Positions 1 through 64,000 of a stretch of 64,000 nt of DNA are shown one piece after another. Within the stretch, counting starts at the first letter, position 1; each line of letters begins with the position of its first letter. The stretch comes from Arthrobacter sp. TMP15. GTDB taxonomy: Bacteria; Actinomycetota; Actinomycetes; Actinomycetales; Micrococcaceae. The notes beneath the pieces were generated by a model. The model saw nothing but the letters and a program-made list of their open reading frames with translations. It did not search any database and was not told where the DNA came from. A program made the translations under genes and the position numbers. The stretch covers positions 992,001 to 1,056,000 of the forward strand of contig NZ_CP154262.1 of NCBI RefSeq assembly GCF_039529835.1, read 5' to 3'.

Positions 1-1349
1 GCCGAACCGGCCACCGTGAAAGCGGTGCTGGAGAGCAGTTTGGGCACGTTCCGTGGCAGCTGCGTATAAATCGGGTCCAATTCGGCGCTGGGGGTTTCTG
101 TCGCGGCGTTTAGTAAAGCGGGAGTCAGCGCAGGCATCTCACTGCGTACCAAGTAAACCTGCTCGGAGGTTGAGGAACCTTGGGCTTTGAATGTTTGCGT
201 TGACGGGTTCCACAACCATTTTCCACTGAGCTCCTGAACCTCTGTGGCAGAAAATGGTGTGGGCAGCCAGTCACCGGCCAGGCTTGCAATTGAAATCTTC
301 GTCACCGTTTTGCTCACAGGGATGGCAGGAGAAGGCCCTAATGCTGGGGCCAGGTCCGAAAGAGTGGCCTCAAGTCCGTCGGGGAACTCCGAGGGCTCCC
401 ACGCCTTCCCCGTAAAGTCTTCCAGAGTGCTCAACCGCAGATACTCGGGTGCGTCGGTGTTGCTTAAGTAAGTCAAACTAACCTGTGTGGACTGGGAGCG
501 TAGATCTTCGCCCAATGAAATCATTGGATCGAGCCGAGTAGTTCCGCCGGTCCCGTCAACCCGTGAACCCTGCGGAAAAGATCCTTCGGCGAACCCAGGA
601 ATGAGAGCAGTCCCAAAGCTCATAAGGAGTACCACTGCCCCACCCAAAACGGCAGCCTTGGACAGTGTTCCGCTGGCAATCGAGGCGGTCCCCGTCCTTA
701 ATTTTCCCTCCGGCGCATACCAGCGGCAACACCCCAAAATCAGTAAGAATCCAGTTCCGGCCCCAATAAAACCCATGGTCCCAATACCAGTTTTTGTTGT
801 CAGCGCCGCAGGAAGCAGAATCAGGACCAGCCCCAACGAGCTGGTCGCAGGCATGGCCACAGTGATGGCAAGTGTATCGATCAGAAGCGCGGCAAAGCCC
901 AAACCGGCGCAGATCAAAAAAACGATTGGCACCACGGCAGGAACCGGCGTGTTGTGGGTTGTGATTACTGTGGAGGATTCAGAAGCCAACTGAAGTGCTG
1001 CCTTCACGGTGTTCGTTGTTGGGAACACCCCCAACACAGCAGTTGTTGGGAAGAAGATAAGCGTCAGGGACATGAACCAGCCGGCCAACGCCCCCAACGG
1101 TGCGTAGGGGCCCAGCACCGGATACTTGCGTAAGAGTGCCGGAATCAATAACGTCCCGCCAACCACGAAAGCGGCCTGCGGCAGCCACCGCAGGTTCAGC
1201 AGCACCCCGTCCAAAGCCAGCGCCGCACCCATCACGGCGCCAAATACCGCCACAGCCAACACCCAGCGCGCAGATCCCGTCCGGGGCTCGCGCAGGATTC
1301 CTCGTGCCGAGTGGATTCCAGCCCGCCCGCCGCCGTCGTACTCTGGCAT
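1..1349 (-). CDS. TgpA-like transglutaminase, N-terminal membrane part (partial)
   Basis: The 449 codons inside the window encode an N-terminal membrane domain followed by an extracytoplasmic stretch, matching the N-terminal half of TgpA/DUF3488 transglutaminase-like proteins. After about 26 residues come several hydrophobic segments (roughly residues 27-70, 80-105, 135-205 and 230-250) and then a soluble region with the family-like run LRLSTLEDFTGKAW. The transglutaminase core with its Cys-His-Asp triad would lie beyond the left edge and cannot be checked. The ATG at 1349 has an AGGAG 6 bases upstream and follows the DUF58 gene by 29 bases, so it is the third gene of a moxR-DUF58-tgpA operon. 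Such operons are widespread and thought to act in envelope protein processing; the substrate is unknown. Confidence 0.8.
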   Translation of the reverse strand, partial: MPEYDGGGRAGIHSARGILREPRTGSARWVLAVAVFGAVMGAALALDGVLLNLRWLPQAAFVVGGTLLIPALLRKYPVLGPYAPLGALAGWFMSLTLIFFPTTAVLGVFPTTNTVKAALQLASESSTVITTHNTPVPAVVPIVFLICAGLGFAALLIDTLAITVAMPATSSLGLVLILLPAALTTKTGIGTMGFIGAGTGFLLILGCCRWYAPEGKLRTGTASIASGTLSKAAVLGGAVVLLMSFGTALIPGFAEGSFPQGSRVDGTGGTTRLDPMISLGEDLRSQSTQVSLTYLSNTDAPEYLRLSTLEDFTGKAWEPSEFPDGLEATLSDLAPALGPSPAIPVSKTVTKISIASLAGDWLPTPFSATEVQELSGKWLWNPSTQTFKAQGSSTSEQVYLVRSEMPALTPALLNAATETPSAELDPIYTQLPRNVPKLLSSTAFTVAGS

Positions 1350-1378
1350 GGAAGGGCTCCTGTCTTGGAGAGTCCCGC

Positions 1379-2803
1379 TCACGAAAACCTCCGTGTCCCC
1401 GGAGAATGCTGATCCAGCTCCAGCCACGTCTGCAGCAGGGATTTATCCGGAGTCAGGGTGGCAACCTGCCAGCCGGCAGCACGCAAAACATCCACAGCGT
1501 CGTGCACCTGCTCAGCGTCCTGGCACACCACAATGGCGTGGGCGCTTTGTGAGGATTCAGCCAACCCTGCCAGCAACAGGGCATCCGTCTTTTCCAGCAA
1601 ACCCGTCACGGCCACCAACGGTCCACTTTTTCTGCCCTGGCGCAGCTTGTGAACTAGCGCATCGCCGTAGGGGATGCGCCCGGCCCGTGCGCCCACTGCC
1701 CCAGCCTGCTGGGCCGCCGCGAACTGGGCTGAAGGGGACGACGCGCTTGTTGGCGCAGGTTCGGCAAGTTCCAAGGCCGCCAGCGCGGTGGCAACATCCA
1801 AAATGCCGTCCATCCCGTTGAATTCTTCACGGTCAGGGGATACGGCAGAGGCGGAGGAAGCAAACCCGGGCATACCCTCCTGATCAAGAATGCGCAGTGC
1901 GTAATTGCGTTCCAATAAGTGTGAGGCAACAGAGAGTGAGGCGATAACGGCGCGCTCAAAAGTCACCGACGTTAGTAGCTGGGGCAGGACCACTGTGCTG
2001 CGCCCAGCCATCTGTGGCAGCCCCGTCTGGGATAGCCCTGTGGCTCTGTTGTTGCTCTCAAAAGCGAGGGCCTGGCGGTCAAGGAGCAGAACCGCTTCGG
2101 GGGTGGTGACGGATTCTTCTGCACGCACCATCAACTTGCCTTGTCTGGCCGTGACTGGCCAGTGCACGCGCCGCAGAGAGTCGCCGTGGCGGTATTCGCG
2201 CATCAGGGCGTCATCGTAGCTGGCGTGAGCACGTTCAATGGTGCTCCGTGAACCATCCTGGCCACTGCCATCGGTGATGGAAATCGTGGGCAGTTCCACA
2301 GCCGCCGGGGCAATCGTGAGCGCTATGCCCGCGTCCAACATCCGGGGCAGAAGCGCCACATCAAAAGGGTCGGCGAAATCACCCCGCAGCGGACCAATGG
2401 TGAACACGCCGCGGTGGGACGGGTGCAGTGTGTAGTGGTACCTACTAAGCAACCCTTTGGGGACAACAGGATCCGGGTGGCTGAAGGTTGGGGTGTCACG
2501 GAAACTAAACGGCAATTCCTCCGCTAAACGCGTGCGTGAGCCCCCCGGACTGCGTCCGTGCACGTCCAAGTCGACGTCAACGGGGGTACCCACACGGCCC
2601 AGTGCCGGGTAAAGGGTGCGCTTCACTGTGAAACCGGGCCTACTCAAGTGCAGTGCTGCCAAAGCAAGCACCGGCAATGCAAAACAAAACCCAGAAATAT
2701 TCAAGAGGTCACGACGGCCCAGAACAGCGGCCAGCAACAAGGCCAGTGCACCAAAGCCAAGAAGCAGCCAGCCACGGGGGCGGAAGAAACGCAGCGAAAA
2801 CAC
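1379..2803 (-). CDS. DUF58 domain protein
   Basis: This 474-residue protein has two hydrophobic segments near the N terminus (about residues 10-28 and 32-52), then a long soluble part holding the DUF58 signature REYRHGDSLRRVHW around residue 200, followed by ARQGKLMVRAEE. DUF58 proteins resemble von Willebrand A domains and are almost always encoded next to a MoxR ATPase, as here, where only 6 bases separate it from the MoxR stop. The pairing suggests that MoxR remodels or activates a DUF58-containing membrane assembly. The start is a GTG at 2803. The exact role is unknown. Confidence 0.85.
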   Translation of the reverse strand: MFSLRFFRPRGWLLLGFGALALLLAAVLGRRDLLNISGFCFALPVLALAALHLSRPGFTVKRTLYPALGRVGTPVDVDLDVHGRSPGGSRTRLAEELPFSFRDTPTFSHPDPVVPKGLLSRYHYTLHPSHRGVFTIGPLRGDFADPFDVALLPRMLDAGIALTIAPAAVELPTISITDGSGQDGSRSTIERAHASYDDALMREYRHGDSLRRVHWPVTARQGKLMVRAEESVTTPEAVLLLDRQALAFESNNRATGLSQTGLPQMAGRSTVVLPQLLTSVTFERAVIASLSVASHLLERNYALRILDQEGMPGFASSASAVSPDREEFNGMDGILDVATALAALELAEPAPTSASSPSAQFAAAQQAGAVGARAGRIPYGDALVHKLRQGRKSGPLVAVTGLLEKTDALLLAGLAESSQSAHAIVVCQDAEQVHDAVDVLRAAGWQVATLTPDKSLLQTWLELDQHSPGTRRFS

Positions 2804-2809
2804 CTGACT

Positions 2810-3982
2810 CTACCGGTTCCAGGCGTCCTTCACGGCGCGCCTGCCCGGTCTGCCCCCAGTAGTTCCAGGGCTTCCAGACGCCCCGCCAGAAGCAGCCCCA
2901 CTAGAGCCCGCCCCACCCGGCACCGGCACCGTTGCCAGCAGTTCTTGGATCACGGCCTCTACCGTGAGACCTTGGCTAGCAGCGCTGCGCTCAAGGAGCA
3001 GACGGTGTCCCAGAACAGGCTGAACAAGGTTACGGATGTCATCCGGAAGCACAAAACCACGTCCACGCAGGGCTGCCGCCGCTTTGGCTGCCCGCAAAAG
3101 TTGAAGTAGCGCTCGCGGACTGGCACCCAGGCGCAAATCGGCGCTGTTCCTGGTTGCCTGACCCAGAGCCACTGTGTACGCACGCACCGCCGGGGAGACA
3201 TGGACGGCGGCAACGGACTCGATCATCGCCGCAATCTGGTCCTCCGTGACAACGGCCTGGACGGAGTCAAGCGGGTTCACCGACTGGTGAGTTTCCAGCA
3301 TGGCAAGTTCGGCCACAGTGTCGGGATAGCCCATGGAGATCCGAGCCATAAACCTGTCACGCTGGGCCTCAGGGAGCGGATACGTCCCCTCCATCTCAAT
3401 GGGATTTTGCGTGGCGATCACCATGAACGGTGTCTGCAAAGTATAGGTTGTGCCGTCAACACTGACTTGGTGTTCAGCCATCGATTCAAGAAGAGCGGAC
3501 TGGGTCTTGGCCGACGCCCGGTTAATCTCGTCACCAATCACAATATTGGCAAAAATGGCGCCGGGACGGAACTCGAATACTTGGGAGGATTGGTTGAAAA
3601 TTGACACCCCTGTAATGTCGCTGGGCAGCAGGTCCGGGGTGAATTGGATCCTTGCCACGGAGCAGTCAACCGTCCGTGCCAGGGTCTTTGCCAGCAGAGT
3701 TTTTCCCACGCCCGGCACGTCTTCAAGCAGCAGGTGCCCTCCTGCCAGGAGCACGGTCAAGGAGAGGCGAACCGACTCTTCCTTGCCGTCAATGACAGTG
3801 TTCATGGCGGCCATAATTTTTTCGCTCAGCTGCAGGAAAATCTCTGCTTCCATGACCGCTGTCCGTTCCGCTTCTCCTCCTGTTGCGGAGGCGCCTGCTG
3901 TGCCGGGGGAGCCCAGAGGTGGTGGTTTCCGCCGCGCCGTGCCCGCGCCGTCGAGCGTCAACAATGTCTCCTGCTGGTGCAT
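2810..3982 (-). CDS. MoxR-family AAA+ ATPase
   Basis: The 390-residue protein carries the full set of MoxR AAA+ motifs: Walker A GVGKT in VPGVGKTLLAKTL, the FTPDLLPSDITG stretch, Walker B in NIVIGDEINRA, and sensor 1 in VIATQNP. It lies upstream of DUF58 and TgpA genes in the same direction, the usual MoxR context, so it is probably a chaperone-like ATPase for that membrane complex. The protein is 40-50 residues longer than typical MoxR because of an Ala/Gly-rich N-terminal extension, and its C-terminal tail is Gly/Ser/Arg-rich. An internal ATG at 3853, preceded at some distance by AGGAGGAG, is an alternative start that would remove the extension. Confidence 0.88.
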   Translation of the reverse strand: MHQQETLLTLDGAGTARRKPPPLGSPGTAGASATGGEAERTAVMEAEIFLQLSEKIMAAMNTVIDGKEESVRLSLTVLLAGGHLLLEDVPGVGKTLLAKTLARTVDCSVARIQFTPDLLPSDITGVSIFNQSSQVFEFRPGAIFANIVIGDEINRASAKTQSALLESMAEHQVSVDGTTYTLQTPFMVIATQNPIEMEGTYPLPEAQRDRFMARISMGYPDTVAELAMLETHQSVNPLDSVQAVVTEDQIAAMIESVAAVHVSPAVRAYTVALGQATRNSADLRLGASPRALLQLLRAAKAAAALRGRGFVLPDDIRNLVQPVLGHRLLLERSAASQGLTVEAVIQELLATVPVPGGAGSSGAASGGASGSPGTTGGRPGRRAVKDAWNR

Positions 3983-4004
3983 GCTCCACCCTTCATGTTG
4001 CTGC

Positions 4005-4023
4005 CGGACGCAAAATGCGTCCG
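4005..4023. promoter_or_regulatory. Perfect 8-3-8 inverted repeat in the moxR/tatD divergent region
   Basis: CGGACGCA, AAA, TGCGTCCG forms a perfect 8-bp palindrome with a 3-base loop 23 bases upstream of the MoxR start. It could be an operator or a hairpin in the MoxR leader. There is no run of T after it, so it is not a terminator. Confidence 0.35.
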
Positions 4024-4068
4024 AGTGCTGTGACCTACGCTACTAGCTTGAGAACTTTTTGGCGGCAC

Positions 4069-4107
4069 CCGGGCAGGAAAAGTCCCTGCAGTTCCCCAGC
4101 TGCCCGG
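4069..4107 (+). promoter_or_regulatory. Inverted repeat just upstream of tatD
   Basis: CCGGGCAG (4069-4076) and CTGCCCGG (4100-4107) are exact 8-bp inverted repeats separated by 23 bases and end 14 bases before the chosen tatD ATG. They could fold in the tatD leader RNA or serve as a protein site. Function unknown. Confidence 0.3.
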
Positions 4108-4121
4108 TAAAGTGGGCAACC

Positions 4122-5015
4122 ATGTGCACTGACGAGGTTCCCCGCCCTTACCGCCCCGAAATGCTTAAGCACGACGGCGGTGCCCAGCGGGGTGCCTTTG
4201 CTCCGGCTCCGCCAGCACTGCCCATGCCCGTGTATGACAACCACACGCATTTTGATTTTGGCGACTCTCCAATAGAGCTGCAGGCGGCCCTTGATGCGGC
4301 CGAAGCTGTTGGCATTGCCGGTGCCGTGCAGGTGGGCTGTGACTTGCCCTCGTCTCGCTTCACCGTTGCCGCCGTTGATGCTGACCCACGCCTGCTCGGT
4401 GCTGTGGCAATCCATCCCAACGATGCACCGGAGCTGGCGCAGGCTGGCACCCTGGATGAGGCGCTGGTGGAGATTGATGCGCTGGCCGCTCATCCCCGGA
4501 TTCGCGCCATCGGGGAAACGGGACTTGACTATTTTAGGACGCCCGAGGATGGTCTGCCCGCCCAGCACCATTCATTTCGTGGACACCTGGAGATTGCAAA
4601 GCAACGGGGCCTTGCTTTACAGATCCACTGCCGTGACGCGCACACGGATGTGCTGAACATATTGCGGGAAGTGGGTGCGCCATCGCGGCTTGTCTTTCAC
4701 TGCTTCTCAGGAGACGCTGAACTGGCACAAATTTGTAACGAAAATGGCTGGTACATGTCATTTTCAGGCACCGTGACCTTCAAGAACGCCCACAACTTGC
4801 GCGAAGCACTTGTGGTGGCGGATCCAGCCCTTTTGTTGGCCGAAACTGACGCACCGTTCTTAACTCCCCATCCCTTCCGCGGGCGCCCCAATGCCAGCTA
4901 TATGCTGCCGTACACGGTGCAAACCATGGCACAGTTACTGGAGACTGAGCTGACTGACATGTGCCAACTCCTGCGCAGAAACACCGAGTCCGTTTACGGA
5001 TCATGGGCCGATTGA
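4122..5015 (+). CDS. tatD: TatD-family metal-dependent hydrolase
   Basis: TatD proteins are divalent-metal hydrolases with a TIM barrel, reported as 3'-5' DNases and possibly quality-control enzymes. The 297-residue product shows the family metal ligands in order: DNHTHFD near the start, GETGLDYFR in the middle, QIHCRDAH, VFHCFSG, and the final LAETDAPFLTP. The reading frame is open back to 4059, but the ATG at 4122 gives the expected family length with a short N-terminal extension. It is divergent from moxR and precedes rpfB, as in mycobacteria (tatD-rpfB-ksgA-ispE), which supports both assignments. Confidence 0.9.
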   Translation: MCTDEVPRPYRPEMLKHDGGAQRGAFAPAPPALPMPVYDNHTHFDFGDSPIELQAALDAAEAVGIAGAVQVGCDLPSSRFTVAAVDADPRLLGAVAIHPNDAPELAQAGTLDEALVEIDALAAHPRIRAIGETGLDYFRTPEDGLPAQHHSFRGHLEIAKQRGLALQIHCRDAHTDVLNILREVGAPSRLVFHCFSGDAELAQICNENGWYMSFSGTVTFKNAHNLREALVVADPALLLAETDAPFLTPHPFRGRPNASYMLPYTVQTMAQLLETELTDMCQLLRRNTESVYGSWAD

Positions 5016-5061
5016 GAATGTAGCATTTATCACTCCACCGTTACCAAGCCTTGTCCAAAAG

Positions 5062-5077
5062 GTCACATTTAGGTTAC
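5062..5077 (+). promoter_or_regulatory. Candidate MtrA box upstream of rpfB
   Basis: GTCAC-ATTTAG-GTTAC matches the direct-repeat form GTnAC-N6-GTnAC described for the actinobacterial response regulator MtrA. MtrA is reported to control rpfB in Mycobacterium tuberculosis. The site sits about 200 bases upstream of the rpfB start, inside a possible promoter (TTGTCC at 5051, TTACGC at 5074, 17-base spacing). A second, very similar box is present at 38290-38305. Confidence 0.45.
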
Positions 5078-5079
5078 GC

Positions 5080-6436
<1,357 letters not shown>

Positions 6437-6485
6437 CAAAACCGTGCGGTAATAAAGCTGTGCGGCAATAAAGCCGTAAATAGCT
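6437..6485 (+). repeat. Degenerate short tandem repeat after rpfB
   Basis: Three imperfect copies of a unit of about 16 bases (AATAAAGCYGTGCGG-like) follow the rpfB stop directly and echo the last codons of the gene (CCGTGCGGTAA). They look like slippage duplication of the gene end. No function is apparent. Confidence 0.5.
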
Positions 6486-6501
6486 GCACATAATTCATCA
6501 G

Positions 6502-6540
6502 CTCCCCTGCCGCGATTCCCGCGGCGGGGGAGTCTTGTGT
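6502..6540 (+). terminator. Terminator between rpfB and ksgA
   Basis: CTCCCCTGCCGCG and CGCGGCGGGGGAG pair over 13 positions (one G-U) around a small loop and are followed by TCTTGTGTT. This is a strong GC-rich hairpin with a moderate T tail just before ksgA. Confidence 0.7.
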
Positions 6541-6562
6541 TAATAGCGGCTACGATTATTGG

Positions 6563-7441
6563 GTGACCTCCCCCGCTCCCAGCCCCGCAACCCAGCCCCT
6601 ATTGGGTGCAACCGAAATTCGCCGCCTCGCGGAAGAGATTGGTGTGCGCCCCACCAAAACGCTGGGACAAAACTTTGTCATTGACGGCAACACCATCCGG
6701 CGCATTGTCGCTGCCGCCAATGTTGACCCCAATGAGACGGTCCTTGAGGTGGGGCCGGGTCTGGGCTCGCTGACCTTGGGCCTGTTGGATGCAGCTGCCC
6801 GGGTTGTGGCCGTTGAGATTGACCCGGTGCTGGCGGCTAAACTACCGTCAACCGTTGCCGCATTCCGCCCCGAACTAGCGGGGAACTTAGAAGTGGTGCT
6901 CTCCGATGCCATGCGTATCACCGAACTTCCCGGTGAGCCTACGGCCCTCGTCGCCAACCTGCCGTACAACGTGGCAGTGCCGGTGGTGCTACACCTGCTG
7001 GAGAATTTCCCTTCATTGCGTCACGGGCTTGTCATGGTCCAGGACGAGGTGGCAGACAGGATGGTGGCAGGACCGGGCTCCAAAACGTATGGGGTTCCTT
7101 CCGTGAAAGGCGCGTGGTATTCGCAAATGCGCAAGGCCGGAGTCATTGGCATGAATGTGTTCTGGCCAGCACCGAAGATCTCTTCAGGACTTGTCGCCTT
7201 CACTCGCCATGACCCACCGGTCACCCGCGCATCGCGTGCTGAAGTGTTTGCCGTGATTGACGCAGCGTTTGCCCAACGTCGCAAAACCCTGCGTGCAGCA
7301 CTAGCTGGCTGGGCTGGCAGTGCAGCTGCGGCCGAATCGTATTTGCGCGTGGCCGGGGTGGATCCTAGTGCCCGTGGTGAAGTCATTGACGTTGCCGCGT
7401 TTGCCCGCATCGCCGAAGCCAAGATACCCTTCACGGCATAG
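6563..7441 (+). CDS. rsmA: 16S rRNA (adenine1518/1519-N6)-dimethyltransferase
   Basis: RsmA/KsgA dimethylates two adjacent adenines in helix 45 near the 3' end of 16S rRNA late in 30S assembly, using S-adenosylmethionine. The 292-residue product has the characteristic [11 protein letters not shown] near residue 32, the SAM-binding [10 protein letters not shown], and the catalytic [10 protein letters not shown]. Length is normal for actinobacteria. It starts at a GTG after the rpfB terminator, and ispE begins 3 bases after its stop, so the two are probably co-transcribed. Confidence 0.95.
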
Positions 7442-7444
7442 CCC

Positions 7445-8458
7445 ATGGACCCATTGAACAAGGCGAACATAAACACCGCTAACGAGGACGAGTTTGGCAG
7501 AGACCCGCTCTTTGCCGTTGCGCCACGCACGCTCAGAGTGAGAGCTCCGGGGAAAATTAACGCCTCCTTTCACGTGGGACCGCTCCGTGACGATGGCTAT
7601 CACGGGGTTGCCAGCACGTATTTGGCCGTGTCACGTTATGAAGAAGTCATAGCCACAACCAAGCCAGGCACCGCACCCACAGACATAACCGTGAGCATTA
7701 GTGATACCAGCTCGCTTGACGCTGACGCACTAGCGGGCATACCGCTTAATAGCGGCAACTTAGCTGTTAGGGCGGCCAGGCTGGTGGCAGATGTTGCCGA
7801 AAACCCCTGTGGCGTCCATCTGGAAATTATTAAACATGTGCCCATTGCCGGCGGTATGGGTGGTGGTTCAGCCGATGCGGCAGCGACTTTAGTTGCCTGC
7901 GATGCGCTCTGGCACACAGGGCTTTCTCGGGAGGAACTCTCCCTTTTGGGTGCCGAACTGGGCGCAGACGTGCCGTTCGCGCTCTTGGGGGGTGCCGCCG
8001 TCGGACTGGGAGTGGGGGATGAGCTGACAGCGGCTCTGGCACCCACACCGCTGCACTGGGTACTGGTGCCAGCAGGCTTTGGTTTGTCAACACCGGTTGT
8101 TTACGGGAGGCTTGATGATCTACGCGCATCCGCTGGTTGTACGGCGGTGGAACCAAGCCAGGTTGACGCGGAAGTCTTGGCGGCCTTGCGGGCGGGCGAT
8201 CCCCATGCGCTGGCACAGTGCCTGCACAATGACTTGCAGGCCGCCGCAGAGTCGCTGGCACCTTCCTTGAGCGCCGTTCTGGCGCAGGGGCAGGAGTTGG
8301 GGGCGTTAGCCTCGCTGGTATCCGGCTCCGGCCCAACGGTGGCATTTTTAGCCGAAAGCTCGGAGCGGGCCGGCGAACTGGCTGAGGCCCTGGCCAAGTA
8401 TGGCCATACGGCGTGGGCTGTGGAAGGCCCCGTGCATGGTGCACATTTGGTCCCTTAA
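7445..8458 (+). CDS. ispE: 4-diphosphocytidyl-2-C-methyl-D-erythritol kinase
   Basis: IspE phosphorylates CDP-methylerythritol at the 2-hydroxyl in the non-mevalonate isoprenoid pathway. The 337-residue protein shows the GHMP-kinase pattern: VRAPGKIN near the start, the ATP-binding glycine-rich GGMGGGSADAAATL, and the C-terminal VSGSGPTVAFL. An N-terminal extension of about 30 residues precedes the conserved core; the ATG at 7445 is 3 bases after the rsmA stop. Confidence 0.94.
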   Translation: MDPLNKANINTANEDEFGRDPLFAVAPRTLRVRAPGKINASFHVGPLRDDGYHGVASTYLAVSRYEEVIATTKPGTAPTDITVSISDTSSLDADALAGIPLNSGNLAVRAARLVADVAENPCGVHLEIIKHVPIAGGMGGGSADAAATLVACDALWHTGLSREELSLLGAELGADVPFALLGGAAVGLGVGDELTAALAPTPLHWVLVPAGFGLSTPVVYGRLDDLRASAGCTAVEPSQVDAEVLAALRAGDPHALAQCLHNDLQAAAESLAPSLSAVLAQGQELGALASLVSGSGPTVAFLAESSERAGELAEALAKYGHTAWAVEGPVHGAHLVP

Positions 8459-8523
8459 TGATTGTTTATTGCAGCAAAAAACAAAGAACTTTAAAACAAA
8501 TACCTGAAAGAAAGTGGTAGCCC

Positions 8524-10317
8524 GTGGCTCATTTGCTTGGCGGAGAAAATCTCAGCATCGCCTTCGCCACCCGAACTGTCCTTGACGGGATCAGCGTTGG
8601 GTTGGAAGAAGGGGACCGCATTGGCATTGTGGGACGTAACGGTGACGGTAAATCAACGCTGATGCGCCTGCTGGCCGGGCGGCAAACCGCTGATTCTGGC
8701 CGTGTCACAGTGCGTGGCGGGGTTCAGGTGAGCTACCTGGACCAGACAGACGTCTTGGATGGCGAGGACACCGTGGGCTTTGCCATTGTGGGCGAGGCAG
8801 CCGATCACGAGTGGGCCTCCAACCCCAAGATTCGCGAGATCATGGGTGCCCTGGTGGGCGAGGTTGATTGGCATGCGAACATCCACACGCTCTCCGGTGG
8901 ACAGAAGCGGCGCGTGGCCCTGGCGAAGCTGCTGATCGGCGATGATGACGTCATCATGCTCGATGAACCCACTAACCACCTGGACGTTGAGGGCGTGGCC
9001 TGGTTGGCCAAACACCTGCGGCAACGCTGGCGGGCCAACGAGGGCGCCTTCGTGGTGGTCACTCACGATCGCTGGTTCCTGGATGAGGTGTGCACCCGCA
9101 CCTGGGAAGTCCATGACGGGATGATTGAGCCGTTCGACGGCGGTTATGCCGCCTATGTGCTGGCCAGGGCTGAGCGTGACCGGATGAACTCGGTGGTTGA
9201 GAGCAAGCGTGTCCAGCTGGTCAAGAAAGAACTGGCGTGGCTTCGCCGCGGCGCACCTGCCCGGACGGCTAAACCAAAGTTCCGTATTGAGGCCGCCAAC
9301 GATCTCATCGCTGACGTGCCTGAACCGCGCGACACCGTGGCCCTGTCCAAAATGGCTACGGCTCGTTTGGGCAAAGATGTGATTGATCTGGAAAACGTTT
9401 CCTTGACGTATGGGGAAGGAGAGGGCGCCAAGGAGCTGTTTAATAACATCACTTTGCGCCTGGCCCCGGGGGAGCGGTTGGGCCTGGTAGGTGTCAATGG
9501 TGCCGGCAAGACCACCCTGCTGCGTCTGCTCAACGGCGAGGTTGAACCATCCTCAGGGAAAGTTAAGCGCGGCAAAACTGTCAAGACTGCTGTGCTGACA
9601 CAGGAAGTTGACGAGCTTGACGACGTCATGTCAATGCGCGTCATAGAGGTCATTGAGCGCGAGAAACGCTCCTTTGAGGTGGCTGGTAAGGATATGACCG
9701 CCGGCCAGCTCGTGGAGCAGTTGGGCTTCACCAAGGACAAGCAGTGGACCATGGTCAAGGACCTCTCCGGTGGTGAGCGCCGCCGTCTGCAACTGTTGCG
9801 CTTGCTGGTGGGGGAGCCCAACGTGCTCATGCTTGATGAGCCCACTAACGATTTGGACACCGACACACTGGCCGCCGTGGAAGACGTCCTTGACGGTTGG
9901 CCGGGCACTCTTGTTGTGGTCTCCCACGATAGGTACCTGCTGGAGCGCGTCACCGATCACCAGATGGCACTGTTGGGTGACGGCAAGCTGCGCGGACTGC
10001 CCGGGGGAGTGGACCAGTACCTGGAGCTGCGTTCTGACGCCGGCGTGGGGCCCTCTGCCGGGAACTCGTCCGCGGCCACGACGGCGCCCACTGGTGCCAC
10101 GGAGGGGCAGAAGCGTGATGCCCGGAAGGTGCTGAACCGGTTGGAGCGTCAGCTGGGCAAAAATTCAGCCGCAGCCGCCAAGATTCATGCGCAGATGGCC
10201 TCCAGCGTGGGCGACTACGATGCACTGGCCGAGCTCAACGCCAAGTTGGCCAAGCTTGCCACTGAGCGTGAAGGCCTGGAGCTTGAATGGCTGGGCGCCT
10301 CAGAAGTTCTCGAGTAG
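8524..10317 (+). CDS. ABC-F family ATPase
   Basis: Two ABC ATPase domains in one soluble chain of 597 residues with no membrane segments mark this as ABC-F, a family that acts on ribosomes (translation factors, some antibiotic-protection proteins). The first domain has GRNGDGKST as Walker A, LSGGQKRR and VIMLDEPTNHLD; the second has GVNGAGKTT, LSGGERRR and VLMLDEPTNDLD. A linker of about 80 residues between them and a C-terminal coiled-coil (about 525-590, Lys/Glu/Ala-rich) are typical of the Uup-like subgroup. The Asp in the first Walker A replaces the usual Ala but leaves the catalytic Lys intact. Start is GTG 8524 after a 65-base AT-rich gap. Confidence 0.9.
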   Translation: MAHLLGGENLSIAFATRTVLDGISVGLEEGDRIGIVGRNGDGKSTLMRLLAGRQTADSGRVTVRGGVQVSYLDQTDVLDGEDTVGFAIVGEAADHEWASNPKIREIMGALVGEVDWHANIHTLSGGQKRRVALAKLLIGDDDVIMLDEPTNHLDVEGVAWLAKHLRQRWRANEGAFVVVTHDRWFLDEVCTRTWEVHDGMIEPFDGGYAAYVLARAERDRMNSVVESKRVQLVKKELAWLRRGAPARTAKPKFRIEAANDLIADVPEPRDTVALSKMATARLGKDVIDLENVSLTYGEGEGAKELFNNITLRLAPGERLGLVGVNGAGKTTLLRLLNGEVEPSSGKVKRGKTVKTAVLTQEVDELDDVMSMRVIEVIEREKRSFEVAGKDMTAGQLVEQLGFTKDKQWTMVKDLSGGERRRLQLLRLLVGEPNVLMLDEPTNDLDTDTLAAVEDVLDGWPGTLVVVSHDRYLLERVTDHQMALLGDGKLRGLPGGVDQYLELRSDAGVGPSAGNSSAATTAPTGATEGQKRDARKVLNRLERQLGKNSAAAAKIHAQMASSVGDYDALAELNAKLAKLATEREGLELEWLGASEVLE

Positions 10318-10324
10318 CCACCCC

Positions 10325-10415
10325 ACTTTGACTCCTGCGCACGGTGCTCCGTGCTGGTGCCGCCACCCTAAGGCTGGCGGCACCACGACCCGTCATGGTG
10401 CGCAGGAGCCAAAGT
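10325..10415. repeat. 91-bp imperfect palindrome, left flank of the AbiEi/DUF559 gene
   Basis: Two 41-base arms surround a 9-base loop (10366-10374). The outer 18 bases (10325-10342 against 10398-10415) pair with one mismatch and the inner 10 (GGTGCCGCCA, 10356-10365, against TGGCGGCACC, 10375-10384) pair perfectly; only about 12 central arm positions are poorly matched. It lies just downstream of the ABC-F gene and could serve as its terminator, but a related palindrome on the other side of the next gene suggests a repeat family. Confidence 0.7.
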
Positions 10416-10520
10416 CACTCATTGCTCCACAGCGTGGGCACCAGCACAAGTTGTCCACATCTTTGCGAAAACTACGACGCCGGGCCCCTCACCTGCCCGC
10501 TCCGGGGCCACGCTGGTGTT

Positions 10521-11363
10521 ATGTCACCACGCAACAGCGCCCCGAAAAGATCCGTTGACCTGATTGTCTCCTCTCTTGGAGGCACCGCACGGCGTAAAAC
10601 ACTGCTGGCCCACGGCGCAACGGACTGGACCCTGCACAGGGCGCTGGATACTGGGATGCTGGCGCTGCTCGCTCCGGGGCTCTATGCCCTGCCAGGGATC
10701 TCCACGCTGGATTCCCATCTGGCCCTCAACCAGGCAACGCGGGACTGTCTTAGCCGTGCACAGGAGCTTGGGCTGTGGGTGTTGCAACAGCCAGCCGTAC
10801 CGCACGTGGCAACGGCTCACGGGCGGGACGTTCCTGGATGTGTAGTGCACAGGGTCAAGGGCCGGTTAACACTGTGGGATGTGCTGCGCCATTGTGTGCA
10901 GTGCGGAACCGAAATTGAGGCGCTGTGCGTTATGGAAACGGCAGTGGTGCTTAAAAAGTGCACCATCGCCGAACTTCGAGGTGCCTTTATCCGCAGCAAA
11001 GATGCCCAGGCGCGGCGCATTATTGCCATGATTGACCCACAAACCATGTCCATTGCTGAAACCTGTGCCAGATATCATCTGCGCCAGGGCGGCTATAACG
11101 TCCAGTGCCAGGTAAAAGTACCAGGCGTGGGGCACCTGGACGCTCTTGTTGACGGAGTCCTTGGTTTGGAGATTGACGGGGAGCAATATCACAACAATTC
11201 CCAAGCGTGGGAAGAGGACTTGCGTCGGGGCAATGTGCTTGTGATCCGTGGCATCCCCACACTGCGGATCAAGGCCAGTATTGCTCTTTATCGCCCCGAG
11301 GTGCTGCTTGACTGGGTGCACCAGGCGCTGACCACTATGACTCCGGCGCGCCGTCGGCCGTGA
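10521..11363 (+). CDS. AbiEi-like winged-helix plus DUF559 (PD-(D/E)XK-like) protein
   Basis: The 280-residue protein joins an N-terminal segment resembling the AbiEi antitoxin winged helix (RRKTLLAHGATDWTLHRALD..GLLAPGLYALPG-like, about residues 15-60) to a C-terminal region with a restriction-endonuclease-like pattern. The latter has LDALVDGVLGLEIDGEQYH, then EDLRRGNVLVIRGIPTLRI, typical of DUF559/Vsr-related proteins. I chose ATG 10521 because it precedes the conserved N terminus; the frame is open further upstream but passes into the palindrome. There is no toxin gene beside it, so it is an orphan of this common but poorly understood actinobacterial family. Its stop lies inside a second palindrome. 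Confidence 0.6.
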   Translation: MSPRNSAPKRSVDLIVSSLGGTARRKTLLAHGATDWTLHRALDTGMLALLAPGLYALPGISTLDSHLALNQATRDCLSRAQELGLWVLQQPAVPHVATAHGRDVPGCVVHRVKGRLTLWDVLRHCVQCGTEIEALCVMETAVVLKKCTIAELRGAFIRSKDAQARRIIAMIDPQTMSIAETCARYHLRQGGYNVQCQVKVPGVGHLDALVDGVLGLEIDGEQYHNNSQAWEEDLRRGNVLVIRGIPTLRIKASIALYRPEVLLDWVHQALTTMTPARRRP

Positions 11364-11420
11364 TGGTGGCGCAGCAATCACGGTGGCGCCACATCCGTAG
11401 CCCACGGTGCGCAGGACTCA
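11338..11420. repeat. 83-bp imperfect palindrome, right flank of the AbiEi/DUF559 gene
   Basis: The outer arms (11338-11352 against 11406-11420) match at 12 of 15 positions, and an inner GTGGCGC/GCGCCAC pair forms the core. The right arm shares GGTGCGCAGGA exactly with the right arm of the 10325-10415 palindrome, and the left arms share TGACTCC. The last eight codons and the stop of the preceding gene are inside this element. Confidence 0.6.
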
Positions 11421-11511
11421 AGGCCAGAGTGTGAGCTTTCCCACTTTTAAACGTTAATTTCAGCGGCCGCGCAGCTCTCAACTCGCGAAATATGCTGTTC
11501 GCGTGGCACAC

Positions 11512-11517
11512 TATATT
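11512..11517 (+). promoter_or_regulatory. Possible -10 box for tRNA-Gln
   Basis: TATATT lies 36 bases upstream of the mature tRNA start, a reasonable distance for a tRNA promoter. No convincing -35 hexamer is seen at 16-18 bases. Confidence 0.35.
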
Positions 11518-11552
11518 CTCGTGAGCTTCCAGCGAGAGCAAGAAGCCCATGG

Positions 11553-11627
11553 TCCGCCCTGGTGTAATGGCAGCACCCCAGCCTTTGGAGCTGTGGAGTA
11601 TAGGTTCGAATCCTATGGGCGGAACCA
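11553..11627 (+). tRNA. tRNA-Gln (anticodon TTG)
   Basis: The acceptor stem TCCGCCC (11553-11559) pairs fully with GGGCGGA (11617-11623), followed by discriminator A and an encoded CCA. The D-arm region TGGTGTAATGGCA, the anticodon loop CTTTGGA with anticodon TTG, and the T-loop GGTTCGAATCC are all present. The encoded CCA ends at 11627. Confidence 0.95.
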
Positions 11628-11729
11628 CGTTCTCAACGATCGGGCGTGTTCCTCGAGCGGGTACCATGGAGTTGTTTCCCATTGCGTACGTTCGAAATCG
11701 GACTTTTGTCCGGGCAGGAGTGCCACTTA

Positions 11730-13187
11730 GTGAGCCCCCAAGACAACACACCTCAAGATTGCGCAGGCCCGGCAGCCGTTATTGTTCTAGCGGCCGGTGC
11801 TGGCACTCGGATGAAGTCCCGTGTACCCAAAATTTTGCACACCATAGGTGGCACCTCCATGGTGGGCCATGCACTGGCTGCGGCTAAGGGTCTGAATCCG
11901 GCCAAGCTGGCAGTAGTTGTCCGCCACGAACGCGATCTGGTTGCAGCTCACATTGCTGAACTTGATGACACAGCCCAGATTGTTGACCAGGATGAAATTC
12001 CCGGGACGGGCCGCGCCGTCCAGCAGGCTTTGACCGCCCTTGACGCCCAGGGGCTTGTGCAGGGCACGGTTGTTGTCACGTACGGTGATGTTCCGCTGCT
12101 GACAACCGAACTCCTGGCCGAACTCGTGGCCACGCACACCAGCGATAAGAACGCCGTCACAGTATTGACCGCCGTCCTTGAGGACGCAGCCGGTTATGGC
12201 CGCATCTTGCGCCACGAAGATGGCACCGTGTTGGGTATCCGTGAGCATAAGGACGCCACGGATGCAGAACGTGAGATCCGCGAGATCAACTCGGGCATCT
12301 ACGCCTTTGATGCGGGCGTCCTGCGCCAGGCCCTGACAGGTGTCACCACGGATAACAATCAGGGCGAGATGTACCTCACCGATGTCCTCTCGCTGGCCAG
12401 GAACGACGGCGGCCGGGTCGCCGCAGTTTCCACCACCGACCGTTGGCAGGTTGAAGGCGCCAATGATCGGGTGCAGCTCTCAGCCCTCGGCGCAGAACAT
12501 AACCGCCGCATTGTTCAGGCCTGGATGCGCGCAGGGGTCAGTGTCATTGACCCCGCCACCACCTGGATAGATTCCACTGTGCAGTTGGCCCAGGACGTCA
12601 CCATCTTGCCCGGCACCCAACTGCACGGGCTAACAACAGTGGGCAGTGACGCCGTCGTAGGTCCGGATTCAACGCTGCGGGACGTGCAGATCGCGGCCGG
12701 TGCGGAAGTAACCCGTACGCACGGCACGGGCGCCATCATCGGTGCGGGAGCCCACGTGGGACCGTTCACCTACCTGCGTCCGGGCACCGTTTTGGGTGCG
12801 GACGGAAAAATTGGTGCGTTCTATGAGACCAAAAATGTGGTCATTGGCCGCGGCTCCAAACTCTCGCACCTCGGTTATGCCGGGGATGCGGAAATTGGCG
12901 AGGACACAAACATTGGCTGCGGGAACATCACGGCCAACTTTGATGGTGTGAACAAGCACCGCACAGTGATCGGCTCCGGAGTACGCACCGGATCCAATAC
13001 TGTCTTCGTGGCGCCAGTGAACGTTGGCGACGGCGCATTCACCGGCGCCGGCGCCATTGTGCGCAAAGACGTGCCCGCCGGGGCCCTGAGCCTGACTGTG
13101 GCTCCACAGCGCAACGCCGAGGGGTGGACCTCAGCCAACCGCCCGGGCAGCGTCTCCGCACAGGCTGCAGCGAATGCCAAAAACTAA
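11730..13187 (+). CDS. glmU: Bifunctional GlmU (UDP-GlcNAc pyrophosphorylase / glucosamine-1-P acetyltransferase)
   Basis: GlmU makes UDP-N-acetylglucosamine, the precursor for peptidoglycan and other surface sugars. The N-terminal uridylyltransferase domain has LAAGAGTRMKS and the PK lysine, and the C-terminal half is a left-handed beta-helix of hexapeptides ending in the acetyltransferase region (GCGNITANFDGVNKHRT). The frame is open from 11646, but GTG 11730 has AGGAG 9 bases upstream and gives the standard length (485 residues). It follows tRNA-Gln and is upstream of prs, the conserved actinobacterial order. Confidence 0.95.
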   Translation: MSPQDNTPQDCAGPAAVIVLAAGAGTRMKSRVPKILHTIGGTSMVGHALAAAKGLNPAKLAVVVRHERDLVAAHIAELDDTAQIVDQDEIPGTGRAVQQALTALDAQGLVQGTVVVTYGDVPLLTTELLAELVATHTSDKNAVTVLTAVLEDAAGYGRILRHEDGTVLGIREHKDATDAEREIREINSGIYAFDAGVLRQALTGVTTDNNQGEMYLTDVLSLARNDGGRVAAVSTTDRWQVEGANDRVQLSALGAEHNRRIVQAWMRAGVSVIDPATTWIDSTVQLAQDVTILPGTQLHGLTTVGSDAVVGPDSTLRDVQIAAGAEVTRTHGTGAIIGAGAHVGPFTYLRPGTVLGADGKIGAFYETKNVVIGRGSKLSHLGYAGDAEIGEDTNIGCGNITANFDGVNKHRTVIGSGVRTGSNTVFVAPVNVGDGAFTGAGAIVRKDVPAGALSLTVAPQRNAEGWTSANRPGSVSAQAAANAKN

Positions 13188-13226
13188 AACTTCTCACCTC
13201 CCCCACCATTGCGAGAAAGCGGATCC

Positions 13227-14207
13227 ATGAGCGAATTAATTCATAACGTTGACAAGAAACTGGTGTTGGCTACCGGTCGGGCACACCCGGAGCTGGCTGA
13301 GGAAGTGGCACGCTGTTTGGGGACAGAGTTGTTGCCCATGTCAGCCTATGACTTCGCCAACGGTGAGATCTATGTCCGTTCCGGGGAGAGCGTGCGCGGC
13401 AAGGAAGTTTTCATCATCCAGGCACACCCCGCTCCGCTGAACAACTGGCTGATGGAGCAGCTGATCATGGTGGATTCCATGAAGCGCGCCTCGGCCCGCC
13501 GCATCACAGTGGTTGCCCCGTTCTACCCGTACTCACGCCAGGATAAGAAGGGCCGCGGTCGCGAGCCCATCTCGGCGCGTCTGGTGGCTGACCTGTACAA
13601 GACGGCCGGTGCTGACCGCATCATGAGCGTTGACCTGCACACAGCACAGATTCAGGGCTTCTTTGACGGCCCCGTCGATCACCTTTTTGCGATCCCGCTC
13701 CTGGCTGGGCACATCCGCAAGATTGTAGGGGACGACGACGTCACTGTGGTTTCCCCGGATACCGGCCGCGTGCGCGTGGCTGAGCAATGGGCCGAGCGGT
13801 TGGGTGGTGCCCCCTTGGCGTTCGTGCACAAGTCCCGCGACTTGACTGTGCCTAACCAGGCCGTGTCCAAGACCGTGGTGGGACAGGTCAAGGGCCGTAC
13901 CTGCGTTTTGATCGATGACATGATTGACACCGGCGGAACCATCGCCGGAGCGGTGCGTGTGCTCAAGGACGCAGGTGCCAAAGATGTCATTATCGCGGCA
14001 ACCCACGCCGTGTTCTCCGATCCGGCTGCTGAGCGGCTCGCAAATTGTGGCGCGCGCGAAGTTGTTGTCACTGACACGCTGCCCATCCCGGCAGAGAAGC
14101 GTTTCCCGACCCTGACGGTCCTGCCTATTGCACCACTGTTGGCCCGTGCCATCAAGGAAGTTTTCGAAGACGGCTCAGTGACCAGCTTGTTCGACGGCGA
14201 CGCATAG
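13227..14207 (+). CDS. prs: Ribose-phosphate pyrophosphokinase (PRPP synthetase)
   Basis: Prs converts ribose 5-phosphate and ATP to PRPP, needed for nucleotides, His, Trp and, in actinobacteria, decaprenyl-phosphoryl-arabinose. The 326-residue product has the N-terminal YVRSGESVRGKEVFIIQ, PYSRQDKK, SVDLHTAQIQGFF and the PRPP-binding CVLIDDMIDTGGTI. ATG 13227 is preferred over the upstream TTG 13209 because the family begins near SELIHNVDKKL. It lies 39 bases after glmU. Confidence 0.95.
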   Translation: MSELIHNVDKKLVLATGRAHPELAEEVARCLGTELLPMSAYDFANGEIYVRSGESVRGKEVFIIQAHPAPLNNWLMEQLIMVDSMKRASARRITVVAPFYPYSRQDKKGRGREPISARLVADLYKTAGADRIMSVDLHTAQIQGFFDGPVDHLFAIPLLAGHIRKIVGDDDVTVVSPDTGRVRVAEQWAERLGGAPLAFVHKSRDLTVPNQAVSKTVVGQVKGRTCVLIDDMIDTGGTIAGAVRVLKDAGAKDVIIAATHAVFSDPAAERLANCGAREVVVTDTLPIPAEKRFPTLTVLPIAPLLARAIKEVFEDGSVTSLFDGDA

Positions 14208-14221
14208 CCCGCACGTACCCT

Positions 14222-14257
14222 CCCAACGTCCAGTTGTTGATGTCTCTGGACGTTGGG
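14222..14257 (+). terminator. Hairpin after prs
   Basis: CCCAACGTCCAG and CTGGACGTTGGG form a perfect 12-bp stem with a 12-base loop starting 15 bases after the prs stop. There is no T tail, so it may stabilise the 3' end or act as a Rho-assisted terminator. Confidence 0.55.
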
Positions 14258-14318
14258 TGGGCGTTGGCGTGAATTCTGCTAGTATTGTGCAGTAAACCTT
14301 GGCGAGGGAGGCTCATTT

Positions 14319-14435
14319 ATGAGTTTCCGTGATCGACTAGGTCTTCTACGCTCCTTAACTTTCATGTTGTGGATTGGGTTGACCTGTTTAGTCCACGCCC
14401 ACCACAAAGAAATGAAGGAGCTTTTTTATGTCTGA
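14319..14435 (+). CDS. Possible 38-residue leader ORF overlapping rplY
   Basis: An ATG at 14319 has a near-perfect ribosome site (GAGGGAGG, 7 bases upstream) and opens a 38-codon frame that ends in a TGA at 14433-14435, just inside the start of rplY. The predicted peptide has a basic N terminus, a hydrophobic core (LLRSLTFMLWIGLTCLV) and a His/Lys-rich tail. The overlap would allow translational coupling to rplY, whose own AAGGAG lies within this ORF. I do not recognise the peptide; it could be a leader or a small membrane protein, or chance. Confidence 0.35.
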   Translation: MSFRDRLGLLRSLTFMLWIGLTCLVHAHHKEMKELFYV

Positions 14436-15003
14436 TTTGGACCTGACTGGCGAAGTACGCAGCGAATTCGGAAAGGGTGCCGCACGCCGCATCCGCCGCG
14501 CAGCACAGATTCCAGCCGTCATCTACGGCCACGGCGCAGCCCCCCTGCACCTGGTCCTTCCGGTACTTGAGACCATCCGCGCCATCCGCTCGGCGAACGC
14601 TCTGTTGACCATCACCATCGATGGTGAAAAGCACCTCGCCCTGGTCAAGGACATCCAGCGCGATCCCGTATTGCAGATTGTGGAGCACATCGACCTGCTG
14701 ACAGTGAAGAAGGGCGAGAAGGTTGTTGTTGACGTTCCCGTTGTTCTTGTTGGCGAGCCCGCACCGGCAACCGTTGTTAACCAGGAAGAAGTTGTTATCA
14801 GCCTCTCCGCTGATGCAACCAACGTTCCTGTCCGCATTGAGGTTGACATTAACGGCCGCGCCGCCGGCCAGCACATCCACGCTTCGGATCTGGTTCTGCC
14901 TGCCAACTCCGAGCTGGTCAACGACGGCGATCTGCTGATCGTTCACTTCGCAGACCCCGTAGTTGTTGCTGAAGCTGAAACAACAGAAGCAGCTGCTGAG
15001 TAA
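14428..15003 (+). CDS. rplY: 50S ribosomal protein L25 (CTC form)
   Basis: L25 binds 5S rRNA; the long CTC form (191 residues here) has an added C-terminal beta domain and is stress-related in some Gram-positives. The sequence begins with LTGEVRSEFGKGAARRIRR and contains IYGHGAAPLHLVLP, family hallmarks, and ends in an acidic Ala/Glu-rich tail common in actinobacteria. AAGGAG lies 7 bases upstream of ATG 14428. Its neighbours prs and pth are conserved. Confidence 0.95.
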   Translation: MSDLDLTGEVRSEFGKGAARRIRRAAQIPAVIYGHGAAPLHLVLPVLETIRAIRSANALLTITIDGEKHLALVKDIQRDPVLQIVEHIDLLTVKKGEKVVVDVPVVLVGEPAPATVVNQEEVVISLSADATNVPVRIEVDINGRAAGQHIHASDLVLPANSELVNDGDLLIVHFADPVVVAEAETTEAAAE

Positions 15004-15015
15004 TCAGCACCCTTC

Positions 15016-15591
15016 ATGAGTGAAACTTGGCTTGTAGTCGGGCTCGGGAACCCCGGGCCCGGCTACAGCCGTAACAGGCACAATATTGGTTACATGGTGG
15101 TTGAGGAACTTGCCTCCCGCCTTGGAACCACTTTTACGAGCCATAAAGCCAAGGCGCTAATAGCCACAGGCCGGTTAGCGGTAGGCGGGCACAAACTTAT
15201 TTTGGCTAAGCCCACCACATTCATGAACCTCAGTGGAGGCCCGACGGCGGCACTGGCTAAGTTCTATAACCTGCCGGTTGGGAACGTGGTTGCCGTCCAC
15301 GATGAAATCGACATTGATTTTGACACCGTCAAGATCAAAATGGGTGGTGGTGAGGGCGGGCACAATGGTCTGCGTGATATTTCTCGGACGCTCGGCACCA
15401 AGGAGTACTACCGTGTACGCGCCGGAGTAGGCCGGCCGCCCGGACGTGGCGATGCGGCCAGCCATGTGCTGCGCGATTTCTCTACAACAGAGAACAAGTC
15501 CCTCCCTTTTCTGATTGACAATGCCGCAGACGCCGTTGAGCTGCTGGTTAACGAGGGGTTACTGGCTGCCCAACAGAAGTTTAACGTTTAG
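15016..15591 (+). CDS. pth: Peptidyl-tRNA hydrolase
   Basis: Pth releases peptides from prematurely dropped peptidyl-tRNAs. The 191-residue product has VVGLGNPGPGYSRNRHNIGY with the catalytic His, TFMNLSGGP, the catalytic Asp region VAVHDEIDIDFD, and GGGEGGHNGLRDI. It begins 12 bases after rplY and is likely co-transcribed with it. Confidence 0.96.
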   Translation: MSETWLVVGLGNPGPGYSRNRHNIGYMVVEELASRLGTTFTSHKAKALIATGRLAVGGHKLILAKPTTFMNLSGGPTAALAKFYNLPVGNVVAVHDEIDIDFDTVKIKMGGGEGGHNGLRDISRTLGTKEYYRVRAGVGRPPGRGDAASHVLRDFSTTENKSLPFLIDNAADAVELLVNEGLLAAQQKFNV

Positions 15592-15604
15592 ATTCCTTGG
15601 ACCG

Positions 15605-15630
15605 GCTGGTTCCACTAGCCAGCTTTCCCT
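15605..15630 (+). terminator. Weak terminator after pth
   Basis: GCTGGTT (15605-15611) pairs with AGCCAGC (15617-15623, one G-U) and is followed by TTTCCCTGTT. This is a plausible weak intrinsic terminator for the rplY-pth transcript. Confidence 0.5.
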
Positions 15631-15688
15631 GTTCTAGCCCTTGTCTGTTTCCTAAATGTTTGCTGCCAATGCTCTTTTCGTGTAACGG

Positions 15689-15697
15689 TGTTAGAAT
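15689..15697 (+). promoter_or_regulatory. Possible extended -10 for the LuxR pair
   Basis: TGTTAGAAT has the look of an extended -10 element and lies 72 bases upstream of the first LuxR-type gene. No clear -35 was found. Confidence 0.3.
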
Positions 15698-15769
15698 CAC
15701 CAGTAATCGCAGCCATGCCTAAATGCTGGATGCTGCAGGGGACAGCAGTGGTTCAGGGGGATAAACCAA

Positions 15770-18499
15770 GTGACGAGTGTATGGGACGGACTGGCGACTC
15801 AAACCGAAATCGGTGACGGAAGCACAAGTCGACGCCGTGCCATGGGGGCCGGGGACAGACGAAGATGGTCGGCTCTTGCGCGTCAAGACACGGTTGATGC
15901 TGTTGTTGCCCAACTCAGCGACAATAATTTTTATGGTGCCGCCATTATGGGCCCCCGCGGGGTAGGCAAGACCACCCTCGCCCGTAGTGTGGAGCACAAA
16001 CTCGCTAACAAGGCTCACTTCATTAGACTTTTCGGCAACGACACCGAAACCGTTGTGCCCTACGGTGTATTTCGGGTCCTCATGGCGCGGCTTACTGAGC
16101 GTCAAAGCGAGTCAGCGGTGAGTATTCTTGAGGCCCTGGCTGACGTTGTGAAAACAGATGGCAGGGGCCGCTTGGTCGTGATTGTTTTGGACGACTTGCC
16201 TTCCGTGGATACTTCCAGCATGGGAGTCATCATGCATTTACTCCTATCCGGGACTGCCAAACTGATGGTTATGGCCCGGCATCCAGGCGATCTGCCAGAA
16301 GACATCGTGTGGATGATCAAGGACAGGCTGCTGGGCGAAACCCGCATCGAACCATTCTCCAGAGAAGAAACCAGGGCACTGTTGGCTAAAGCCCTGGGCG
16401 GGACAGTGGTTGAATCAGTGGTGGGCAGCCTTTTTAACTCCAGTGCTGGAAACCCGCTAGTACTGCACGCCTTGGTCAATGAGTACTTGGCGCAGGGTGT
16501 GCTGCATAACCGTGCAGGTGTTTGGGTACTAGAGGATCTCTCAGCCGTGAGTTGGGACAGCGTCCTATCCGAGGTGGTCTTCTCCAGGCTGGCCCGGGAA
16601 AGTGCCGTGGTCAATCAAGGCGTAAGAAAAATGGCCGTACTCAAACGGCTACCGTTGTCTGTAGCCATCACCGTCTTGGGTGAGGAAACACTCTGGGAAC
16701 TGGAGGAACGCGGCCTAATCAAGATTGCGCGTGGTGGCAGACGTACTGTCTCACTAGCAGAAAACTACATCGCTGAATCGGTCAGTGGTTGGTTGAGCAC
16801 TGCGGAGAAAGCCTCACTCTTCCAGGAGATTTCTGAAATTGTAAGCTTGGATCCAAGTGGTATGACTGATCAGGAGCTCTTGCTCTTTGCGGCATGGAGT
16901 AATGATGCCGGGATGGTTATGGAACCAAAGGTTGCCATTGCAGCGGCCAGGGCCGCTGTTCAGTTGGGTGACCCAAAGCTGGGACTGGACTGCTGCGCGC
17001 ATGTGCCCGCCGGTCATGAGCTGGAAGTAGAAGCAGCCCAAGCACGCAGCCGGGCTTATTATATTATGGCGAATTACCCCAGATCAGTTGCTGTTTTGGA
17101 AGTCGTTGACCCACGGATGTTGGCTGGCCGTTGCGCCGAAGAGCAGGCTGCATGGGCCAGTGACCTGGTAAATTCTCTGCTGTGGGTTCCTGGTGGTTAC
17201 TTCAGGATTGAACAGGTGTTGGCAGAGCTGGAGCTGCGCTTACAGGAGTTTCCCACGGACCATCAGGAAACAGTGTTGGCTCGCAGACACCTCAATTTAG
17301 CCCGCTTTTCCTTCCTGGTACACAAGGGCGATTTTGCCCAGGTTGCTCAGGAGTTGGAGGCGGAAAGCAAGGGGACAGGGGACCTCGCATATCGGCTGAA
17401 TTGTGCCTGCCTGTTGACCATGGTTATGGCAGCCACCGGGCGGGAAGTTGAGTCAATGGAGCTGTCCGCGTCCATTGACGCACAAGTGAACGAGTTTGAT
17501 GTGGTGCTGAGGTTTTCGGACTGGCATCTGCAGGCCAGGGTGTTGGCGTTGACGTGGAGCGGTCAGTGGCGGACCTGCGAGGCGTTACTCAAGGACGTGG
17601 TTGAACAGTACGTACGCGTTACTCCGTACGGCGGTGGCGTGCTTGAGCTTGCCTTAGGCGTTGCCTACACCTATGCCGGCTTGGGTGCCCAGGCCGGAAG
17701 TGTACTTTTAACGGCGGCAGCACAGCTGGAGGTGAGGGATACATGGCACAGCCTTGGATTGGTTTATTCGGCACTGGCTTTCGCTTTTGCGCAGAGCGAT
17801 GATGAAAAAAATGCCAGACTGTATCTGAAAAAGGCGCAAATTGCGGCGCCCTACACGCTGTGGACGCACCGTTCCGTGGCAAAGTTCTTCCAGCAGATGG
17901 CGCAGCGATGGATGGGCGATGATTCCATCCCCGCACGCATGGTTTCCACTGCACTGGCGGACGCCGCGGAAGGCAAATTCACCCCAGCCTCGATCGGATT
18001 CTTTGGTGCAACTCTCACAGGCACGGATGAAGAGTTCAAATGGCTAGAGGAGTCCTCCCTTAAACGGCAGGGAGCCATGGCTGGCATCAATGTTGCTCTC
18101 GCTCAAGCTCACCGCACTGGCAATCCCCGGGTGGCTTTGGAAGCAGCAGCGGAAGCGGAAGCCTTGGAACTTCCGGCAGTGGAATTCCGCAGCGCAGCCG
18201 TTGCCCTAGACCTGGCTCATATATTGGGAGATTCGAAGGCCGCGATGTCAGCTCAAAAGCGTTTGGACCGGTTACGCCATACCCTTTCCGTACTGCCCAT
18301 TTCTCCCACGGTACCTGCAGTGAAATTGACATCAAGAGAACTGCAGATCGCGCGGTTGGCCAGACTCGGTCAAGGTAACCGCGCCATAGCAACACGAATT
18401 GGAGTTTCTGTGCGCACCGTTGAGGGCCATCTGTACCAGGTCTTTGCCAAGCTAGGCATCTCCTCCAGAGACGAACTTGAATTGTTTAGTGAGCTGTGA
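15770..18499 (+). CDS. LAL-type LuxR regulator with intact ATPase
   Basis: The 909-residue protein has the layout of large ATP-binding LuxR (MalT/LAL-like) regulators. An N-terminal AAA+/STAND-like ATPase carries Walker A GPRGVGKTT at residues 61-69 and Walker B LVVIVLDDL near 135. A long helical middle of TPR-like character follows, and the C terminus has a LuxR-type helix-turn-helix (LTSRELQIARLA...VRTVEGHLYQVFAKLGI). The GTG at 15770 has AGGGGGA upstream. It overlaps the next gene by 4 bases, so the two are translated as a pair. Position directly upstream of the polysaccharide operon suggests it regulates that operon; the ligand is unknown. Confidence 0.85.
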   Translation: MTSVWDGLATQTEIGDGSTSRRRAMGAGDRRRWSALARQDTVDAVVAQLSDNNFYGAAIMGPRGVGKTTLARSVEHKLANKAHFIRLFGNDTETVVPYGVFRVLMARLTERQSESAVSILEALADVVKTDGRGRLVVIVLDDLPSVDTSSMGVIMHLLLSGTAKLMVMARHPGDLPEDIVWMIKDRLLGETRIEPFSREETRALLAKALGGTVVESVVGSLFNSSAGNPLVLHALVNEYLAQGVLHNRAGVWVLEDLSAVSWDSVLSEVVFSRLARESAVVNQGVRKMAVLKRLPLSVAITVLGEETLWELEERGLIKIARGGRRTVSLAENYIAESVSGWLSTAEKASLFQEISEIVSLDPSGMTDQELLLFAAWSNDAGMVMEPKVAIAAARAAVQLGDPKLGLDCCAHVPAGHELEVEAAQARSRAYYIMANYPRSVAVLEVVDPRMLAGRCAEEQAAWASDLVNSLLWVPGGYFRIEQVLAELELRLQEFPTDHQETVLARRHLNLARFSFLVHKGDFAQVAQELEAESKGTGDLAYRLNCACLLTMVMAATGREVESMELSASIDAQVNEFDVVLRFSDWHLQARVLALTWSGQWRTCEALLKDVVEQYVRVTPYGGGVLELALGVAYTYAGLGAQAGSVLLTAAAQLEVRDTWHSLGLVYSALAFAFAQSDDEKNARLYLKKAQIAAPYTLWTHRSVAKFFQQMAQRWMGDDSIPARMVSTALADAAEGKFTPASIGFFGATLTGTDEEFKWLEESSLKRQGAMAGINVALAQAHRTGNPRVALEAAAEAEALELPAVEFRSAAVALDLAHILGDSKAAMSAQKRLDRLRHTLSVLPISPTVPAVKLTSRELQIARLARLGQGNRAIATRIGVSVRTVEGHLYQVFAKLGISSRDELELFSEL

Positions 18500-21222
18500 G
18501 CCCGCCAGAGCGCGCTGAGTGCGCCCGGTCGGGAACACCGGCAATCCTTGAACCACCTTTCTGCCGGGAGGCAGAGCTGCAAGACATCATCTCCGTTATT
18601 CGCACGGAGGAGTGCCGTGCAGTGTTCTTGACGTCAGAGAACGGATTAGGTGCCACCTCCATTCTCCGTGAGCTGAGCATTGAAGCTGGCAAATATGTGC
18701 CGGTTGTCTTTATCCACGGCTCTTTATCACTCTCTAACGTCCCCTACGGCGTGCTTGCCTCGCTGATGACTAGGGCGGGCAAAGGACACATAAATGCCGC
18801 AACGAATGTGTTGCACGCGCTGCTGGCAGAAGTTGAGCGGCTTAGAGAGCTGCTTCCTTTATCTGTGCAGCCCACCGCTGATCCACCGCTGATAATTATT
18901 GACGACGCCCACTACATAGACTCATCCACCTCGAAGCTTCTGGTGGATTTGGTCATGTCCGGCACTATGAACGTTGTGGCCTCACATGTGAGCCGAAAGA
19001 TTATGCCGGAACCACTGCCGAAGTTGTGGTCTACAGGCATGGCAGAGAACATCATTTTGGAACCGTTGAGCCTGGAACAGGGCCGCCAGTTCTGTGACAC
19101 TGTCCTGGGCGGCCCGGTCTTAGCGGCAACTAGCAGGCACTTTTGGTCCGCTTCTGCCGGGAACCCCCTCCTGCTGCGCATTATGTTAGGTGACGCGGCA
19201 AGAAATGGACAACTCGCGCTGAGACGTGGCCGGTGGGTTCTGGCACACGGCAATTTCGCTCACGGTCGGGAATTAAGCGAATCCGTTCGTACGCAACTTC
19301 GAGGACTTTCCGATGCCGGCAAGTCAGCCTTGAACTTAATTGCCCTAGCTGAGCCGATTGACGCCCCCGTGGTGAAGGAGCTACTCGGAGCCGTGGCTGT
19401 GAACGAACTACGTGAATGGAACTTGGTGCAGCACCGTCACCCAGACTCGGAGTTGCTCTCCCTGGTCAATCCCGTCTATGGGGAAATGATTCGTGAGCTG
19501 GTCCCGATCGGACAAAGCCGGCATCTGCATGAACAACTCGTTACGCGGCTGGGCTGGGAGGCCTTGGACTCCCACGCGCTGTTGCGACGGGTTTTATGGG
19601 CACTGGAAATCGGTGTAGATGTTGATGACAAGCTAATTCTGCAAGCTGCCACCTATGCGGGCAGACTCTATGAATCAGCCATCTCTTTACGTTTGGCGGA
19701 TGCCATTGGCGGCAAGGAGTACCAACTCCGTGCGAACATGGTCAGGGCCCGGGCAAAATACGATCTTGGTGACTACACCGGAGCTTTCGCCTATATGCAG
19801 ACCATGCCAGAGGACGCACAAAACCTCGAAGATCTGCTCTTTGGCACGTTGCTGCGTGCCTCAACCCGTTCGGCGTTGGGGATGCCGGTACAGGCCATTG
19901 AAGACGACGCTGACGCACTGCGCAAGGCTGGTGAACGGCTGGCGTTGGAGAACCCGGATCAGGGCGATCACATCCTGGAGCACAGCCGTAAAAGTGCGCT
20001 GCTTCTGACGCTGATGGAGTTATCCCGAGAGGGCCGCTACTCAGACATGGCTCCACTGGCCATGGTCCTTGCCCGGGCCAACAAACTGGGCACGGCATCA
20101 GAGAAGCTGTACCGCGCCGTGGCACTAGCCATGGATGCCGAACGGCTCACAGCTCAGGGTTATCCATTGCAGGCTTTGGTGCGGGCACAGGAATCGTTCG
20201 CAATTGAGCATTCTGAGCAGGATGATGTTTTCTTTCTGCCGGAAACCATACTTCTTAGGCATGTTGCGGCCACTTTGTGTGCTGGTGACTGGGCGGCTGC
20301 GGAGGGTGTGCTGCAGCATTTTTCTGTGGAAGCTGGACCAGTGGTTTTCTCATTTGGCGGCGGTGTAAGTGTGGTCAGGGGTATGGCATTTTTGCGGTGT
20401 GGACTGAACTCTGAAGCCCTGGAGGCGCTACTACCAGGCATCGATGCACTGAGATCCAGTGACCCGCAACAATTGCTCGGCTACTGCACGGCCATGGCCG
20501 CCTACGCGGCTGCGTGTTTGGGACGGCATGGGATGGCAACGCAACTCATGGAGGAATACGTGGAGAGTACGGGGATGTTTGTGGTCCTCGCACACGAGCG
20601 TGCCTACTTTTGTGCCGCCCGTCATCTGCTGCAACCAGAGGGACCCGGACTAGCCGAGTTGCTGGCACAAGCCAACGCGGCAGGTGCCGATGGTTCTTCA
20701 ATGTTAGAACTAAACGCGTTGGTTCTTACGCTGGAACTGGGGGATGACAGCGTTGCCGCTCGTGTTGGAGCTGTTGCAGCCGGGGTAGAAGGCCCGTGGG
20801 CTCGCAGCGTGGGCGCCTATGCGCAAGCTCTTCTCACCGGTGAGAACCAGGCGTTGGTGGAGGCAGAGAGTCTACTTTCTGGCGCTGGCTTACTTGGGCT
20901 TGCACGTCAAGCGCGGAGCAAAATTTCGCTAGTAACTGCTGGGGCTAAGAAAAGCCTCAAACATCGTTCCAAGACGCCTCCGGCATCCGCTGCGCAGTTG
21001 GAGGCTCGGGCCAAGTTTGCGGTGAATGCGCAGCTGACGCGGCGTGAACGTGAAGTCACCACTTTGGCCGCAGCGGCTTGCAGCGACCGTGAAATTGCTG
21101 AAAAGCTTAACGTCTCACTGCGCACTGTGGAGGGTCACCTTTACCGGGCCTACGCAAAGTTGGGCGTTTCCTCCCGTGAAGAACTCGCGCTGGCGATCGA
21201 AGTGCTGGAAATTCAAAAATAG
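18496..21222 (+). CDS. LAL-type LuxR regulator with degenerate P-loop
   Basis: This 908-residue paralogue of the preceding gene has the same architecture and nearly the same length, with a C-terminal LuxR DNA-binding domain (LTRREREVTTLAAAACSDREIAEKLNVSLRTVEGHLYRAYAKLGV). Its P-loop position reads SENGLGATS (residues 47-55), with Ala where the nucleotide-binding Lys should be, while a Walker B-like LIIIDDAHYID is kept. It may therefore not hydrolyse ATP, and could act as a regulatory partner in a heteromer with the first protein. It starts at GTG 18496, overlapping the upstream stop (GTGA). Confidence 0.85.
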   Translation: MSPPERAECARSGTPAILEPPFCREAELQDIISVIRTEECRAVFLTSENGLGATSILRELSIEAGKYVPVVFIHGSLSLSNVPYGVLASLMTRAGKGHINAATNVLHALLAEVERLRELLPLSVQPTADPPLIIIDDAHYIDSSTSKLLVDLVMSGTMNVVASHVSRKIMPEPLPKLWSTGMAENIILEPLSLEQGRQFCDTVLGGPVLAATSRHFWSASAGNPLLLRIMLGDAARNGQLALRRGRWVLAHGNFAHGRELSESVRTQLRGLSDAGKSALNLIALAEPIDAPVVKELLGAVAVNELREWNLVQHRHPDSELLSLVNPVYGEMIRELVPIGQSRHLHEQLVTRLGWEALDSHALLRRVLWALEIGVDVDDKLILQAATYAGRLYESAISLRLADAIGGKEYQLRANMVRARAKYDLGDYTGAFAYMQTMPEDAQNLEDLLFGTLLRASTRSALGMPVQAIEDDADALRKAGERLALENPDQGDHILEHSRKSALLLTLMELSREGRYSDMAPLAMVLARANKLGTASEKLYRAVALAMDAERLTAQGYPLQALVRAQESFAIEHSEQDDVFFLPETILLRHVAATLCAGDWAAAEGVLQHFSVEAGPVVFSFGGGVSVVRGMAFLRCGLNSEALEALLPGIDALRSSDPQQLLGYCTAMAAYAAACLGRHGMATQLMEEYVESTGMFVVLAHERAYFCAARHLLQPEGPGLAELLAQANAAGADGSSMLELNALVLTLELGDDSVAARVGAVAAGVEGPWARSVGAYAQALLTGENQALVEAESLLSGAGLLGLARQARSKISLVTAGAKKSLKHRSKTPPASAAQLEARAKFAVNAQLTRREREVTTLAAAACSDREIAEKLNVSLRTVEGHLYRAYAKLGVSSREELALAIEVLEIQK

Positions 21223-21303
21223 TTTTGCCTGGAAGGGCAACCTCCGGCACGGCCGGCAACTGAAATGGTGTGTACCTACTGCGGATAAACACGTCCATTT
21301 AAC

Positions 21304-21327
21304 GCCAAATTCAGCGTTGAATTTGGC
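21304..21327 (+). terminator. Hairpin after the LuxR pair
   Basis: GCCAAATTCA, a 4-base loop, and TGAATTTGGC form a perfect 10-bp stem 80 bases after the second LuxR stop. There is no T tail, so the terminator role is uncertain; an operator is the other option. Confidence 0.4.
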
Positions 21328-21365
21328 AGCGGAATGTGACGGTACCTAGTGCCCACGGCGCAGAC

Positions 21366-21426
21366 CCGAGTACTTGGTAAGGAACCGAGTACACAGGTGA
21401 GTGCAAAGTCGAGTAGGAATCACTCG
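21366..21426. promoter_or_regulatory. Repeated CCGAGTAC boxes upstream of the polysaccharide operon
   Basis: CCGAGTAC occurs exactly at 21366-21373 and 21385-21392 (19 bases apart, on nearly the same helix face), with a relaxed copy TCGAGTAG at 21409-21416 and an inverted CACTCG at 21421-21426. The cluster lies between the LuxR pair and the leader of the polysaccharide operon and looks like a multi-site operator. Confidence 0.4.
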
Positions 21427-21499
21427 TGTTCTATGACTTGAACTGGCGTTGACTCTAATTACCCCGAGAACCTCGGGTGGTCTCAAACCAGAAGGTCTC

Positions 21500-21644
21500 A
21501 TGATGCTCAGCACAATTAGAACGGCGTACCTCCATGCTGGAGGAAGAAACAACCAGCTGGAGATCAGCCGTTCTTTCTGTGCAGTCAGCCGCCAAAATCA
21601 TGGACCAACTAACCAGCCCTACTGTCATGGTAGGACTCCACATG
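21500..21644 (+). ncRNA. Candidate structured leader RNA upstream of the polysaccharide operon
   Basis: A long-range stem pairs GCACA (21510-21514) with TGTGC (21578-21582) and AGAACGGC (21518-21525) with GCCGTTCT (21567-21574), separated by a symmetric 3x3 internal loop. It encloses a perfect hairpin CCTCCA-TGC-TGGAGG (21529-21543) and a CCAGCTGG palindrome (21553-21560). This junction-like fold is followed about 60 bases later by a strong terminator and then the first gene, an order seen in attenuation leaders and riboswitches. It matches no class I recognise. An open frame (from 21449, with an in-frame ATG at 21500) crosses the region and ends at the next gene's ATG, but it lacks recognisable protein features. 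Confidence 0.4.
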
Positions 21645-21645
21645 C

Positions 21646-21713
21646 GGAGCCGGCGGCGGATAAGCCTTCTGAGACCAAGGCTTTCCCCCAGCCGTCGTCG
21701 GCTCCTTCTTTTT
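21646..21713 (+). terminator. Strong intrinsic terminator in the polysaccharide leader
   Basis: A 14-bp stem (21646-21659 with 21692-21705, two G-U) carries a second 7-bp stem (AAGCCTT/AAGGCTT, 21662-21668 and 21677-21683) and is followed directly by TTCTTTTT. It lies 40 bases upstream of the first operon gene, so it either ends a separate small RNA or attenuates the operon. Confidence 0.8.
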
Positions 21714-21753
21714 ACAAGAGGACCGCACCCCTGTTGACTTCGGGGAGCGGACA

Positions 21754-23325
21754 ATGACGGAACTAAAGTTCCATCCTCGCTTGGGCAAAGCGCTGGCTCG
21801 CCCCCAGAGGAAAGTCTCTGACACCGGTAAGTCCTCCCCCGCGCAGCACAGCGTTTGGGATGCGCTCCCGGCTAGTGCTGGCACGGAGGCTCGTAGCGAA
21901 AGCGCCAAATGGAGCACCTCGTACTTAAACCGCCTACGGGTAAGCGATGCCTTGATCAGCGTTGTGGTGGTTGCCGTGGCTTATCTGTGGCGCTTCGGCC
22001 CCAGCCCGCTTGTGGGATCCACAACCACCTCCGAACGCGGATACTTGTGGGTTTGCCTGGCCATAGTTCTGTTGTGGAATATTGATCTGGAATACAGCCG
22101 ATCCCGGGAAAAGCGCGTCTTTGGCATTGGTGTGAGCGAATACCGCCGGGTAGTGCAATCCACGCTGCGGACCTTTGGGCTCATGGCAATGATCATGGTG
22201 GTCTTCCAACTCAATGTATCTCGCGGCTTCTTTGCCGTTGCCCTTCCACTGGGCATACTGCTCCTGCTTACAGGACGTTGGCTGTGGCGCCACTGGTTGG
22301 GAGCACAACGCAGTGCCGGGAAGGCACTCTCCAACGTGGTGGTGCTGGGTAACCCGCAGGATGTGGAATACGTGATTGGCCACCTCCGCAGCAACCTCTC
22401 GGCAGGTTACTGCGTAGCAGGCGTGGCGTTGACCACCTTGGCTTCAGACACTGAACTAAAGCAGCCATGGTACGGGGTTCCCGTGTTGTCCACCTTGGCT
22501 GATATCACTGACGTTGTCCGCAAAACCGGTGCCGAGGCCGTTGTGGTAGCCGGCGTATTACCTGGCGGACCCAAAGCAATTCAGGAACTTGGTTGGCGCT
22601 TGGAAGATATGTCCACGGAGCTGGTCCTGGCGTCGAGTCTGACCAACGTGGCCGGTCCTCGCGTGCATTTCCGCCCCATGGAGGGGCTGCCACTTATGCA
22701 TGTGGAATTGCCTCAATACTCCGGAGCCAAGCATGCGTTCAAACGGGCAATGGACGTTATCCTGTCCGCGACCGCGTTACTTGTACTGCTGCCGGTGCTG
22801 GTGATCCTTGGGGCTGTTGTCAGACTTGGCAGCCCCGGTCCGGCACTGTTCCATCAGGAACGTGTGGGTCGCAACGGGGAAACCTTCAAGATGATCAAGT
22901 TCCGTTCCATGGTTGTTGACGCCGAAGCCCGGCTGGCGGCCTTGAAGGGCAGTGATGAAGGCGCAGGGGTGCTTTTCAAAATGTCCAAGGATCCACGCGT
23001 TACCCGCTCCGGACTCTGGATGCGCAAATTCTCCCTGGATGAGCTTCCACAGTTCTGGAACGTACTTGTGGGTCAGATGAGCCTGGTAGGCCCGCGCCCG
23101 CCTTTGGCATCGGAGGTTGCTCTCTATGAACGCCCCGCCCACCGCCGCTTGCTCATCAAGCCAGGCATCACGGGACTGTGGCAAGTCAGTGGGCGCTCAG
23201 ATCTTGCGTGGGAAGAAGCTGTTCGTCTTGATCTGTATTACGTAGAGAACTGGTCGCTCACAGGAGATTTTGTCATCTTGTGGCGAACGTTCAAAGCGGT
23301 TGCAGAGCCCGTCGGAGCGTACTAG
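21754..23325 (+). CDS. Polyprenyl-phosphate sugar-1-phosphate transferase (initiating enzyme)
   Basis: This 523-residue membrane protein begins the repeat unit by transferring a sugar-1-phosphate from a nucleotide sugar to the lipid carrier. Membrane segments occupy about residues 60-185, then comes a soluble CoA-binding-like domain, then a further membrane hairpin (SATALLVLLPVLVILGAVV). The C-terminal bacterial sugar transferase domain has SPGPALFHQERVGRNGETFKMIKFRSM, FSLDELPQFWNVL and GITGLWQVSGRS. It is of the WbaP/CpsE type. ATG 21754 lies 40 bases after the leader terminator. It is the first gene of the operon. Confidence 0.92.
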   Translation: MTELKFHPRLGKALARPQRKVSDTGKSSPAQHSVWDALPASAGTEARSESAKWSTSYLNRLRVSDALISVVVVAVAYLWRFGPSPLVGSTTTSERGYLWVCLAIVLLWNIDLEYSRSREKRVFGIGVSEYRRVVQSTLRTFGLMAMIMVVFQLNVSRGFFAVALPLGILLLLTGRWLWRHWLGAQRSAGKALSNVVVLGNPQDVEYVIGHLRSNLSAGYCVAGVALTTLASDTELKQPWYGVPVLSTLADITDVVRKTGAEAVVVAGVLPGGPKAIQELGWRLEDMSTELVLASSLTNVAGPRVHFRPMEGLPLMHVELPQYSGAKHAFKRAMDVILSATALLVLLPVLVILGAVVRLGSPGPALFHQERVGRNGETFKMIKFRSMVVDAEARLAALKGSDEGAGVLFKMSKDPRVTRSGLWMRKFSLDELPQFWNVLVGQMSLVGPRPPLASEVALYERPAHRRLLIKPGITGLWQVSGRSDLAWEEAVRLDLYYVENWSLTGDFVILWRTFKAVAEPVGAY

Positions 23326-23343
23326 AGCTCCACATCCAGAACC

Positions 23344-23361
23344 ACCGCACGAACGTGCGGT
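23344..23361 (+). promoter_or_regulatory. Intercistronic hairpin
   Basis: ACCGCACG-AA-CGTGCGGT is a perfect 8-bp stem with a 2-base gap between the transferase and the oxidoreductase genes. It is followed by an A-rich stretch, not T, so it is more likely an RNA-stability or processing element than a terminator. Confidence 0.4.
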
Positions 23362-23397
23362 ACAGGAAAAAAATATAAAGGAAATGGAATTAGTGTC

Positions 23398-24507
23398 ATG
23401 GTCTCGATACCCCATCCATTGGATCAACTGAACCTGCTTACCGAAAAACCCGTACTCAAGGTGGCCGTCATCGGCGCCGGGTACTGGGGGCCAAACCTGG
23501 CCCGAAACTTCAAAGCCAGCCCAGCCTGGGAGCTGAGCGCAATAGTGGACATGGATGTAGAGCGGGCGCTAGCGATAGCCCGCCCCTTAGGCGATGTGCC
23601 AGTGTTCGCCTCCCTGGATGAACTCCTAGCTTCAACGGAAATCGATGCCGTGGCCATCGCAACTCCGGCACGCACACACCACGGTGTGGCCATGGCTGCC
23701 ATGCGGGCGGGCAAGCATGTGCTGGTTGAGAAACCGCTGGCTGCGCAGTGGCACCTGGGCGTGGAAATGGTTGAATTTGCGGAAACGAATTCCTTGACGT
23801 TGATGGCGGACCACACCTACTGCTTCACCCCGGCCGCACTGAAAATCCGGGAACTCATTGCTGAGGATGCGCTGGGGGAGATCTTGTTTATTGACTCTGT
23901 CCGCATCAATTTGGGTCTGATCCAACCGGACGTAGATGTTTTCTGGGACTTGGCACCGCATGATCTTTCCGTTATTGACTTCATCCTCCCCGGTGGTTTG
24001 CGCCCTGAAAGCGTGGCAGCCCAGGGCGCTGATCCGCTGGGTACCGGCAAGGCATGTGTGGGGCACCTGACGTTTGCGCTGCCCAACAATGCCATGGCCC
24101 ACATCAATGTGAACTGGCTCAGCCCCACCAAGATTCGGCAAATGGTCATTGGTGGTTCTAAACGAACCCTGGTGTGGGATGACCTGAATCCACAGCAGCG
24201 CATCAGTGTGTATGACCGTGGTGTCAACTTTGAAAAAGCATCCACCAGCGAAGTCCAGCGCAAGGCACAGGCAGTCTCTTACAGACTCGGTGACACCTGG
24301 TCCCCGGCCCTGCCGGAAAAGGAAGCGTTGGGGCTGATGGTGACTGAATTTGCTGACAGCATCCACGAGGGACGCCCCTCCCGGACCGGCGGCGTGGCAG
24401 GGCTTCGCGTCCTCTCGGTCCTAGAGGCTGCAAGCAAGAGTTTGGCAGCGGACGGCGAACAGAGCCCCGTGGCCAATTACGAATTTCAACTGGAGGAAAC
24501 GCGATGA
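23398..24507 (+). CDS. Gfo/Idh/MocA-family sugar dehydrogenase
   Basis: The 369-residue protein has the N-terminal Rossmann motif VIGAGYWGPNLARNF and the family EKPLA lysine motif (VLVEKPLAAQW), followed by the C-terminal substrate domain. In polysaccharide clusters such enzymes usually oxidise a nucleotide sugar (often at C3) before transamination, and two DegT-type aminotransferases follow here. The stop overlaps the next start (ATGA). Exact substrate cannot be read from sequence. Confidence 0.87.
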   Translation: MVSIPHPLDQLNLLTEKPVLKVAVIGAGYWGPNLARNFKASPAWELSAIVDMDVERALAIARPLGDVPVFASLDELLASTEIDAVAIATPARTHHGVAMAAMRAGKHVLVEKPLAAQWHLGVEMVEFAETNSLTLMADHTYCFTPAALKIRELIAEDALGEILFIDSVRINLGLIQPDVDVFWDLAPHDLSVIDFILPGGLRPESVAAQGADPLGTGKACVGHLTFALPNNAMAHINVNWLSPTKIRQMVIGGSKRTLVWDDLNPQQRISVYDRGVNFEKASTSEVQRKAQAVSYRLGDTWSPALPEKEALGLMVTEFADSIHEGRPSRTGGVAGLRVLSVLEAASKSLAADGEQSPVANYEFQLEETR

Positions 24508-25514
24508 GCAAGTTACAAGGTGCCAATGTTCTGGTCACAGGTGGCGCGGGAACCATTGGGTCAGCGATCGTTGACCAGCTGTTGGAGGCCGGTGTGGCCC
24601 ATATTGATGTGCTGGATAACCTGGTGCGGGGAAGGCGGGGAAATCTTGCCACGGCCATGGCCAGCGGCAAGGTCCACCTGGTTGAAGGAGACCTGCGCAA
24701 TCGCGATCTGGTCAATGATGTCACACGTGGTAAAGACATTGTGTTCCATGAAGCTGCCATTCGTATCACCCAGTGTGCTGAGGAGCCGCGGTTGGCATTG
24801 GAGGTACTGGTAGATGGTACTTTCACCGTGCTGGAAGCCGCGGCGGCCCACAAAGTGGACAAGGTCATTGCCGCTTCCAGTGCCTCGGTTTATGGAATGG
24901 CGGAGGTATTTCCCACTAATGAACGCCACCACCACCACAATAATGACACTTTTTATGGTGCGGCCAAGTCCTTCAACGAGGGTATGGCACGCAGTTTCAA
25001 AGCCATGAGCGGCCTGGACTACGTGCTGTTGCGCTACTTCAACGTGTACGGTCCACGCATGGATGTCCACGGCTTGTACACCGAGGTGCTGGTGCGGTGG
25101 ATGGAACGCATTGCCGATGGCCGTCCACCCCTGATCTTTGGGGATGGATTGCAGACTATGGACTTTGTTTACACCGAAGACATTGCCCGGGCCAACATTT
25201 TGGCGGCAGCCAGCAACGTGACCGAGGGCGCCTACAACGTGGCTAGTGGCACCGAGACCAGCCTGCTTGGTTTAGCCCAAGAGCTGCTCAAAGCGATGGG
25301 TTCTGAACTGGATGTGGAACACGGGCCCGAACGCGCAGTCAATGGTGTGGAACGGCGCTTAGCTGATGTAACGGCAGCTCAGCGCGATCTGGACTTCTCC
25401 GCCACTACGGGACTGCAGCAGGGTCTGAAGGAACTTGTCCAATGGTGGGCACCTTTGCGTGATGAAATCGCCGCCGGCAGGCTTGTGGGTAGCGGTCAGG
25501 GTGGCGCTCGATGA
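24504..25514 (+). CDS. NAD-dependent nucleotide-sugar epimerase/dehydratase
   Basis: An extended short-chain dehydrogenase of 336 residues with TGGAGTIGSAIV at the N terminus, SSASVYGM, and the catalytic YGAAK. It resembles UDP-sugar 4-epimerases of surface-polysaccharide clusters. It overlaps both neighbours by 4 bases and likely works with the dehydrogenase and aminotransferases to build a modified amino sugar. Confidence 0.87.
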   Translation: MSKLQGANVLVTGGAGTIGSAIVDQLLEAGVAHIDVLDNLVRGRRGNLATAMASGKVHLVEGDLRNRDLVNDVTRGKDIVFHEAAIRITQCAEEPRLALEVLVDGTFTVLEAAAAHKVDKVIAASSASVYGMAEVFPTNERHHHHNNDTFYGAAKSFNEGMARSFKAMSGLDYVLLRYFNVYGPRMDVHGLYTEVLVRWMERIADGRPPLIFGDGLQTMDFVYTEDIARANILAAASNVTEGAYNVASGTETSLLGLAQELLKAMGSELDVEHGPERAVNGVERRLADVTAAQRDLDFSATTGLQQGLKELVQWWAPLRDEIAAGRLVGSGQGGAR

Positions 25515-26704
25515 ATACCGCACCTGCCACTGAGCATCCCACCACCGAGTCCACCGCCGAGCCACTGCCACGAATCAACGTCATGAAGCCATGGCTTGGT
25601 GTTGAGGAGGCGCAGGCTGTTGCCGCGGTTATTGCCTCCGGCTGGGTGGCGCAGGGACCCAAAGTTGCAGAATTTGAGCAAGCTTTCGCTCGGAACCAGC
25701 AAGCCAACCATGCGGTGGCCACCAGCAACTGCACCACGGCTCTTCACCTGGCGCTCGCGGTGGCCGGAGTTCAGCCGGGGGACGACGTCGTGGTGCCTTC
25801 ATTTTCTTTCATCGCAACAGCCAACGCACCAACGTATGTGGGGGCGCGGCCCGTTTTTGCCGACGTCGAACTGGAAACCGGCAATATTAGCGCTGCAACC
25901 ATTGAAGCGGCGCTGACAGCCCGTACCAAGGCCGTCATTGTGGTGGACCAAGGCGGTATGCCGGTTGATTTGGATCCCATCTTGGCGTTGTGTGATCCGC
26001 TGGGCATTGTGGTTGTGGAAGATGCAGCATGCGGTGCAGGGTCAACGTACAAGGGGCGTCCGGTAGCGGCCGGTGCACACATTGCGGCGTGGTCCTTTCA
26101 CCCCCGAAAGATCCTCACCACGGGGGAGGGCGGCATGCTCACCACCTCCAAGGAAGAGTGGGCGCTGCGGGCAGGGCGCCTACGGGAGCACGCCATGAGC
26201 GCATCGGCCAAGGACCGTCATTCGGCCCTGCTAGCCCCTCAGGAACAATATTTGGAGATTGGTTACAACTTTCGCATGACGGATATGCAGGCGGCTGTGG
26301 GTCTGGTGCAACTGGGCAGGCTTGCCGAGGCGGTAGAGCGGCGGCGCAGCATTGCGGCCAAATACACGGCGGAACTTCGGCATTTGCAGGGAATTCGGCT
26401 GTCACAGGATCCGTCCTACGGGACAAGTAACTTCCAATCATTTTGGTTGGAGGTGCTGCCGGAATTTGGCCGCTCCCGTGAAGACGTCCTGGCCGTCCTG
26501 GCCCAGGCCGGGATATCCGCTCGGCGCGGCATCATGGCATCTCACCGGGAACCAGCCTACGCGGACAGGGACACCGGCACGGCGAGCCTGTCCGTGACGG
26601 AGCGGCTCACCGAAAACACTTTGATACTGCCTATTTATCACCAGCTCACCGATGCGGAACAAGACCGTGTCATTGAGGCAATGCAATTGGCGGGAAAGAA
26701 CTAG
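25511..26704 (+). CDS. DegT/DnrJ/EryC1-family sugar aminotransferase (first copy)
   Basis: This 397-residue PLP enzyme has the family features: substrate-binding TSNCTTALHLAL, VVEDAACGAGSTYKGR, and the PLP-binding Lys in SFHPRKILTTGEGGM. Members transaminate keto-sugar nucleotides. An N-terminal tail of about 20 Thr/Pro-rich residues precedes the conserved core. It lies between the epimerase and a NeuD-like acyltransferase, so it probably creates an amino group that is then acylated. Confidence 0.88.
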   Translation: MNTAPATEHPTTESTAEPLPRINVMKPWLGVEEAQAVAAVIASGWVAQGPKVAEFEQAFARNQQANHAVATSNCTTALHLALAVAGVQPGDDVVVPSFSFIATANAPTYVGARPVFADVELETGNISAATIEAALTARTKAVIVVDQGGMPVDLDPILALCDPLGIVVVEDAACGAGSTYKGRPVAAGAHIAAWSFHPRKILTTGEGGMLTTSKEEWALRAGRLREHAMSASAKDRHSALLAPQEQYLEIGYNFRMTDMQAAVGLVQLGRLAEAVERRRSIAAKYTAELRHLQGIRLSQDPSYGTSNFQSFWLEVLPEFGRSREDVLAVLAQAGISARRGIMASHREPAYADRDTGTASLSVTERLTENTLILPIYHQLTDAEQDRVIEAMQLAGKN

Positions 26705-26706
26705 CC

Positions 26707-27381
26707 ATGACACAACTGATCCTGGTCGCTGCCAGCGGACTAGCCCGCGAGGTACTTGCCTCAACGCGCGCTTCCGGCCTGTTTGACGTGGTCGGGTACC
26801 TTGATGACGATCCGGAGCTCGCCGGAGAGTACATTGACGGGCTTCCCGTGTTGGGCAGGATCAGCGACGCCACAGCATTCCCCACGGCCTCTTTTGTCCT
26901 GTGCGCCGGCAAGGGATCGGCGCGGGAGAAAATTGCGGGCGCATTGGCGGGCTTGGGTATTGGCAGTGTCCGCTATACCTCCGTGGTGGATAGGACTGCT
27001 TTCGTCTCGGAGGGCTCTGTCATTGGCGCTGGCAGCATCTTACTTGCCAACGTAGTTTTGACGGCCGGTGTCAGACTCGGCAGCCACGTAGTCGTTATGC
27101 CCAGCGTCACCTTCACTCACGATAACGAGGTGGATGACTTCGCCACGCTCACCGCTGGAGTGAGCCTCGGAGGGGATGTCAGCATTGGCCGCTGCGCCTA
27201 CCTGGGCATGAACTCAAGCGTGCGCGAGGGCTGCGTACTGGGGGCGGGGGTCACCGTGGGCATGGGGGCCGTGGTTTTACAGGACATGCCCGACGACGAA
27301 ACTTGGGTTGGCGTTCCGGCTCGCCGATTGCATGGCCAAGGAATACCGACGGATAAAAATTCTGAGAATGGAAAACACTGA
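26707..27381 (+). CDS. NeuD-family sugar acyltransferase
   Basis: The 224-residue product has the N-terminal nucleotide-binding-like part of NeuD proteins (LVAASGLAREVLASTR...GYLDDD) and a C-terminal left-handed beta-helix of hexapeptide repeats (about residues 100-205). Such enzymes add acetyl or similar groups to amino sugars. It starts 2 bases after the aminotransferase stop. Confidence 0.85.
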   Translation: MTQLILVAASGLAREVLASTRASGLFDVVGYLDDDPELAGEYIDGLPVLGRISDATAFPTASFVLCAGKGSAREKIAGALAGLGIGSVRYTSVVDRTAFVSEGSVIGAGSILLANVVLTAGVRLGSHVVVMPSVTFTHDNEVDDFATLTAGVSLGGDVSIGRCAYLGMNSSVREGCVLGAGVTVGMGAVVLQDMPDDETWVGVPARRLHGQGIPTDKNSENGKH

Positions 27382-27382
27382 C

Positions 27383-28495
27383 ATGGAACAAATTCCACTG
27401 GTTGATCTCCAAGCACAACAGGCAGAGATTCTCTCTGAGATCCGTCCGGAGCTGGATGAGGTTCTGAGTTCGGCAGCCTTTATTGGTGGCCCTGCCGTGG
27501 GCAGGTTCGAATCCGAATACGCGCGGTTTACGGGCACCTCACATTGCGTTGGTGTTGGCAATGGTACGGATGCGCTGGAACTGGCACTGCGGGCAGCAGG
27601 CGTGCGCGCTGGTGGAGAGGTCATCATTCCAGCGAACACCTTTGTAGCCACGGCCGAGGCCGTGGCGCGGATCGGTGCCGTTCCCGTCATTGTGGATGTG
27701 GACCCGGAGTATCTGCTCATTGATCCAAAGAAAGTGTCCCAGGCAGTCACAACTAAAACTCAAGCAATCCTGCCTGTGCACCTGTTTGGGCAGCTGGCGC
27801 CCATGGAAGAGATTCTGGCTATTGCCCAGTCCTTTGAGATTGCCGTCATCGAAGATGCGGCCCAGTCCCAAGGCGCCTCCTACGGAGGAAAAGTTTCAGG
27901 GTCCTTTGGGATCGCGGCGGCAACCAGCTTCTATCCGGGGAAGAACCTTGGTGCGGCTGGAGACGCGGGAGCTGTCACCACCAACGATCCGGATATTGCC
28001 GCGCAAATCCGCCTTTTGGGCGGGCACGGTAGCAGTGCCAAATACGTCCACGACGTGGTGGGCATGAACTCACGTCTTGACACCATCCAGGCCGTGGTTC
28101 TCAGCGCCAAGCTCAAACGGCTGGCACGGTGGAATGCGCTGCGCCGGGATGCTGCGGCTAGGTACGGTGAGTTGTTGGCGGAAGTGCCGGCAGTCACGGT
28201 GCCGCAGTCCCGACCGGGCAATACGGACGCATGGCACCTTTATGTAGTGCGGGTAGATGACAGGGACCGTGTGCTGGATGAACTTCACAGCGCGGGCATC
28301 GGCGCGGGAATTCACTACCCCACGCCGGTCCACCTGACAAAGGCCTTCTCATACCTGGGCCAAGGCGAAGGTGACTTCCCAGTGGCTGAAAGGGCTGCCG
28401 GCCGGATCCTGTCCCTGCCGCTTTTCCCGCACATCACACTAGAACAACAGCGCCGGGTCGTGCAGTCACTTGCAGAGACTCTCCGGATGCGGTGA
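27383..28495 (+). CDS. DegT/DnrJ/EryC1-family sugar aminotransferase (second copy)
   Basis: A 370-residue aminotransferase with GNGTDALELALRAAG, EDAAQSQGASYGGK and the PLP Lys in SFYPGKNLGAAGDAG, close to enzymes making 3-amino-3-deoxy or similar sugars. The frame extends upstream, but ATG 27383, one base after the NeuD stop and with GGAA upstream, gives the family N terminus (EQIPLVDLQAQ). Two aminotransferases in one operon suggest a diamino sugar or two amino sugars. Confidence 0.87.
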   Translation: MEQIPLVDLQAQQAEILSEIRPELDEVLSSAAFIGGPAVGRFESEYARFTGTSHCVGVGNGTDALELALRAAGVRAGGEVIIPANTFVATAEAVARIGAVPVIVDVDPEYLLIDPKKVSQAVTTKTQAILPVHLFGQLAPMEEILAIAQSFEIAVIEDAAQSQGASYGGKVSGSFGIAAATSFYPGKNLGAAGDAGAVTTNDPDIAAQIRLLGGHGSSAKYVHDVVGMNSRLDTIQAVVLSAKLKRLARWNALRRDAAARYGELLAEVPAVTVPQSRPGNTDAWHLYVVRVDDRDRVLDELHSAGIGAGIHYPTPVHLTKAFSYLGQGEGDFPVAERAAGRILSLPLFPHITLEQQRRVVQSLAETLRMR

Positions 28496-29964
28496 GAGCA
28501 ATGGCAATTCCTGCCCGGACCAAACAGTCAGTGTTACCCACGCCTTCCCGGGCGCTAGCACTGAGCTTGCTCAACACGGTCATTTCTAGGTTTGGCACCA
28601 TCGGTATTGGGATAGTTTTGGCTCGTATGCTCGGGCCCGCCCAATTTGGCACTTATGCGATTGCGTTCGTGGCGCTGATAGCAATTCTTAGCTTTAACGA
28701 ATTGGGCGTTAGCCTGGCCATAGTTCGCTGGCCCAGCGATCCGAAAGAGATCGCTGGGACAGTCACCACCATCTCGGTTCTCAGCAGTACCATCATTTTC
28801 ATTGGTGCTTACGCACTGGCACCGTATTTTGCGGCAGCAATGGGTGATCCGGGCGCCACAAGCGTGGTTCGGGTTATTGCCACGTGCGTTGTCATCAACG
28901 GCACCGTGGCCACACCTGCGGCATTGATGCAGCGGGACTTTCTGCAAGGCCGCAGAATGGTGATTGACCAAGTCAATGTGTGGCTGGGTGCAATAATATC
29001 CGTGACGCTGGTCTTTATGGGCATGGGTGCCATGAGTCTTGCTATTGGGCGGGTCATTGCCAGCCTTGTGGCGGCGTTTTTGTTCATCAAATACTCGCCG
29101 CTGCCCGTCAGATTTGGCTGGAATAGGGAAAAGATCCACTCCTTGTTGGTCTTTGGGCTGCCCTTGGCGGGCTCAAGCATCCTGGTTTTTGCTGTGGGGT
29201 ACGTGGATCAGATTATCGCCGGGAAACTTTTAGGGGCGGTGGCTCTGGGACTGTACGTGTTGGCGTTTAACCTTTCCAGCTGGCCCACCAGTATCTTCTC
29301 TCAGCCGTTGCGGGGGGTGGCTCCACCAGTTTTTGCCAAACTGCAGCATGACCCGCCCGCCATGCGTGCCGCAATGCTCTCACTTGTGGGGGTTGTGGCG
29401 GCAGCCGTGGTGCCAGTAGTTGCTGTGATGGCCGGAGCAGCAGTTCCGCTGGTCACTTTCGTCTATGGCCAGGTATGGGCTCCGGCAGCAGCAGCGCTGA
29501 GCTGGTTAGCTGTATTGGCCGCTTTTAGGATCATGTTTGAGCTGGTCTATGACTACCTAGTGGTGCTGGGAATCTCCGGAAAAATCTTCAAGGTACAAAT
29601 TGTGTGGTTGGTCCTTCTAGTACCAGCGCTCTGGGTGGGGGCAACGTGGGGTGGGCTCGCCGGCTTGGCAGCCGCTCCGGTGGCAGTGGCGGCATTTGTA
29701 GTGCTCCCGATCTACGTGAAGATGCTGATCAACAGGGGCTTCCGTTTGATTGAACTGTTGGCCAAGGTTTGGTTGCCCGTGGTTGCCGCTATTCCCATTG
29801 CAGCCGGCAGTTATCTGGCTGCGAACATCATGGACTCGGCACTGTTGGGCATACTTGCTGCCACTTGTTTGGGCACGGCGGCCATGGTTATTTTGATTTT
29901 TGTTCGACGTCGGGACCTGGCTGCTATTCGCAGCTGGGGCAAGTCACAAGTGGAGTCTCTATGA
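28492..29964 (+). CDS. Polysaccharide flippase (Wzx-like, MOP superfamily)
   Basis: The 490-residue protein is hydrophobic along its length with about 12-14 predicted membrane helices and the MOP-type start SLLNTVISRFGTIGIGIVLARMLGPAQFGTYAIA. Such proteins flip lipid-linked repeat units across the membrane. GTG 28492 overlaps the upstream stop; ATG 28501 is an equally good start. Together with the Wzy-like gene at the operon end it indicates a Wzx/Wzy pathway. Confidence 0.88.
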   Translation: MRAMAIPARTKQSVLPTPSRALALSLLNTVISRFGTIGIGIVLARMLGPAQFGTYAIAFVALIAILSFNELGVSLAIVRWPSDPKEIAGTVTTISVLSSTIIFIGAYALAPYFAAAMGDPGATSVVRVIATCVVINGTVATPAALMQRDFLQGRRMVIDQVNVWLGAIISVTLVFMGMGAMSLAIGRVIASLVAAFLFIKYSPLPVRFGWNREKIHSLLVFGLPLAGSSILVFAVGYVDQIIAGKLLGAVALGLYVLAFNLSSWPTSIFSQPLRGVAPPVFAKLQHDPPAMRAAMLSLVGVVAAAVVPVVAVMAGAAVPLVTFVYGQVWAPAAAALSWLAVLAAFRIMFELVYDYLVVLGISGKIFKVQIVWLVLLVPALWVGATWGGLAGLAAAPVAVAAFVVLPIYVKMLINRGFRLIELLAKVWLPVVAAIPIAAGSYLAANIMDSALLGILAATCLGTAAMVILIFVRRRDLAAIRSWGKSQVESL

Positions 29965-31226
29965 AAATTCTTGTCTACCCTCACGATATGGCCATTGGCG
30001 GCAGCCAGCTCAACGCCATTGAACTAGCCGCTGCAGTAAAGGGCCTTGGCCACGAAGTGGTTGTCTACGGGCAGAATGGGCCCCTGGTGGACAAAGTCAA
30101 AGAATTGGGGCTTGAATTTCTGCCGTCCCCGGCAGTCCACAGGCGTCCAACACCGGGGATTGTCAGAGACCTGCGCAGGATCGTGAAAAAGCACGGGATC
30201 GATGTAGTCCACGCATATGAGTGGCCACCCTCACTGGAGGCAGCACTGGCCTGCACGGGTAAGAGTCCTGCGGTTGCCGTGTCCACTGTCATGTCCATGT
30301 CTGTGGCACCGTTCATTCCCAAACATTTGTCGCTGCTCGTGGGGACCAAACAGATTGCTGATCTCGAAAGCAAATTTGGCCGCGCGCACATGGGACTTCT
30401 AGAACCGCCCGTTGACACAGTCCTAAATAGCTCAGAAGCTCAACTGGACATGTCCAATTTTTTGGCCCAGGTAGGGGCTGATCCTGAGGTTTTCACCGTC
30501 TCGATTGTTTCGCGTCTGGCGCATGAGATGAAATTGGAAGGGATATTGTATGCCATCGCGGCCGTTGAGGAGATGAACAAGGATGCTGCGCTCCAACTTG
30601 TCATAGCCGGAGACGGTCCGGCACTTGAGGATGTACGGACTTTTGCGCAGCGAGCTAACTCGAACCTGGGTGTGCAGCGGATTTTTCTCGTTGGGGAGTT
30701 GACAGATCCTAGATCGGCCTACGACTGCGCCGATGTGAGCATTGGTATGGGCGGCTCTGCGCTACGGGCAATGGCCTTTGGACTGCCACTGGTGGTGCAA
30801 GGCGAGAGCGGATTTTGGAGTCTGCTCTCAGAGGAGTCCGCCCCCACGTTCTTATGGCAGGGCTGGTATGGGGCAGGACCGGGAGCCGAGGATGCAGTGT
30901 CCCGGCTGGTCGCGATACTTACACCATTGCTCACTGATCAGCACCTACGTAGTGAGCTAGGGAGTTTCGCTAGAAAATTAGTGGTCGAACGTTACTCGTT
31001 GGAGCAGGCTGCTCTGAGACAGTTGCAATTCTATGAAGAGGCTCGTTCCCGACCACCTATGGGAGTACTGGCGTTAGCCCGGCATTGGGGCGCCTCGAGT
31101 GCACGTTTTGGCCGGTACAAACAACAACAGCTCACCGCTCGTTTTCTCGGCAACCATTCACGCGACGATTTCAACGCTCAACCGGTACTAAAGTCCGGCA
31201 CGCTACCGGTGGTGGTTAGAGGATGA
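29961..31226 (+). CDS. Glycosyltransferase, family 4 type
   Basis: The 421-residue protein has a GT-B layout: N-terminal domain starting ILVYPHDMAIGGSQLNAIELA and C-terminal domain with VSIVSRLAHEMKLEGILYAI, LVIAGDGPALEDV and MGGSALRAMAFGLPLVVQGE. ATG 29961 overlaps the flippase stop and has GGAG upstream; the longer frame from 29769 lies inside the flippase. The sugar donor cannot be told from sequence. Confidence 0.85.
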   Translation: MKILVYPHDMAIGGSQLNAIELAAAVKGLGHEVVVYGQNGPLVDKVKELGLEFLPSPAVHRRPTPGIVRDLRRIVKKHGIDVVHAYEWPPSLEAALACTGKSPAVAVSTVMSMSVAPFIPKHLSLLVGTKQIADLESKFGRAHMGLLEPPVDTVLNSSEAQLDMSNFLAQVGADPEVFTVSIVSRLAHEMKLEGILYAIAAVEEMNKDAALQLVIAGDGPALEDVRTFAQRANSNLGVQRIFLVGELTDPRSAYDCADVSIGMGGSALRAMAFGLPLVVQGESGFWSLLSEESAPTFLWQGWYGAGPGAEDAVSRLVAILTPLLTDQHLRSELGSFARKLVVERYSLEQAALRQLQFYEEARSRPPMGVLALARHWGASSARFGRYKQQQLTARFLGNHSRDDFNAQPVLKSGTLPVVVRG

Positions 31227-32359
31227 CTGCTGATCAGCAACGACTCGTTGTCATGATGCCAGGAAGTCGATGGGAAAATACTAGGGGAACAGATCATAGG
31301 CTGGCTGAAGCCTTGTCCAGGCGAACATCGGTTTTATGGGTTGATCCGGCCGTGCCAGTTGCCGGTCCGGCATCTAAGGGATGCCCACCCCTAAATCCTG
31401 GCTACGCCTTAGATGGTTTAAAACCGGGTTTGATGCGCCTTCGGGTTGCTGTTCCACCTGGTTTCACCCGTCCAATGATCCGCAGCTTTGCTAATCGTCT
31501 TGTTGGGCGAGCCATCCGCAAAACCCTTGCCAAGCTACCCTTCGATGAGTTCGCAACTATACTGCTCTCCCCCCGCGAGTTTTTTCCTGCAGGCGTCTCT
31601 GGAAAGAGGATCTTGCATATTACCGACGACTGGGTGGCTGGTGCTGGCATGATGGGCCTGTCCTGTGCGTCTGTTTCATCGACCTTGCGAACAAACATTG
31701 CTGCTGCTGACATTGTTTGCGTTGTATCTCCGGCCTTGGCAGACCTTGCCAGCGTTGGAACCGCTCGCCGGCGTGCCGTTGTTTTACCCAATGGTTGTGC
31801 TGTCTTGGCACTGGCGCCAGCCAATGAAGAGCGTCGTGGCGCCGTGGGGTTAGTGGGCCAACTTAACGAACGGCTGGATTTCGATGTGCTTGATGCGCTG
31901 GTTAAAAGCGGTGTAGATATTGAAGTGATCGGGCCGCGCCGAGAACGGGAAGCTGCGGCCACCGAACGGCTGGATCGTTTTTTGAACGCCAACAACGTCA
32001 CTTGGTTTGGTGAGATTCCGGAAAACCAAGTGTTCGCCAAGATGCAAAACATGGCTGTGGGCATCACTCCTTATATAAATAACGAGTTCAACCGGGCGAG
32101 TTTTCCTATTAAGACGCTGGATTATTTAGCGGCTGGGCTGCCCGTGGTCAGCAGCGATTTACCCGCCACACGTTGGCTGAACAGTGAATGGATTGAGGTG
32201 GCTGAAACTAAAGAGAAATTTGTAGAAATGGTTCGCTGTGCCTTAGATGAACTGCCTACTGAAAGCGGCATTGCTTCTCGACGGGCCTTTGCGGGCATGC
32301 ATACCTGGGATGCAAGGGCCAAGGCAATGATGTCCTTGATTGGAGGCACCCCAGCATGA
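31223..32359 (+). CDS. Glycosyltransferase, GT-B type
   Basis: A 378-residue protein related to GT4-like enzymes, with VVMMPGSRWENTRGTDHRLAEAL at the start, a central IVCVVSPALADL, and a C-terminal VGLVGQLNERLDFDVLDAL and NEFNRASFPIKTLDYLAAGLPVVSSDLPA. It overlaps both neighbours by 4 bases. Confidence 0.82.
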   Translation: MTADQQRLVVMMPGSRWENTRGTDHRLAEALSRRTSVLWVDPAVPVAGPASKGCPPLNPGYALDGLKPGLMRLRVAVPPGFTRPMIRSFANRLVGRAIRKTLAKLPFDEFATILLSPREFFPAGVSGKRILHITDDWVAGAGMMGLSCASVSSTLRTNIAAADIVCVVSPALADLASVGTARRRAVVLPNGCAVLALAPANEERRGAVGLVGQLNERLDFDVLDALVKSGVDIEVIGPRREREAAATERLDRFLNANNVTWFGEIPENQVFAKMQNMAVGITPYINNEFNRASFPIKTLDYLAAGLPVVSSDLPATRWLNSEWIEVAETKEKFVEMVRCALDELPTESGIASRRAFAGMHTWDARAKAMMSLIGGTPA

Positions 32360-33333
32360 GCTTCCAGCGAGAAGTAGATAAAGAAGGCAACAGCACCCAT
32401 GAACATTTTGCCAGCCCGGAACAGGACGCAGCGATGAATATTGACCATGTGCTGTTGACCCGCTTCAATCTCCCCTCACTTGGCGTGGAAAGTTTGGTGC
32501 GTGCACAGGAGGGCTGGCTCAGAGATAGACAAATACTATTTGAAAAATATTGTCTGCCAGCAGTTAGGAGTCAAAGTATAAAGAACTTTCAGTGGATAAT
32601 TTATTTTGACACGCAAAGTCCAAAATGGCTCAAACTCCGTATTGCCGAACTGGCCCGTGACGGAGACTTTATCGCCATTTATCGGGATGAAGTACCTCAT
32701 GCAACGTTACTTGAGGATCTTCGAAGAGTGACAGGTGCCAGCCGAGAGGGTCTACTGACCACAAATCTTGATAATGACGATGGCATCGCATCTGACTTTG
32801 TGGAACGGCTCCAAAAGGCTGTACAGAATCAAAGCCGTACAGCCATTTACGTTGTTAATGGACTCATTCAACAAGGAAACCGACTGTATTTGCGCAGGGA
32901 CAAGGTTAATGCGTTTTGTTCGGTGAGTGAATCCTGGACCAGCCCTGTAACTTGCTGGTCAGACTGGCACACTAAGCTCGGTGAGAAAATGAAGGTGCTA
33001 GAAGTTGGCGGCACCCCCGGCTGGTTGCAGGTCATCCATACAGGTAATGTCAGCAACCGTGTGCGCGGGCGCCGGGTCGGACCCGGACTATTCAGGGACA
33101 TCTTTGCTGTCGGTATGGCAGATGCATTAGAGCCCCGGTCTCTAGAACTGGCCATGGACAGATTAGTGCTTAACCCTGCCCGAGCAACCAAAGATGCTCT
33201 GAGGGTAGTCGCTAAAAATGTGGTTCTGGCGTTTGGAGGAAAGGGTGGGCTGGAACGTCTCAAAGTCATTGTGGCAAAAAATAAGCGTGTAGAAGACCAA
33301 TCGAACAGTGGTAGAGGCATAAATGCGGGATAG
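32356..33333 (+). CDS. Putative rhamnosyltransferase-like glycosyltransferase
   Basis: The 325-residue protein fits the PF11316 family (putative rhamnosyl transferase): VLLTRFNLPS near the start, FEKYCLPAVRSQSIKNFQWIIYFD, and TTNLDNDDGIASDFV as a likely metal/donor site. The first 26 residues are poorly conserved; ATG 32434 is an alternative start. The gene is more AT-rich than its neighbours, as is the next gene, consistent with acquisition by transfer. Confidence 0.75.
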   Translation: MSFQREVDKEGNSTHEHFASPEQDAAMNIDHVLLTRFNLPSLGVESLVRAQEGWLRDRQILFEKYCLPAVRSQSIKNFQWIIYFDTQSPKWLKLRIAELARDGDFIAIYRDEVPHATLLEDLRRVTGASREGLLTTNLDNDDGIASDFVERLQKAVQNQSRTAIYVVNGLIQQGNRLYLRRDKVNAFCSVSESWTSPVTCWSDWHTKLGEKMKVLEVGGTPGWLQVIHTGNVSNRVRGRRVGPGLFRDIFAVGMADALEPRSLELAMDRLVLNPARATKDALRVVAKNVVLAFGGKGGLERLKVIVAKNKRVEDQSNSGRGINAG

Positions 33334-33378
33334 AGTAGGCGTCACAGGAAATAATGAGCTGTCGAGGGGGACGGTTAT

Positions 33379-34197
33379 ATGTTCGTAAGGGACATGCTTA
33401 TTAGTTGTTTACGTAGATGGTACTTTCTCGTCATCGGTTTAATTATTACGGGTTTTATCACTTATTTTGCTTTTGTCACCGTCTCGCCAACTTATGAGGC
33501 AAAAGGTAGCATAGTCCTGATTCCCCCAGCTGTGGCTGTGACGGTAGGCGACAACCCCTACTTGTACCTCGGAGGTCTGGACCAAGCACTGGGTGTTTTG
33601 CAAGTAAAAGTTGTTTCTCCAGAAATAGCGGGACCTTTAACAGATAAGTATCCTGGAGCGAACATAGCAATTGCCAAGGATGCTACAACATCAGGGCCTA
33701 TCATGAGTGTGGCGGTTTCTGCGAACAGCCCGGGTGAGACGATGGAATTATTGCGTGGTGCAATGGAGCTGGTCCCAACTACTCTTGGGCAGTTGCAGAA
33801 AGAACTGAACGTACCAGCCCAATCTGTGATCGCTTCCATGACGTTATCAGCTGACCTAGAACCAACAATAGTAGCGAAAAAACAAATCCAAATGACAGCG
33901 ATTGCCGCGGTTGGCGGATTGGCAGCCACACTACTACTCACCGGGTTCATTGACAGGCTCATGTCCCGGCGTAGAGAAAAAAAGAACAAGAAAGACGTCA
34001 ACAGCGCAGACACGCCTTTCGGTCCCATGCAGTTGGTTGCAGGGCAGGCCCCGCAGAGCGAGCCGCTGGCCGTGAATGACACGGGCCAGCCAACCAGGCC
34101 CGCTGCTGAGCGGGCGACTCGTCGCAGCGGTAAGCGACAACACGTACCGGAAGCTGACTCCGACGACGTCGAATCGTCCGCAGACGTCGGCACATAG
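33379..34197 (+). CDS. Wzz-like chain-length regulator
   Basis: The 272-residue protein has a membrane helix near the N terminus (about 15-35), an extracytoplasmic region beginning SPTYEAKGSIVLIPP, and a second helix (about 180-200) followed by a basic tail, the layout of Wzz/YveK co-polymerases. It lacks a tyrosine-kinase domain. GAGGGGG lies 8 bases upstream of ATG 33379. The layout recurs at the C terminus of the next gene's product. Confidence 0.78.
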   Translation: MFVRDMLISCLRRWYFLVIGLIITGFITYFAFVTVSPTYEAKGSIVLIPPAVAVTVGDNPYLYLGGLDQALGVLQVKVVSPEIAGPLTDKYPGANIAIAKDATTSGPIMSVAVSANSPGETMELLRGAMELVPTTLGQLQKELNVPAQSVIASMTLSADLEPTIVAKKQIQMTAIAAVGGLAATLLLTGFIDRLMSRRREKKNKKDVNSADTPFGPMQLVAGQAPQSEPLAVNDTGQPTRPAAERATRRSGKRQHVPEADSDDVESSADVGT

Positions 34198-34234
34198 CTT
34201 GCAAACGGCACAAGTTCGCAAGGGTAGGAGCTGG

Positions 34235-36232
34235 TTGAAAGAGCTCCCACAACCCCATAAATTGCAGCCCTGGGATGCTATCTCAGTGCTGACAATTTAC
34301 TTGTTTTTATTGTTGGCTATTCCTTCTGACCGCGGTATTGGTGCACTTGGAGGGGCTGGATCTCCTTCCACCATTTTTGGTCTCGGCATGCTCCTGTGGT
34401 GGGTTTGGCATCATGTTCGCCGCATTCGACCTCATGAGTTCCGTCGGCTACAGCCCATAAGGATCACGTTCCTAGGTTTTGTCCTTGCCGTCCTCGTCAG
34501 CTATGTTGTGGCCGCTTCGACGTCGTTACCGTTCACAGACCAAAATTCATCCAACATGGTGTTGCTGAACATTGCCTCATATACAGGCGTTGTGCTGGTG
34601 GCCAATGACGGTATCAATGACCGCGAGCGTTTCTTGGTCTTCCTGCGCAGGTTGTCATTGGCCGGGGGACTGTACGCTGTCCTTGGATTGGCCCAGTTCT
34701 TCACCGGCCACAACATTGTCGATGCCATCCAAATTCCTGGGCTGGCATCGGGTGGTACCGGGGGAGTTGACACCCGCGGTGATTTTGTCCGTCCTGAGTC
34801 AACGGCACGGCATGCCCTCGAATACGCAGCTGTGTTATCCATGATTCTGCCCATTGCACTGACTATGGCTATTAGAGAATCGCACCGTAAGTTGTTTCCC
34901 AGATGGTTTCCCGTTGCAGCAATCTTCATGGCGGCATTTCTATCGGTGACAAGGTCAGCACTCTTGGGGATCGTCGCCGTACTACTGCTGCTCATCCCCA
35001 CGTGGGAACCCGCCGTAAAGAGGATGGCGCTTTGGGCCGGGCTGGCCGGTGTTGGAGTCCTGTACGTGGTGGTTCCGGGACTGAGTGGGACAATCATTGG
35101 CATGTTTTCTGGCAATGATCCCAGCGTGGATTCCCGAACGGATAGCTATTCCGTGTTGGGTGGATATGTTGGAGTTTCGCCTGCCTTTGGTAGGGGGCTG
35201 GGTACCATGGGACCCCAGTACAGAATTTTTGACAACCAGTACATTGGTTTCCTCATCGAGATCGGCATCGTTGGAACTGCCGTATTCGTGATCATGGCGT
35301 TGACTGCCATGATCACAACGTTTCTGCGCAGGCGCGGGCCTGACCCGGTGATTGGAGCACTGGGGCCGGCACTATGCGCGGCCGTTATGGCCGGTGCATT
35401 ATTGAGCGCCTTCTTTGATTCCTTCCACTTTCCACAAGCTATGGGCATGTATTTTCTCATTGTGGGCCTCTGTGGTGCTCACTGGAATTTTCGCCAAGCT
35501 AACCCAAGCACGTTGGAAGATCCCTTGAAGCACGGGGCAGATGCCCATGAAAATACGGGTGCTCGACGCATCGGGGGTGCTTTGAAACGACGGTGGTATG
35601 TTGCGTTGCTGGTCCTACTTCTATTTGTCCCACTTGGCTTCTCCGTGAACAACGTTCATGGAAGCTACTACGCCAAATTCAACATCGACTTCCAGGCGCC
35701 ACCCGGAGCCACCAAAAGCAACGCATTGCGCACTGAGGCCTCATCGATCGTCAACTATGCTGCCATCATTCAGCGCCTTTATGAGGCCGGGCACCCCAAC
35801 GCGTCAGTGCTTCCGACGACGGCGCCACTCTATGGCACCGGTCTGCGGGATGCCGTGGCTGTATATTTGCCAAGCGCCGGAGGGCAGTGGCAGACGAACT
35901 TTAATAGCCCCACAATAGTTGTGGAGATCGTCAAGGACTCTCCCGAAGCCGTAGAGGCAACCGCGGAAGAAGTGACTGCAGCCATCACAAAACTGGTGCT
36001 TGAACCGCAAGAGACAATGGGTGTCTTGGATAAAGCCAGAATTTCCAGCGAACGGCAGCCTGCCGTCATCGGTGTGCAATACATTCCCGTTCGAGCCAAG
36101 TACGCGATCGCAGTGATAGGACTTCTGGCAATAGCCGTCTCTATCGCCTCGGCAGTAGTTCTGGACAGGGGCGCACGTCACATTCGCCGGCTGAGAAGCG
36201 GACGAAAAACAGCTCGGTTCACGCACGATTAG
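34235..36232 (+). CDS. Wzy/O-antigen ligase-like polymerase fused to a Wzz-like domain
   Basis: The N-terminal 420 residues or so are a polytopic membrane domain with the O-antigen ligase/polymerase loop region (GRGLGTMGPQYRIFDNQYIGFLIEIGIVG). The C-terminal 190 residues repeat the layout of the preceding Wzz-like protein: a helix after RRWY, an extracytoplasmic stretch beginning YYAKFNIDFQAPP, and a second helix with a basic end. I give TTG 34235, which has AGGAG close upstream; the frame is open from an ATG at 34076, which would overlap the upstream gene by 122 bases. It probably both polymerises repeat units and sets chain length. Confidence 0.8.
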   Translation: MKELPQPHKLQPWDAISVLTIYLFLLLAIPSDRGIGALGGAGSPSTIFGLGMLLWWVWHHVRRIRPHEFRRLQPIRITFLGFVLAVLVSYVVAASTSLPFTDQNSSNMVLLNIASYTGVVLVANDGINDRERFLVFLRRLSLAGGLYAVLGLAQFFTGHNIVDAIQIPGLASGGTGGVDTRGDFVRPESTARHALEYAAVLSMILPIALTMAIRESHRKLFPRWFPVAAIFMAAFLSVTRSALLGIVAVLLLLIPTWEPAVKRMALWAGLAGVGVLYVVVPGLSGTIIGMFSGNDPSVDSRTDSYSVLGGYVGVSPAFGRGLGTMGPQYRIFDNQYIGFLIEIGIVGTAVFVIMALTAMITTFLRRRGPDPVIGALGPALCAAVMAGALLSAFFDSFHFPQAMGMYFLIVGLCGAHWNFRQANPSTLEDPLKHGADAHENTGARRIGGALKRRWYVALLVLLLFVPLGFSVNNVHGSYYAKFNIDFQAPPGATKSNALRTEASSIVNYAAIIQRLYEAGHPNASVLPTTAPLYGTGLRDAVAVYLPSAGGQWQTNFNSPTIVVEIVKDSPEAVEATAEEVTAAITKLVLEPQETMGVLDKARISSERQPAVIGVQYIPVRAKYAIAVIGLLAIAVSIASAVVLDRGARHIRRLRSGRKTARFTHD

Positions 36233-36287
36233 GGCCGTTTCCAGCCACCCCGCGGGGTGGCTGGAAACGGCCCTAATCGTGCGTGAA
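36218..36287. terminator. 70-bp perfect palindrome between convergent genes
   Basis: Arms of 35 bases (36218-36252 and 36253-36287) are perfectly complementary with no spacer at the centre (CCCCGCGGGG). It includes the last codons and stop of the polymerase gene and ends 6 bases from the stop of the facing DUF4082 gene, so it is placed as a two-way terminator. A T-run follows on the minus-strand side (GTTTTT). Confidence 0.85.
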
Positions 36288-36292
36288 GAGGA

Positions 36293-38239
36293 TTACTTTA
36301 TCTTGTAAATATGGTAACTAAACTCGCTGGAAAAATTGTCGGAGAATTTTCCATCGGGACCAACTGCGATGCTTCGATTCTCATCGACTACTTCAACCGA
36401 GTTCGCCTTGAGCCCCTTGGGCAGGGTGAACGCCCGGTTCCCCGGTGATGAACTGCCATCGACCATGGCAAATACGTATGCCGATCCGTCATAGGTCTTG
36501 AGCATGGTGTCCAAACCAGGACCAAAGGAGTATTCATAGGACTGACTATTGAGCACGGGGGCCAGTCGCTTGATCTGGTTGTTAACGGTGGTGGCTGCAT
36601 CCACTTGAGCCTGACCGCAAAAGTTCTGGGTAACCTGTGACTGCCGGATCAGGCTGCCACCTTGGCAGGGCCCGGAGAGGCTCTGGTTGAAGTACACCAA
36701 ACCACGTGCCTCGTTGATAATTGAGCTCATGACTGAGCCCTTCAGCTGGCCGGCAGAGACATTGGCTGTGAAGGGGCCGCCCCCGGGCCCACCATTGAGA
36801 AGCTCAATAAACTGCCACGGAGCCTGTAACTTCCCATCAGCGGAATCCTGCTTGCGCAGGGACTCCATGGTTTTCCCGTAGCTGGATGCCGTGCGGCAGT
36901 TTTCTTGATTGACAGGGGTGATGTAGTTCTGCCGGAACGGTGACCAGTCGCAGAATGGAATCGTGTACCAGTACATGTCAAGTGAAACTGCGTCAGTGTA
37001 GTCATTGACAAAAGCCTGGGAGTCCGAGGCTTCCATATCATTGCTGATAACCATTTGCGTGAAGTTGGAGTAGTTGAAGCGTCCATTGCCCGCGTTCTTA
37101 TCCTTCAAATCCTGCAGGACCGCACGGCCTTCTTCAGGTGTGAATCGACCATCAACTTCATCGTCAAGGAAGTTACCCACCCAGTTACTGCTGGCTTCGG
37201 TGAACGTACTGTTCAGTTTTCCGCCAATCCAGAACAGATCATTGTCTTTGAACAAGCTGTACGGAGTGTTGGAGTCCATGCCAATGTAGGTGTTAATACC
37301 CACTTTTTTGTCATACTGGGCTTCGGCGTTGGAGCTTATCCCGTTGTACCAAGCAACAATCGGGAAGAATGAGGGATCAGACCAACCGGCATCATTTGCA
37401 TGCTTGAACTGTTTCCAATAACTAGCCCCACCTTCCCACGGGATACGGGGGAGGTCCAAGGCTGCCGGCACAGTCCCGGGTGTTGTTGGCTCAGGCTCGG
37501 GTTTAGTTGTTGGCTCCGGCTTGCTTGTTGGCTCAGTTGTTGGAGGTGCAGGAGTCGGCGCGGTAGTTGGAACGGGTGCCGGAGTGGTCGGCACGTTCTC
37601 ACCTGCCGAGGGGGTGAAAACAACGTCAACAAAGTAGTTGCTATTTTTGTAAGTGGAGGTGGGCAACTCTCCGCCAGTGCCATAGGCAAACACACCACCT
37701 TTGGCATGCAGTGTTAATGGTCCACGGGTCTGGCTTTGGTCCAGGCCGTTTTCTTCAACTGCGTAACGGCCCATGGGCGCCATATAAGAAGCTACGTATT
37801 TTTCGTTCTTCGAGATTGCCACCGGGGTCGTGAACTTTACAGTTTGCCAGCCGGCAGTGGTTCCCTGTGATGCTGGCAGTGTTGCGGTGGCAAGATTCTC
37901 ACCGGTTGTTGACCATAAGTTGACTACATGAGGCCCCTCGTTGACTGGGGTCCAATAGAACCGAATTGCTGAGACTACTCCGGCTTGGCTGCTGGAGAAT
38001 GTTGAGCCAAGCTCAACTGACCTCGTATCAGGGTCAACCAGGGTCTGTGGTACCCGGTTATCCAGAGCAGAAACTTCGGAAACTAGTTCGGTAGAAGCTG
38101 TTGTGGGAGGGGCTAGCAGCATGGGCATCAGCAACGCCAATGCAGCTACTGAAGCGAGGGTGATTTGTGGACGCTTGCCGCGGAAGAACTTGCCTTTGGC
38201 AGGCAAATCCAGGCGCGCGAGCGCTATCTTCTTTTGCAT
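36293..38239 (-). CDS. Secreted DUF4082 protein with glycoside-hydrolase-like C-terminal part
   Basis: A 648-residue secreted protein. It has a basic N terminus and hydrophobic stretch (about 25-48), a DUF4082 beta domain (about 55-210, with VSAIRFYW and YKNSNYFVDVVFTP), a Pro/Thr/Glu linker (about 215-265), then a large domain. That domain (FPIVAWYNGISSNAEAQYDKKVGINTYIG, NFLDDEVDG, VSLDMYWYTIPFCDWSP) resembles TIM-barrel glycosidases; a catalytic pair cannot be assigned surely. It faces the end of the polysaccharide operon and may trim or bind that polymer. A possible MtrA box overlaps its promoter. Confidence 0.75.
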   Translation of the reverse strand: MQKKIALARLDLPAKGKFFRGKRPQITLASVAALALLMPMLLAPPTTASTELVSEVSALDNRVPQTLVDPDTRSVELGSTFSSSQAGVVSAIRFYWTPVNEGPHVVNLWSTTGENLATATLPASQGTTAGWQTVKFTTPVAISKNEKYVASYMAPMGRYAVEENGLDQSQTRGPLTLHAKGGVFAYGTGGELPTSTYKNSNYFVDVVFTPSAGENVPTTPAPVPTTAPTPAPPTTEPTSKPEPTTKPEPEPTTPGTVPAALDLPRIPWEGGASYWKQFKHANDAGWSDPSFFPIVAWYNGISSNAEAQYDKKVGINTYIGMDSNTPYSLFKDNDLFWIGGKLNSTFTEASSNWVGNFLDDEVDGRFTPEEGRAVLQDLKDKNAGNGRFNYSNFTQMVISNDMEASDSQAFVNDYTDAVSLDMYWYTIPFCDWSPFRQNYITPVNQENCRTASSYGKTMESLRKQDSADGKLQAPWQFIELLNGGPGGGPFTANVSAGQLKGSVMSSIINEARGLVYFNQSLSGPCQGGSLIRQSQVTQNFCGQAQVDAATTVNNQIKRLAPVLNSQSYEYSFGPGLDTMLKTYDGSAYVFAMVDGSSSPGNRAFTLPKGLKANSVEVVDENRSIAVGPDGKFSDNFSSEFSYHIYKIK

Positions 38240-38289
38240 TATGGGATAGTCCTGAAGGGTTGTCGTTTCAGACCAAGACGTTCTCCCCC

Positions 38290-38316
38290 GTAACCAAATC
38301 GTAACATGTAAGTCAA
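38290..38316 (-). promoter_or_regulatory. Promoter with candidate MtrA box upstream of the DUF4082 gene
   Basis: Reading on the minus strand, TTGACT (38316-38311), 17 bases, then TTACGG forms a plausible promoter. GTTAC-GATTTG-GTTAC (38305-38290) lies over the spacer and -10 and matches GTnAC-N6-GTnAC, the same form as the box upstream of rpfB. Confidence 0.45.
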
Positions 38317-38353
38317 TGGGAAAAACAACTGTAGGTCCAATTCGGTTGGCCTG

Positions 38354-41206
38354 TCAGTGGCTTCCCCGGCTGCTTTCATCACGGTCCCAGCCCCCGCTCG
38401 TCGTCAGAGATTTACTCTTTTGAAGCTTGCCCATAACAGCCAAGGAACCATACACGCCCGCGTCCAGGGCGGGCTGAAAACCGTTCACGGAGCGCAATAG
38501 ATTGCCAAGCCCGCTGCTCTGACTTGACCCGGCTTTCAGTTCGTCCTTGCCCCGATAAATGCGCCGCAGAGTCTTGATCAGTTCCTTTGACGATGTGGGG
38601 GTGCGCACCACTACGGGCACTGTTGCCAAAATTGCTTTCTCCAGCCCGGTGAAGAGCGAATCCACGTACAGGTCATCCGCGGTTGCCGAAGGAAACATCG
38701 AGAAGCGTTGATGTCCTGCAGCATTCACGGCGTAAGCGCCGGCGCCCCACAGATGTTCCTGCAGGGCGGGTATGCGTGCCCGGGCACGGTAGTACGCCCT
38801 GACAAAGAAGCTGCAGCCGGTGGTGTCATATGAAAACGCCGGCCGGGCCGAAAACGTATTGGGATTCTGTAGGTGCTCAAACACTGCGGCCAAGGCTTCG
38901 GTGGTGGCTTCAATGTCAGCGTCCAGGTACAGCCTGGGCCAGCGAGTGCACAGAGCGTCGGCCGCATTGAGCGAGGCGGTTTTTGAGGGTTCCGCCAGCT
39001 CCAGGACTTTCACGCCAGGGAACGATCGGGCAATGGCTGCTGTTGCATCAGTGCAGCCATTGCACGCCACAATTACTTCGATGGCACCGGACTCTGCCAG
39101 CGCAGCTAACGGCTGCAGTGTTCTGGCAATGACAGCGGCTTCATTGTGGGCGGGAATGATGACTGCCCCGTCGGGAAAGGGAGCCGGCGCAGATGTTCCA
39201 GCCGTCACTGCCGAGGAAGCAACCACGGCCTGGGGAAGTTTATCCCAGCGCGTCAGCCCGGCGAGGGCCAAACATGCCTTGCGCTCGCCTGCTTTGTAGC
39301 TGCGTGCCAAAGCTCCAGCGGCGGTGATGGTACGGATACCTGCGCTGTAGGCGGCGGAATGGTGTGCACTGGCATAACGGACACGGTTTACCGCCATGAG
39401 GGCCACCAGCGCTGCGGAGGCACCGGAACCACCCCTGCTGTGGACCATTGTTGCCCCGGGTTCAAACCAAACGCTGCGACCGCTTTCCCTCATTCGGCGG
39501 AAGTAGTCAGTTTCCTCGGAGTAAAGGAAGTAGCGTTCATCCCAGTCACCCACTTGGGCCGCGGCTGTGCCGGAAATGAGGAGTGCCGCCCCGGTGGCCC
39601 ATTCAATGGCGTGTGGGTAGTGGTAGCTTTCCGCGCAGTAATCAATTTCGGATAACCAGTCCGGGCGCCCTGTTGCCCTGCTGCCCAGAACTGCATCACC
39701 GACGGCTCTGAGCGAGCTGGGCTCACGGCGCAGCGACGTGTACGTGGTGCCGTCATCGTCCAAGAGTTTGGGAACCACAATACCGGCGCCGCTTTGGCGC
39801 ATCCTGCCCCTGAGGGTTTCAATAGCGCCCGGCAGGACCCTTAGATCGGGGTTGAGGACCAGCACATCCGCGTATGGTCCGGCTTCACGAAGTGCTGCAT
39901 TGATGCCGCCGGCGTAACCTAGATTCCCGCCAGTTTTGACAAGCACCACGTCAAAATGATCGGCTACCAGCCCGATCGTCCCGTCGGTGGAGCCATTGTC
40001 CGCAACAACTACTTTGAGAGACTGTCCCTTGGTCTCGGCCCGCAGGCACTCCAGCAGGGGAGAGATATCTTCGGCGTTGTTGTAGGTAACCACAACAACA
40101 CTGACATCAGCTAAGTTCTCTTTGGCCACAAAACAACCGGCCTGTGGTGCTTGGGTTGCTTGGGTTGCTTGGGGCGGGAGCCCGTTTGTGGACACAGCCT
40201 GTGTCAGCTTGGAGGTGGCAGCTGACCACCCCGCGAGTGGTGGAATTGCGGGGGAGAGCCCCACGGTACTGTCCCGCTTCATACGCAAATAAGCCTGCGG
40301 GCCCTGCACCAAGTACCGGTTGGCCAGGCGGCGCGGTTCCATGGCCAAACGCCAGGCCCATTCCATCCCTGCCGCGGAAACGGCTTCCGGAGCTCGCTTG
40401 ATTCGGCCGGCCAAAAAATCCACAACAGCACCAAACGCCAGCAGAACTGGTGCGCCTGTCAGTGCGCCGTACTGGCTAATCCATAGTTCCTGACGGGGCT
40501 TTCCCAAACCAACCACTAAAATGTCGGTGGATGTCAGAGCTATCTCTTTGGCGAGTTTGGTGGAGAGAGCGGGGGAGGCCAGCTCGGCACGCTCAGGAGT
40601 CCACCAGCCGGAAACTTCCAGTGTGGGTCTGCGTTCGGCCAACTTGAGCTTGAGGAGCTCCTGCGTGTGTTCGCTGCCGCCAAGGAAGCCAACACGTAGC
40701 CCTTCCAGCTCGGCCTTATCCAGCAAGGGATCAATCAGGTCACTTCCAGCCAGTCTGGGCCATTCATGTCCCGTGAGCTGCGCTGCTTTTGTTCTCAGGG
40801 GGGCACCATCCAGCAGTGTTAGCCAGCCGACGGTACCAGCCGGGTCCAGGCTGCCCTCCCAGCGGCCCCCGGCACCAAAGTGCAGGATGTGATCAAGGTT
40901 GGCCGAGGCAACACCCAGCGGCTTATCCTGGGGCCCAGCTGCGGCAGCGATGATCTGTGCAACGGCGTCATCGAAGGTGCGTAGATCCACTGTTGCTCCG
41001 CCAATGACAGCGCTGCTGGCAAGCGTAGCGTCAGCGCGGACAACGGTTGGAGTGCTGCGAATGCGCCCGTTGCTGCCAGTACGCCCGTCATGTTGCTGTG
41101 GTGCCTGGGCCAGTGTGCGGGGACCGCTTAGCCGGCCTTTTGTCCGGACTGCGCCCGGGTTCTGTACAAGGTTGATGCCAAACATTCCGACCCCCATTTG
41201 GTCCAC
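38354..41206 (-). CDS. Triple glycosyltransferase fusion (WecG/TagA type + two GT2)
   Basis: The 950-residue protein joins three glycosyltransferase domains. Residues about 70-320 are a WecG/TagA/CpsF (GT26) domain (SANLDHILHFG, LLDGAPLRTKAAQ, GLGKPRQELWISQY, GAVVDFLAG). Residues about 365-600 are a GT2 domain (VSVVVVTYNNAEDI, ADNGSTDGT, NLGYAGGINAAL). Residues about 690-900 are a second GT2 domain (VIIPAHNEAAVI, VACNGCTDAT, LYLDADIEA). No membrane helices are obvious. The listed GTG start has no ribosome site and a hairpin (about 41210-41227) just upstream; ATG 41185, with GGGGG upstream, is a good alternative. Likely role: building a surface glycan. Confidence 0.85.
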   Translation of the reverse strand: MDQMGVGMFGINLVQNPGAVRTKGRLSGPRTLAQAPQQHDGRTGSNGRIRSTPTVVRADATLASSAVIGGATVDLRTFDDAVAQIIAAAAGPQDKPLGVASANLDHILHFGAGGRWEGSLDPAGTVGWLTLLDGAPLRTKAAQLTGHEWPRLAGSDLIDPLLDKAELEGLRVGFLGGSEHTQELLKLKLAERRPTLEVSGWWTPERAELASPALSTKLAKEIALTSTDILVVGLGKPRQELWISQYGALTGAPVLLAFGAVVDFLAGRIKRAPEAVSAAGMEWAWRLAMEPRRLANRYLVQGPQAYLRMKRDSTVGLSPAIPPLAGWSAATSKLTQAVSTNGLPPQATQATQAPQAGCFVAKENLADVSVVVVTYNNAEDISPLLECLRAETKGQSLKVVVADNGSTDGTIGLVADHFDVVLVKTGGNLGYAGGINAALREAGPYADVLVLNPDLRVLPGAIETLRGRMRQSGAGIVVPKLLDDDGTTYTSLRREPSSLRAVGDAVLGSRATGRPDWLSEIDYCAESYHYPHAIEWATGAALLISGTAAAQVGDWDERYFLYSEETDYFRRMRESGRSVWFEPGATMVHSRGGSGASAALVALMAVNRVRYASAHHSAAYSAGIRTITAAGALARSYKAGERKACLALAGLTRWDKLPQAVVASSAVTAGTSAPAPFPDGAVIIPAHNEAAVIARTLQPLAALAESGAIEVIVACNGCTDATAAIARSFPGVKVLELAEPSKTASLNAADALCTRWPRLYLDADIEATTEALAAVFEHLQNPNTFSARPAFSYDTTGCSFFVRAYYRARARIPALQEHLWGAGAYAVNAAGHQRFSMFPSATADDLYVDSLFTGLEKAILATVPVVVRTPTSSKELIKTLRRIYRGKDELKAGSSQSSGLGNLLRSVNGFQPALDAGVYGSLAVMGKLQKSKSLTTSGGWDRDESSRGSH

Positions 41207-41233
41207 TGCGGGCCGAGTGTTCGGCCCTTAGAA

Positions 41234-41287
41234 AGAGCAGTGTCCCCAGGCGTGGATAGCCTGCGGAGTTACTGCTCTACTGGGGAC
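41234..41287 (-). promoter_or_regulatory. Interleaved inverted repeats in the leader of the fusion glycosyltransferase
   Basis: AGAGCAGT (41234-41241) pairs with ACTGCTCT (41271-41278), and GTCCCCA (41242-41248) with TGGGGAC (41281-41287). The order A-B-A'-B' allows a pseudoknot or two exclusive folds. It lies 28-81 bases upstream of the annotated start on the minus strand. Confidence 0.4.
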
Positions 41288-41448
41288 TTTAGGGAGGGAA
41301 AAATGGCGCGGATAGAGTGAGGTCTTACCCGAATTTTGGGCGCGATACTCGCCCCTGGTGGGTAGATCTACCTACATTAGGCACGTAGCGGTACTCACTT
41401 TGGAGAGGGTGGCCTGCATGTCTGCGGACACCAAAGCAAGTGGTGGTC

Positions 41449-42654
41449 CTAGGGATTGAGCTGGCTGCCAGCCAGGGCCACAATATGTTCGGCAATGGCC
41501 ATGGAGGAGGTTGCTCCGGGGGAGGGTGCATTGCGTACGTGCATCACGCGGCTGCTGCCTGTAATGACAAAGTCATCAACCAGCGATCCGTCAAAGTTCA
41601 TCGCTTGGGCGCGGATGCCTCTGCGATCCCGCACCACATCGGCCACGGCAAGTTCGGGAACATAGGCGCGCGCAGCGTCAACAAACGCACGCGTGCTCAC
41701 CACTGTCCGAGCTTCACGGAAGGCAGCGGGGAGGTTTCCGGCCGCAAAACGCCAGAATCCGCTGAATAAAAGCACATCGGCCAGGTCAGAGGGGGATACT
41801 TGATGGCCCCGGTAGGCCTCACGTCCTCCGGCCAGAAACGCGTTCGGGCCCACCATAATTTCCCCGTCGATCCGCTTGGTTAGGTGCACACCTAGGAAGG
41901 GATATTTAGGGTCCGGGACCGGGTATATCAGCCCGTTTACCAGGGCCCGTTTGGCCGGACGGAGCAGAAAGTACTCACCAAAGAACGGCACAATTCGCGG
42001 ATTCTTCTCATCGCCTGAGGTCACAGCCAAGCGGTCGGACTGCAGGCCTGCACAGTTGATCACCAGGTCAAATGACTCGGTGGCGCCGTTGGCGGTTACG
42101 CTCGATTGAGCTCCGCCGTCCTGCACTTCTGTAACTTTATGTGAAAGCCGCACAGTGCCACCGGCATCGGTGAAATCCGCAGCAAGGGCCACTGTTACCG
42201 CCTTATAGTCGGTGATGGCGGTGTTGGGGGAGTGCAACGCGGCCACTCCGCGTGAGTGGGGTTCAATGATGGCCAGTTCAGTGTGGCTGATCAATCTCAC
42301 TCCGGGTACGCCATTGGCCACGGAACGTTCAAAAATCGAGTTCAGGCGGGCCCGTTCTTTTTCGTCGCGGGCTACCACCACTTTCCCGCATTCATCAAAG
42401 GGCACGGCCCGGCGTGCTGCGAGTTCACGCAGTAGCTCCCCGCCACGGCGGCATAGGCGTGCTTTGAGACTCCCGGGTTCGTAGTACAGCCCAGCATGGA
42501 CCACTCCGCTGTTGTGCCCGGTTTGATGGGCAGCCAGTTCAGCCTCCTTCTCATACAGGACCACCTCTGAAGCGGCGCCAGAAAGTAAGAGTTCCCGAGC
42601 CACCGCCACCCCAATAATTCCGCCGCCTACCACGCCGGCCCTGATCTTTTTCAT
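41449..42654 (-). CDS. lhgO: L-2-hydroxyglutarate oxidase/dehydrogenase family FAD enzyme
   Basis: The 401-residue protein has an N-terminal FAD motif VVGGGIIGVAVARELL, the DAO-family HQTGHNSGVVHAGLYYEPGSLKA region, and LHSPNTAITDYKAV and INCAGLQSDRLA, which match LhgO-type enzymes that oxidise L-2-hydroxyglutarate to 2-oxoglutarate. It is divergent from the SufS-like gene, with 257 bases between. A metabolic repair role is likely; no link to the sugar genes is evident. Confidence 0.85.
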   Translation of the reverse strand: MKKIRAGVVGGGIIGVAVARELLLSGAASEVVLYEKEAELAAHQTGHNSGVVHAGLYYEPGSLKARLCRRGGELLRELAARRAVPFDECGKVVVARDEKERARLNSIFERSVANGVPGVRLISHTELAIIEPHSRGVAALHSPNTAITDYKAVTVALAADFTDAGGTVRLSHKVTEVQDGGAQSSVTANGATESFDLVINCAGLQSDRLAVTSGDEKNPRIVPFFGEYFLLRPAKRALVNGLIYPVPDPKYPFLGVHLTKRIDGEIMVGPNAFLAGGREAYRGHQVSPSDLADVLLFSGFWRFAAGNLPAAFREARTVVSTRAFVDAARAYVPELAVADVVRDRRGIRAQAMNFDGSLVDDFVITGSSRVMHVRNAPSPGATSSMAIAEHIVALAGSQLNP

Positions 42655-42780
42655 GCTTCTCCACTTTCATTGGGCTGCTTTATGAACTCAGCGTAGCGCC
42701 GGTCACGCCTGCAGCCGTGAACTGACAGTCATACACGGGCCAGCTAAGGTAAGTCACCCCTGAGATGCCGCAACGCAGCA

Positions 42781-42915
42781 ATGATGCAACAATTAGGTGA
42801 AATGGGTGTGATGTATTTACTCTCGCACCCGGCGGCGGTCCCACGGCCGATTGTTGCTGAAGCCAAAGTTGCTGACACTAAAGTTGCTGAATCTATCAAG
42901 GAGCGTCTGTTTTGA
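42781..42915 (+). CDS. Possible 44-residue ORF coupled to sufS
   Basis: A frame from ATG 42781 encodes a 44-residue peptide ending in a TGA that overlaps the sufS ATG (TGATG), a classic coupling arrangement. The peptide has a Met-rich start and a repeated AKVAD/TKVAE near its end, ending KERLF. No clear ribosome site precedes it and I do not recognise it, so it may be chance. Confidence 0.25.
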   Translation: MMQQLGEMGVMYLLSHPAAVPRPIVAEAKVADTKVAESIKERLF

Positions 42916-44219
42916 TGCCACACTCTGTTGACCATGACGGTCCAATGACAAGCACTGAAGTCCTGCGCATCCGCAATGATTTCCCGATTTTGGCGCAGGA
43001 GGTCAACGGAGAGCCGCTGGTGTATTTGGACTCCGGTGCCACGTCTCAAAAGCCTATAAGCGTCATGGAAACTGAGCAGGAATTCTACGAGCAGCGCAAC
43101 TCGGCCGTGCACCGCGGTGCACACACTTTGGCCGTGGCAGCAACGGATATTTTTGAGGACTCTCGGGCAACAGTGGCCAATTTCCTGGGCATAGCGGAAA
43201 ACGAGCTGGTGTGGACGGCCAACGCCACCGCAGGGCTGAACTTGCTGGCCTACTCGTTTGGTAACGCAAGTATTGGTGAGGTGCCCGCCCAGGCGCGGCA
43301 GTTCGGCGTCGGGCCTGGGGATGAAATTCTTGTCACCGAAATGGAACACCACGCAAACCTGGTGCCGTGGCAGGAACTGTGCGCTCGCACAGGCGCGTCC
43401 CTGAAATTCATCCCCATCAACAATGATGGCACTTTGGATATGGACGCCGCAGCGCAACTACTAACCGAGCGCACCAAGGTTTTTGCTTTCACCCACGTCT
43501 CCAACGTCACGGGCGTCATCAACCCGGCAGCAGAGCTCACCGCAATGGCCCACGCCGTGGGGGCACTGGTTGTCCTGGACGCTTGCCAATCGGCACCTCA
43601 CATGGCGTTGGATCTGCAGGCCCTTGACGTTGATTTTGCTGTGTTCTCAGGACACAAAATGCTTGCTCCCACGGGCATTGGGGGCCTTTATGGGAAGGCC
43701 GCGCTGTTAGATGCGCTCCCACCCTTTTTGACAGGAGGGTCCATGATCACCACTGTCACCATGGAAAAGGCCGAATACCTCAAGGCGCCACAGCGGTTTG
43801 AAGCCGGCACGCAGCCCATCTCCCAGGCTGTAGCGCTGGCAGCAGCCGTGAATTACCTGCATGAGACAGGCATGGACCGCATCCATGACTGGGAAGCTGC
43901 ACTGGGGCAGCGCTTGGTCAGTGGACTTGAAGCCATCGAAGGCATCCGGGTGCTGGGACCGGCTTCGGGCATCCCGAGGGCTGGCTTGGCCGCGTTTGAG
44001 GTGGCAGGGGTTCATGCGCACGACGTCGGACAGTTCCTTGACGCTTCAGGGATCGCCGTGCGAGTGGGGCATCATTGTGCCCAGCCGCTGCACCGCCGGC
44101 TTGGCCTTTCCGCCTCAACCCGGGCGAGCACGTATTTGTACAACACCCCCGAGGAAGTGCATGTGTTCCTTGAGGCAGTTGCCAAAGTTCGTCCCTACTT
44201 TGGTGTGAGCGGAGAATAA
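42915..44219 (+). CDS. sufS: SufS-type cysteine desulfurase
   Basis: The 434-residue class V PLP enzyme has YLDSGATSQKP, TEMEHHANLVPW, the PLP Lys in SGHKMLAPTGIG (about residue 248) and the persulfide Cys in RVGHHCAQPL. It mobilises sulfur from cysteine for Fe-S cluster assembly. Next is sufU, its usual partner in Gram-positives. No sufBCD genes are nearby. AAGGAG lies about 11 bases upstream of ATG 42915. Confidence 0.9.
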   Translation: MPHSVDHDGPMTSTEVLRIRNDFPILAQEVNGEPLVYLDSGATSQKPISVMETEQEFYEQRNSAVHRGAHTLAVAATDIFEDSRATVANFLGIAENELVWTANATAGLNLLAYSFGNASIGEVPAQARQFGVGPGDEILVTEMEHHANLVPWQELCARTGASLKFIPINNDGTLDMDAAAQLLTERTKVFAFTHVSNVTGVINPAAELTAMAHAVGALVVLDACQSAPHMALDLQALDVDFAVFSGHKMLAPTGIGGLYGKAALLDALPPFLTGGSMITTVTMEKAEYLKAPQRFEAGTQPISQAVALAAAVNYLHETGMDRIHDWEAALGQRLVSGLEAIEGIRVLGPASGIPRAGLAAFEVAGVHAHDVGQFLDASGIAVRVGHHCAQPLHRRLGLSASTRASTYLYNTPEEVHVFLEAVAKVRPYFGVSGE

Positions 44220-44223
44220 AAAC

Positions 44224-44703
44224 ATGAGTTCATTAGATTCTCTTTACCAGCAGATCATTTTGGAGCAGGCTAAAACCCGCCACGGTGCCGACCTGCCGGC
44301 GGACCAGCTCCAGGTCAGCAATTTGCCGCAAGGGATGGGCCAGTGTCATCAGCTCAACCCCGTATGCGGTGATGAAATCACGCTGCGGGTGGAAACATCC
44401 TCCGGCCCGGAGACTTCCAGGAGCATCTCCGGCATCCACTGGTCTGGGGATGGCTGCTCCATTTCCATGGCATCGGCCTCGATCCTCAGCGAACTGGCTA
44501 TTGGCTTACAGGCGGAGGAGCTGCAGGAGTTGATCGAGAACTTTCGGGAGGTTATGCGCTCCCGCGGCAAACTGGCCGGGGATGAGGAGATCCTAGGAGA
44601 CGCAGCAGCACTTTCCGGGGTGTCCAAGTTCCCGGCCCGGGTCAAGTGCGCCATGCTGGCATGGGTTGCGGCCGAGGATGCCCTGATGCAAACAGCTTCC
44701 TGA
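44224..44703 (+). CDS. sufU: SufU-type Fe-S assembly protein
   Basis: SufU activates SufS by accepting sulfur through a zinc-bound cysteine. The 159-residue protein keeps the three zinc/sulfur cysteines in NPVCGDEI, GDGCSISMASAS and RVKCAMLAW, and begins LDSLYQQIILEQAKTRHGADL as the family does. It starts 4 bases after sufS. Confidence 0.92.
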   Translation: MSSLDSLYQQIILEQAKTRHGADLPADQLQVSNLPQGMGQCHQLNPVCGDEITLRVETSSGPETSRSISGIHWSGDGCSISMASASILSELAIGLQAEELQELIENFREVMRSRGKLAGDEEILGDAAALSGVSKFPARVKCAMLAWVAAEDALMQTAS

Positions 44704-44715
44704 CGCAAACGGCTC

Positions 44716-44742
44716 AACGTTCCTTGATGTGTCAGGAATGTT
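44716..44742 (+). terminator. Possible terminator after sufU
   Basis: AACGTTCCT and AGGAATGTT pair over 9 positions (one G-U) around a 9-base loop 12 bases after the sufU stop. The T tail is short (TT then CC), so the call is modest. The remaining gap up to 44903 shows no other clear signal. Confidence 0.45.
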
Positions 44743-44903
44743 TCCGAGTACTCGCTTTTCCGCTGAACTACTTGTTTCTGCCACTACTCTTGTGCTGCTC
44801 TAGCACCGGACCTAATCTCAGTTAAAGTCCAAACCCGTTGTGGGCGGGTGCCATTGTGATGGGGTGGCGGGCAGAGGAATAGAGCAAGGGCGTTACAGCA
44901 GCT

Positions 44904-47900
44904 ATGAATGAATCACATGCACGTCTCAGCAGTATGCGTTCCGGCGGTGCCACGCCTATGCTTGGGCGCTCAAGGTGGCTTGTGGTGGTGCTGGCCGCAT
45001 TGCTGGCGTGGGCCATGGTTGGTGTGAGTTTGATACTCGGTCCAATCTCGGCGGCACTGGCTGCGGATCCCTGCGGCGCCGGGAGTAACCCGATTTCTTG
45101 TGAGAACAGTAAACCCGGCACGGACCCGTCCGTTTGGGATATCTCTGGGGCGGGGGATGCAGACATTCAAGGGTTTTCCACCGACATTAGCGTCAATGTG
45201 GGCCAAACCATGGGCTTCAAGATTAAGACCAATGCCTCGAACTACAGCATCGATATTTACCGCACTGGTTGGTACCAAGGGCTAGGCGCTCGCAAGATCA
45301 CCACCATCAACCCCTCAGCCGCCCTCCCTCAGACCCAGCCGCAATGCCTTTCTGACGTGTCAACGCAACTCTACGACTGTGGAACCTGGGGGCTCTCGGC
45401 GTCGTGGGCGGTCCCGGCCAACGCCGTATCGGGTGTTTATATTGCCTTGTTAAAAAGGAAAGATAATGGAAACACCAGCCACATCACGTTCATTGTCCGG
45501 GATGATTCCAGCCATGCGAAGGTAGTCTTCCAAACCTCAGATCCAACCTGGCAGGCCTACAACACCTACGGCGGAGCGGACTTTTATCAGGGGGCATCCA
45601 TTGGCCGTGCGTTCAAGATCAGTTACAACCGTCCTGTTGTCACCCGTGGAGATGTTGACGGCCGGGATGCTTACTTCGCCAGTGAATACGCAATGGTGCG
45701 GTTCCTGGAACAAAACGGTTATGACACCACTTATATTGCCGGTGTTGATACGGACCGGCATGGCAGCCTGCTGACCAACCACAAAGTGTTCCTCTCAGTG
45801 GGCCATGACGAATACTGGTCCGGCGCGCAACGCGCCAACATCACGGCAGCGGCAAATGCGGGCGTGAACTTGCAGTTCCTCTCCGGCAATGACGATTATT
45901 GGAGGACGCGGTACGAACCCTCCGCCACGGATAACACCAGCTACCGCACCATCACCTCCTACAAAGAGACCTGGTCAAACGCCAAAATTGATCCAGCACA
46001 AGAGTGGACTGGAACGTGGCGGGACCCCCGGTTCGCTTCCCCTGCCAACGGCGGCGGCATGCCGGAAAATGCACTCAGCGGAACCATCTATATGTCCAAC
46101 TACACCGACCTTCCGGTGACAGTGTCCGCCGCTGAGGGGAAGACCCGGCTCTGGCGGAACACGGCACTGAAGTCGCTGGCCGCAGGAACCAAGGCCGCAC
46201 TAGCCCCGCACACGGTGGGCTATGAATCCAATGAAGACCTTGACAACGGCTTCAGGCCAGCAGGCCTGATCCGGCTCTCCACCACAGTTGGCAGCACACC
46301 CCAATACCTGCAGGACTACGGAAATGCTGTTCTGCCAGGAACCACTACCCACAACATCACCCTGTACAAGAACGCGGCCGGAGCTTTGATCTTCTCTGCC
46401 GGCAGCGTGCAATGGACCTGGGGACTGGACCAAACACACGACGGCGCAGGTGCTCCGGCAGATCCTCGAATGCGCCAGGCCCAGGTGAACCTTTTTGCGG
46501 ATATGGGTGCGCAGCCGGCAACCCTTGACCCCGCACTTGTGGCAGCAGCAGCCAGTACGGACACCACCGCTCCGGTGGTTGTTATCGCTAGCCCGGCCAA
46601 TGGTTCGGCAGTTATCAATGGCGCCAAGATGACGCTGAGCGGAACGGCCACGGATAGCGGCGGGGTAGTGGCCGGCGTCGAAGTTTCCACGGATGCGGGT
46701 GCCACTTGGCATCCCGCCAGCGGAACAAGCAACTGGACTTACAGCTACGTACAGCATGGAATCGGCACTCAAAATATCCTGGTACGCGGCATCGATGACA
46801 GTGCCAACTATCCCACCACGCCGAAAAAACTCACCTTGCAAGTCAACGGTCCGTACAGCGTTTTTGGCAATGAGGTGCCAAAGAACGCAGATTCAGGTGA
46901 TGCTGGGTCAACCGTTCTTGGATTGAGATTTAGCCCAACCCAAAACGGATTTATCTCAGGAGTGCGCTTTTATAAGAGTGCAGCCAACACAGGCACCCAC
47001 ACAGGTAGTCTGTGGAACTCCTCCGGAGCTGAGCTGGCGACGCTGATATTCGCCAATGAAAGCGCCAGCGGCTGGCAGAATGCCAAGTTTATTACCCCTG
47101 TGAGCGTCACGGCAGGGCAGAGTTATGTGATCTCCTACCAAGCTCCCAAGGGGCATTACTCCTACGCCACCGGCTACTGGGACTACAAGGGGATTACGGC
47201 TGCTCCGCTGGCAGCAGCGGGCGGGTTCGGCGCTGCACCATCCGGTGTTTATAACACCAACGGCAGCTTCCCCACAGACAGCTATGAGAATAGTAACTAC
47301 TTTGTGGATGCCATCTTTGAAACAACCGACACCTCCCCGTTGGTGGCTACGGGGCAGGTGCCGGTTGGTGGTGCTGGCAGTGTGGGTGTTTCTACTCCTG
47401 TCAGTGCTGTGTTGTCTAAGGATGTGACGGCGGGCAGTGTGGGGATCGTGGTGAAGACGGCGGCGGGGGTTTCGGTTGCTGGTTCCACCTTGTATAACGT
47501 GGCTACGCGGACGGCGGTGTTTACGCCGGCGGCTGCGTTGGCCAAGGGCACGGTGTACACGGCAACACTGAGTGCTGCTAGTGCTGGGGGTGGGGTTACT
47601 GCTGGTGCTGTGTGGTCGTTTACAACTGTGAAGCCGGATACGGTTGGCTGTCCGTGTGGTTTGTATCAGGACAGTGCTGTTCCTACTGTGTTATCGATTG
47701 CTGACGGGACGCCCTTGTCCTTGGGTGTGAAGTTCAGTGCGGCTTCTAATGGCACTGTCACTGGGGTGAAGTTCTACAAGGGGCCTGGGAATACGGGTAC
47801 CCATACCGGTTACTTGTATAAGGCAGATGGGACGTTGCTGGCTTCGGCGGTGTTTGCCGGTGAGTCCACTACTGGGTGGCAGAGCGTGATGTTTGCAACT

Positions 47901-49691
47901 CCTGTAGCGCTCACTGCTGGGACTGAGTATACGGCTGCGTATAGCAATCCGGTGGGTACGTATTCAGCGACACCGGGGGCGTATGGTGGGGACGTTAATG
48001 TTGGTCCACTGCATGTGCCTGCGGGTTCGGCGGTGTACGCCTATGGTTCCAATTATCCGGTGAACGGATCCTCTGCCAGCTACCTGGTTGACGTCATCTT
48101 CACACAACCTGCCATGCCGTTGGTGGCTACGGGGCAGGTGCCGGTTGGTGGTGCTGGCAGTGTGGGTGTTTCTACTCCTGTCAGTGCTGTGTTGTCTAAG
48201 GATGTGACGGCGGGCAGTGTGGGGATCGTGGTGAAGACGGCGGCGGGGGTTTCGGTTGCTGGTTCCACCTTGTATAACGTGGCTACGCGGACGGCGGTGT
48301 TTACGCCGGCGGCTGCGTTGGCCAAGGGCACGGTGTACACGGCAACACTGAGTGCTGCTAGTGCTGGGGGTGGGGTTACTGCTGGTGCTGTGTGGTCGTT
48401 TACAACTGTGAAGCCGGATACGGTTGGCTGTCCGTGTGGTTTGTATCAGGACAGTGCTGTTCCTACTGTGTTATCGATTGCTGACGGGACGCCCTTGTCC
48501 TTGGGTGTGAAGTTCAGTGCGGCTTCTAATGGCACTGTCACTGGGGTGAAGTTCTACAAGGGGCCTGGGAATACGGGTACCCATACCGGTTACTTGTATA
48601 AGGGAGATGGGACGTTGCTGGCTTCGGCGGTGTTTGCCGGTGAGTCCACTACTGGGTGGCAGAGCGTGATGTTTGCAACTCCTGTAGCGCTCACTGCTGG
48701 GACTGAGTATACGGCTGCGTATAGCAATCCGGTGGGTACGTATTCAGCGACACCGGGGGCGTATGGTGGGGACGTTAATGTTGGTCCACTGCATGTGCCT
48801 GCGGGTTCGGCGGTGTACGCCTATGGTTCCAATTATCCGGTGAACGGATCCTCTGCCAGCTACCTGGTTGACGTCATCTTCACGCCAGTAGCAGCACCCC
48901 TGACACTGCTCAGCCAGTCACCTGTCCCAGGGGCAAGTGATCAGGCCGTGGATGCGGTTGTGAAAGCAACGTTCTCGGCACCGCTGGCGGCGGGCTACAC
49001 GGGGAAGTTGAAAAACGGTGCCACGGTGTTGGCCAGCACCACGGCATTATCTGCGGATGGGAAAACACTGAGCGTGACGCCCGCAGCGGCGCTTCCGACG
49101 GGCGCCACCATTTCCGTGACACTGGGCCAGCTTGTGTCCGTCGAAGGTGCCGCACTGGCGGACGCCACATGGCAGTTTGGTACCGCAGATGGCTCGGCAA
49201 CACCAAGTAATTACTCCATGTTCGGTGCGCTTGTACCGGCCACGGCAGCCAACGCAGATGATCCAGCAGCCATTGAATTGGGTGTGGCGTTCACACCCTC
49301 CATAGCCGGGAGCGTAACCGCCATCCGGTTCTTCAAGGGTTCAGGCAACGTGGGCGCGCACACTGGCTCTATCTGGAGCGGGACAGGTGTCAGGCTGGCC
49401 ACTGTCCAGTTCACGTCTGAGACACCAACCGGCTGGCAGACCGCCACTCTAGCCACGCCTCTGGCGCTCACGGCTGGAACCACCTACACGGTCTCCTACT
49501 ATGCACCGAACGGGCGCTACTCATCCACGGGGGCATTCTTTGCGGCACCGTTCACTCAAGGTCCGTTATCCGTGGGCGCCGGCAGCAACGGCCGGTACTT
49601 TTACGGAACTGGTGGAGGCATGCCGGTCAACAGTTGGAACTCCAGCAACTACTTTGTTGATGTGGTGTTCTCTGTGCCGCCAGCACCCTAG
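44904..49691 (+). CDS. Giant secreted DUF4082 / Ig-like repeat protein
   Basis: A 1595-residue exported protein. It has a signal sequence (about residues 22-52), then a large domain like the C-terminal part of N,N-dimethylformamidase beta subunits (about 60-545; IDIYRTGWYQG, SVGHDEYWSGAQRANI, LSGNDDYW). An Ig-like domain follows (about 550-650), then a DUF4082 domain, two near-identical Big_5-like Ig plus DUF4082 units, another Ig-like segment and a last DUF4082 domain. Each DUF4082 ends with the pattern NSSNYFVDVVF. The layout suggests a wall or matrix enzyme or adhesin. ATG 44904 has only a weak site; ATG 44937 is possible. Confidence 0.8.
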   Translation: MNESHARLSSMRSGGATPMLGRSRWLVVVLAALLAWAMVGVSLILGPISAALAADPCGAGSNPISCENSKPGTDPSVWDISGAGDADIQGFSTDISVNVGQTMGFKIKTNASNYSIDIYRTGWYQGLGARKITTINPSAALPQTQPQCLSDVSTQLYDCGTWGLSASWAVPANAVSGVYIALLKRKDNGNTSHITFIVRDDSSHAKVVFQTSDPTWQAYNTYGGADFYQGASIGRAFKISYNRPVVTRGDVDGRDAYFASEYAMVRFLEQNGYDTTYIAGVDTDRHGSLLTNHKVFLSVGHDEYWSGAQRANITAAANAGVNLQFLSGNDDYWRTRYEPSATDNTSYRTITSYKETWSNAKIDPAQEWTGTWRDPRFASPANGGGMPENALSGTIYMSNYTDLPVTVSAAEGKTRLWRNTALKSLAAGTKAALAPHTVGYESNEDLDNGFRPAGLIRLSTTVGSTPQYLQDYGNAVLPGTTTHNITLYKNAAGALIFSAGSVQWTWGLDQTHDGAGAPADPRMRQAQVNLFADMGAQPATLDPALVAAAASTDTTAPVVVIASPANGSAVINGAKMTLSGTATDSGGVVAGVEVSTDAGATWHPASGTSNWTYSYVQHGIGTQNILVRGIDDSANYPTTPKKLTLQVNGPYSVFGNEVPKNADSGDAGSTVLGLRFSPTQNGFISGVRFYKSAANTGTHTGSLWNSSGAELATLIFANESASGWQNAKFITPVSVTAGQSYVISYQAPKGHYSYATGYWDYKGITAAPLAAAGGFGAAPSGVYNTNGSFPTDSYENSNYFVDAIFETTDTSPLVATGQVPVGGAGSVGVSTPVSAVLSKDVTAGSVGIVVKTAAGVSVAGSTLYNVATRTAVFTPAAALAKGTVYTATLSAASAGGGVTAGAVWSFTTVKPDTVGCPCGLYQDSAVPTVLSIADGTPLSLGVKFSAASNGTVTGVKFYKGPGNTGTHTGYLYKADGTLLASAVFAGESTTGWQSVMFATPVALTAGTEYTAAYSNPVGTYSATPGAYGGDVNVGPLHVPAGSAVYAYGSNYPVNGSSASYLVDVIFTQPAMPLVATGQVPVGGAGSVGVSTPVSAVLSKDVTAGSVGIVVKTAAGVSVAGSTLYNVATRTAVFTPAAALAKGTVYTATLSAASAGGGVTAGAVWSFTTVKPDTVGCPCGLYQDSAVPTVLSIADGTPLSLGVKFSAASNGTVTGVKFYKGPGNTGTHTGYLYKGDGTLLASAVFAGESTTGWQSVMFATPVALTAGTEYTAAYSNPVGTYSATPGAYGGDVNVGPLHVPAGSAVYAYGSNYPVNGSSASYLVDVIFTPVAAPLTLLSQSPVPGASDQAVDAVVKATFSAPLAAGYTGKLKNGATVLASTTALSADGKTLSVTPAAALPTGATISVTLGQLVSVEGAALADATWQFGTADGSATPSNYSMFGALVPATAANADDPAAIELGVAFTPSIAGSVTAIRFFKGSGNVGAHTGSIWSGTGVRLATVQFTSETPTGWQTATLATPLALTAGTTYTVSYYAPNGRYSSTGAFFAAPFTQGPLSVGAGSNGRYFYGTGGGMPVNSWNSSNYFVDVVFSVPPAP
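47337..48103 (+). repeat. 767-bp tandem repeat, copy 1
   Basis: This segment is repeated 780 bases downstream (48117-48883) with a single mismatch seen at 47824/48604 (C/G, Ala to Gly). It encodes one Ig-like plus DUF4082 unit. Codons here favour T and G endings (GTGTTGTCTAAG-like runs), unlike the C-rich flanks. Confidence 0.95.
48117..48883 (+). repeat. 767-bp tandem repeat, copy 2
   Basis: Second copy of the 47337-48103 segment, in frame, joined by a 13-base linker. The near identity over 767 bases implies a recent duplication or ongoing gene conversion. Confidence 0.95.
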
Positions 49692-50701
49692 CGAACAACG
49701 GACGGCGACCACGCATGTTCAATAAACAGGGTGGGAGCCCCGCCAACAGTGGCAGGAACCAACCAAACATCACTGTCACCAACTGCACCAGCGCGGGGCA
49801 GACCATAAAGGAGGCTCGCATTGTCAAGCCACTCCACCTGATCGTCCACACTGCGTGTTTCCGACAAAACAGTTTCTACGTTTGTCGCCAAGTCCAGGAC
49901 AGCAATATTCCAATGTGGATTGGGGCCAGGGACAGTGTTCTTCTTATAGGCAATGCGGGTGCCATCGGGGGACAGCGACGGGCACTCAGCAGTTTTCTGA
50001 ATGGAGGTCAGAGTCCGTTTGGCCAGATCCCCGCGCACCAGCCACGTGTTTGTCCCGCTGGCTGCCGTGGCGTAGAAAATATTGTCATCCGCTGAGAACG
50101 TGACGCCCCACAGGTTCCTATCCACGGGGGCAATGGGGTCACCATCAACAATCAAAGCGAAATCTTCCAAATTTCCAAAGTCTCCACCCGCGGCCTTGGC
50201 AATGACTGTTGCCGTTGAAAATCCTGCCGGGGCATAGGCATGGCCGGTGACAAAAGCCGTGGATGCAACCATTTCCCCGTCGGGGGAGACCCTTGTCCGG
50301 CTGGGAATGCCAGGTAACGGCCAGGCCCGTTCTTCCTGCCATGTGGCGTTATAGACCGCAGCTTCAAAAGTGGTGACGATGCCGGCGTTGGTGCGCAGAC
50401 AAGCGTTGGTACCACCGGCGGAATAGACGCGATCACACACCGCTTCGGTGACCTGGCGTGGACCGTCCGGATTGCTCAGGGGCACCGCTGCAACGTGTCC
50501 GTACCCGGCGCCTGAGGCGGTATTTCGAAAAACCACGTGAGGCACTGACGGGTCAATTGCTCCGCTCGTGAGCGTTACTGAAGCGGGTGCGCTCTGGCGC
50601 TGCTGGTACTGGATGAATGACCACACACCATAGCCGATGGCTAGGGCCAAGGTTATTGCGGTGATACTCAAAAGCCACGCCCAGCGTGCCCGGGACGTCA
50701 C
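49688..50701 (-). CDS. Membrane-anchored beta-propeller-like protein
   Basis: The 337-residue protein has one N-terminal membrane helix (about 8-30) and an extracytoplasmic region with repeated TolB/WD40-like blades (TRVSPDGEMVAST, WGVTFSADDNIFYATA, CPSLSPDGTRIAYKK, VEWLDNASLLYGL). I place the start at GTG 50701, which overlaps the stop of the MFS gene (GTGA); the longer open frame to 51154 is only the complement of that gene's frame. It is the last gene of a three-gene minus-strand operon and ends 4 bases inside the stop region of the facing giant gene. Role unknown. Confidence 0.75.
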   Translation of the reverse strand: MTSRARWAWLLSITAITLALAIGYGVWSFIQYQQRQSAPASVTLTSGAIDPSVPHVVFRNTASGAGYGHVAAVPLSNPDGPRQVTEAVCDRVYSAGGTNACLRTNAGIVTTFEAAVYNATWQEERAWPLPGIPSRTRVSPDGEMVASTAFVTGHAYAPAGFSTATVIAKAAGGDFGNLEDFALIVDGDPIAPVDRNLWGVTFSADDNIFYATAASGTNTWLVRGDLAKRTLTSIQKTAECPSLSPDGTRIAYKKNTVPGPNPHWNIAVLDLATNVETVLSETRSVDDQVEWLDNASLLYGLPRAGAVGDSDVWLVPATVGGAPTLFIEHAWSPSVVR

Positions 50702-52002
50702 AACGGAACCTGTGTTGGCTTCAATCCGCGCACTAATAAGACTGCGCAGGGTATAGCTAGGGCCAGAACAACGGCGGCCAAAAGGATTGCCTGTTGGCGG
50801 CCCAAAGCAAACCACAGGATTCCAAAACCAACTGAGGCCACAAGCCTGGATAGCGCCACCACTGTTTGTGCAGCGGCGATCCCGCTCGCTCTGCTGGCTG
50901 GTGTTGAGAATTGGCCAGCCAAAGCGGCTAAGACTCCGTCTGTGGCAGCATAAAAAATGCCCAGAAGAAGCAGGCAAGCCAGCGTTGCCCCCGCACCGGT
51001 GGTAGGCAGTGCCGCGCAGAGGTAGGCCGCCAGCAGAGCCCCGTGTCCCACAATGAACAAGCGCATTCGGCCCCATTGATCTGCCAAACGGCCCAACGGT
51101 ATAGCCAGCACCAGGTAGGCCACGTTGGTTCCAACATAAAGCAGCGGGAACCACTGGGTTGCAAAGGATGCCCTGCTTTGCAGAACCAAGTAAATGAACC
51201 CATCCCCTATGGTCACCAGACCAAAGATGGCAGCCACCAACAGTAGCCTGCGCATGCCTATATTGTTCAAGTCAGCCCACCGGAACGGGAGCCGGCGGGC
51301 TTGCGGGCCAGCCGCGGCAACTGCAGTCTCCGTTGTGGCAGAAGAAGCTTTGGCGATAATGGCAGCACGTTGTTTCCTGCCCGGAACTATCAGGCCCAGG
51401 ACAGCTAGCCCAATGACACCGCAGGCAAGAGAAGCAACAAAAACTGCGTGATATCCATTCGGGATCAGCAAGAGCACAACGAACGCTAGCAATGGGCCAA
51501 TCGTGGCACCTACGGTGTCAAGCATCCTGTGCACACCGAAGGACCTGGCTAGATGCTCAGGCTGGGCGGCTTCAGAGATCATTGCATCACGGGGACCAGT
51601 CCGGATGCCCTTGCCAATCCGGTCCACGGCAATGATGGAGGTGATTGCCCCGAAGCCAGTCGCCACCAGCAGCCCAACTCGCGAGACGGCGGATAAGCCG
51701 TAACCAAGAAAAGCTACCAGTTTGTGGTGGTCTGAGCGGTCAGCGGTCCAGCCAGCGCCAATACGCACCACCGCGCTGATCCCTTGGTTTATACCGTCCA
51801 GAAAACCGTAGGCCACCATGGTCAGTCCCAAAGCGCCGGTGATGTACAGCGGCAGTATGGCACTGACGGATTCGGAGGAGATATCAGTGAAGAGACTGAC
51901 CAGTCCAAGTGAGATGATGATGGGCGATACTTTAAAGACAGTGGACGCGCGGGCTGGCATTTCATCTTTGCCGCCACGGCGATCCGAAAAGGAAAGATAC
52001 AT
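50698..52002 (-). CDS. MFS transporter
   Basis: A 434-residue major facilitator with about 12 membrane helices, the early motif LVSLFTDISSESVSAILPLYI, the RIGKGIRTGPRDAMI loop and a later RLADQWGRMR loop. These fit a clade of putative drug-efflux proteins. It starts 13 bases after the upstream proline-rich gene and overlaps the beta-propeller gene by 4 bases. Substrate unknown. Confidence 0.85.
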   Translation of the reverse strand: MYLSFSDRRGGKDEMPARASTVFKVSPIIISLGLVSLFTDISSESVSAILPLYITGALGLTMVAYGFLDGINQGISAVVRIGAGWTADRSDHHKLVAFLGYGLSAVSRVGLLVATGFGAITSIIAVDRIGKGIRTGPRDAMISEAAQPEHLARSFGVHRMLDTVGATIGPLLAFVVLLLIPNGYHAVFVASLACGVIGLAVLGLIVPGRKQRAAIIAKASSATTETAVAAAGPQARRLPFRWADLNNIGMRRLLLVAAIFGLVTIGDGFIYLVLQSRASFATQWFPLLYVGTNVAYLVLAIPLGRLADQWGRMRLFIVGHGALLAAYLCAALPTTGAGATLACLLLLGIFYAATDGVLAALAGQFSTPASRASGIAAAQTVVALSRLVASVGFGILWFALGRQQAILLAAVVLALAIPCAVLLVRGLKPTQVPL

Positions 52003-52015
52003 TTACTGGGTTTCC

Positions 52016-52684
52016 CTATTTTTCTGCGTGAAAAATGCCGAAGATGCTGTACTCCGTGCCGCCGCTGGGGTGTGGTGTGGCTGTTACGGTGATTTTATCC
52101 GTGCCCCGGGTGAACCACATGGCAGTTGCACCGGTGCTGGCGGGAGCCTGGGCTGCACTTAATCCCAGAGCGGCAAACTGCTTTTGGTAAAATGCCATGA
52201 CGCCCAGCGGTTCGGTGGTGGTGCGGGCAACGAGGCTGACCTGAAGAATTGATCCTTGTGGGCTCACCGAGCTACTTTTCAAAGCTGAAGCTGGTTCGGT
52301 AAGAATCACGGCGGAGGGAAAACCGTCAACAAGCTTCCCGTTGGCGCTGGCCTCGGGCGGAAGCGGCGTCTTGATCAATGGCGCGTCCACCCGAGATTTA
52401 GGCAAAGTTGGATTTGTAGGTTGCCCAACAGGGGGAATTACTTCAAGCGGTCTTTTGGGGTCCGGCGTTGCGGCGGGAGCCTTGGGGTTAGCCGGGGCGG
52501 GCACTGCTGCATTGGTGGCCGGGGCTGGTTTGGGCTCTGATTCTTGGCTTGAAGGGGTAATGGTGGAAACAGCAACCTGTTTTTCGTCGGACTGAACAGG
52601 CAATAAATTCAGGACCACTGCCAAAGCAATAATGATCACAGCAAGACCCAAACCGGCCATTACCAGAATACGTGGTTTCATCAT
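52016..52684 (-). CDS. Membrane-anchored proline-rich protein
   Basis: A 222-residue protein with one N-terminal membrane helix (about 7-28), a Pro/Ala-rich extracytoplasmic linker (about 40-115) and a compact C-terminal domain (about 120-222) that I do not recognise; it includes VMAFYQKQFAALGLSA and ends EYSIFGIFHAEK. It is the first gene of an operon with an MFS transporter and a beta-propeller protein. Function unknown. Confidence 0.7.
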   Translation of the reverse strand: MMKPRILVMAGLGLAVIIIALAVVLNLLPVQSDEKQVAVSTITPSSQESEPKPAPATNAAVPAPANPKAPAATPDPKRPLEVIPPVGQPTNPTLPKSRVDAPLIKTPLPPEASANGKLVDGFPSAVILTEPASALKSSSVSPQGSILQVSLVARTTTEPLGVMAFYQKQFAALGLSAAQAPASTGATAMWFTRGTDKITVTATPHPSGGTEYSIFGIFHAEK

Positions 52685-52872
52685 TGTTCCGAGTCTGTTG
52701 GTTCATGCTCCCACCAATAAATAAGATGACCGCTCAATTGCCGGGCCACCCTATATTCTTAGCTTAGCCCGGCCGCATCCGCGACTCTAGAGCTAGGGGC
52801 AGAAGTTAATCCGTTCGCAACGTGAAGGGATCCTAAATTCTATTATGTTTGATTTTTTCGGTGCATGGATTT

Positions 52873-53325
52873 CTAGCTTTTCCGCGGTGTTAGCCTACGC
52901 GTGCGGGGCCTGCGTACGGCCCACACGAACAGTACAAGTAGCGCGCCAAGGAAAGCTCCGGAGGTGTTGGCCACAATGTCGCTTAGTGCGGGCACTCGTT
53001 GAGGCAGGAATACTCCCTGAGCCAACTCCACGGCGCCTGAGACGGCTGCTGCAATGACGACGCTAAAGAACCATAGGCGGCGTGGCAAGCGCAAGGTTAA
53101 AATAACGCCAAATGGCACGAACAGAAGAATATTGGCACCGAATTCAATTTTGCGGTAGCCAACAAACCATTGTGGTAATCCGTGGGCGTGCAACCACTGA
53201 ATGACATGAGTCAGTGCGCTATCAATGGGCCTGTCCACAGGGGAGGGCCAAAAAAGGATCCCTGCCAACGCAAAAAAATAAACGATGCCTAGGACTATTG
53301 CCACTTTGTGGCTGGTTGTTCTCAC
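52873..53325 (-). CDS. VanZ-family membrane protein
   Basis: The 150-residue protein has four membrane segments and the VanZ-like signature: FGANILLFVPFGVILTL, then ELAQGVFLPQRVPALSDIVANTSGAFLGALL. VanZ relatives are tied to teicoplanin resistance in some bacteria, but most genomic copies have no known role. It is separated from its neighbours by more than 100 bases on both sides. Confidence 0.8.
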   Translation of the reverse strand: MRTTSHKVAIVLGIVYFFALAGILFWPSPVDRPIDSALTHVIQWLHAHGLPQWFVGYRKIEFGANILLFVPFGVILTLRLPRRLWFFSVVIAAAVSGAVELAQGVFLPQRVPALSDIVANTSGAFLGALLVLFVWAVRRPRTRRLTPRKS

Positions 53326-53431
53326 GTGCCCAGTCTAGAGGAGTGTTTCACGGACTTGCGGTGCTTACACCTCTGGTCTGTCTGGTTAACGCGGTAAAAT
53401 GTTCCTTCGCAGGGGTTGCGTTCACATCCGC

Positions 53432-53800
53432 TTAGGCTGCGTTAACGTAGCTCGAAGTCAGTTGGGCTGCAGTTAGATTCCCGCACTGTCGTAATACTCT
53501 GAGTTGTCTAGCGGCATTGACGTTGCAGCCTGACTCAAGAGTTCTGACAAGGTCACTGGCCAGCTCGCCCAACTGGGCGGCACCAACCATCATGCTGGAA
53601 CTGCGAAGGCTTAAGGCAGCGTCCATGGCGTTATCCAGGTGGCCAGCTTTGACGGCTTGGTGAATGCGGCGGAAACGCTCGGGCCACATGTCAATGAAGC
53701 GGCAGACGAAGCTGCGGCAAAGAGCCGTCTCACCGTTGAGCGATTCTTCTAGTGTGTGCAAAGTTTCGGTACAAACAAGAGGCATCATGGTGACAGTCAT
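53432..53800 (-). CDS. HPt-like protein without the phospho-accepting histidine
   Basis: A 122-residue alpha-helical protein with the pattern of histidine phosphotransfer domains: AALSLRSSSMMVGAAQLGELASDLVRTLESG. In true HPt domains the first residues read A-H-x-L-K-G-S-S; here Leu63 occupies the His position and Arg66 the Lys. I place the start at ATG 53800, which has GGGAG 6 bases upstream, not at 53842. It lies just downstream of a histidine kinase gene on the same strand, with CTTGAG repeats in its upstream region. It may bind kinase or regulator without phosphotransfer. Confidence 0.65.
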   Translation of the reverse strand: MTVTMMPLVCTETLHTLEESLNGETALCRSFVCRFIDMWPERFRRIHQAVKAGHLDNAMDAALSLRSSSMMVGAAQLGELASDLVRTLESGCNVNAARQLRVLRQCGNLTAAQLTSSYVNAA

Positions 53801-54009
53801 ATTTGCTCCCAACTCCTGCTTCGTTGTGACACACAATCTCAACTGATGGTGTGTTCACTCTCAATAATAATGCCAGATTAGGCAGATGAGACCGGTTTTC
53901 ACCTAAAAATTGCAATCTTGGCGAAACCTTATACAAAAGGACAACCTTTGTCTTTTAGAAGACCGTTTTCAACACAAAACCACTCAAAATCTTCCCGATT
54001 TGCCGTAAT

Positions 54010-54026
54010 ACTTGAGTCAATCTTGA
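54010..54026. promoter_or_regulatory. CTTGAG-N5-CTTGAG direct repeat upstream of the HPt-like gene
   Basis: Two CTTGAG copies 11 bases apart (one helical turn) lie about 210 bases upstream of the HPt-like start, between it and the kinase gene end. The same spaced repeat occurs at 55935-55951. The 11-base period is typical of OmpR/PhoB-type regulator sites. Confidence 0.45.
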
Positions 54027-54050
54027 GCTTTTCATCAGGCCCGAAGTCTG

Positions 54051-55790
54051 CTATTCAGTGGACACTGGTCTGGCTCGCCCAGCGTCAGCCGCACTCCCTG
54101 GATTGATTCGTTCAAGGGCAGCTGTTTCATCCTTGGTGGCCAAACAACCGGGCAACATGAACCCAATAGTGCTCCCCACCCCGGGCTTACTGTGCAAGCT
54201 GATGGTCCCGCCATGCTTGGCAACAATGGTCCGTGAGATCATCAACCCCAATCCGATGCCCGGAATGGATCGCTGCATGGCGGACTTAGCGCGGAAGAAC
54301 TTAGTGAAAGCCTCTGCCTGCTCTGCACTATTCATGCCCATACCTGTGTCCTGAACCTCGCACCACAGATCCGCTCCGTGGGACCATGCCCGCACGGTGA
54401 CTGTTCCGCCGTCGGGGGAGTACTTGACGGCGTTCGAGACGAAGTTATCCAGCACCTGCCCAATTCGCCTGGCATCGACGAACGCTTGGAGAGGTGCCTC
54501 CACGGCGTTGACCAAGGTGACTTTATTGGCGGCGGCAGCGGGAGCCGCTGAACCCAAACTCTCCTCAATCAGCCGGGCAACATCTGCGCGACCTATTTGA
54601 AGGGTAACGGCATCCGCCGTGAGGAGATCCGCCACCAAAGCGTTCAGGCGTTCCACATTTCGTGCTGCGATACCCAAAAATCGTCGCGCAACGTCTGGAA
54701 GCTCGGGAGTGTCCTCTAACACCATTTCCAAATAGCCGTGAATCGAGGTTAGCGGGGTGCGGAATTCATGCGAGACATGCTCCACAAAGTCATTCTTACT
54801 CTCTAGTGCTGCCATCATCTTGGTGATGTCATGAAACACGATCACGGCGCCGTCGAAAGCTCCGGCCGCGTCATACATGGGCCGTGCAGCAGTGGAAACC
54901 GCGCGCTTGGTCTCACCGGTTCCCAACCACATTTGGTAATCAGTAAAGGTTTCGCCCTCTATAGCCCTACGGACCGGGCGGTCTTGGGCCGGCACCTCAG
55001 TGACCGTATCCGGCCCAAACAGCAAGAGATCCTTCTCCTGGGGGTCCGCGATGTTCTCTGGGAGTGCTAAAGAATGGAGAGCTGTTTGGGTATCATTCAT
55101 TAGGACATCGTGGCCGTCAGCGTCCACCACTACCAGTCCGACGGCGACCGTGCCTAGCACCGTTGACAACAACCGCTCCCGCTGCCTGCTCACTTCAAGT
55201 GCGGCCCTCAACTCCAGATCTTTGGCCTCCAAAGACTTGCGTTGCAGATTAACTCTTTTGGTCACTGCGATCACCATGATGGCGAAGGCCAGTATGACTA
55301 GAGGAAAAAGGACTGGCTTGACGAGCTGCTCCAGTGTGAAACCAGTCTGCGGACCGAAAACCGGAATCCAAACAATTAGTAAGGCTGCAAATACGCTGAC
55401 TACTACCGAGATGCGTTTAGCCAACCCTGAGGAAGCCAACCAAAAGACAGGGAAAAAGATGAGCAAGCCGATTGCTGACAAGAACTGAGGGTGGCCAAAC
55501 CGTAGGAGCCCAATCGCCAAGAAATCAAGATACGGGATTATCAAGAAGGCGCCTCGAGGTAGTTTGTCCCATGGCACGGCGAAGGCTGCCAGTAGTAACA
55601 GTGCATGCATTAAGAGGGAACTCATGAAGAGGGGTTCCCGAAACGACTGCGGATAGAACGCCATAGCCATGACTGCTGCAAAAACAACCAGGATCGACAG
55701 GGGCAGCTGTGTGAGGAAGGTCCTTCTCTGCAACGTACCCCTGGAGTTGAAATGACCGCCGGCACTATCCGGTGAAACTGTGGTTGGCAT
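54051..55790 (-). CDS. Membrane histidine kinase (first of two paralogues)
   Basis: The 579-residue kinase has six or so membrane helices (about 27-178), a coiled linker, a PAS-like domain (about 205-325), HisKA with the phospho-acceptor His341 in VSHEFRTPLTSIHGYLEM, and a HATPase domain (NFVSNAVKYSPDGG, DTGMGM, GIGLGLMISRTIVAKHGG). A close paralogue is at 59940-61640 with the same domain order. It is divergent from the first alternate-signal gene. The only response regulator in reach is at 61860-62666. Confidence 0.88.
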   Translation of the reverse strand: MPTTVSPDSAGGHFNSRGTLQRRTFLTQLPLSILVVFAAVMAMAFYPQSFREPLFMSSLLMHALLLLAAFAVPWDKLPRGAFLIIPYLDFLAIGLLRFGHPQFLSAIGLLIFFPVFWLASSGLAKRISVVVSVFAALLIVWIPVFGPQTGFTLEQLVKPVLFPLVILAFAIMVIAVTKRVNLQRKSLEAKDLELRAALEVSRQRERLLSTVLGTVAVGLVVVDADGHDVLMNDTQTALHSLALPENIADPQEKDLLLFGPDTVTEVPAQDRPVRRAIEGETFTDYQMWLGTGETKRAVSTAARPMYDAAGAFDGAVIVFHDITKMMAALESKNDFVEHVSHEFRTPLTSIHGYLEMVLEDTPELPDVARRFLGIAARNVERLNALVADLLTADAVTLQIGRADVARLIEESLGSAAPAAAANKVTLVNAVEAPLQAFVDARRIGQVLDNFVSNAVKYSPDGGTVTVRAWSHGADLWCEVQDTGMGMNSAEQAEAFTKFFRAKSAMQRSIPGIGLGLMISRTIVAKHGGTISLHSKPGVGSTIGFMLPGCLATKDETAALERINPGSAADAGRARPVSTE

Positions 55791-55921
55791 AACTACTTCG
55801 ATCCTTCAGGGTGGCAGTCGCAACGGGCGTTTGATATGCAGCAGATAACGATAGTCCCACACGGACCAAATAGCGCTGTTCTATGACTCGAGTTGCGCAG
55901 CCAAGACTTTTTTGGCTGAGA

Positions 55922-55951
55922 CTTGAGACTTTATCTTGAGGTGTTCTTGAG
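55922..55951. promoter_or_regulatory. Triple CTTGAG repeat in the kinase/matrix-gene divergent region
   Basis: CTTGAG occurs at 55922-55927, 55935-55940 and 55946-55951, the last two exactly 11 bases apart, with a fourth copy at 56018-56023. The site lies 140-170 bases upstream of the first alternate-signal gene and about as far from the divergent kinase gene. Confidence 0.5.
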
Positions 55952-56092
55952 TCTTTGGGAACGGGGGAAAATCTTAGGGCATTCTTGTTGGAATCTTCCG
56001 GGTTTTCAAGGCTGATTCTTGAGTTGGGAGCGGCATTGTTATACCCATCGGCAGGAAGACTTGCTGAGAAGAACTTGAACAAGGGGTCTCGC

Positions 56093-56683
56093 ATGAACAA
56101 GATGGTAAAAGGCGCAATTGCAACTGGCGTAGGCGTTATTCTGTTGGTAGGTGGCGGCGGAACACTGGCTACCTGGAACCAGGCGCAGGATGCTTCCATG
56201 GGTTCGGTTGTTTCCGGTGATTTGAACCTGGTAGCGGATGCCGGTGTTTGGAAGAACGCGGCCGGCACCACGATCGCCATCGGTTCGTATAAAGTAGTGC
56301 CGGGTGACACGCTCACTTACACTCAACCCCTGAACGTAACGTTGACGGGCGACTTGATGAAAGCCACACTGGTCACTAAAGGACTGCCGACCGGGGCTAA
56401 CAAAAACTTTGAAGACTCCAATGTTGCGGTCACAACTGTTTTCACTGATACAAGTGCAGCCAAGAAAGTATTGACTGGCGATCTGATTCCCGGAACCCTC
56501 GTTGCTGCAACTGTTCCTGTGACCACCCCCGTGTCAACGTTCGCTCGCAACGTAAACGCCACAACCACGTTCACGTTCAAAACCGACACGCAGAACCGCA
56601 GCTCAGTAAACAGCAAGTATGACTTCAACGCAGAAGCCTTCGGATATAAGCTGGTTCAGGTAGCACCGGCAAACGCCAACTAA
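56093..56683 (+). CDS. Alternate-signal exported protein (TasA/CalY-like), first copy
   Basis: A 196-residue protein with a basic N terminus and the alternate signal GAIATGVGVILLVGGGGTLATWN, as in proteins processed by SipW-type signal peptidases; the rest is a beta-rich extracellular domain with little Cys. ATG 56093, with AAGGGG upstream, is preferred over the open frame from 55955. Such proteins form fibres in Bacillus biofilms; here assembly is an inference. A SipW-like peptidase is two genes downstream. Confidence 0.8.
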   Translation: MNKMVKGAIATGVGVILLVGGGGTLATWNQAQDASMGSVVSGDLNLVADAGVWKNAAGTTIAIGSYKVVPGDTLTYTQPLNVTLTGDLMKATLVTKGLPTGANKNFEDSNVAVTTVFTDTSAAKKVLTGDLIPGTLVAATVPVTTPVSTFARNVNATTTFTFKTDTQNRSSVNSKYDFNAEAFGYKLVQVAPANAN

Positions 56684-56711
56684 CAGTCAGGCAATACCAG
56701 CGCTAGACCCC

Positions 56712-56742
56712 GGTGATGTGCTGGTTCCACCGGCACATCACC
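56712..56742 (+). promoter_or_regulatory. Intercistronic hairpin between the two matrix-protein genes
   Basis: GGTGATGTGC (56712-56721) and GCACATCACC (56733-56742) form a perfect 10-bp stem with an 11-base loop. With no T tail it is likely an mRNA-stabilising or partial-termination element that favours the first gene. Confidence 0.5.
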
Positions 56743-56762
56743 ACCCTTAGACGGAAGCGGCC

Positions 56763-57353
56763 ATGAAAACCACCCACGCGCTGAAAGCAACTGGCCTTGT
56801 GCTGATTGCAGTAGTGCTGGGAATGCTGACCGTTCAAGGTAGCTATGCACTCTGGAACAAGGTAGCAAATGCGAATGCCGGAAGTATTCAGGCCGCTAAT
56901 TTTCAAATTAGTTTGACCGATAGCGTGACTAGTACCGCTATGAACATGACGAGTGAAGCCGGAAACGCAGCAACCATGTCATTGAGCACCACTCCGTTGG
57001 GAACGGTCATACCTGGACAGAGCGCCTATGCCGGCGTAAAACTTGGCAATGAGAGCGATGCTGGTGGTGTCTTTACCGTTCGCGCAATTACCAGTGCACC
57101 TGTCATAGATGACGATTCGGGTTCTGCATTGGCGCAGTACCTGGGAACCAAAGTAGTTGCTGCAACTTCTCTTGACCAATGTAGCCAGCCATCGTTATAT
57201 TCGGCCGCTACCCCGGTGACGGCCACAATCGATATAACAAAGGGCAGCACAGGCGTGTTTTGTTTTCAGACGACACTCGCTGCAAACATGCCGGCAAGTC
57301 TCACGGGACAAAGCGCTGAAGTAGCCATCCCCATCGTCGTCAACCAACTCTAA
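56763..57353 (+). CDS. Alternate-signal exported protein (TasA/CalY-like), second copy
   Basis: This 196-residue protein has a signal-like N terminus (TGLVLIAVVLGMLTVQGSYALWN) and a mature part starting NAGSIQAANFQISLTDS, the AGxIxxGxxxLxxxD-like pattern of TasA/camelysin-type proteins. It ends AEVAIPIVVNQL. It is followed 11 bases later by the SipW-like peptidase gene, matching the tasA/sipW pairing of Bacillus. Confidence 0.8.
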   Translation: MKTTHALKATGLVLIAVVLGMLTVQGSYALWNKVANANAGSIQAANFQISLTDSVTSTAMNMTSEAGNAATMSLSTTPLGTVIPGQSAYAGVKLGNESDAGGVFTVRAITSAPVIDDDSGSALAQYLGTKVVAATSLDQCSQPSLYSAATPVTATIDITKGSTGVFCFQTTLAANMPASLTGQSAEVAIPIVVNQL

Positions 57354-57364
57354 GAGAGGCCGCC

Positions 57365-57976
57365 ATGTCTGTTGTCAACAGAAGCAAGACGCCAGTTGAG
57401 CGCAATGCGGCGCCGGCTGTTGCGGCCAGGCCTCTCGGCAATGCTTCACGGATGGTTGGACGGGCAGCAGCGTATATTCTCTTGCTTGCTGCGATTATGG
57501 CAGCCCTAGCAATGATCATTGTTCCGCTGGTCACGGGGTCACAAACTTATACAGTGTTGACGAATTCAATGGCGCCAAAATATGCGCCCGGAACTTTCTT
57601 AGTCGTGAAACCGGCCCCATTCGAGAATCTTCAAGTGGGTGACATAATCACATACCAGATCGAGTCGGGCAAAGCTGATGTGATAACTCACCGTATCTCC
57701 TCCGTAGGTGTGGGACAAGATGGTGCTAGGGCACTAACCACCAAGGGAGATAACAACTCGCTTGAGGACACCGAAGCCGTGCAGGCTATCCAAGTCAAGG
57801 GAAAACTCTTCTACGCCATACCCTATGTTGGATTTGTTGCCAATGCAGTTGGTCAAGATCGCCACATTATTTTGCCGATTATAGCGGTTGGGCTCATCGC
57901 TTTCGGTGCGCTAACCATGGTTAAAGGAACGGTAGAGAAGAAGCGCGCACGTCCAAAAGGGAGGCGCAGCAAGTGA
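57365..57976 (+). CDS. sipW: SipW-type signal peptidase I
   Basis: A 203-residue signal peptidase of the ER/SipW class: a long N-terminal tail, a membrane helix (about 34-57), catalytic Ser68 in VLTNSMAPKYAPG, His109 in VITHRIS (in place of the Lys of ordinary peptidases), Asp129 in TKGDNN, and a second membrane helix near the C terminus (about 160-182). It probably matures the three alternate-signal proteins of this operon. It overlaps the next gene by 4 bases. Confidence 0.88.
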   Translation: MSVVNRSKTPVERNAAPAVAARPLGNASRMVGRAAAYILLLAAIMAALAMIIVPLVTGSQTYTVLTNSMAPKYAPGTFLVVKPAPFENLQVGDIITYQIESGKADVITHRISSVGVGQDGARALTTKGDNNSLEDTEAVQAIQVKGKLFYAIPYVGFVANAVGQDRHIILPIIAVGLIAFGALTMVKGTVEKKRARPKGRRSK

Positions 57977-58878
57977 GGCAATCGAACAGATCTGGTTTGC
58001 CACGCTTGAGCTTGCTCCCTGGGGTGATAACCGTATTAGCGTCACTGATGTTGGGAGTGTTCCTTGCTACCCCTGCTCATGCTGCCCAAGACACAGACGC
58101 CATGCTTGAGCTCAGCCGGGACGGCGTCGCGTACAAACTCGGAAGCTTAACGAGCGTTTTTGCTGACAGCCACGGGTTCGTGCCTGGAGAATCAAGAAAA
58201 GCAAAGGTGTGGGTGCATAACGTCAGCTCAGAAGCTGCATATTTTTCTCTTGCTGTTGCCAATGTTGGCAGGACCAGCAGTGCAATATTGCCGCAGTACC
58301 TGGGTCTGCAGGCTGTCGCAACCAAGGGACTTGCAGATGCTCCAAGACTTCCCGGTCCTGGACACTGCACCGTGGTACTGGAAAAGTGGCCACTAAAAGC
58401 TGGTGAAGCAATGCCAATGAATCTTGATTTGCAGTTGGCGTTGCAGGCACCCAATGCCACCCGAAACCAAGTATCTGACTTTGAACTGCTCTTCGTTATG
58501 CAGGGTGTTGACGGAGGTACGCTTGTGTCTCCGTGCGCTGCAGTCTCGCCCAACACTCCGGCCGGTACCTCGGTTGGGCGTGCTCCGATGACTGGAGGAA
58601 CGGCGACCAGCCCAGAAAAGATATCGACGTTGCAATCCAATGGCAACAACGATGCGGGTACTCAGTACCAGAATTTCGGTGGCGCGAATGTGCAGGGAGC
58701 CGTAGAGGGCGAAGAAAGGTCAGTTTTTTCGTTCTCTTGGTTGAACCGGTGGTCCGGGAATGGCTTAATGCACAGTAATGTTGCAGCTGTCACCCGCACG
58801 CCCTGGCCTTGGCTATTAGCGCTAAGCGCAGTCATGTACACGCTGATCTCTACGAGGAGACGGAAGAAAACTCGATGA
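57973..58878 (+). CDS. Exported, C-terminally anchored protein of the SipW operon
   Basis: The 301-residue protein has a classic signal peptide (about 12-36, ending TPAHAA), a beta-rich extracellular part, a Gly/Asn/Ser-rich stretch (about 195-235), and a C-terminal helix (WPWLLALSAVMYTLI) with a basic tail (STRRRKKTR), so it is fixed to the membrane. There is no LPxTG motif. It starts at GTG 57973, overlapping sipW, and overlaps the next gene. It may anchor fibres made of the exported subunits; I do not recognise a named family. Confidence 0.7.
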   Translation: MRQSNRSGLPRLSLLPGVITVLASLMLGVFLATPAHAAQDTDAMLELSRDGVAYKLGSLTSVFADSHGFVPGESRKAKVWVHNVSSEAAYFSLAVANVGRTSSAILPQYLGLQAVATKGLADAPRLPGPGHCTVVLEKWPLKAGEAMPMNLDLQLALQAPNATRNQVSDFELLFVMQGVDGGTLVSPCAAVSPNTPAGTSVGRAPMTGGTATSPEKISTLQSNGNNDAGTQYQNFGGANVQGAVEGEERSVFSFSWLNRWSGNGLMHSNVAAVTRTPWPWLLALSAVMYTLISTRRRKKTR

Positions 58879-59768
58879 GCCCTCTGGAACCACAGAAGAA
58901 CTCTCAAAAGTCACGAAAATTTTCGCTATGCCGAGCTGGCAGCATTCGGGACATCCCTGGATTCACCACGGCTGCCGTTGCGTTCGTTATGGTTGTGCTT
59001 TTGGGTGGAGGTGGCGTAGCGGTTGCTAAATGGAGTCAAACCGCCCAGGTGGGCTACACCATTACAGCAGGGGCAGCTAAAACTACGGGTACGCAAAATA
59101 TTGTGCGCAATCCTATTGTTGCAATGCGCCCGAACGGGATCATAACAAATTTCTTTACATGCAATTTAGTCAATAGCGCTGATAGCAAGATCATTACTCC
59201 TAGGTTTATCTGGCGGAATAACGGGAGCACTGGTACATCACATTATATTGTTACTCTTAGATCCGTTGCTGGGACTATAGTTTCCCAAACCCAGGTCATA
59301 CCGCATTCTGGATCCCAGAATAGTGAAGCCGTTTTTAGTGTGGGCGTCGCCGCGGCTCAGGAGGACTATATCCTTCGTATCCAGCCTATGAACGGGGACG
59401 TAGCGGGAGACGCTTCGTATCGTACCGTAAAGCTCAGAGGCCAACTAAGCCCAACATGTGGGTACGCGACAGCACAGGGCCCATCGCCGCTTGGTCCGTT
59501 TAATGTTAGTACCAGTTCAAAGAACAGAGTGCTGAGCCTTAGCTGGTCAGGAAGTAGCGCAACATCTTACAAAGTGAGTATTAGGGCACACAACTCTTCG
59601 TACGGAGCGGAGTTCACCACATCATCACTCCGCGCTGATGTGGCATTCCCTGATGGGGTGCCGTCTGATGGTTATACGTTGCGAATCCAGCCGATGGATG
59701 GGAACGTAGCTGGAGACCCCGTCTATAAGACAATCGAATACTGGTGGCCCGCTTTATGGGTGAATTAG
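58875..59768 (+). CDS. Alternate-signal exported protein, third member
   Basis: ATG 58875, overlapping the preceding stop (ATGA), opens a 297-residue protein. An N-terminal tail is followed by the alternate-signal helix (TAAVAFVMVVLLGGGGVAVAKWSQ), close in form to the first member's. The mature part contains two similar FN3-like halves, each ending YxLRIQPMxGxVAGDxxY. It is AT-richer than the core genes. It is the last gene of the operon. Confidence 0.75.
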   Translation: MSPLEPQKNSQKSRKFSLCRAGSIRDIPGFTTAAVAFVMVVLLGGGGVAVAKWSQTAQVGYTITAGAAKTTGTQNIVRNPIVAMRPNGIITNFFTCNLVNSADSKIITPRFIWRNNGSTGTSHYIVTLRSVAGTIVSQTQVIPHSGSQNSEAVFSVGVAAAQEDYILRIQPMNGDVAGDASYRTVKLRGQLSPTCGYATAQGPSPLGPFNVSTSSKNRVLSLSWSGSSATSYKVSIRAHNSSYGAEFTTSSLRADVAFPDGVPSDGYTLRIQPMDGNVAGDPVYKTIEYWWPALWVN

Positions 59769-59939
59769 ATAAACTAACGAACTATATGTCACGATCCTTT
59801 TGCGGCGCCATCGGACAGTGCTGACAGTTCAGTTTGTTTAGCATAAGGCGAGAATCTGGTTCTCGGCGCTATTTCCCGCGCAGATAAGCGAAGGCATGCT
59901 AGCAGCAGTCCCAAATACTTTAGTAAGTTACTGGTGGCG
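59769..59939. other. Gap between convergent genes
   Basis: A 171-base convergent gap holds a small hairpin (CGAGAA-TCTGG-TTCTCG at about 59848-59864) that may end one or both transcripts. Nothing else is evident. Confidence 0.4.
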
Positions 59940-61640
59940 TCATACTTCTGCAGGGGTCGAGTACGTTGTAACTGTCAGTTGTGAATTACTTGGCCTCACA
60001 CAGGCGGGAATGACGAAGCTCATAGTAGTTCCCACACCGTGCTGACTCTCTAGATTCAACGTACCGTCGTGACTTTCAATGATGGTTTTGCATATCATCA
60101 GGCCTAAGCCAATGCCGGGAATTCCAAGGTCAACAGCTGTACCGGCCCTGAAGAACTTCTGGAAGACGCCCGCCTGTTCGGTTGCGCTCATCCCGAGGCC
60201 TGTGTCCTGGACGGAACAGTGCAAATCAGTACCTTCAGCCCAGGCACGGACCGTGAGAGTGCCGCCGTCGGGGGAGTATTTCACGGCATTGGACAACAGA
60301 TTATCCAGCACTTGGCCGATGCGTACCGGATCAATCATGGCAAAGAGCGGCTCTTCAGATTGGCAGTCAAGCACCACTGCATTGACTGCCGCGGCCGGAG
60401 ATGCAGTAGCTATGCTGTCCGCCAAAAGCCGTGCCACATCGCTTTGTTTGCGTCTCACGGTAATTGACGTGGTGGATAATAAATCTGTCACTAATCCACT
60501 GAGACGTTCGGCGTTCCGATCAGCGATGCTCAAATATTTTCTTACGTGCCCAGGGTGCAGCCCCGGGGTTTCCAACGCCAGCTCCAAATACGACTGGATA
60601 GCCGTCAACGGTGTCCGGAACTCATGAGAGACGTTGGCGAGAAAATCATCCTTAGCCGTGATGGCGTTAAACATCTCGGTCACGTCATGATAGGCAATCA
60701 CGGCGCCATCACGGGCGCCATCTTCATCGAGGATCACTCTAGCGGTGGTGGATAAACCACGAGCGCGTTCGCCGGCACCGATCCAGATTTGGTAGTTCGT
60801 GAATGATTCACCGGAGATAGCCCGCTGTACAGGTCGAGCCTCCGGGGGAAGTGGTTCTCGGTTGGCGTTGAACAGTAGTAAGTCGCCCTCTTGTGGAATA
60901 GCGACCCCTGATGGCTTCCCGAACTCATGCAGTGCCATCTGTGTGGAGTTAACGAGCCGATCGTTGCCGTGTCCGTCAACCACCACCACACCAACACCCA
61001 CGGTATCAAGGATAGTTTCCATGAGGCGTTCGCTGTGCTGGCTTTGTTCCAAAGCAGCTCGAAGTAACCGGTCCTTAGATTCCAGCTGGGTTCTATGGTC
61101 ATCCATGCTGGTTGTGAGCACCACCGAGGCTATAGAGAAGGCGAGCATCATAAATGGAAACAACAAGGGCTTGACAAGAGTATCCACGCTCAGAGGCACA
61201 TCACTTTGAAAAACGGGGATCCAGACAATGACCCAACTAACTAGCGTGCTGATAATGACGGCTGTTCTGGGTGCAAAGCCTGAGGAACAGATCCAAAAAA
61301 TGGGGAAAAGAGCCAAAATTCCTGTTGATGACAGAAATTCTTGGGCACCATCCCTGAAAAGCACCACCGCAATAAATCCCACGTATGGGATCACCAACGA
61401 GGCGACTGGAGGAATTTTGTTCCAGGGAACCACAATGCAAGCCAGGAGAAGCAGCGCGTTGAGTGTGCAACCTGCGATGAGGGTTGTCTCTCGTAAAAAT
61501 TCAGGGTTCAGCACGGCAATAAGGGCAGCGGCCAAAGTCATAGTCAGGAACAGCGGCAGCTGAGATAAGATAATCCGTGTTCTTAGGGATCGCTCATGAA
61601 GGTGCCGGCCAATGAACTGATTTTTCGGTGTTTCAGACAA
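59940..61640 (-). CDS. Membrane histidine kinase (second paralogue)
   Basis: This kinase mirrors the 54051-55790 protein: six membrane helices, a PAS-like domain, HisKA with the acceptor His in VSHEFRTPLTAIQSYLELAL, and HATPase motifs NLLSNAVKYSPDGG, DTGLGM, GIGLGLMICKTIIESHDG. The frame is open to a TTG at 61694, but TTG 61640 (preceded by GGAAG) gives an N terminus of the same length as the paralogue (566 residues). It is divergent from the response regulator gene, its likely partner. Confidence 0.85.
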   Translation of the reverse strand: MSETPKNQFIGRHLHERSLRTRIILSQLPLFLTMTLAAALIAVLNPEFLRETTLIAGCTLNALLLLACIVVPWNKIPPVASLVIPYVGFIAVVLFRDGAQEFLSSTGILALFPIFWICSSGFAPRTAVIISTLVSWVIVWIPVFQSDVPLSVDTLVKPLLFPFMMLAFSIASVVLTTSMDDHRTQLESKDRLLRAALEQSQHSERLMETILDTVGVGVVVVDGHGNDRLVNSTQMALHEFGKPSGVAIPQEGDLLLFNANREPLPPEARPVQRAISGESFTNYQIWIGAGERARGLSTTARVILDEDGARDGAVIAYHDVTEMFNAITAKDDFLANVSHEFRTPLTAIQSYLELALETPGLHPGHVRKYLSIADRNAERLSGLVTDLLSTTSITVRRKQSDVARLLADSIATASPAAAVNAVVLDCQSEEPLFAMIDPVRIGQVLDNLLSNAVKYSPDGGTLTVRAWAEGTDLHCSVQDTGLGMSATEQAGVFQKFFRAGTAVDLGIPGIGLGLMICKTIIESHDGTLNLESQHGVGTTMSFVIPACVRPSNSQLTVTTYSTPAEV

Positions 61641-61786
61641 GATAACTTCCGTTGCGCAATTCTTTGAAGAAAGCCGTTGCACTAGGCTCCACAAAGCATG
61701 AGTGCGGCCTGGTGCAAATAATTGATCGCAAGTCAGGAAAAATTACAGTCCGCCGCTATTGATGATGCCATACTGGAGGATACTAA

Positions 61787-61800
61787 AGGCTCGCGAGCCT
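61787..61800. promoter_or_regulatory. 14-bp perfect palindrome in the kinase/regulator divergent region
   Basis: AGGCTCGCGAGCCT lies 60 bases upstream of the response regulator start and between two divergent regulatory genes, a placement that fits an operator. No named site is recognised. Confidence 0.35.
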
Positions 61801-61859
61801 CAAAGCTGCTGTAACAACTTGGTCTTTTTAACGGTCTTAGTACTATTAGTGAGGGAAAA

Positions 61860-62666
61860 ATGGACAATTCTCGTGTTGCGGTCGTCGTGGAAGATGACGA
61901 GGATATTCGGGAACTTGTCAGTGTGATCCTGAACCAGTCGGGTTTTGTTGTTCACACCGCCAGCAATGGAGCCGACGGCGTGGCCGCTATTAGGACGCAC
62001 AGGCCAGCAATCGTCACCCTTGATCTTGGTCTTCCTGACATTGACGGGTTTGAGGTAGCGCGGCGAGTCCGGCTCTTCAGCGATGCATACATCATCATGC
62101 TTACCGGACGGGCAGATGAGATGGACACTTTATTGGGGCTGGAAACTGGTGCCGACGATTACCTGACAAAACCCTTCCGTCCTAGAGAACTCCGTGCCCG
62201 CATCAGTGCAATGATGCGCCGGCCACGAGTATCCAGCGTAGAGAATGTGACGGCGCAGGTAGTTACTCCAGCGATCGTCAGTGATATGGAGAGTTCCGGC
62301 TCTAAGGATCCAGCCTTAGCCGTGACGGCGACTGCTTTAGCTACTGAACCGCGCACTCTCAACGGACTGGTTTTTGATTGTGGTGACAGGACCGCTGAAG
62401 TGGACGGCAAAGAACTGGAATTAACGCGCACGGAATTCGATCTGCTTGCAGCGCTCTTCGACAGCGGTAAGCAAGTACGCACAAAGTCGGACTTGGTGCG
62501 CAGACTTCGAGGGGAAGAATACGATGTTGGTTCTTTCATCAGCGACTCGGATGAGCGGACGGTGGAAGTTCACATGGCTAACTTGCGTCGCAAACTGGGG
62601 GATAACCCACGTGACCCGCGCTGGATCAAAACCGTGCGCGGCGTGGGGTACCGACTGGTGGTTTAG
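61860..62666 (+). CDS. OmpR-type response regulator
   Basis: The 268-residue protein has a receiver domain with acidic pocket EDDED, phospho-acceptor Asp55 in TLDLGLPD and Lys104 in YLTKPF, and a C-terminal winged helix (LELTRTEFDLLAAL...VEVHMANLRRKLGDNP...IKTVRGVGYRL). The linker between them (about 125-165) is longer than usual. GTGAGGG lies upstream of ATG 61860. Its position beside one kinase and 6 kb from the other suggests it serves both and controls the SipW operon. Confidence 0.92.
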   Translation: MDNSRVAVVVEDDEDIRELVSVILNQSGFVVHTASNGADGVAAIRTHRPAIVTLDLGLPDIDGFEVARRVRLFSDAYIIMLTGRADEMDTLLGLETGADDYLTKPFRPRELRARISAMMRRPRVSSVENVTAQVVTPAIVSDMESSGSKDPALAVTATALATEPRTLNGLVFDCGDRTAEVDGKELELTRTEFDLLAALFDSGKQVRTKSDLVRRLRGEEYDVGSFISDSDERTVEVHMANLRRKLGDNPRDPRWIKTVRGVGYRLVV

Positions 62667-62678
62667 TCCCGAAGATAT

Positions 62679-63182
62679 TTAGCTGGCGTGATTGTCCAAC
62701 CATTTCTGGGCCAGCGTGGCTTGCAAGTTCAGTGCCCTCCCAATTACAGGTTCTGCCGCTGTGGCGATCTTGACACCGAGAAACGGCACGCCGGACTTGA
62801 CACTGCCCGTGAGTTCCACGAGGGTGGATTCACCGGTGGCCGAGAGTTTCTGAAGAGCGGCGATATCAACCGGTGCACCGGTGACTTTGAGCTCTATGGC
62901 GTTGTTGCGCGAGCCATCCGCTTCGGGAGCACTCCACGATTCAATCTGGGTCACTGTCAAGGTAGCACCAACAAACTTCTGCACAATCTCCGGCATCCGA
63001 GTAGTGGGAAGTGTGCGCACAGTCTTAGTGGTGAAAGCCGCGGTGGTGGGCCCGCTAATGGTGAATGACTTCAGCTCCCCACCAACTTCTTCGCTGACAT
63101 GTTTGATGAAGTCTGCATTAGTAAAGACATCTGTCACACGCTGAGCTGTTGCTGTGAGCGTCGTTGAGGCGGCAAGCGCCAT
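62679..63182 (-). CDS. DUF2505 family protein
   Basis: A 167-residue protein starting LAASTTLTATAQRVTDVFTNADFIKHVSEEVGG, matching the DUF2505 family, which has an SRPBCC/START-like fold and is common beside mfd in actinobacteria. No membrane segment. Ligand and role are unknown. Its stop is 13 bases from that of the facing response regulator gene. Confidence 0.8.
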   Translation of the reverse strand: MALAASTTLTATAQRVTDVFTNADFIKHVSEEVGGELKSFTISGPTTAAFTTKTVRTLPTTRMPEIVQKFVGATLTVTQIESWSAPEADGSRNNAIELKVTGAPVDIAALQKLSATGESTLVELTGSVKSGVPFLGVKIATAAEPVIGRALNLQATLAQKWLDNHAS

Positions 63183-63390
63183 GTTTCCTCCAAAATAGGG
63201 GGGTGTTAGGGGGTGCTCCTAGGATACCAAGCCCGGGGCACTGCGAGTAAGCTGGATTATGTCCCGGGGATTGTATTAATTTCCGGGCTTTCGTGCTGTC
63301 CCCGGTACGGTAAACAACGCGCGCACGCTGGCAGTGGCCATCAAGTGGGCAGTGGTCAGGCATCAACAGGCACCAAGGAGAAAATCACCC

Positions 63391-64000
63391 ATGAGTCTTG
63401 CAGGGTTGCGGACCGCGCTGTCACAGGATCCACTCTTCGCCAGGGTACGCAGCTACGCAGCGGCAGATCCCGCAACACGCAGCACGGACGTAGCCTTCAG
63501 CGCCCCTGCCGGCATGCGTGCCGTGCTCCTTGCCGAAGTAGCGGACGGGCTAAGCGAACGGAGTGCTACTGCAGCAGCCTCCGCTGACAGTGAACCAGGG
63601 GTGGTCCTGGCCATCACAGCGACAGGCCGCGAGGCAGAGGACACCGTGGCCGCGCTACGTTCGTACTTGCCCATTGGTTCGGTAGCGGAGTTCCCCAGTT
63701 GGGAAACGCTTCCGCACGAGCGGCTGTCTCCGCGCTCGGATACCGTGGGTCGCCGTCTTGCCGTTTTGCGCAGGCTGGCGCACCCCGAGCTCGACTCCGG
63801 AACTCACCTCCGGGTGATCGTGGCGCCGATCCGGGCTGTTGTGCAGCCGCTGGTAGCTGGTTTGGGTGAGCTTGTCCCGGTGCGCGTAAAAGTAGGCGAG
63901 GACATCCCGTTTACAGAATTGATCAAACTCCTATCTGATGCCGCATACGCTCGCGTAGACATGGTGACTCACCGGGGTGAATTTGCCGTTCGTGGTGGTA
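63391..64000 (+). CDS. mfd: Transcription-repair coupling factor Mfd (partial, N-terminal)
   Basis: Mfd removes stalled RNA polymerase and recruits UvrA. The 203 codons in the window cover the UvrB-like N-terminal region (EFPSWETLPHERLSPRSDTVGRRLAVLRRLA, then IVAPIRAVVQPL and MVTHRGEFAVRGG). The ATG at 63391 has AAGGAG 10 bases upstream. The gene continues past the right edge. Its usual neighbour pth is 48 kb away here. Confidence 0.92.
   Translation, partial: MSLAGLRTALSQDPLFARVRSYAAADPATRSTDVAFSAPAGMRAVLLAEVADGLSERSATAAASADSEPGVVLAITATGREAEDTVAALRSYLPIGSVAEFPSWETLPHERLSPRSDTVGRRLAVLRRLAHPELDSGTHLRVIVAPIRAVVQPLVAGLGELVPVRVKVGEDIPFTELIKLLSDAAYARVDMVTHRGEFAVRGG

Follow-up and report, generated by a model that had tools for sequence, protein, structure and literature searches.

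A histidine-less HPt protein, an OmpR-type regulator and paralogous kinases around a SipW-type operon of Arthrobacter sp. TMP15: a putative switch for surface-matrix export

In the soil bacterium Arthrobacter sp. TMP15, a SipW-type operon for the export of probable surface fibers is flanked by two membrane histidine kinases, one OmpR-type response regulator and a free-standing HPt-fold protein in which leucine takes the place of the phosphorylated histidine. We interpret this set as a three-component switch for the SipW-dependent surface-matrix operon, in which the regulator would govern the operon as well as the gene of its phosphate-dead partner, and we give this interpretation a probability of about one half. 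It is built on the observed gene content, the HPt fold, the loss of the histidine in every member read, the linkage of HPt and regulator genes, the location of a promoter box and enzyme fusions. The family of His-less HPt proteins, with its regulator, box and fusions, is a stronger finding than the gene set itself, and the presence of the same trio beside other surface machines in related bacteria suggests a shared, undescribed kind of switch.

Results

The window, i.e., the whole 64,000-nucleotide stretch of DNA that was analyzed, contains the operon TasL1-TasL2-SipW-anchor-TasL3 on the forward strand (56093-59768), with the genes for both kinases (HK1 and HK2), the regulator and the HPt protein on its flanks. 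A first-pass annotation had described a SipW operon bracketed by these genes, and every one of them is an open reading frame of the named kind. TasL1 (56093-56683), likely the main matrix subunit, matches TIGR04089 with 114.6 bits (cut-off 60) and TIGR04088 with 23.8 bits (cut-off 19), and its predicted structure is a beta-sandwich (pLDDT 77.6). TasL2 (56763-57353) and TasL3 (58875-59768; weak fn3 match) fell below the TIGR04088 cut-off with 15.1 and 14.1 bits, respectively; the earlier description of three alternate-signal exported proteins therefore holds by profile for TasL1, while the other two are alternate-signal-like. The N-terminal 47 residues of TasL2 are nevertheless homologous to TasL1 (hhalign probability 94.4, E 8.9e-8). 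The SipW-type signal peptidase (57365-57976) matches TIGR02228 with 89.1 bits (cut-off 51.85) and carries Ser68 and His109 in columns that are invariant in an alignment of 14 sequences; it is not the Bacillus SipW equivalog (NF046067, 74.9 bits against a cut-off of 190). The fourth gene (57973-58878) encodes an exported protein with a C-terminal membrane anchor, a topology judged by eye, and gave no family match in profile searches. The genes had been said to form one overlapping operon, which is literally true only in part, since two overlaps of 4 bp each (SipW/anchor and anchor/TasL3) stand beside gaps of 79 bp (TasL1/TasL2) and 11 bp (TasL2/SipW).

HK1 (54051-55790, reverse strand) is a membrane kinase with PAS, HisKA and HATPase domains, and HK2 (59940-61694, reverse strand; its TTG start is uncertain) is transcribed divergently from the regulator gene (61860-62666, forward strand). 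HisKA and HATPase_c lie above the Pfam cut-off in both kinases, PAS_4 above it in HK1 and slightly below it in HK2. With 50% identity the two are paralogs, as the annotation of sister kinases had implied, and the OmpR type of the regulator was confirmed by Response_reg (94.5 bits) and Trans_reg_C (79.7 bits). The residues of two-component signaling are present: the kinases of the window read SHEFRTPLT around the H-box histidine and the regulator reads DLGLPDIDG around the phosphorylated aspartate. Across the loci of the HPt family, counted with some genomes represented twice, the H-box histidine was detected in 110 kinases out of 120 (the pattern used did not match the remaining 10) and the receiver aspartate in 118 of 122 regulators. 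No Response_reg domain was found in HK1 or HK2 by Pfam search.

Pairing of HK1 with a distant regulator, which the first-pass annotation had named as evidence against its reading, was rejected within the TMP15 genome. The regulator and HK1, used as queries, each gave eight loci (E <= 1e-10), and although HK1 is the only one of the eight kinase matches without an adjacent regulator, each of the eight regulator matches adjoins a kinase (for the last of them, in L233, the kinase match is weak at 53 bits), so that no regulator found at this threshold is free to be its partner. In a tree of 71 kinase domains, HK1 and HK2 of the Arthrobacter sp. TMP15 clade form one well-supported group, while the kinase pair of the A. 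gandavensis/yangruifuii group (gene order HK-RR-HK-HPt) forms a separate one. On this one tree, the separation of the pairs suggests at least two origins for sets with two kinases.

The HPt protein (53432-53800, reverse strand, 122 aa) scores 29.0 bits with the Pfam Hpt profile (cut-off 24.6) and has the HPt helix-bundle fold, which is secure. Its closest solved structure is HptB, whose active histidine aligns on Leu63 in the profile alignment. The first-pass annotation was thus right in calling the protein His-less, but its gene lies outside the interval 54010-62666 in which the set had been placed. The phosphorylated histidine is absent in all 108 distinct domains of the family, with leucine at the site in 96, as well as in 30 further relatives (one already among the 108). 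A serine adjoins the site (Ser64 in the window) in 107 domains, and an M-x-G motif is kept across genera (M in 107 and G in 108 of 108). Glycine at position H+4 was found in 0 of the 108 domains and 0 of the 30 further relatives; since 9 of 16 His-bearing relatives from a class-wide search also lack it, its loss is no independent sign of lost phosphotransfer. Some members lie below the Pfam cut-off (18.1, 15.2 and 14.9 bits), and the HPt protein of L065, a locus found through SipW, has no Hpt match.

The class-wide search with the same HPt profile, a natural control in which up to 15 candidates per genome were scored and 30 loci were read at the site, gave matches in at least 41 of 296 genomes, its counts being lower bounds. 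Histidine was present in 16 of the 30 loci (mostly hybrid kinases, 32-68 bits) and glutamate or serine in 3, whereas leucine or glycine occupied the site in 11, including the ten best-scoring ones (71-143 bits); 9 of these 11 have an OmpR-type regulator match within the short locus. Score alone does not cleanly separate the groups, because two His-bearing matches (68.3 and 66.1 bits) exceed one His-less match (58.7 bits). A narrower HPt alignment matched 66 of 148 genomes of the whole taxonomic family. A phosphorelay through the HPt protein was rejected: the histidine is missing from it, and a receiver domain from both kinases.

Co-occurrence of the gene set, proposed as a check by the first-pass annotation, was borne out to an extent beyond chance among the best 80 of 302 confirmed named SipW loci, a sample that includes L144, which is nearly identical to the window. 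TasL1, TasL2 and SipW occur together in 74 of these 80 loci; TasL1 was found in 79, TasL2 in 74, a TasL3-related gene in 68 and an anchor-related gene in 32. An HPt gene lies within 10 kb on either side in 45, a regulator is present in 42 and a strong kinase match in 37, with 0, 1, 2 and 3 kinases in 43, 23, 13 and 1 of the loci, respectively. No HPt match was obtained in 22 SipW loci of other types. Within the genus, the operon with an adjoining HPt gene recurs in 14 of 21 other genomes searched; all 14 loci have a regulator (a fragment only in L036), and a kinase is fully matched in 12, fragmentary in L036 and absent from L035. From the 35 of the 80 loci without an HPt gene within 10 kb, 25 genomes were followed, and each of the 25 encodes 1 to 9 matches to the HPt family elsewhere. 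Among 30 such SipW-unlinked HPt loci that were read, a regulator was matched in 26, and Tad genes accompany the HPt gene in 19.

The position of the HPt gene was then compared in 61 loci, comprising 57 around a subset of the listed HPt matches, three from the TMP15 genome itself and L065. In 45 of them the HPt gene and a regulator gene converge at a distance of no more than 300 bp, one further pair at this distance is divergent, and 54 loci have a regulator at any position. For the kinases, 44 loci have one within 3 kb of the HPt gene but only 12 within 300 bp. The usual close neighbor of the pseudo-HPt is the regulator, and this linkage is conserved. Against a general rule, no regulator was seen within the examined stretch of 7 of the 61 loci, and the window departs from the usual arrangement, its HPt gene adjoining HK1 at a distance of about 8 kb from the regulator.

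The direct repeat CTTGAG-N5-CTTGAG occurs twice in the window on the forward strand, at 54011-54027, 211 bp upstream of the HPt start, and at 55935-55951, upstream of both TasL1 (141 bp) and the divergent HK1 (145 bp). Direct repeats of 11 bp are of the kind bound by OmpR/PhoB-type regulators, and the box probably is a binding site of the regulator in the window. Position 54010, at which the annotated interval began, practically coincides with the start of the first copy. These two are the only exact copies in the 3.7-Mb genome, the reversed pattern having none; at one mismatch the pattern has 13 sites and the reversed control 15, which is no excess, so only exact copies are informative in this genome. 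In 58 genomes, TMP15 included, 23 exact boxes were found against 12 for the reversed pattern, and 12 of 15 exact boxes in genomes of the same genus lie within the matrix locus, two being those of the window.

For a wider comparison, the window's own locus (L031) was combined with L145-L223 to give 80 loci, leaving out L144, which is included in the gene-content counts and in the comparison of boxes with HPt linkage. At up to one mismatch, 47 of 57 boxes lie upstream of TasL1 or HPt (two are the window's own), a region of 38.7 kb that makes up 2.5% of the 1.55 Mb in these loci; for exact boxes the figure is 20 of 24. Mononucleotide-shuffled sequence of 40 of the loci gave 2 boxes against 32 in the real sequence. 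Where an HPt gene is linked, 32 of 45 loci have a box before TasL1, and where none is linked, 7 of 29 do (odds ratio 7.7, p 1e-4, with loci that are not independent); such p-values overstate the effect, since the box was first spotted by eye in the window and then tested elsewhere, and the loci are related. Two observations run against regulator control of both promoters: 10 of the 57 boxes lie outside them, 8 of these just downstream of TasL3, and 13 of the 45 HPt-linked loci have no box before TasL1 at one mismatch. Away from SipW, the HPt loci L325, L329 and L330 have exact boxes as well.

SipW is one of several kinds of cargo beside the HPt trio. It was found in 23 of the 61 HPt loci, including the window and L054, where the label comes from a weak 31-bit match; Tad-pilus genes were found in 13 loci and a GT2 glycosyltransferase in 5, and no class was given for 20. 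In a representative Tad locus, RcpC/CpaB, ParA-like, T2SSE and T2SSF proteins were confirmed by Pfam. A GT2 glycosyltransferase is also within reach of the window: 3 kb beyond its end, the TMP15 genome encodes a GT2-HPt enzyme whose HPt part is His-less and scores 18.1 bits with Pfam Hpt, under the cut-off, but 133 bits with the family profile. The neighbors of this gene are a third kinase of the HK1/HK2 family and a 151-aa regulator frame, which is too short to hold a DNA-binding domain. The presence of a receiver-only regulator beside an HPt-tailed enzyme would make little sense without contact between the two proteins. SipW, too, is joined to HPt in a single open frame, in three genomes of one genus, so that fusions tie the HPt domain to two output enzymes, SipW and GT2.

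Discussion

In the switch that we propose, signals would reach the single OmpR-type regulator through HK2 and, in the Arthrobacter sp. TMP15 clade, also through the duplicated HK1. The phosphorylated regulator would bind the CTTGAG-N5-CTTGAG boxes and set the expression level of the matrix operon as well as that of the HPt gene. The pseudo-HPt, unable to carry phosphate on the usual residue, would dock on the receiver domain of the regulator as HPt proteins do, and being itself under regulator control it could act as a feedback brake or tether that damps or insulates the response. Occupancy of the receiver is the simplest role for the HPt protein, because its fold is kept and its expression is apparently tied to the same regulator. 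We consider binding of the HPt protein to the regulator somewhat favored on this evidence; that its effect is inhibitory is a more doubtful proposal, although by analogy with plant AHP6 a brake would be the more likely sign than a tether. The gene reading of the first-pass annotation is right and its integrating switch is partly upheld; what we infer is the binding of the regulator to the box, the binding of the partners to each other and the sign of the effect.

The fusions suggest another role, in which the pseudo-HPt serves mainly as a docking tail carrying the receiver to a surface enzyme, so that the receiver gates a signal peptidase or glycosyltransferase and control is post-translational as well as transcriptional. 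The single SipW-HPt frames point this way, as do codirectional SipW and HPt genes that overlap or lie next to each other in L065, L136, L140, L142, L230 and L281, the GT2-HPt frames of TMP15 and L128 (recognized by Pfam, with an Hpt part that is below the cut-off and was found by the family profile), three more GT2-HPt candidates judged by length and similarity, and the short regulator frame beside the TMP15 enzyme. We nevertheless think it unlikely to be the main function, since the SipW fusions all come from a single genus and the HPt protein of the window and of most relatives stands alone and is too small for an enzyme. Binding to the kinases, as an inhibitor or scaffold of their dimerization domains, would agree with the place of the window HPt gene, codirectional with HK1 and 250 bp downstream of it, and with gene orders such as those of L149, L169 and L188, where a kinase adjoins the HPt gene. 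Such a role is rather improbable given that within 300 bp of the HPt gene the regulator is found in 46 of the 61 loci and the kinase in 12, and that 10 of 16 HPt loci without a strong kinase match retain the regulator.

It is very unlikely that the HPt domain still relays phosphate through another residue. The near-invariant Ser64 is the obvious candidate, but serine is common at this place in ordinary HPt domains too (class-wide matches reading AHSLKG), and the His-less HPt domains of ChpA were unphosphorylated in vitro according to PMC10542144. We give equally little credence to a chance meeting of a common two-component system with a common SipW operon and a functionless, decaying HPt gene. 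Two-component systems are frequent, and the 35 loci without a nearby HPt gene among the best 80 of 302 would fit such a view; yet leucine in 96 of 108 domains and an M-x-G motif kept across genera are hardly expected of decay, the regulator link and the box are conserved, and the family is still encoded in all 25 unlinked genomes searched. A wider generalization is less probable than the switch itself: a phosphate-dead HPt may have become a portable receiver-docking module. Together with a regulator and either one or two kinases, it would allow a phosphorylated receiver to switch genes on and also to gate, by direct contact, enzymes that build the surface (signal peptidase, glycosyltransferase, perhaps the Tad pilus machinery) across Actinobacteria, as an undescribed signaling class.

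The matrix operon of Bacillus subtilis is tapA-sipW-tasA, governed by SinR/SinI. The operon described here instead has three alternate-signal-like proteins and a membrane-anchored one, and in place of SinR/SinI a flanking two-component system with a pseudo-HPt. HptB is an orphan-HPt phosphorelay protein. ChpT forms another phosphorelay of this kind (PMC12471899). The HPt protein of the window is free like HptB and ChpT but has no histidine, and since neither HK1 nor HK2 has a receiver domain, no His-Asp-His-Asp chain runs through them. In plants, AHP6 is an HPt protein without the phosphorylated histidine that lowers phosphorelay output, and pseudo-HPts act as brakes in hormone signaling, as stated in PMC6518804. 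The window protein shares the missing histidine, although the change is from histidine to leucine and not to asparagine as in AHP6; the likeness is one of fold only, with no sign of common descent beyond it, and the hybrid kinase and His-bearing HPt of the AHP6 setting are missing from the window locus. Among the top-ranked literature matches, the only bacterial HPt domains without the conserved histidine are extra domains inside CheA, reported for CheA/ChpA with no established function in PMC10542144, while the present family is stand-alone or fused to enzymes and usually lies beside an OmpR-type regulator.

The open full-text literature gave no account of an Arthrobacter SipW matrix operon (the single match concerned Bacillus pumilus), its listed matches no SipW/TasA operon of an actinobacterium in connection with a two-component system, and its top-ranked matches no bacterial stand-alone pseudo-HPt, subscription literature being largely outside this scope. 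A phosphorelay census removed hypothetical or partial proteins without the histidine and recorded HPt proteins in only 14.49% of actinobacterial species (PMC4558063), so this family could readily have been missed. If the proposed switch is real, soil and cold-habitat bacteria use one design for several kinds of surface structure, and two exact boxes in the genome together with a free-standing 122-aa partner make the system easily testable.

A conserved feature of the operon itself is a hairpin between TasL1 and TasL2 (56712-56742, forward strand) with a perfect 10-bp stem and without a T-run. Stems of at least 8 bp were found in 42 of 65 TasL1-TasL2 gaps, compared with 8 of 400 random 75-bp segments, suggesting that the hairpin may be a stoichiometry element that sets the ratios of the subunits.

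Related loci elsewhere in the Arthrobacter sp. TMP15 genome

A GT2-HPt/regulator/kinase group was found 3 kb beyond the end of the window (locus L055:4069-7990, corresponding to 1059069-1062990 of contig C1 of the same genome). Here, a His-less HPt is joined to a GT2 glycosyltransferase in one protein. The fusion gene is oriented divergently to a regulator frame, which encodes 151 aa and, judged by its length, comprises a receiver only, and to a third kinase of the family to which the window kinases HK1 and HK2 belong. A further His-less HPt of this genome is located on the 112-kb second contig (L054, C2:22001-42000), where a 31-bit SipW match was obtained and the HPt adjoins an 852-aa protein seen by eye to have a signal-peptidase-like start and repeats. 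The other neighbors of the HPt, likewise assigned by eye, are an alternate-signal-like protein, an apparent ice-binding-type protein and an apparent sortase-like protein. At C1:3380501-3400000 (L032), a second SipW locus, of another type, was identified in which TasL1-like and anchor-like proteins accompany the peptidase; no HPt, regulator or kinase matches were found nearby.

Matrix and HPt loci in other genomes

In the same-genus genome G011 (L036), the TasL/SipW operon and the HPt are intact, while the kinase and regulator matches are fragments only; the signalling pair has been lost here naturally. Eight loci from Arthrobacter and Pseudarthrobacter in which no HPt lies nearby (L174, L177, L183, L189, L190, L202, L205, and L209) carry minus-strand copies of the CTTGAG box, the predicted regulator site, directly downstream of TasL3, at ∼11.4-12.6 kb in each locus. 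An Arthrobacter-type matrix locus is also held by a record titled Sporosarcina beigongshangi (L150), whose coordinates agree with those of contig C3 of the same-genus genome G012. This record is mislabelled or contaminated.

In L105, L122, and L227, which belong to the 13 Tad-linked loci, the kinase, regulator and HPt are flanked by Tad-pilus genes on one side and by the rplQ-rpoA region, whose two genes were assigned by eye, on the other, a position hinting at a fixed chromosomal home of the trio. Stand-alone HPts of 127-214 aa that do bear the His were found in another actinobacterial family (L287, L290, and L291). They score 54-66 bits, share the M-L-G-A motif and are possibly living relatives of the protein from which the His-less family descends.

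Other features of the window

Window positions 15770-36232 encode two LuxR-type ATPase regulators of 908-909 aa followed by a polysaccharide cluster, ∼20 kb from the matrix operon, with a sugar transferase, two aminotransferases, a flippase, a glycosyltransferase and a Wzy-like protein. Four DUF4082 stretches are combined with bacterial Ig domains and a dimethylformamidase-like domain in the 1595-aa product encoded at positions 44904-49691.
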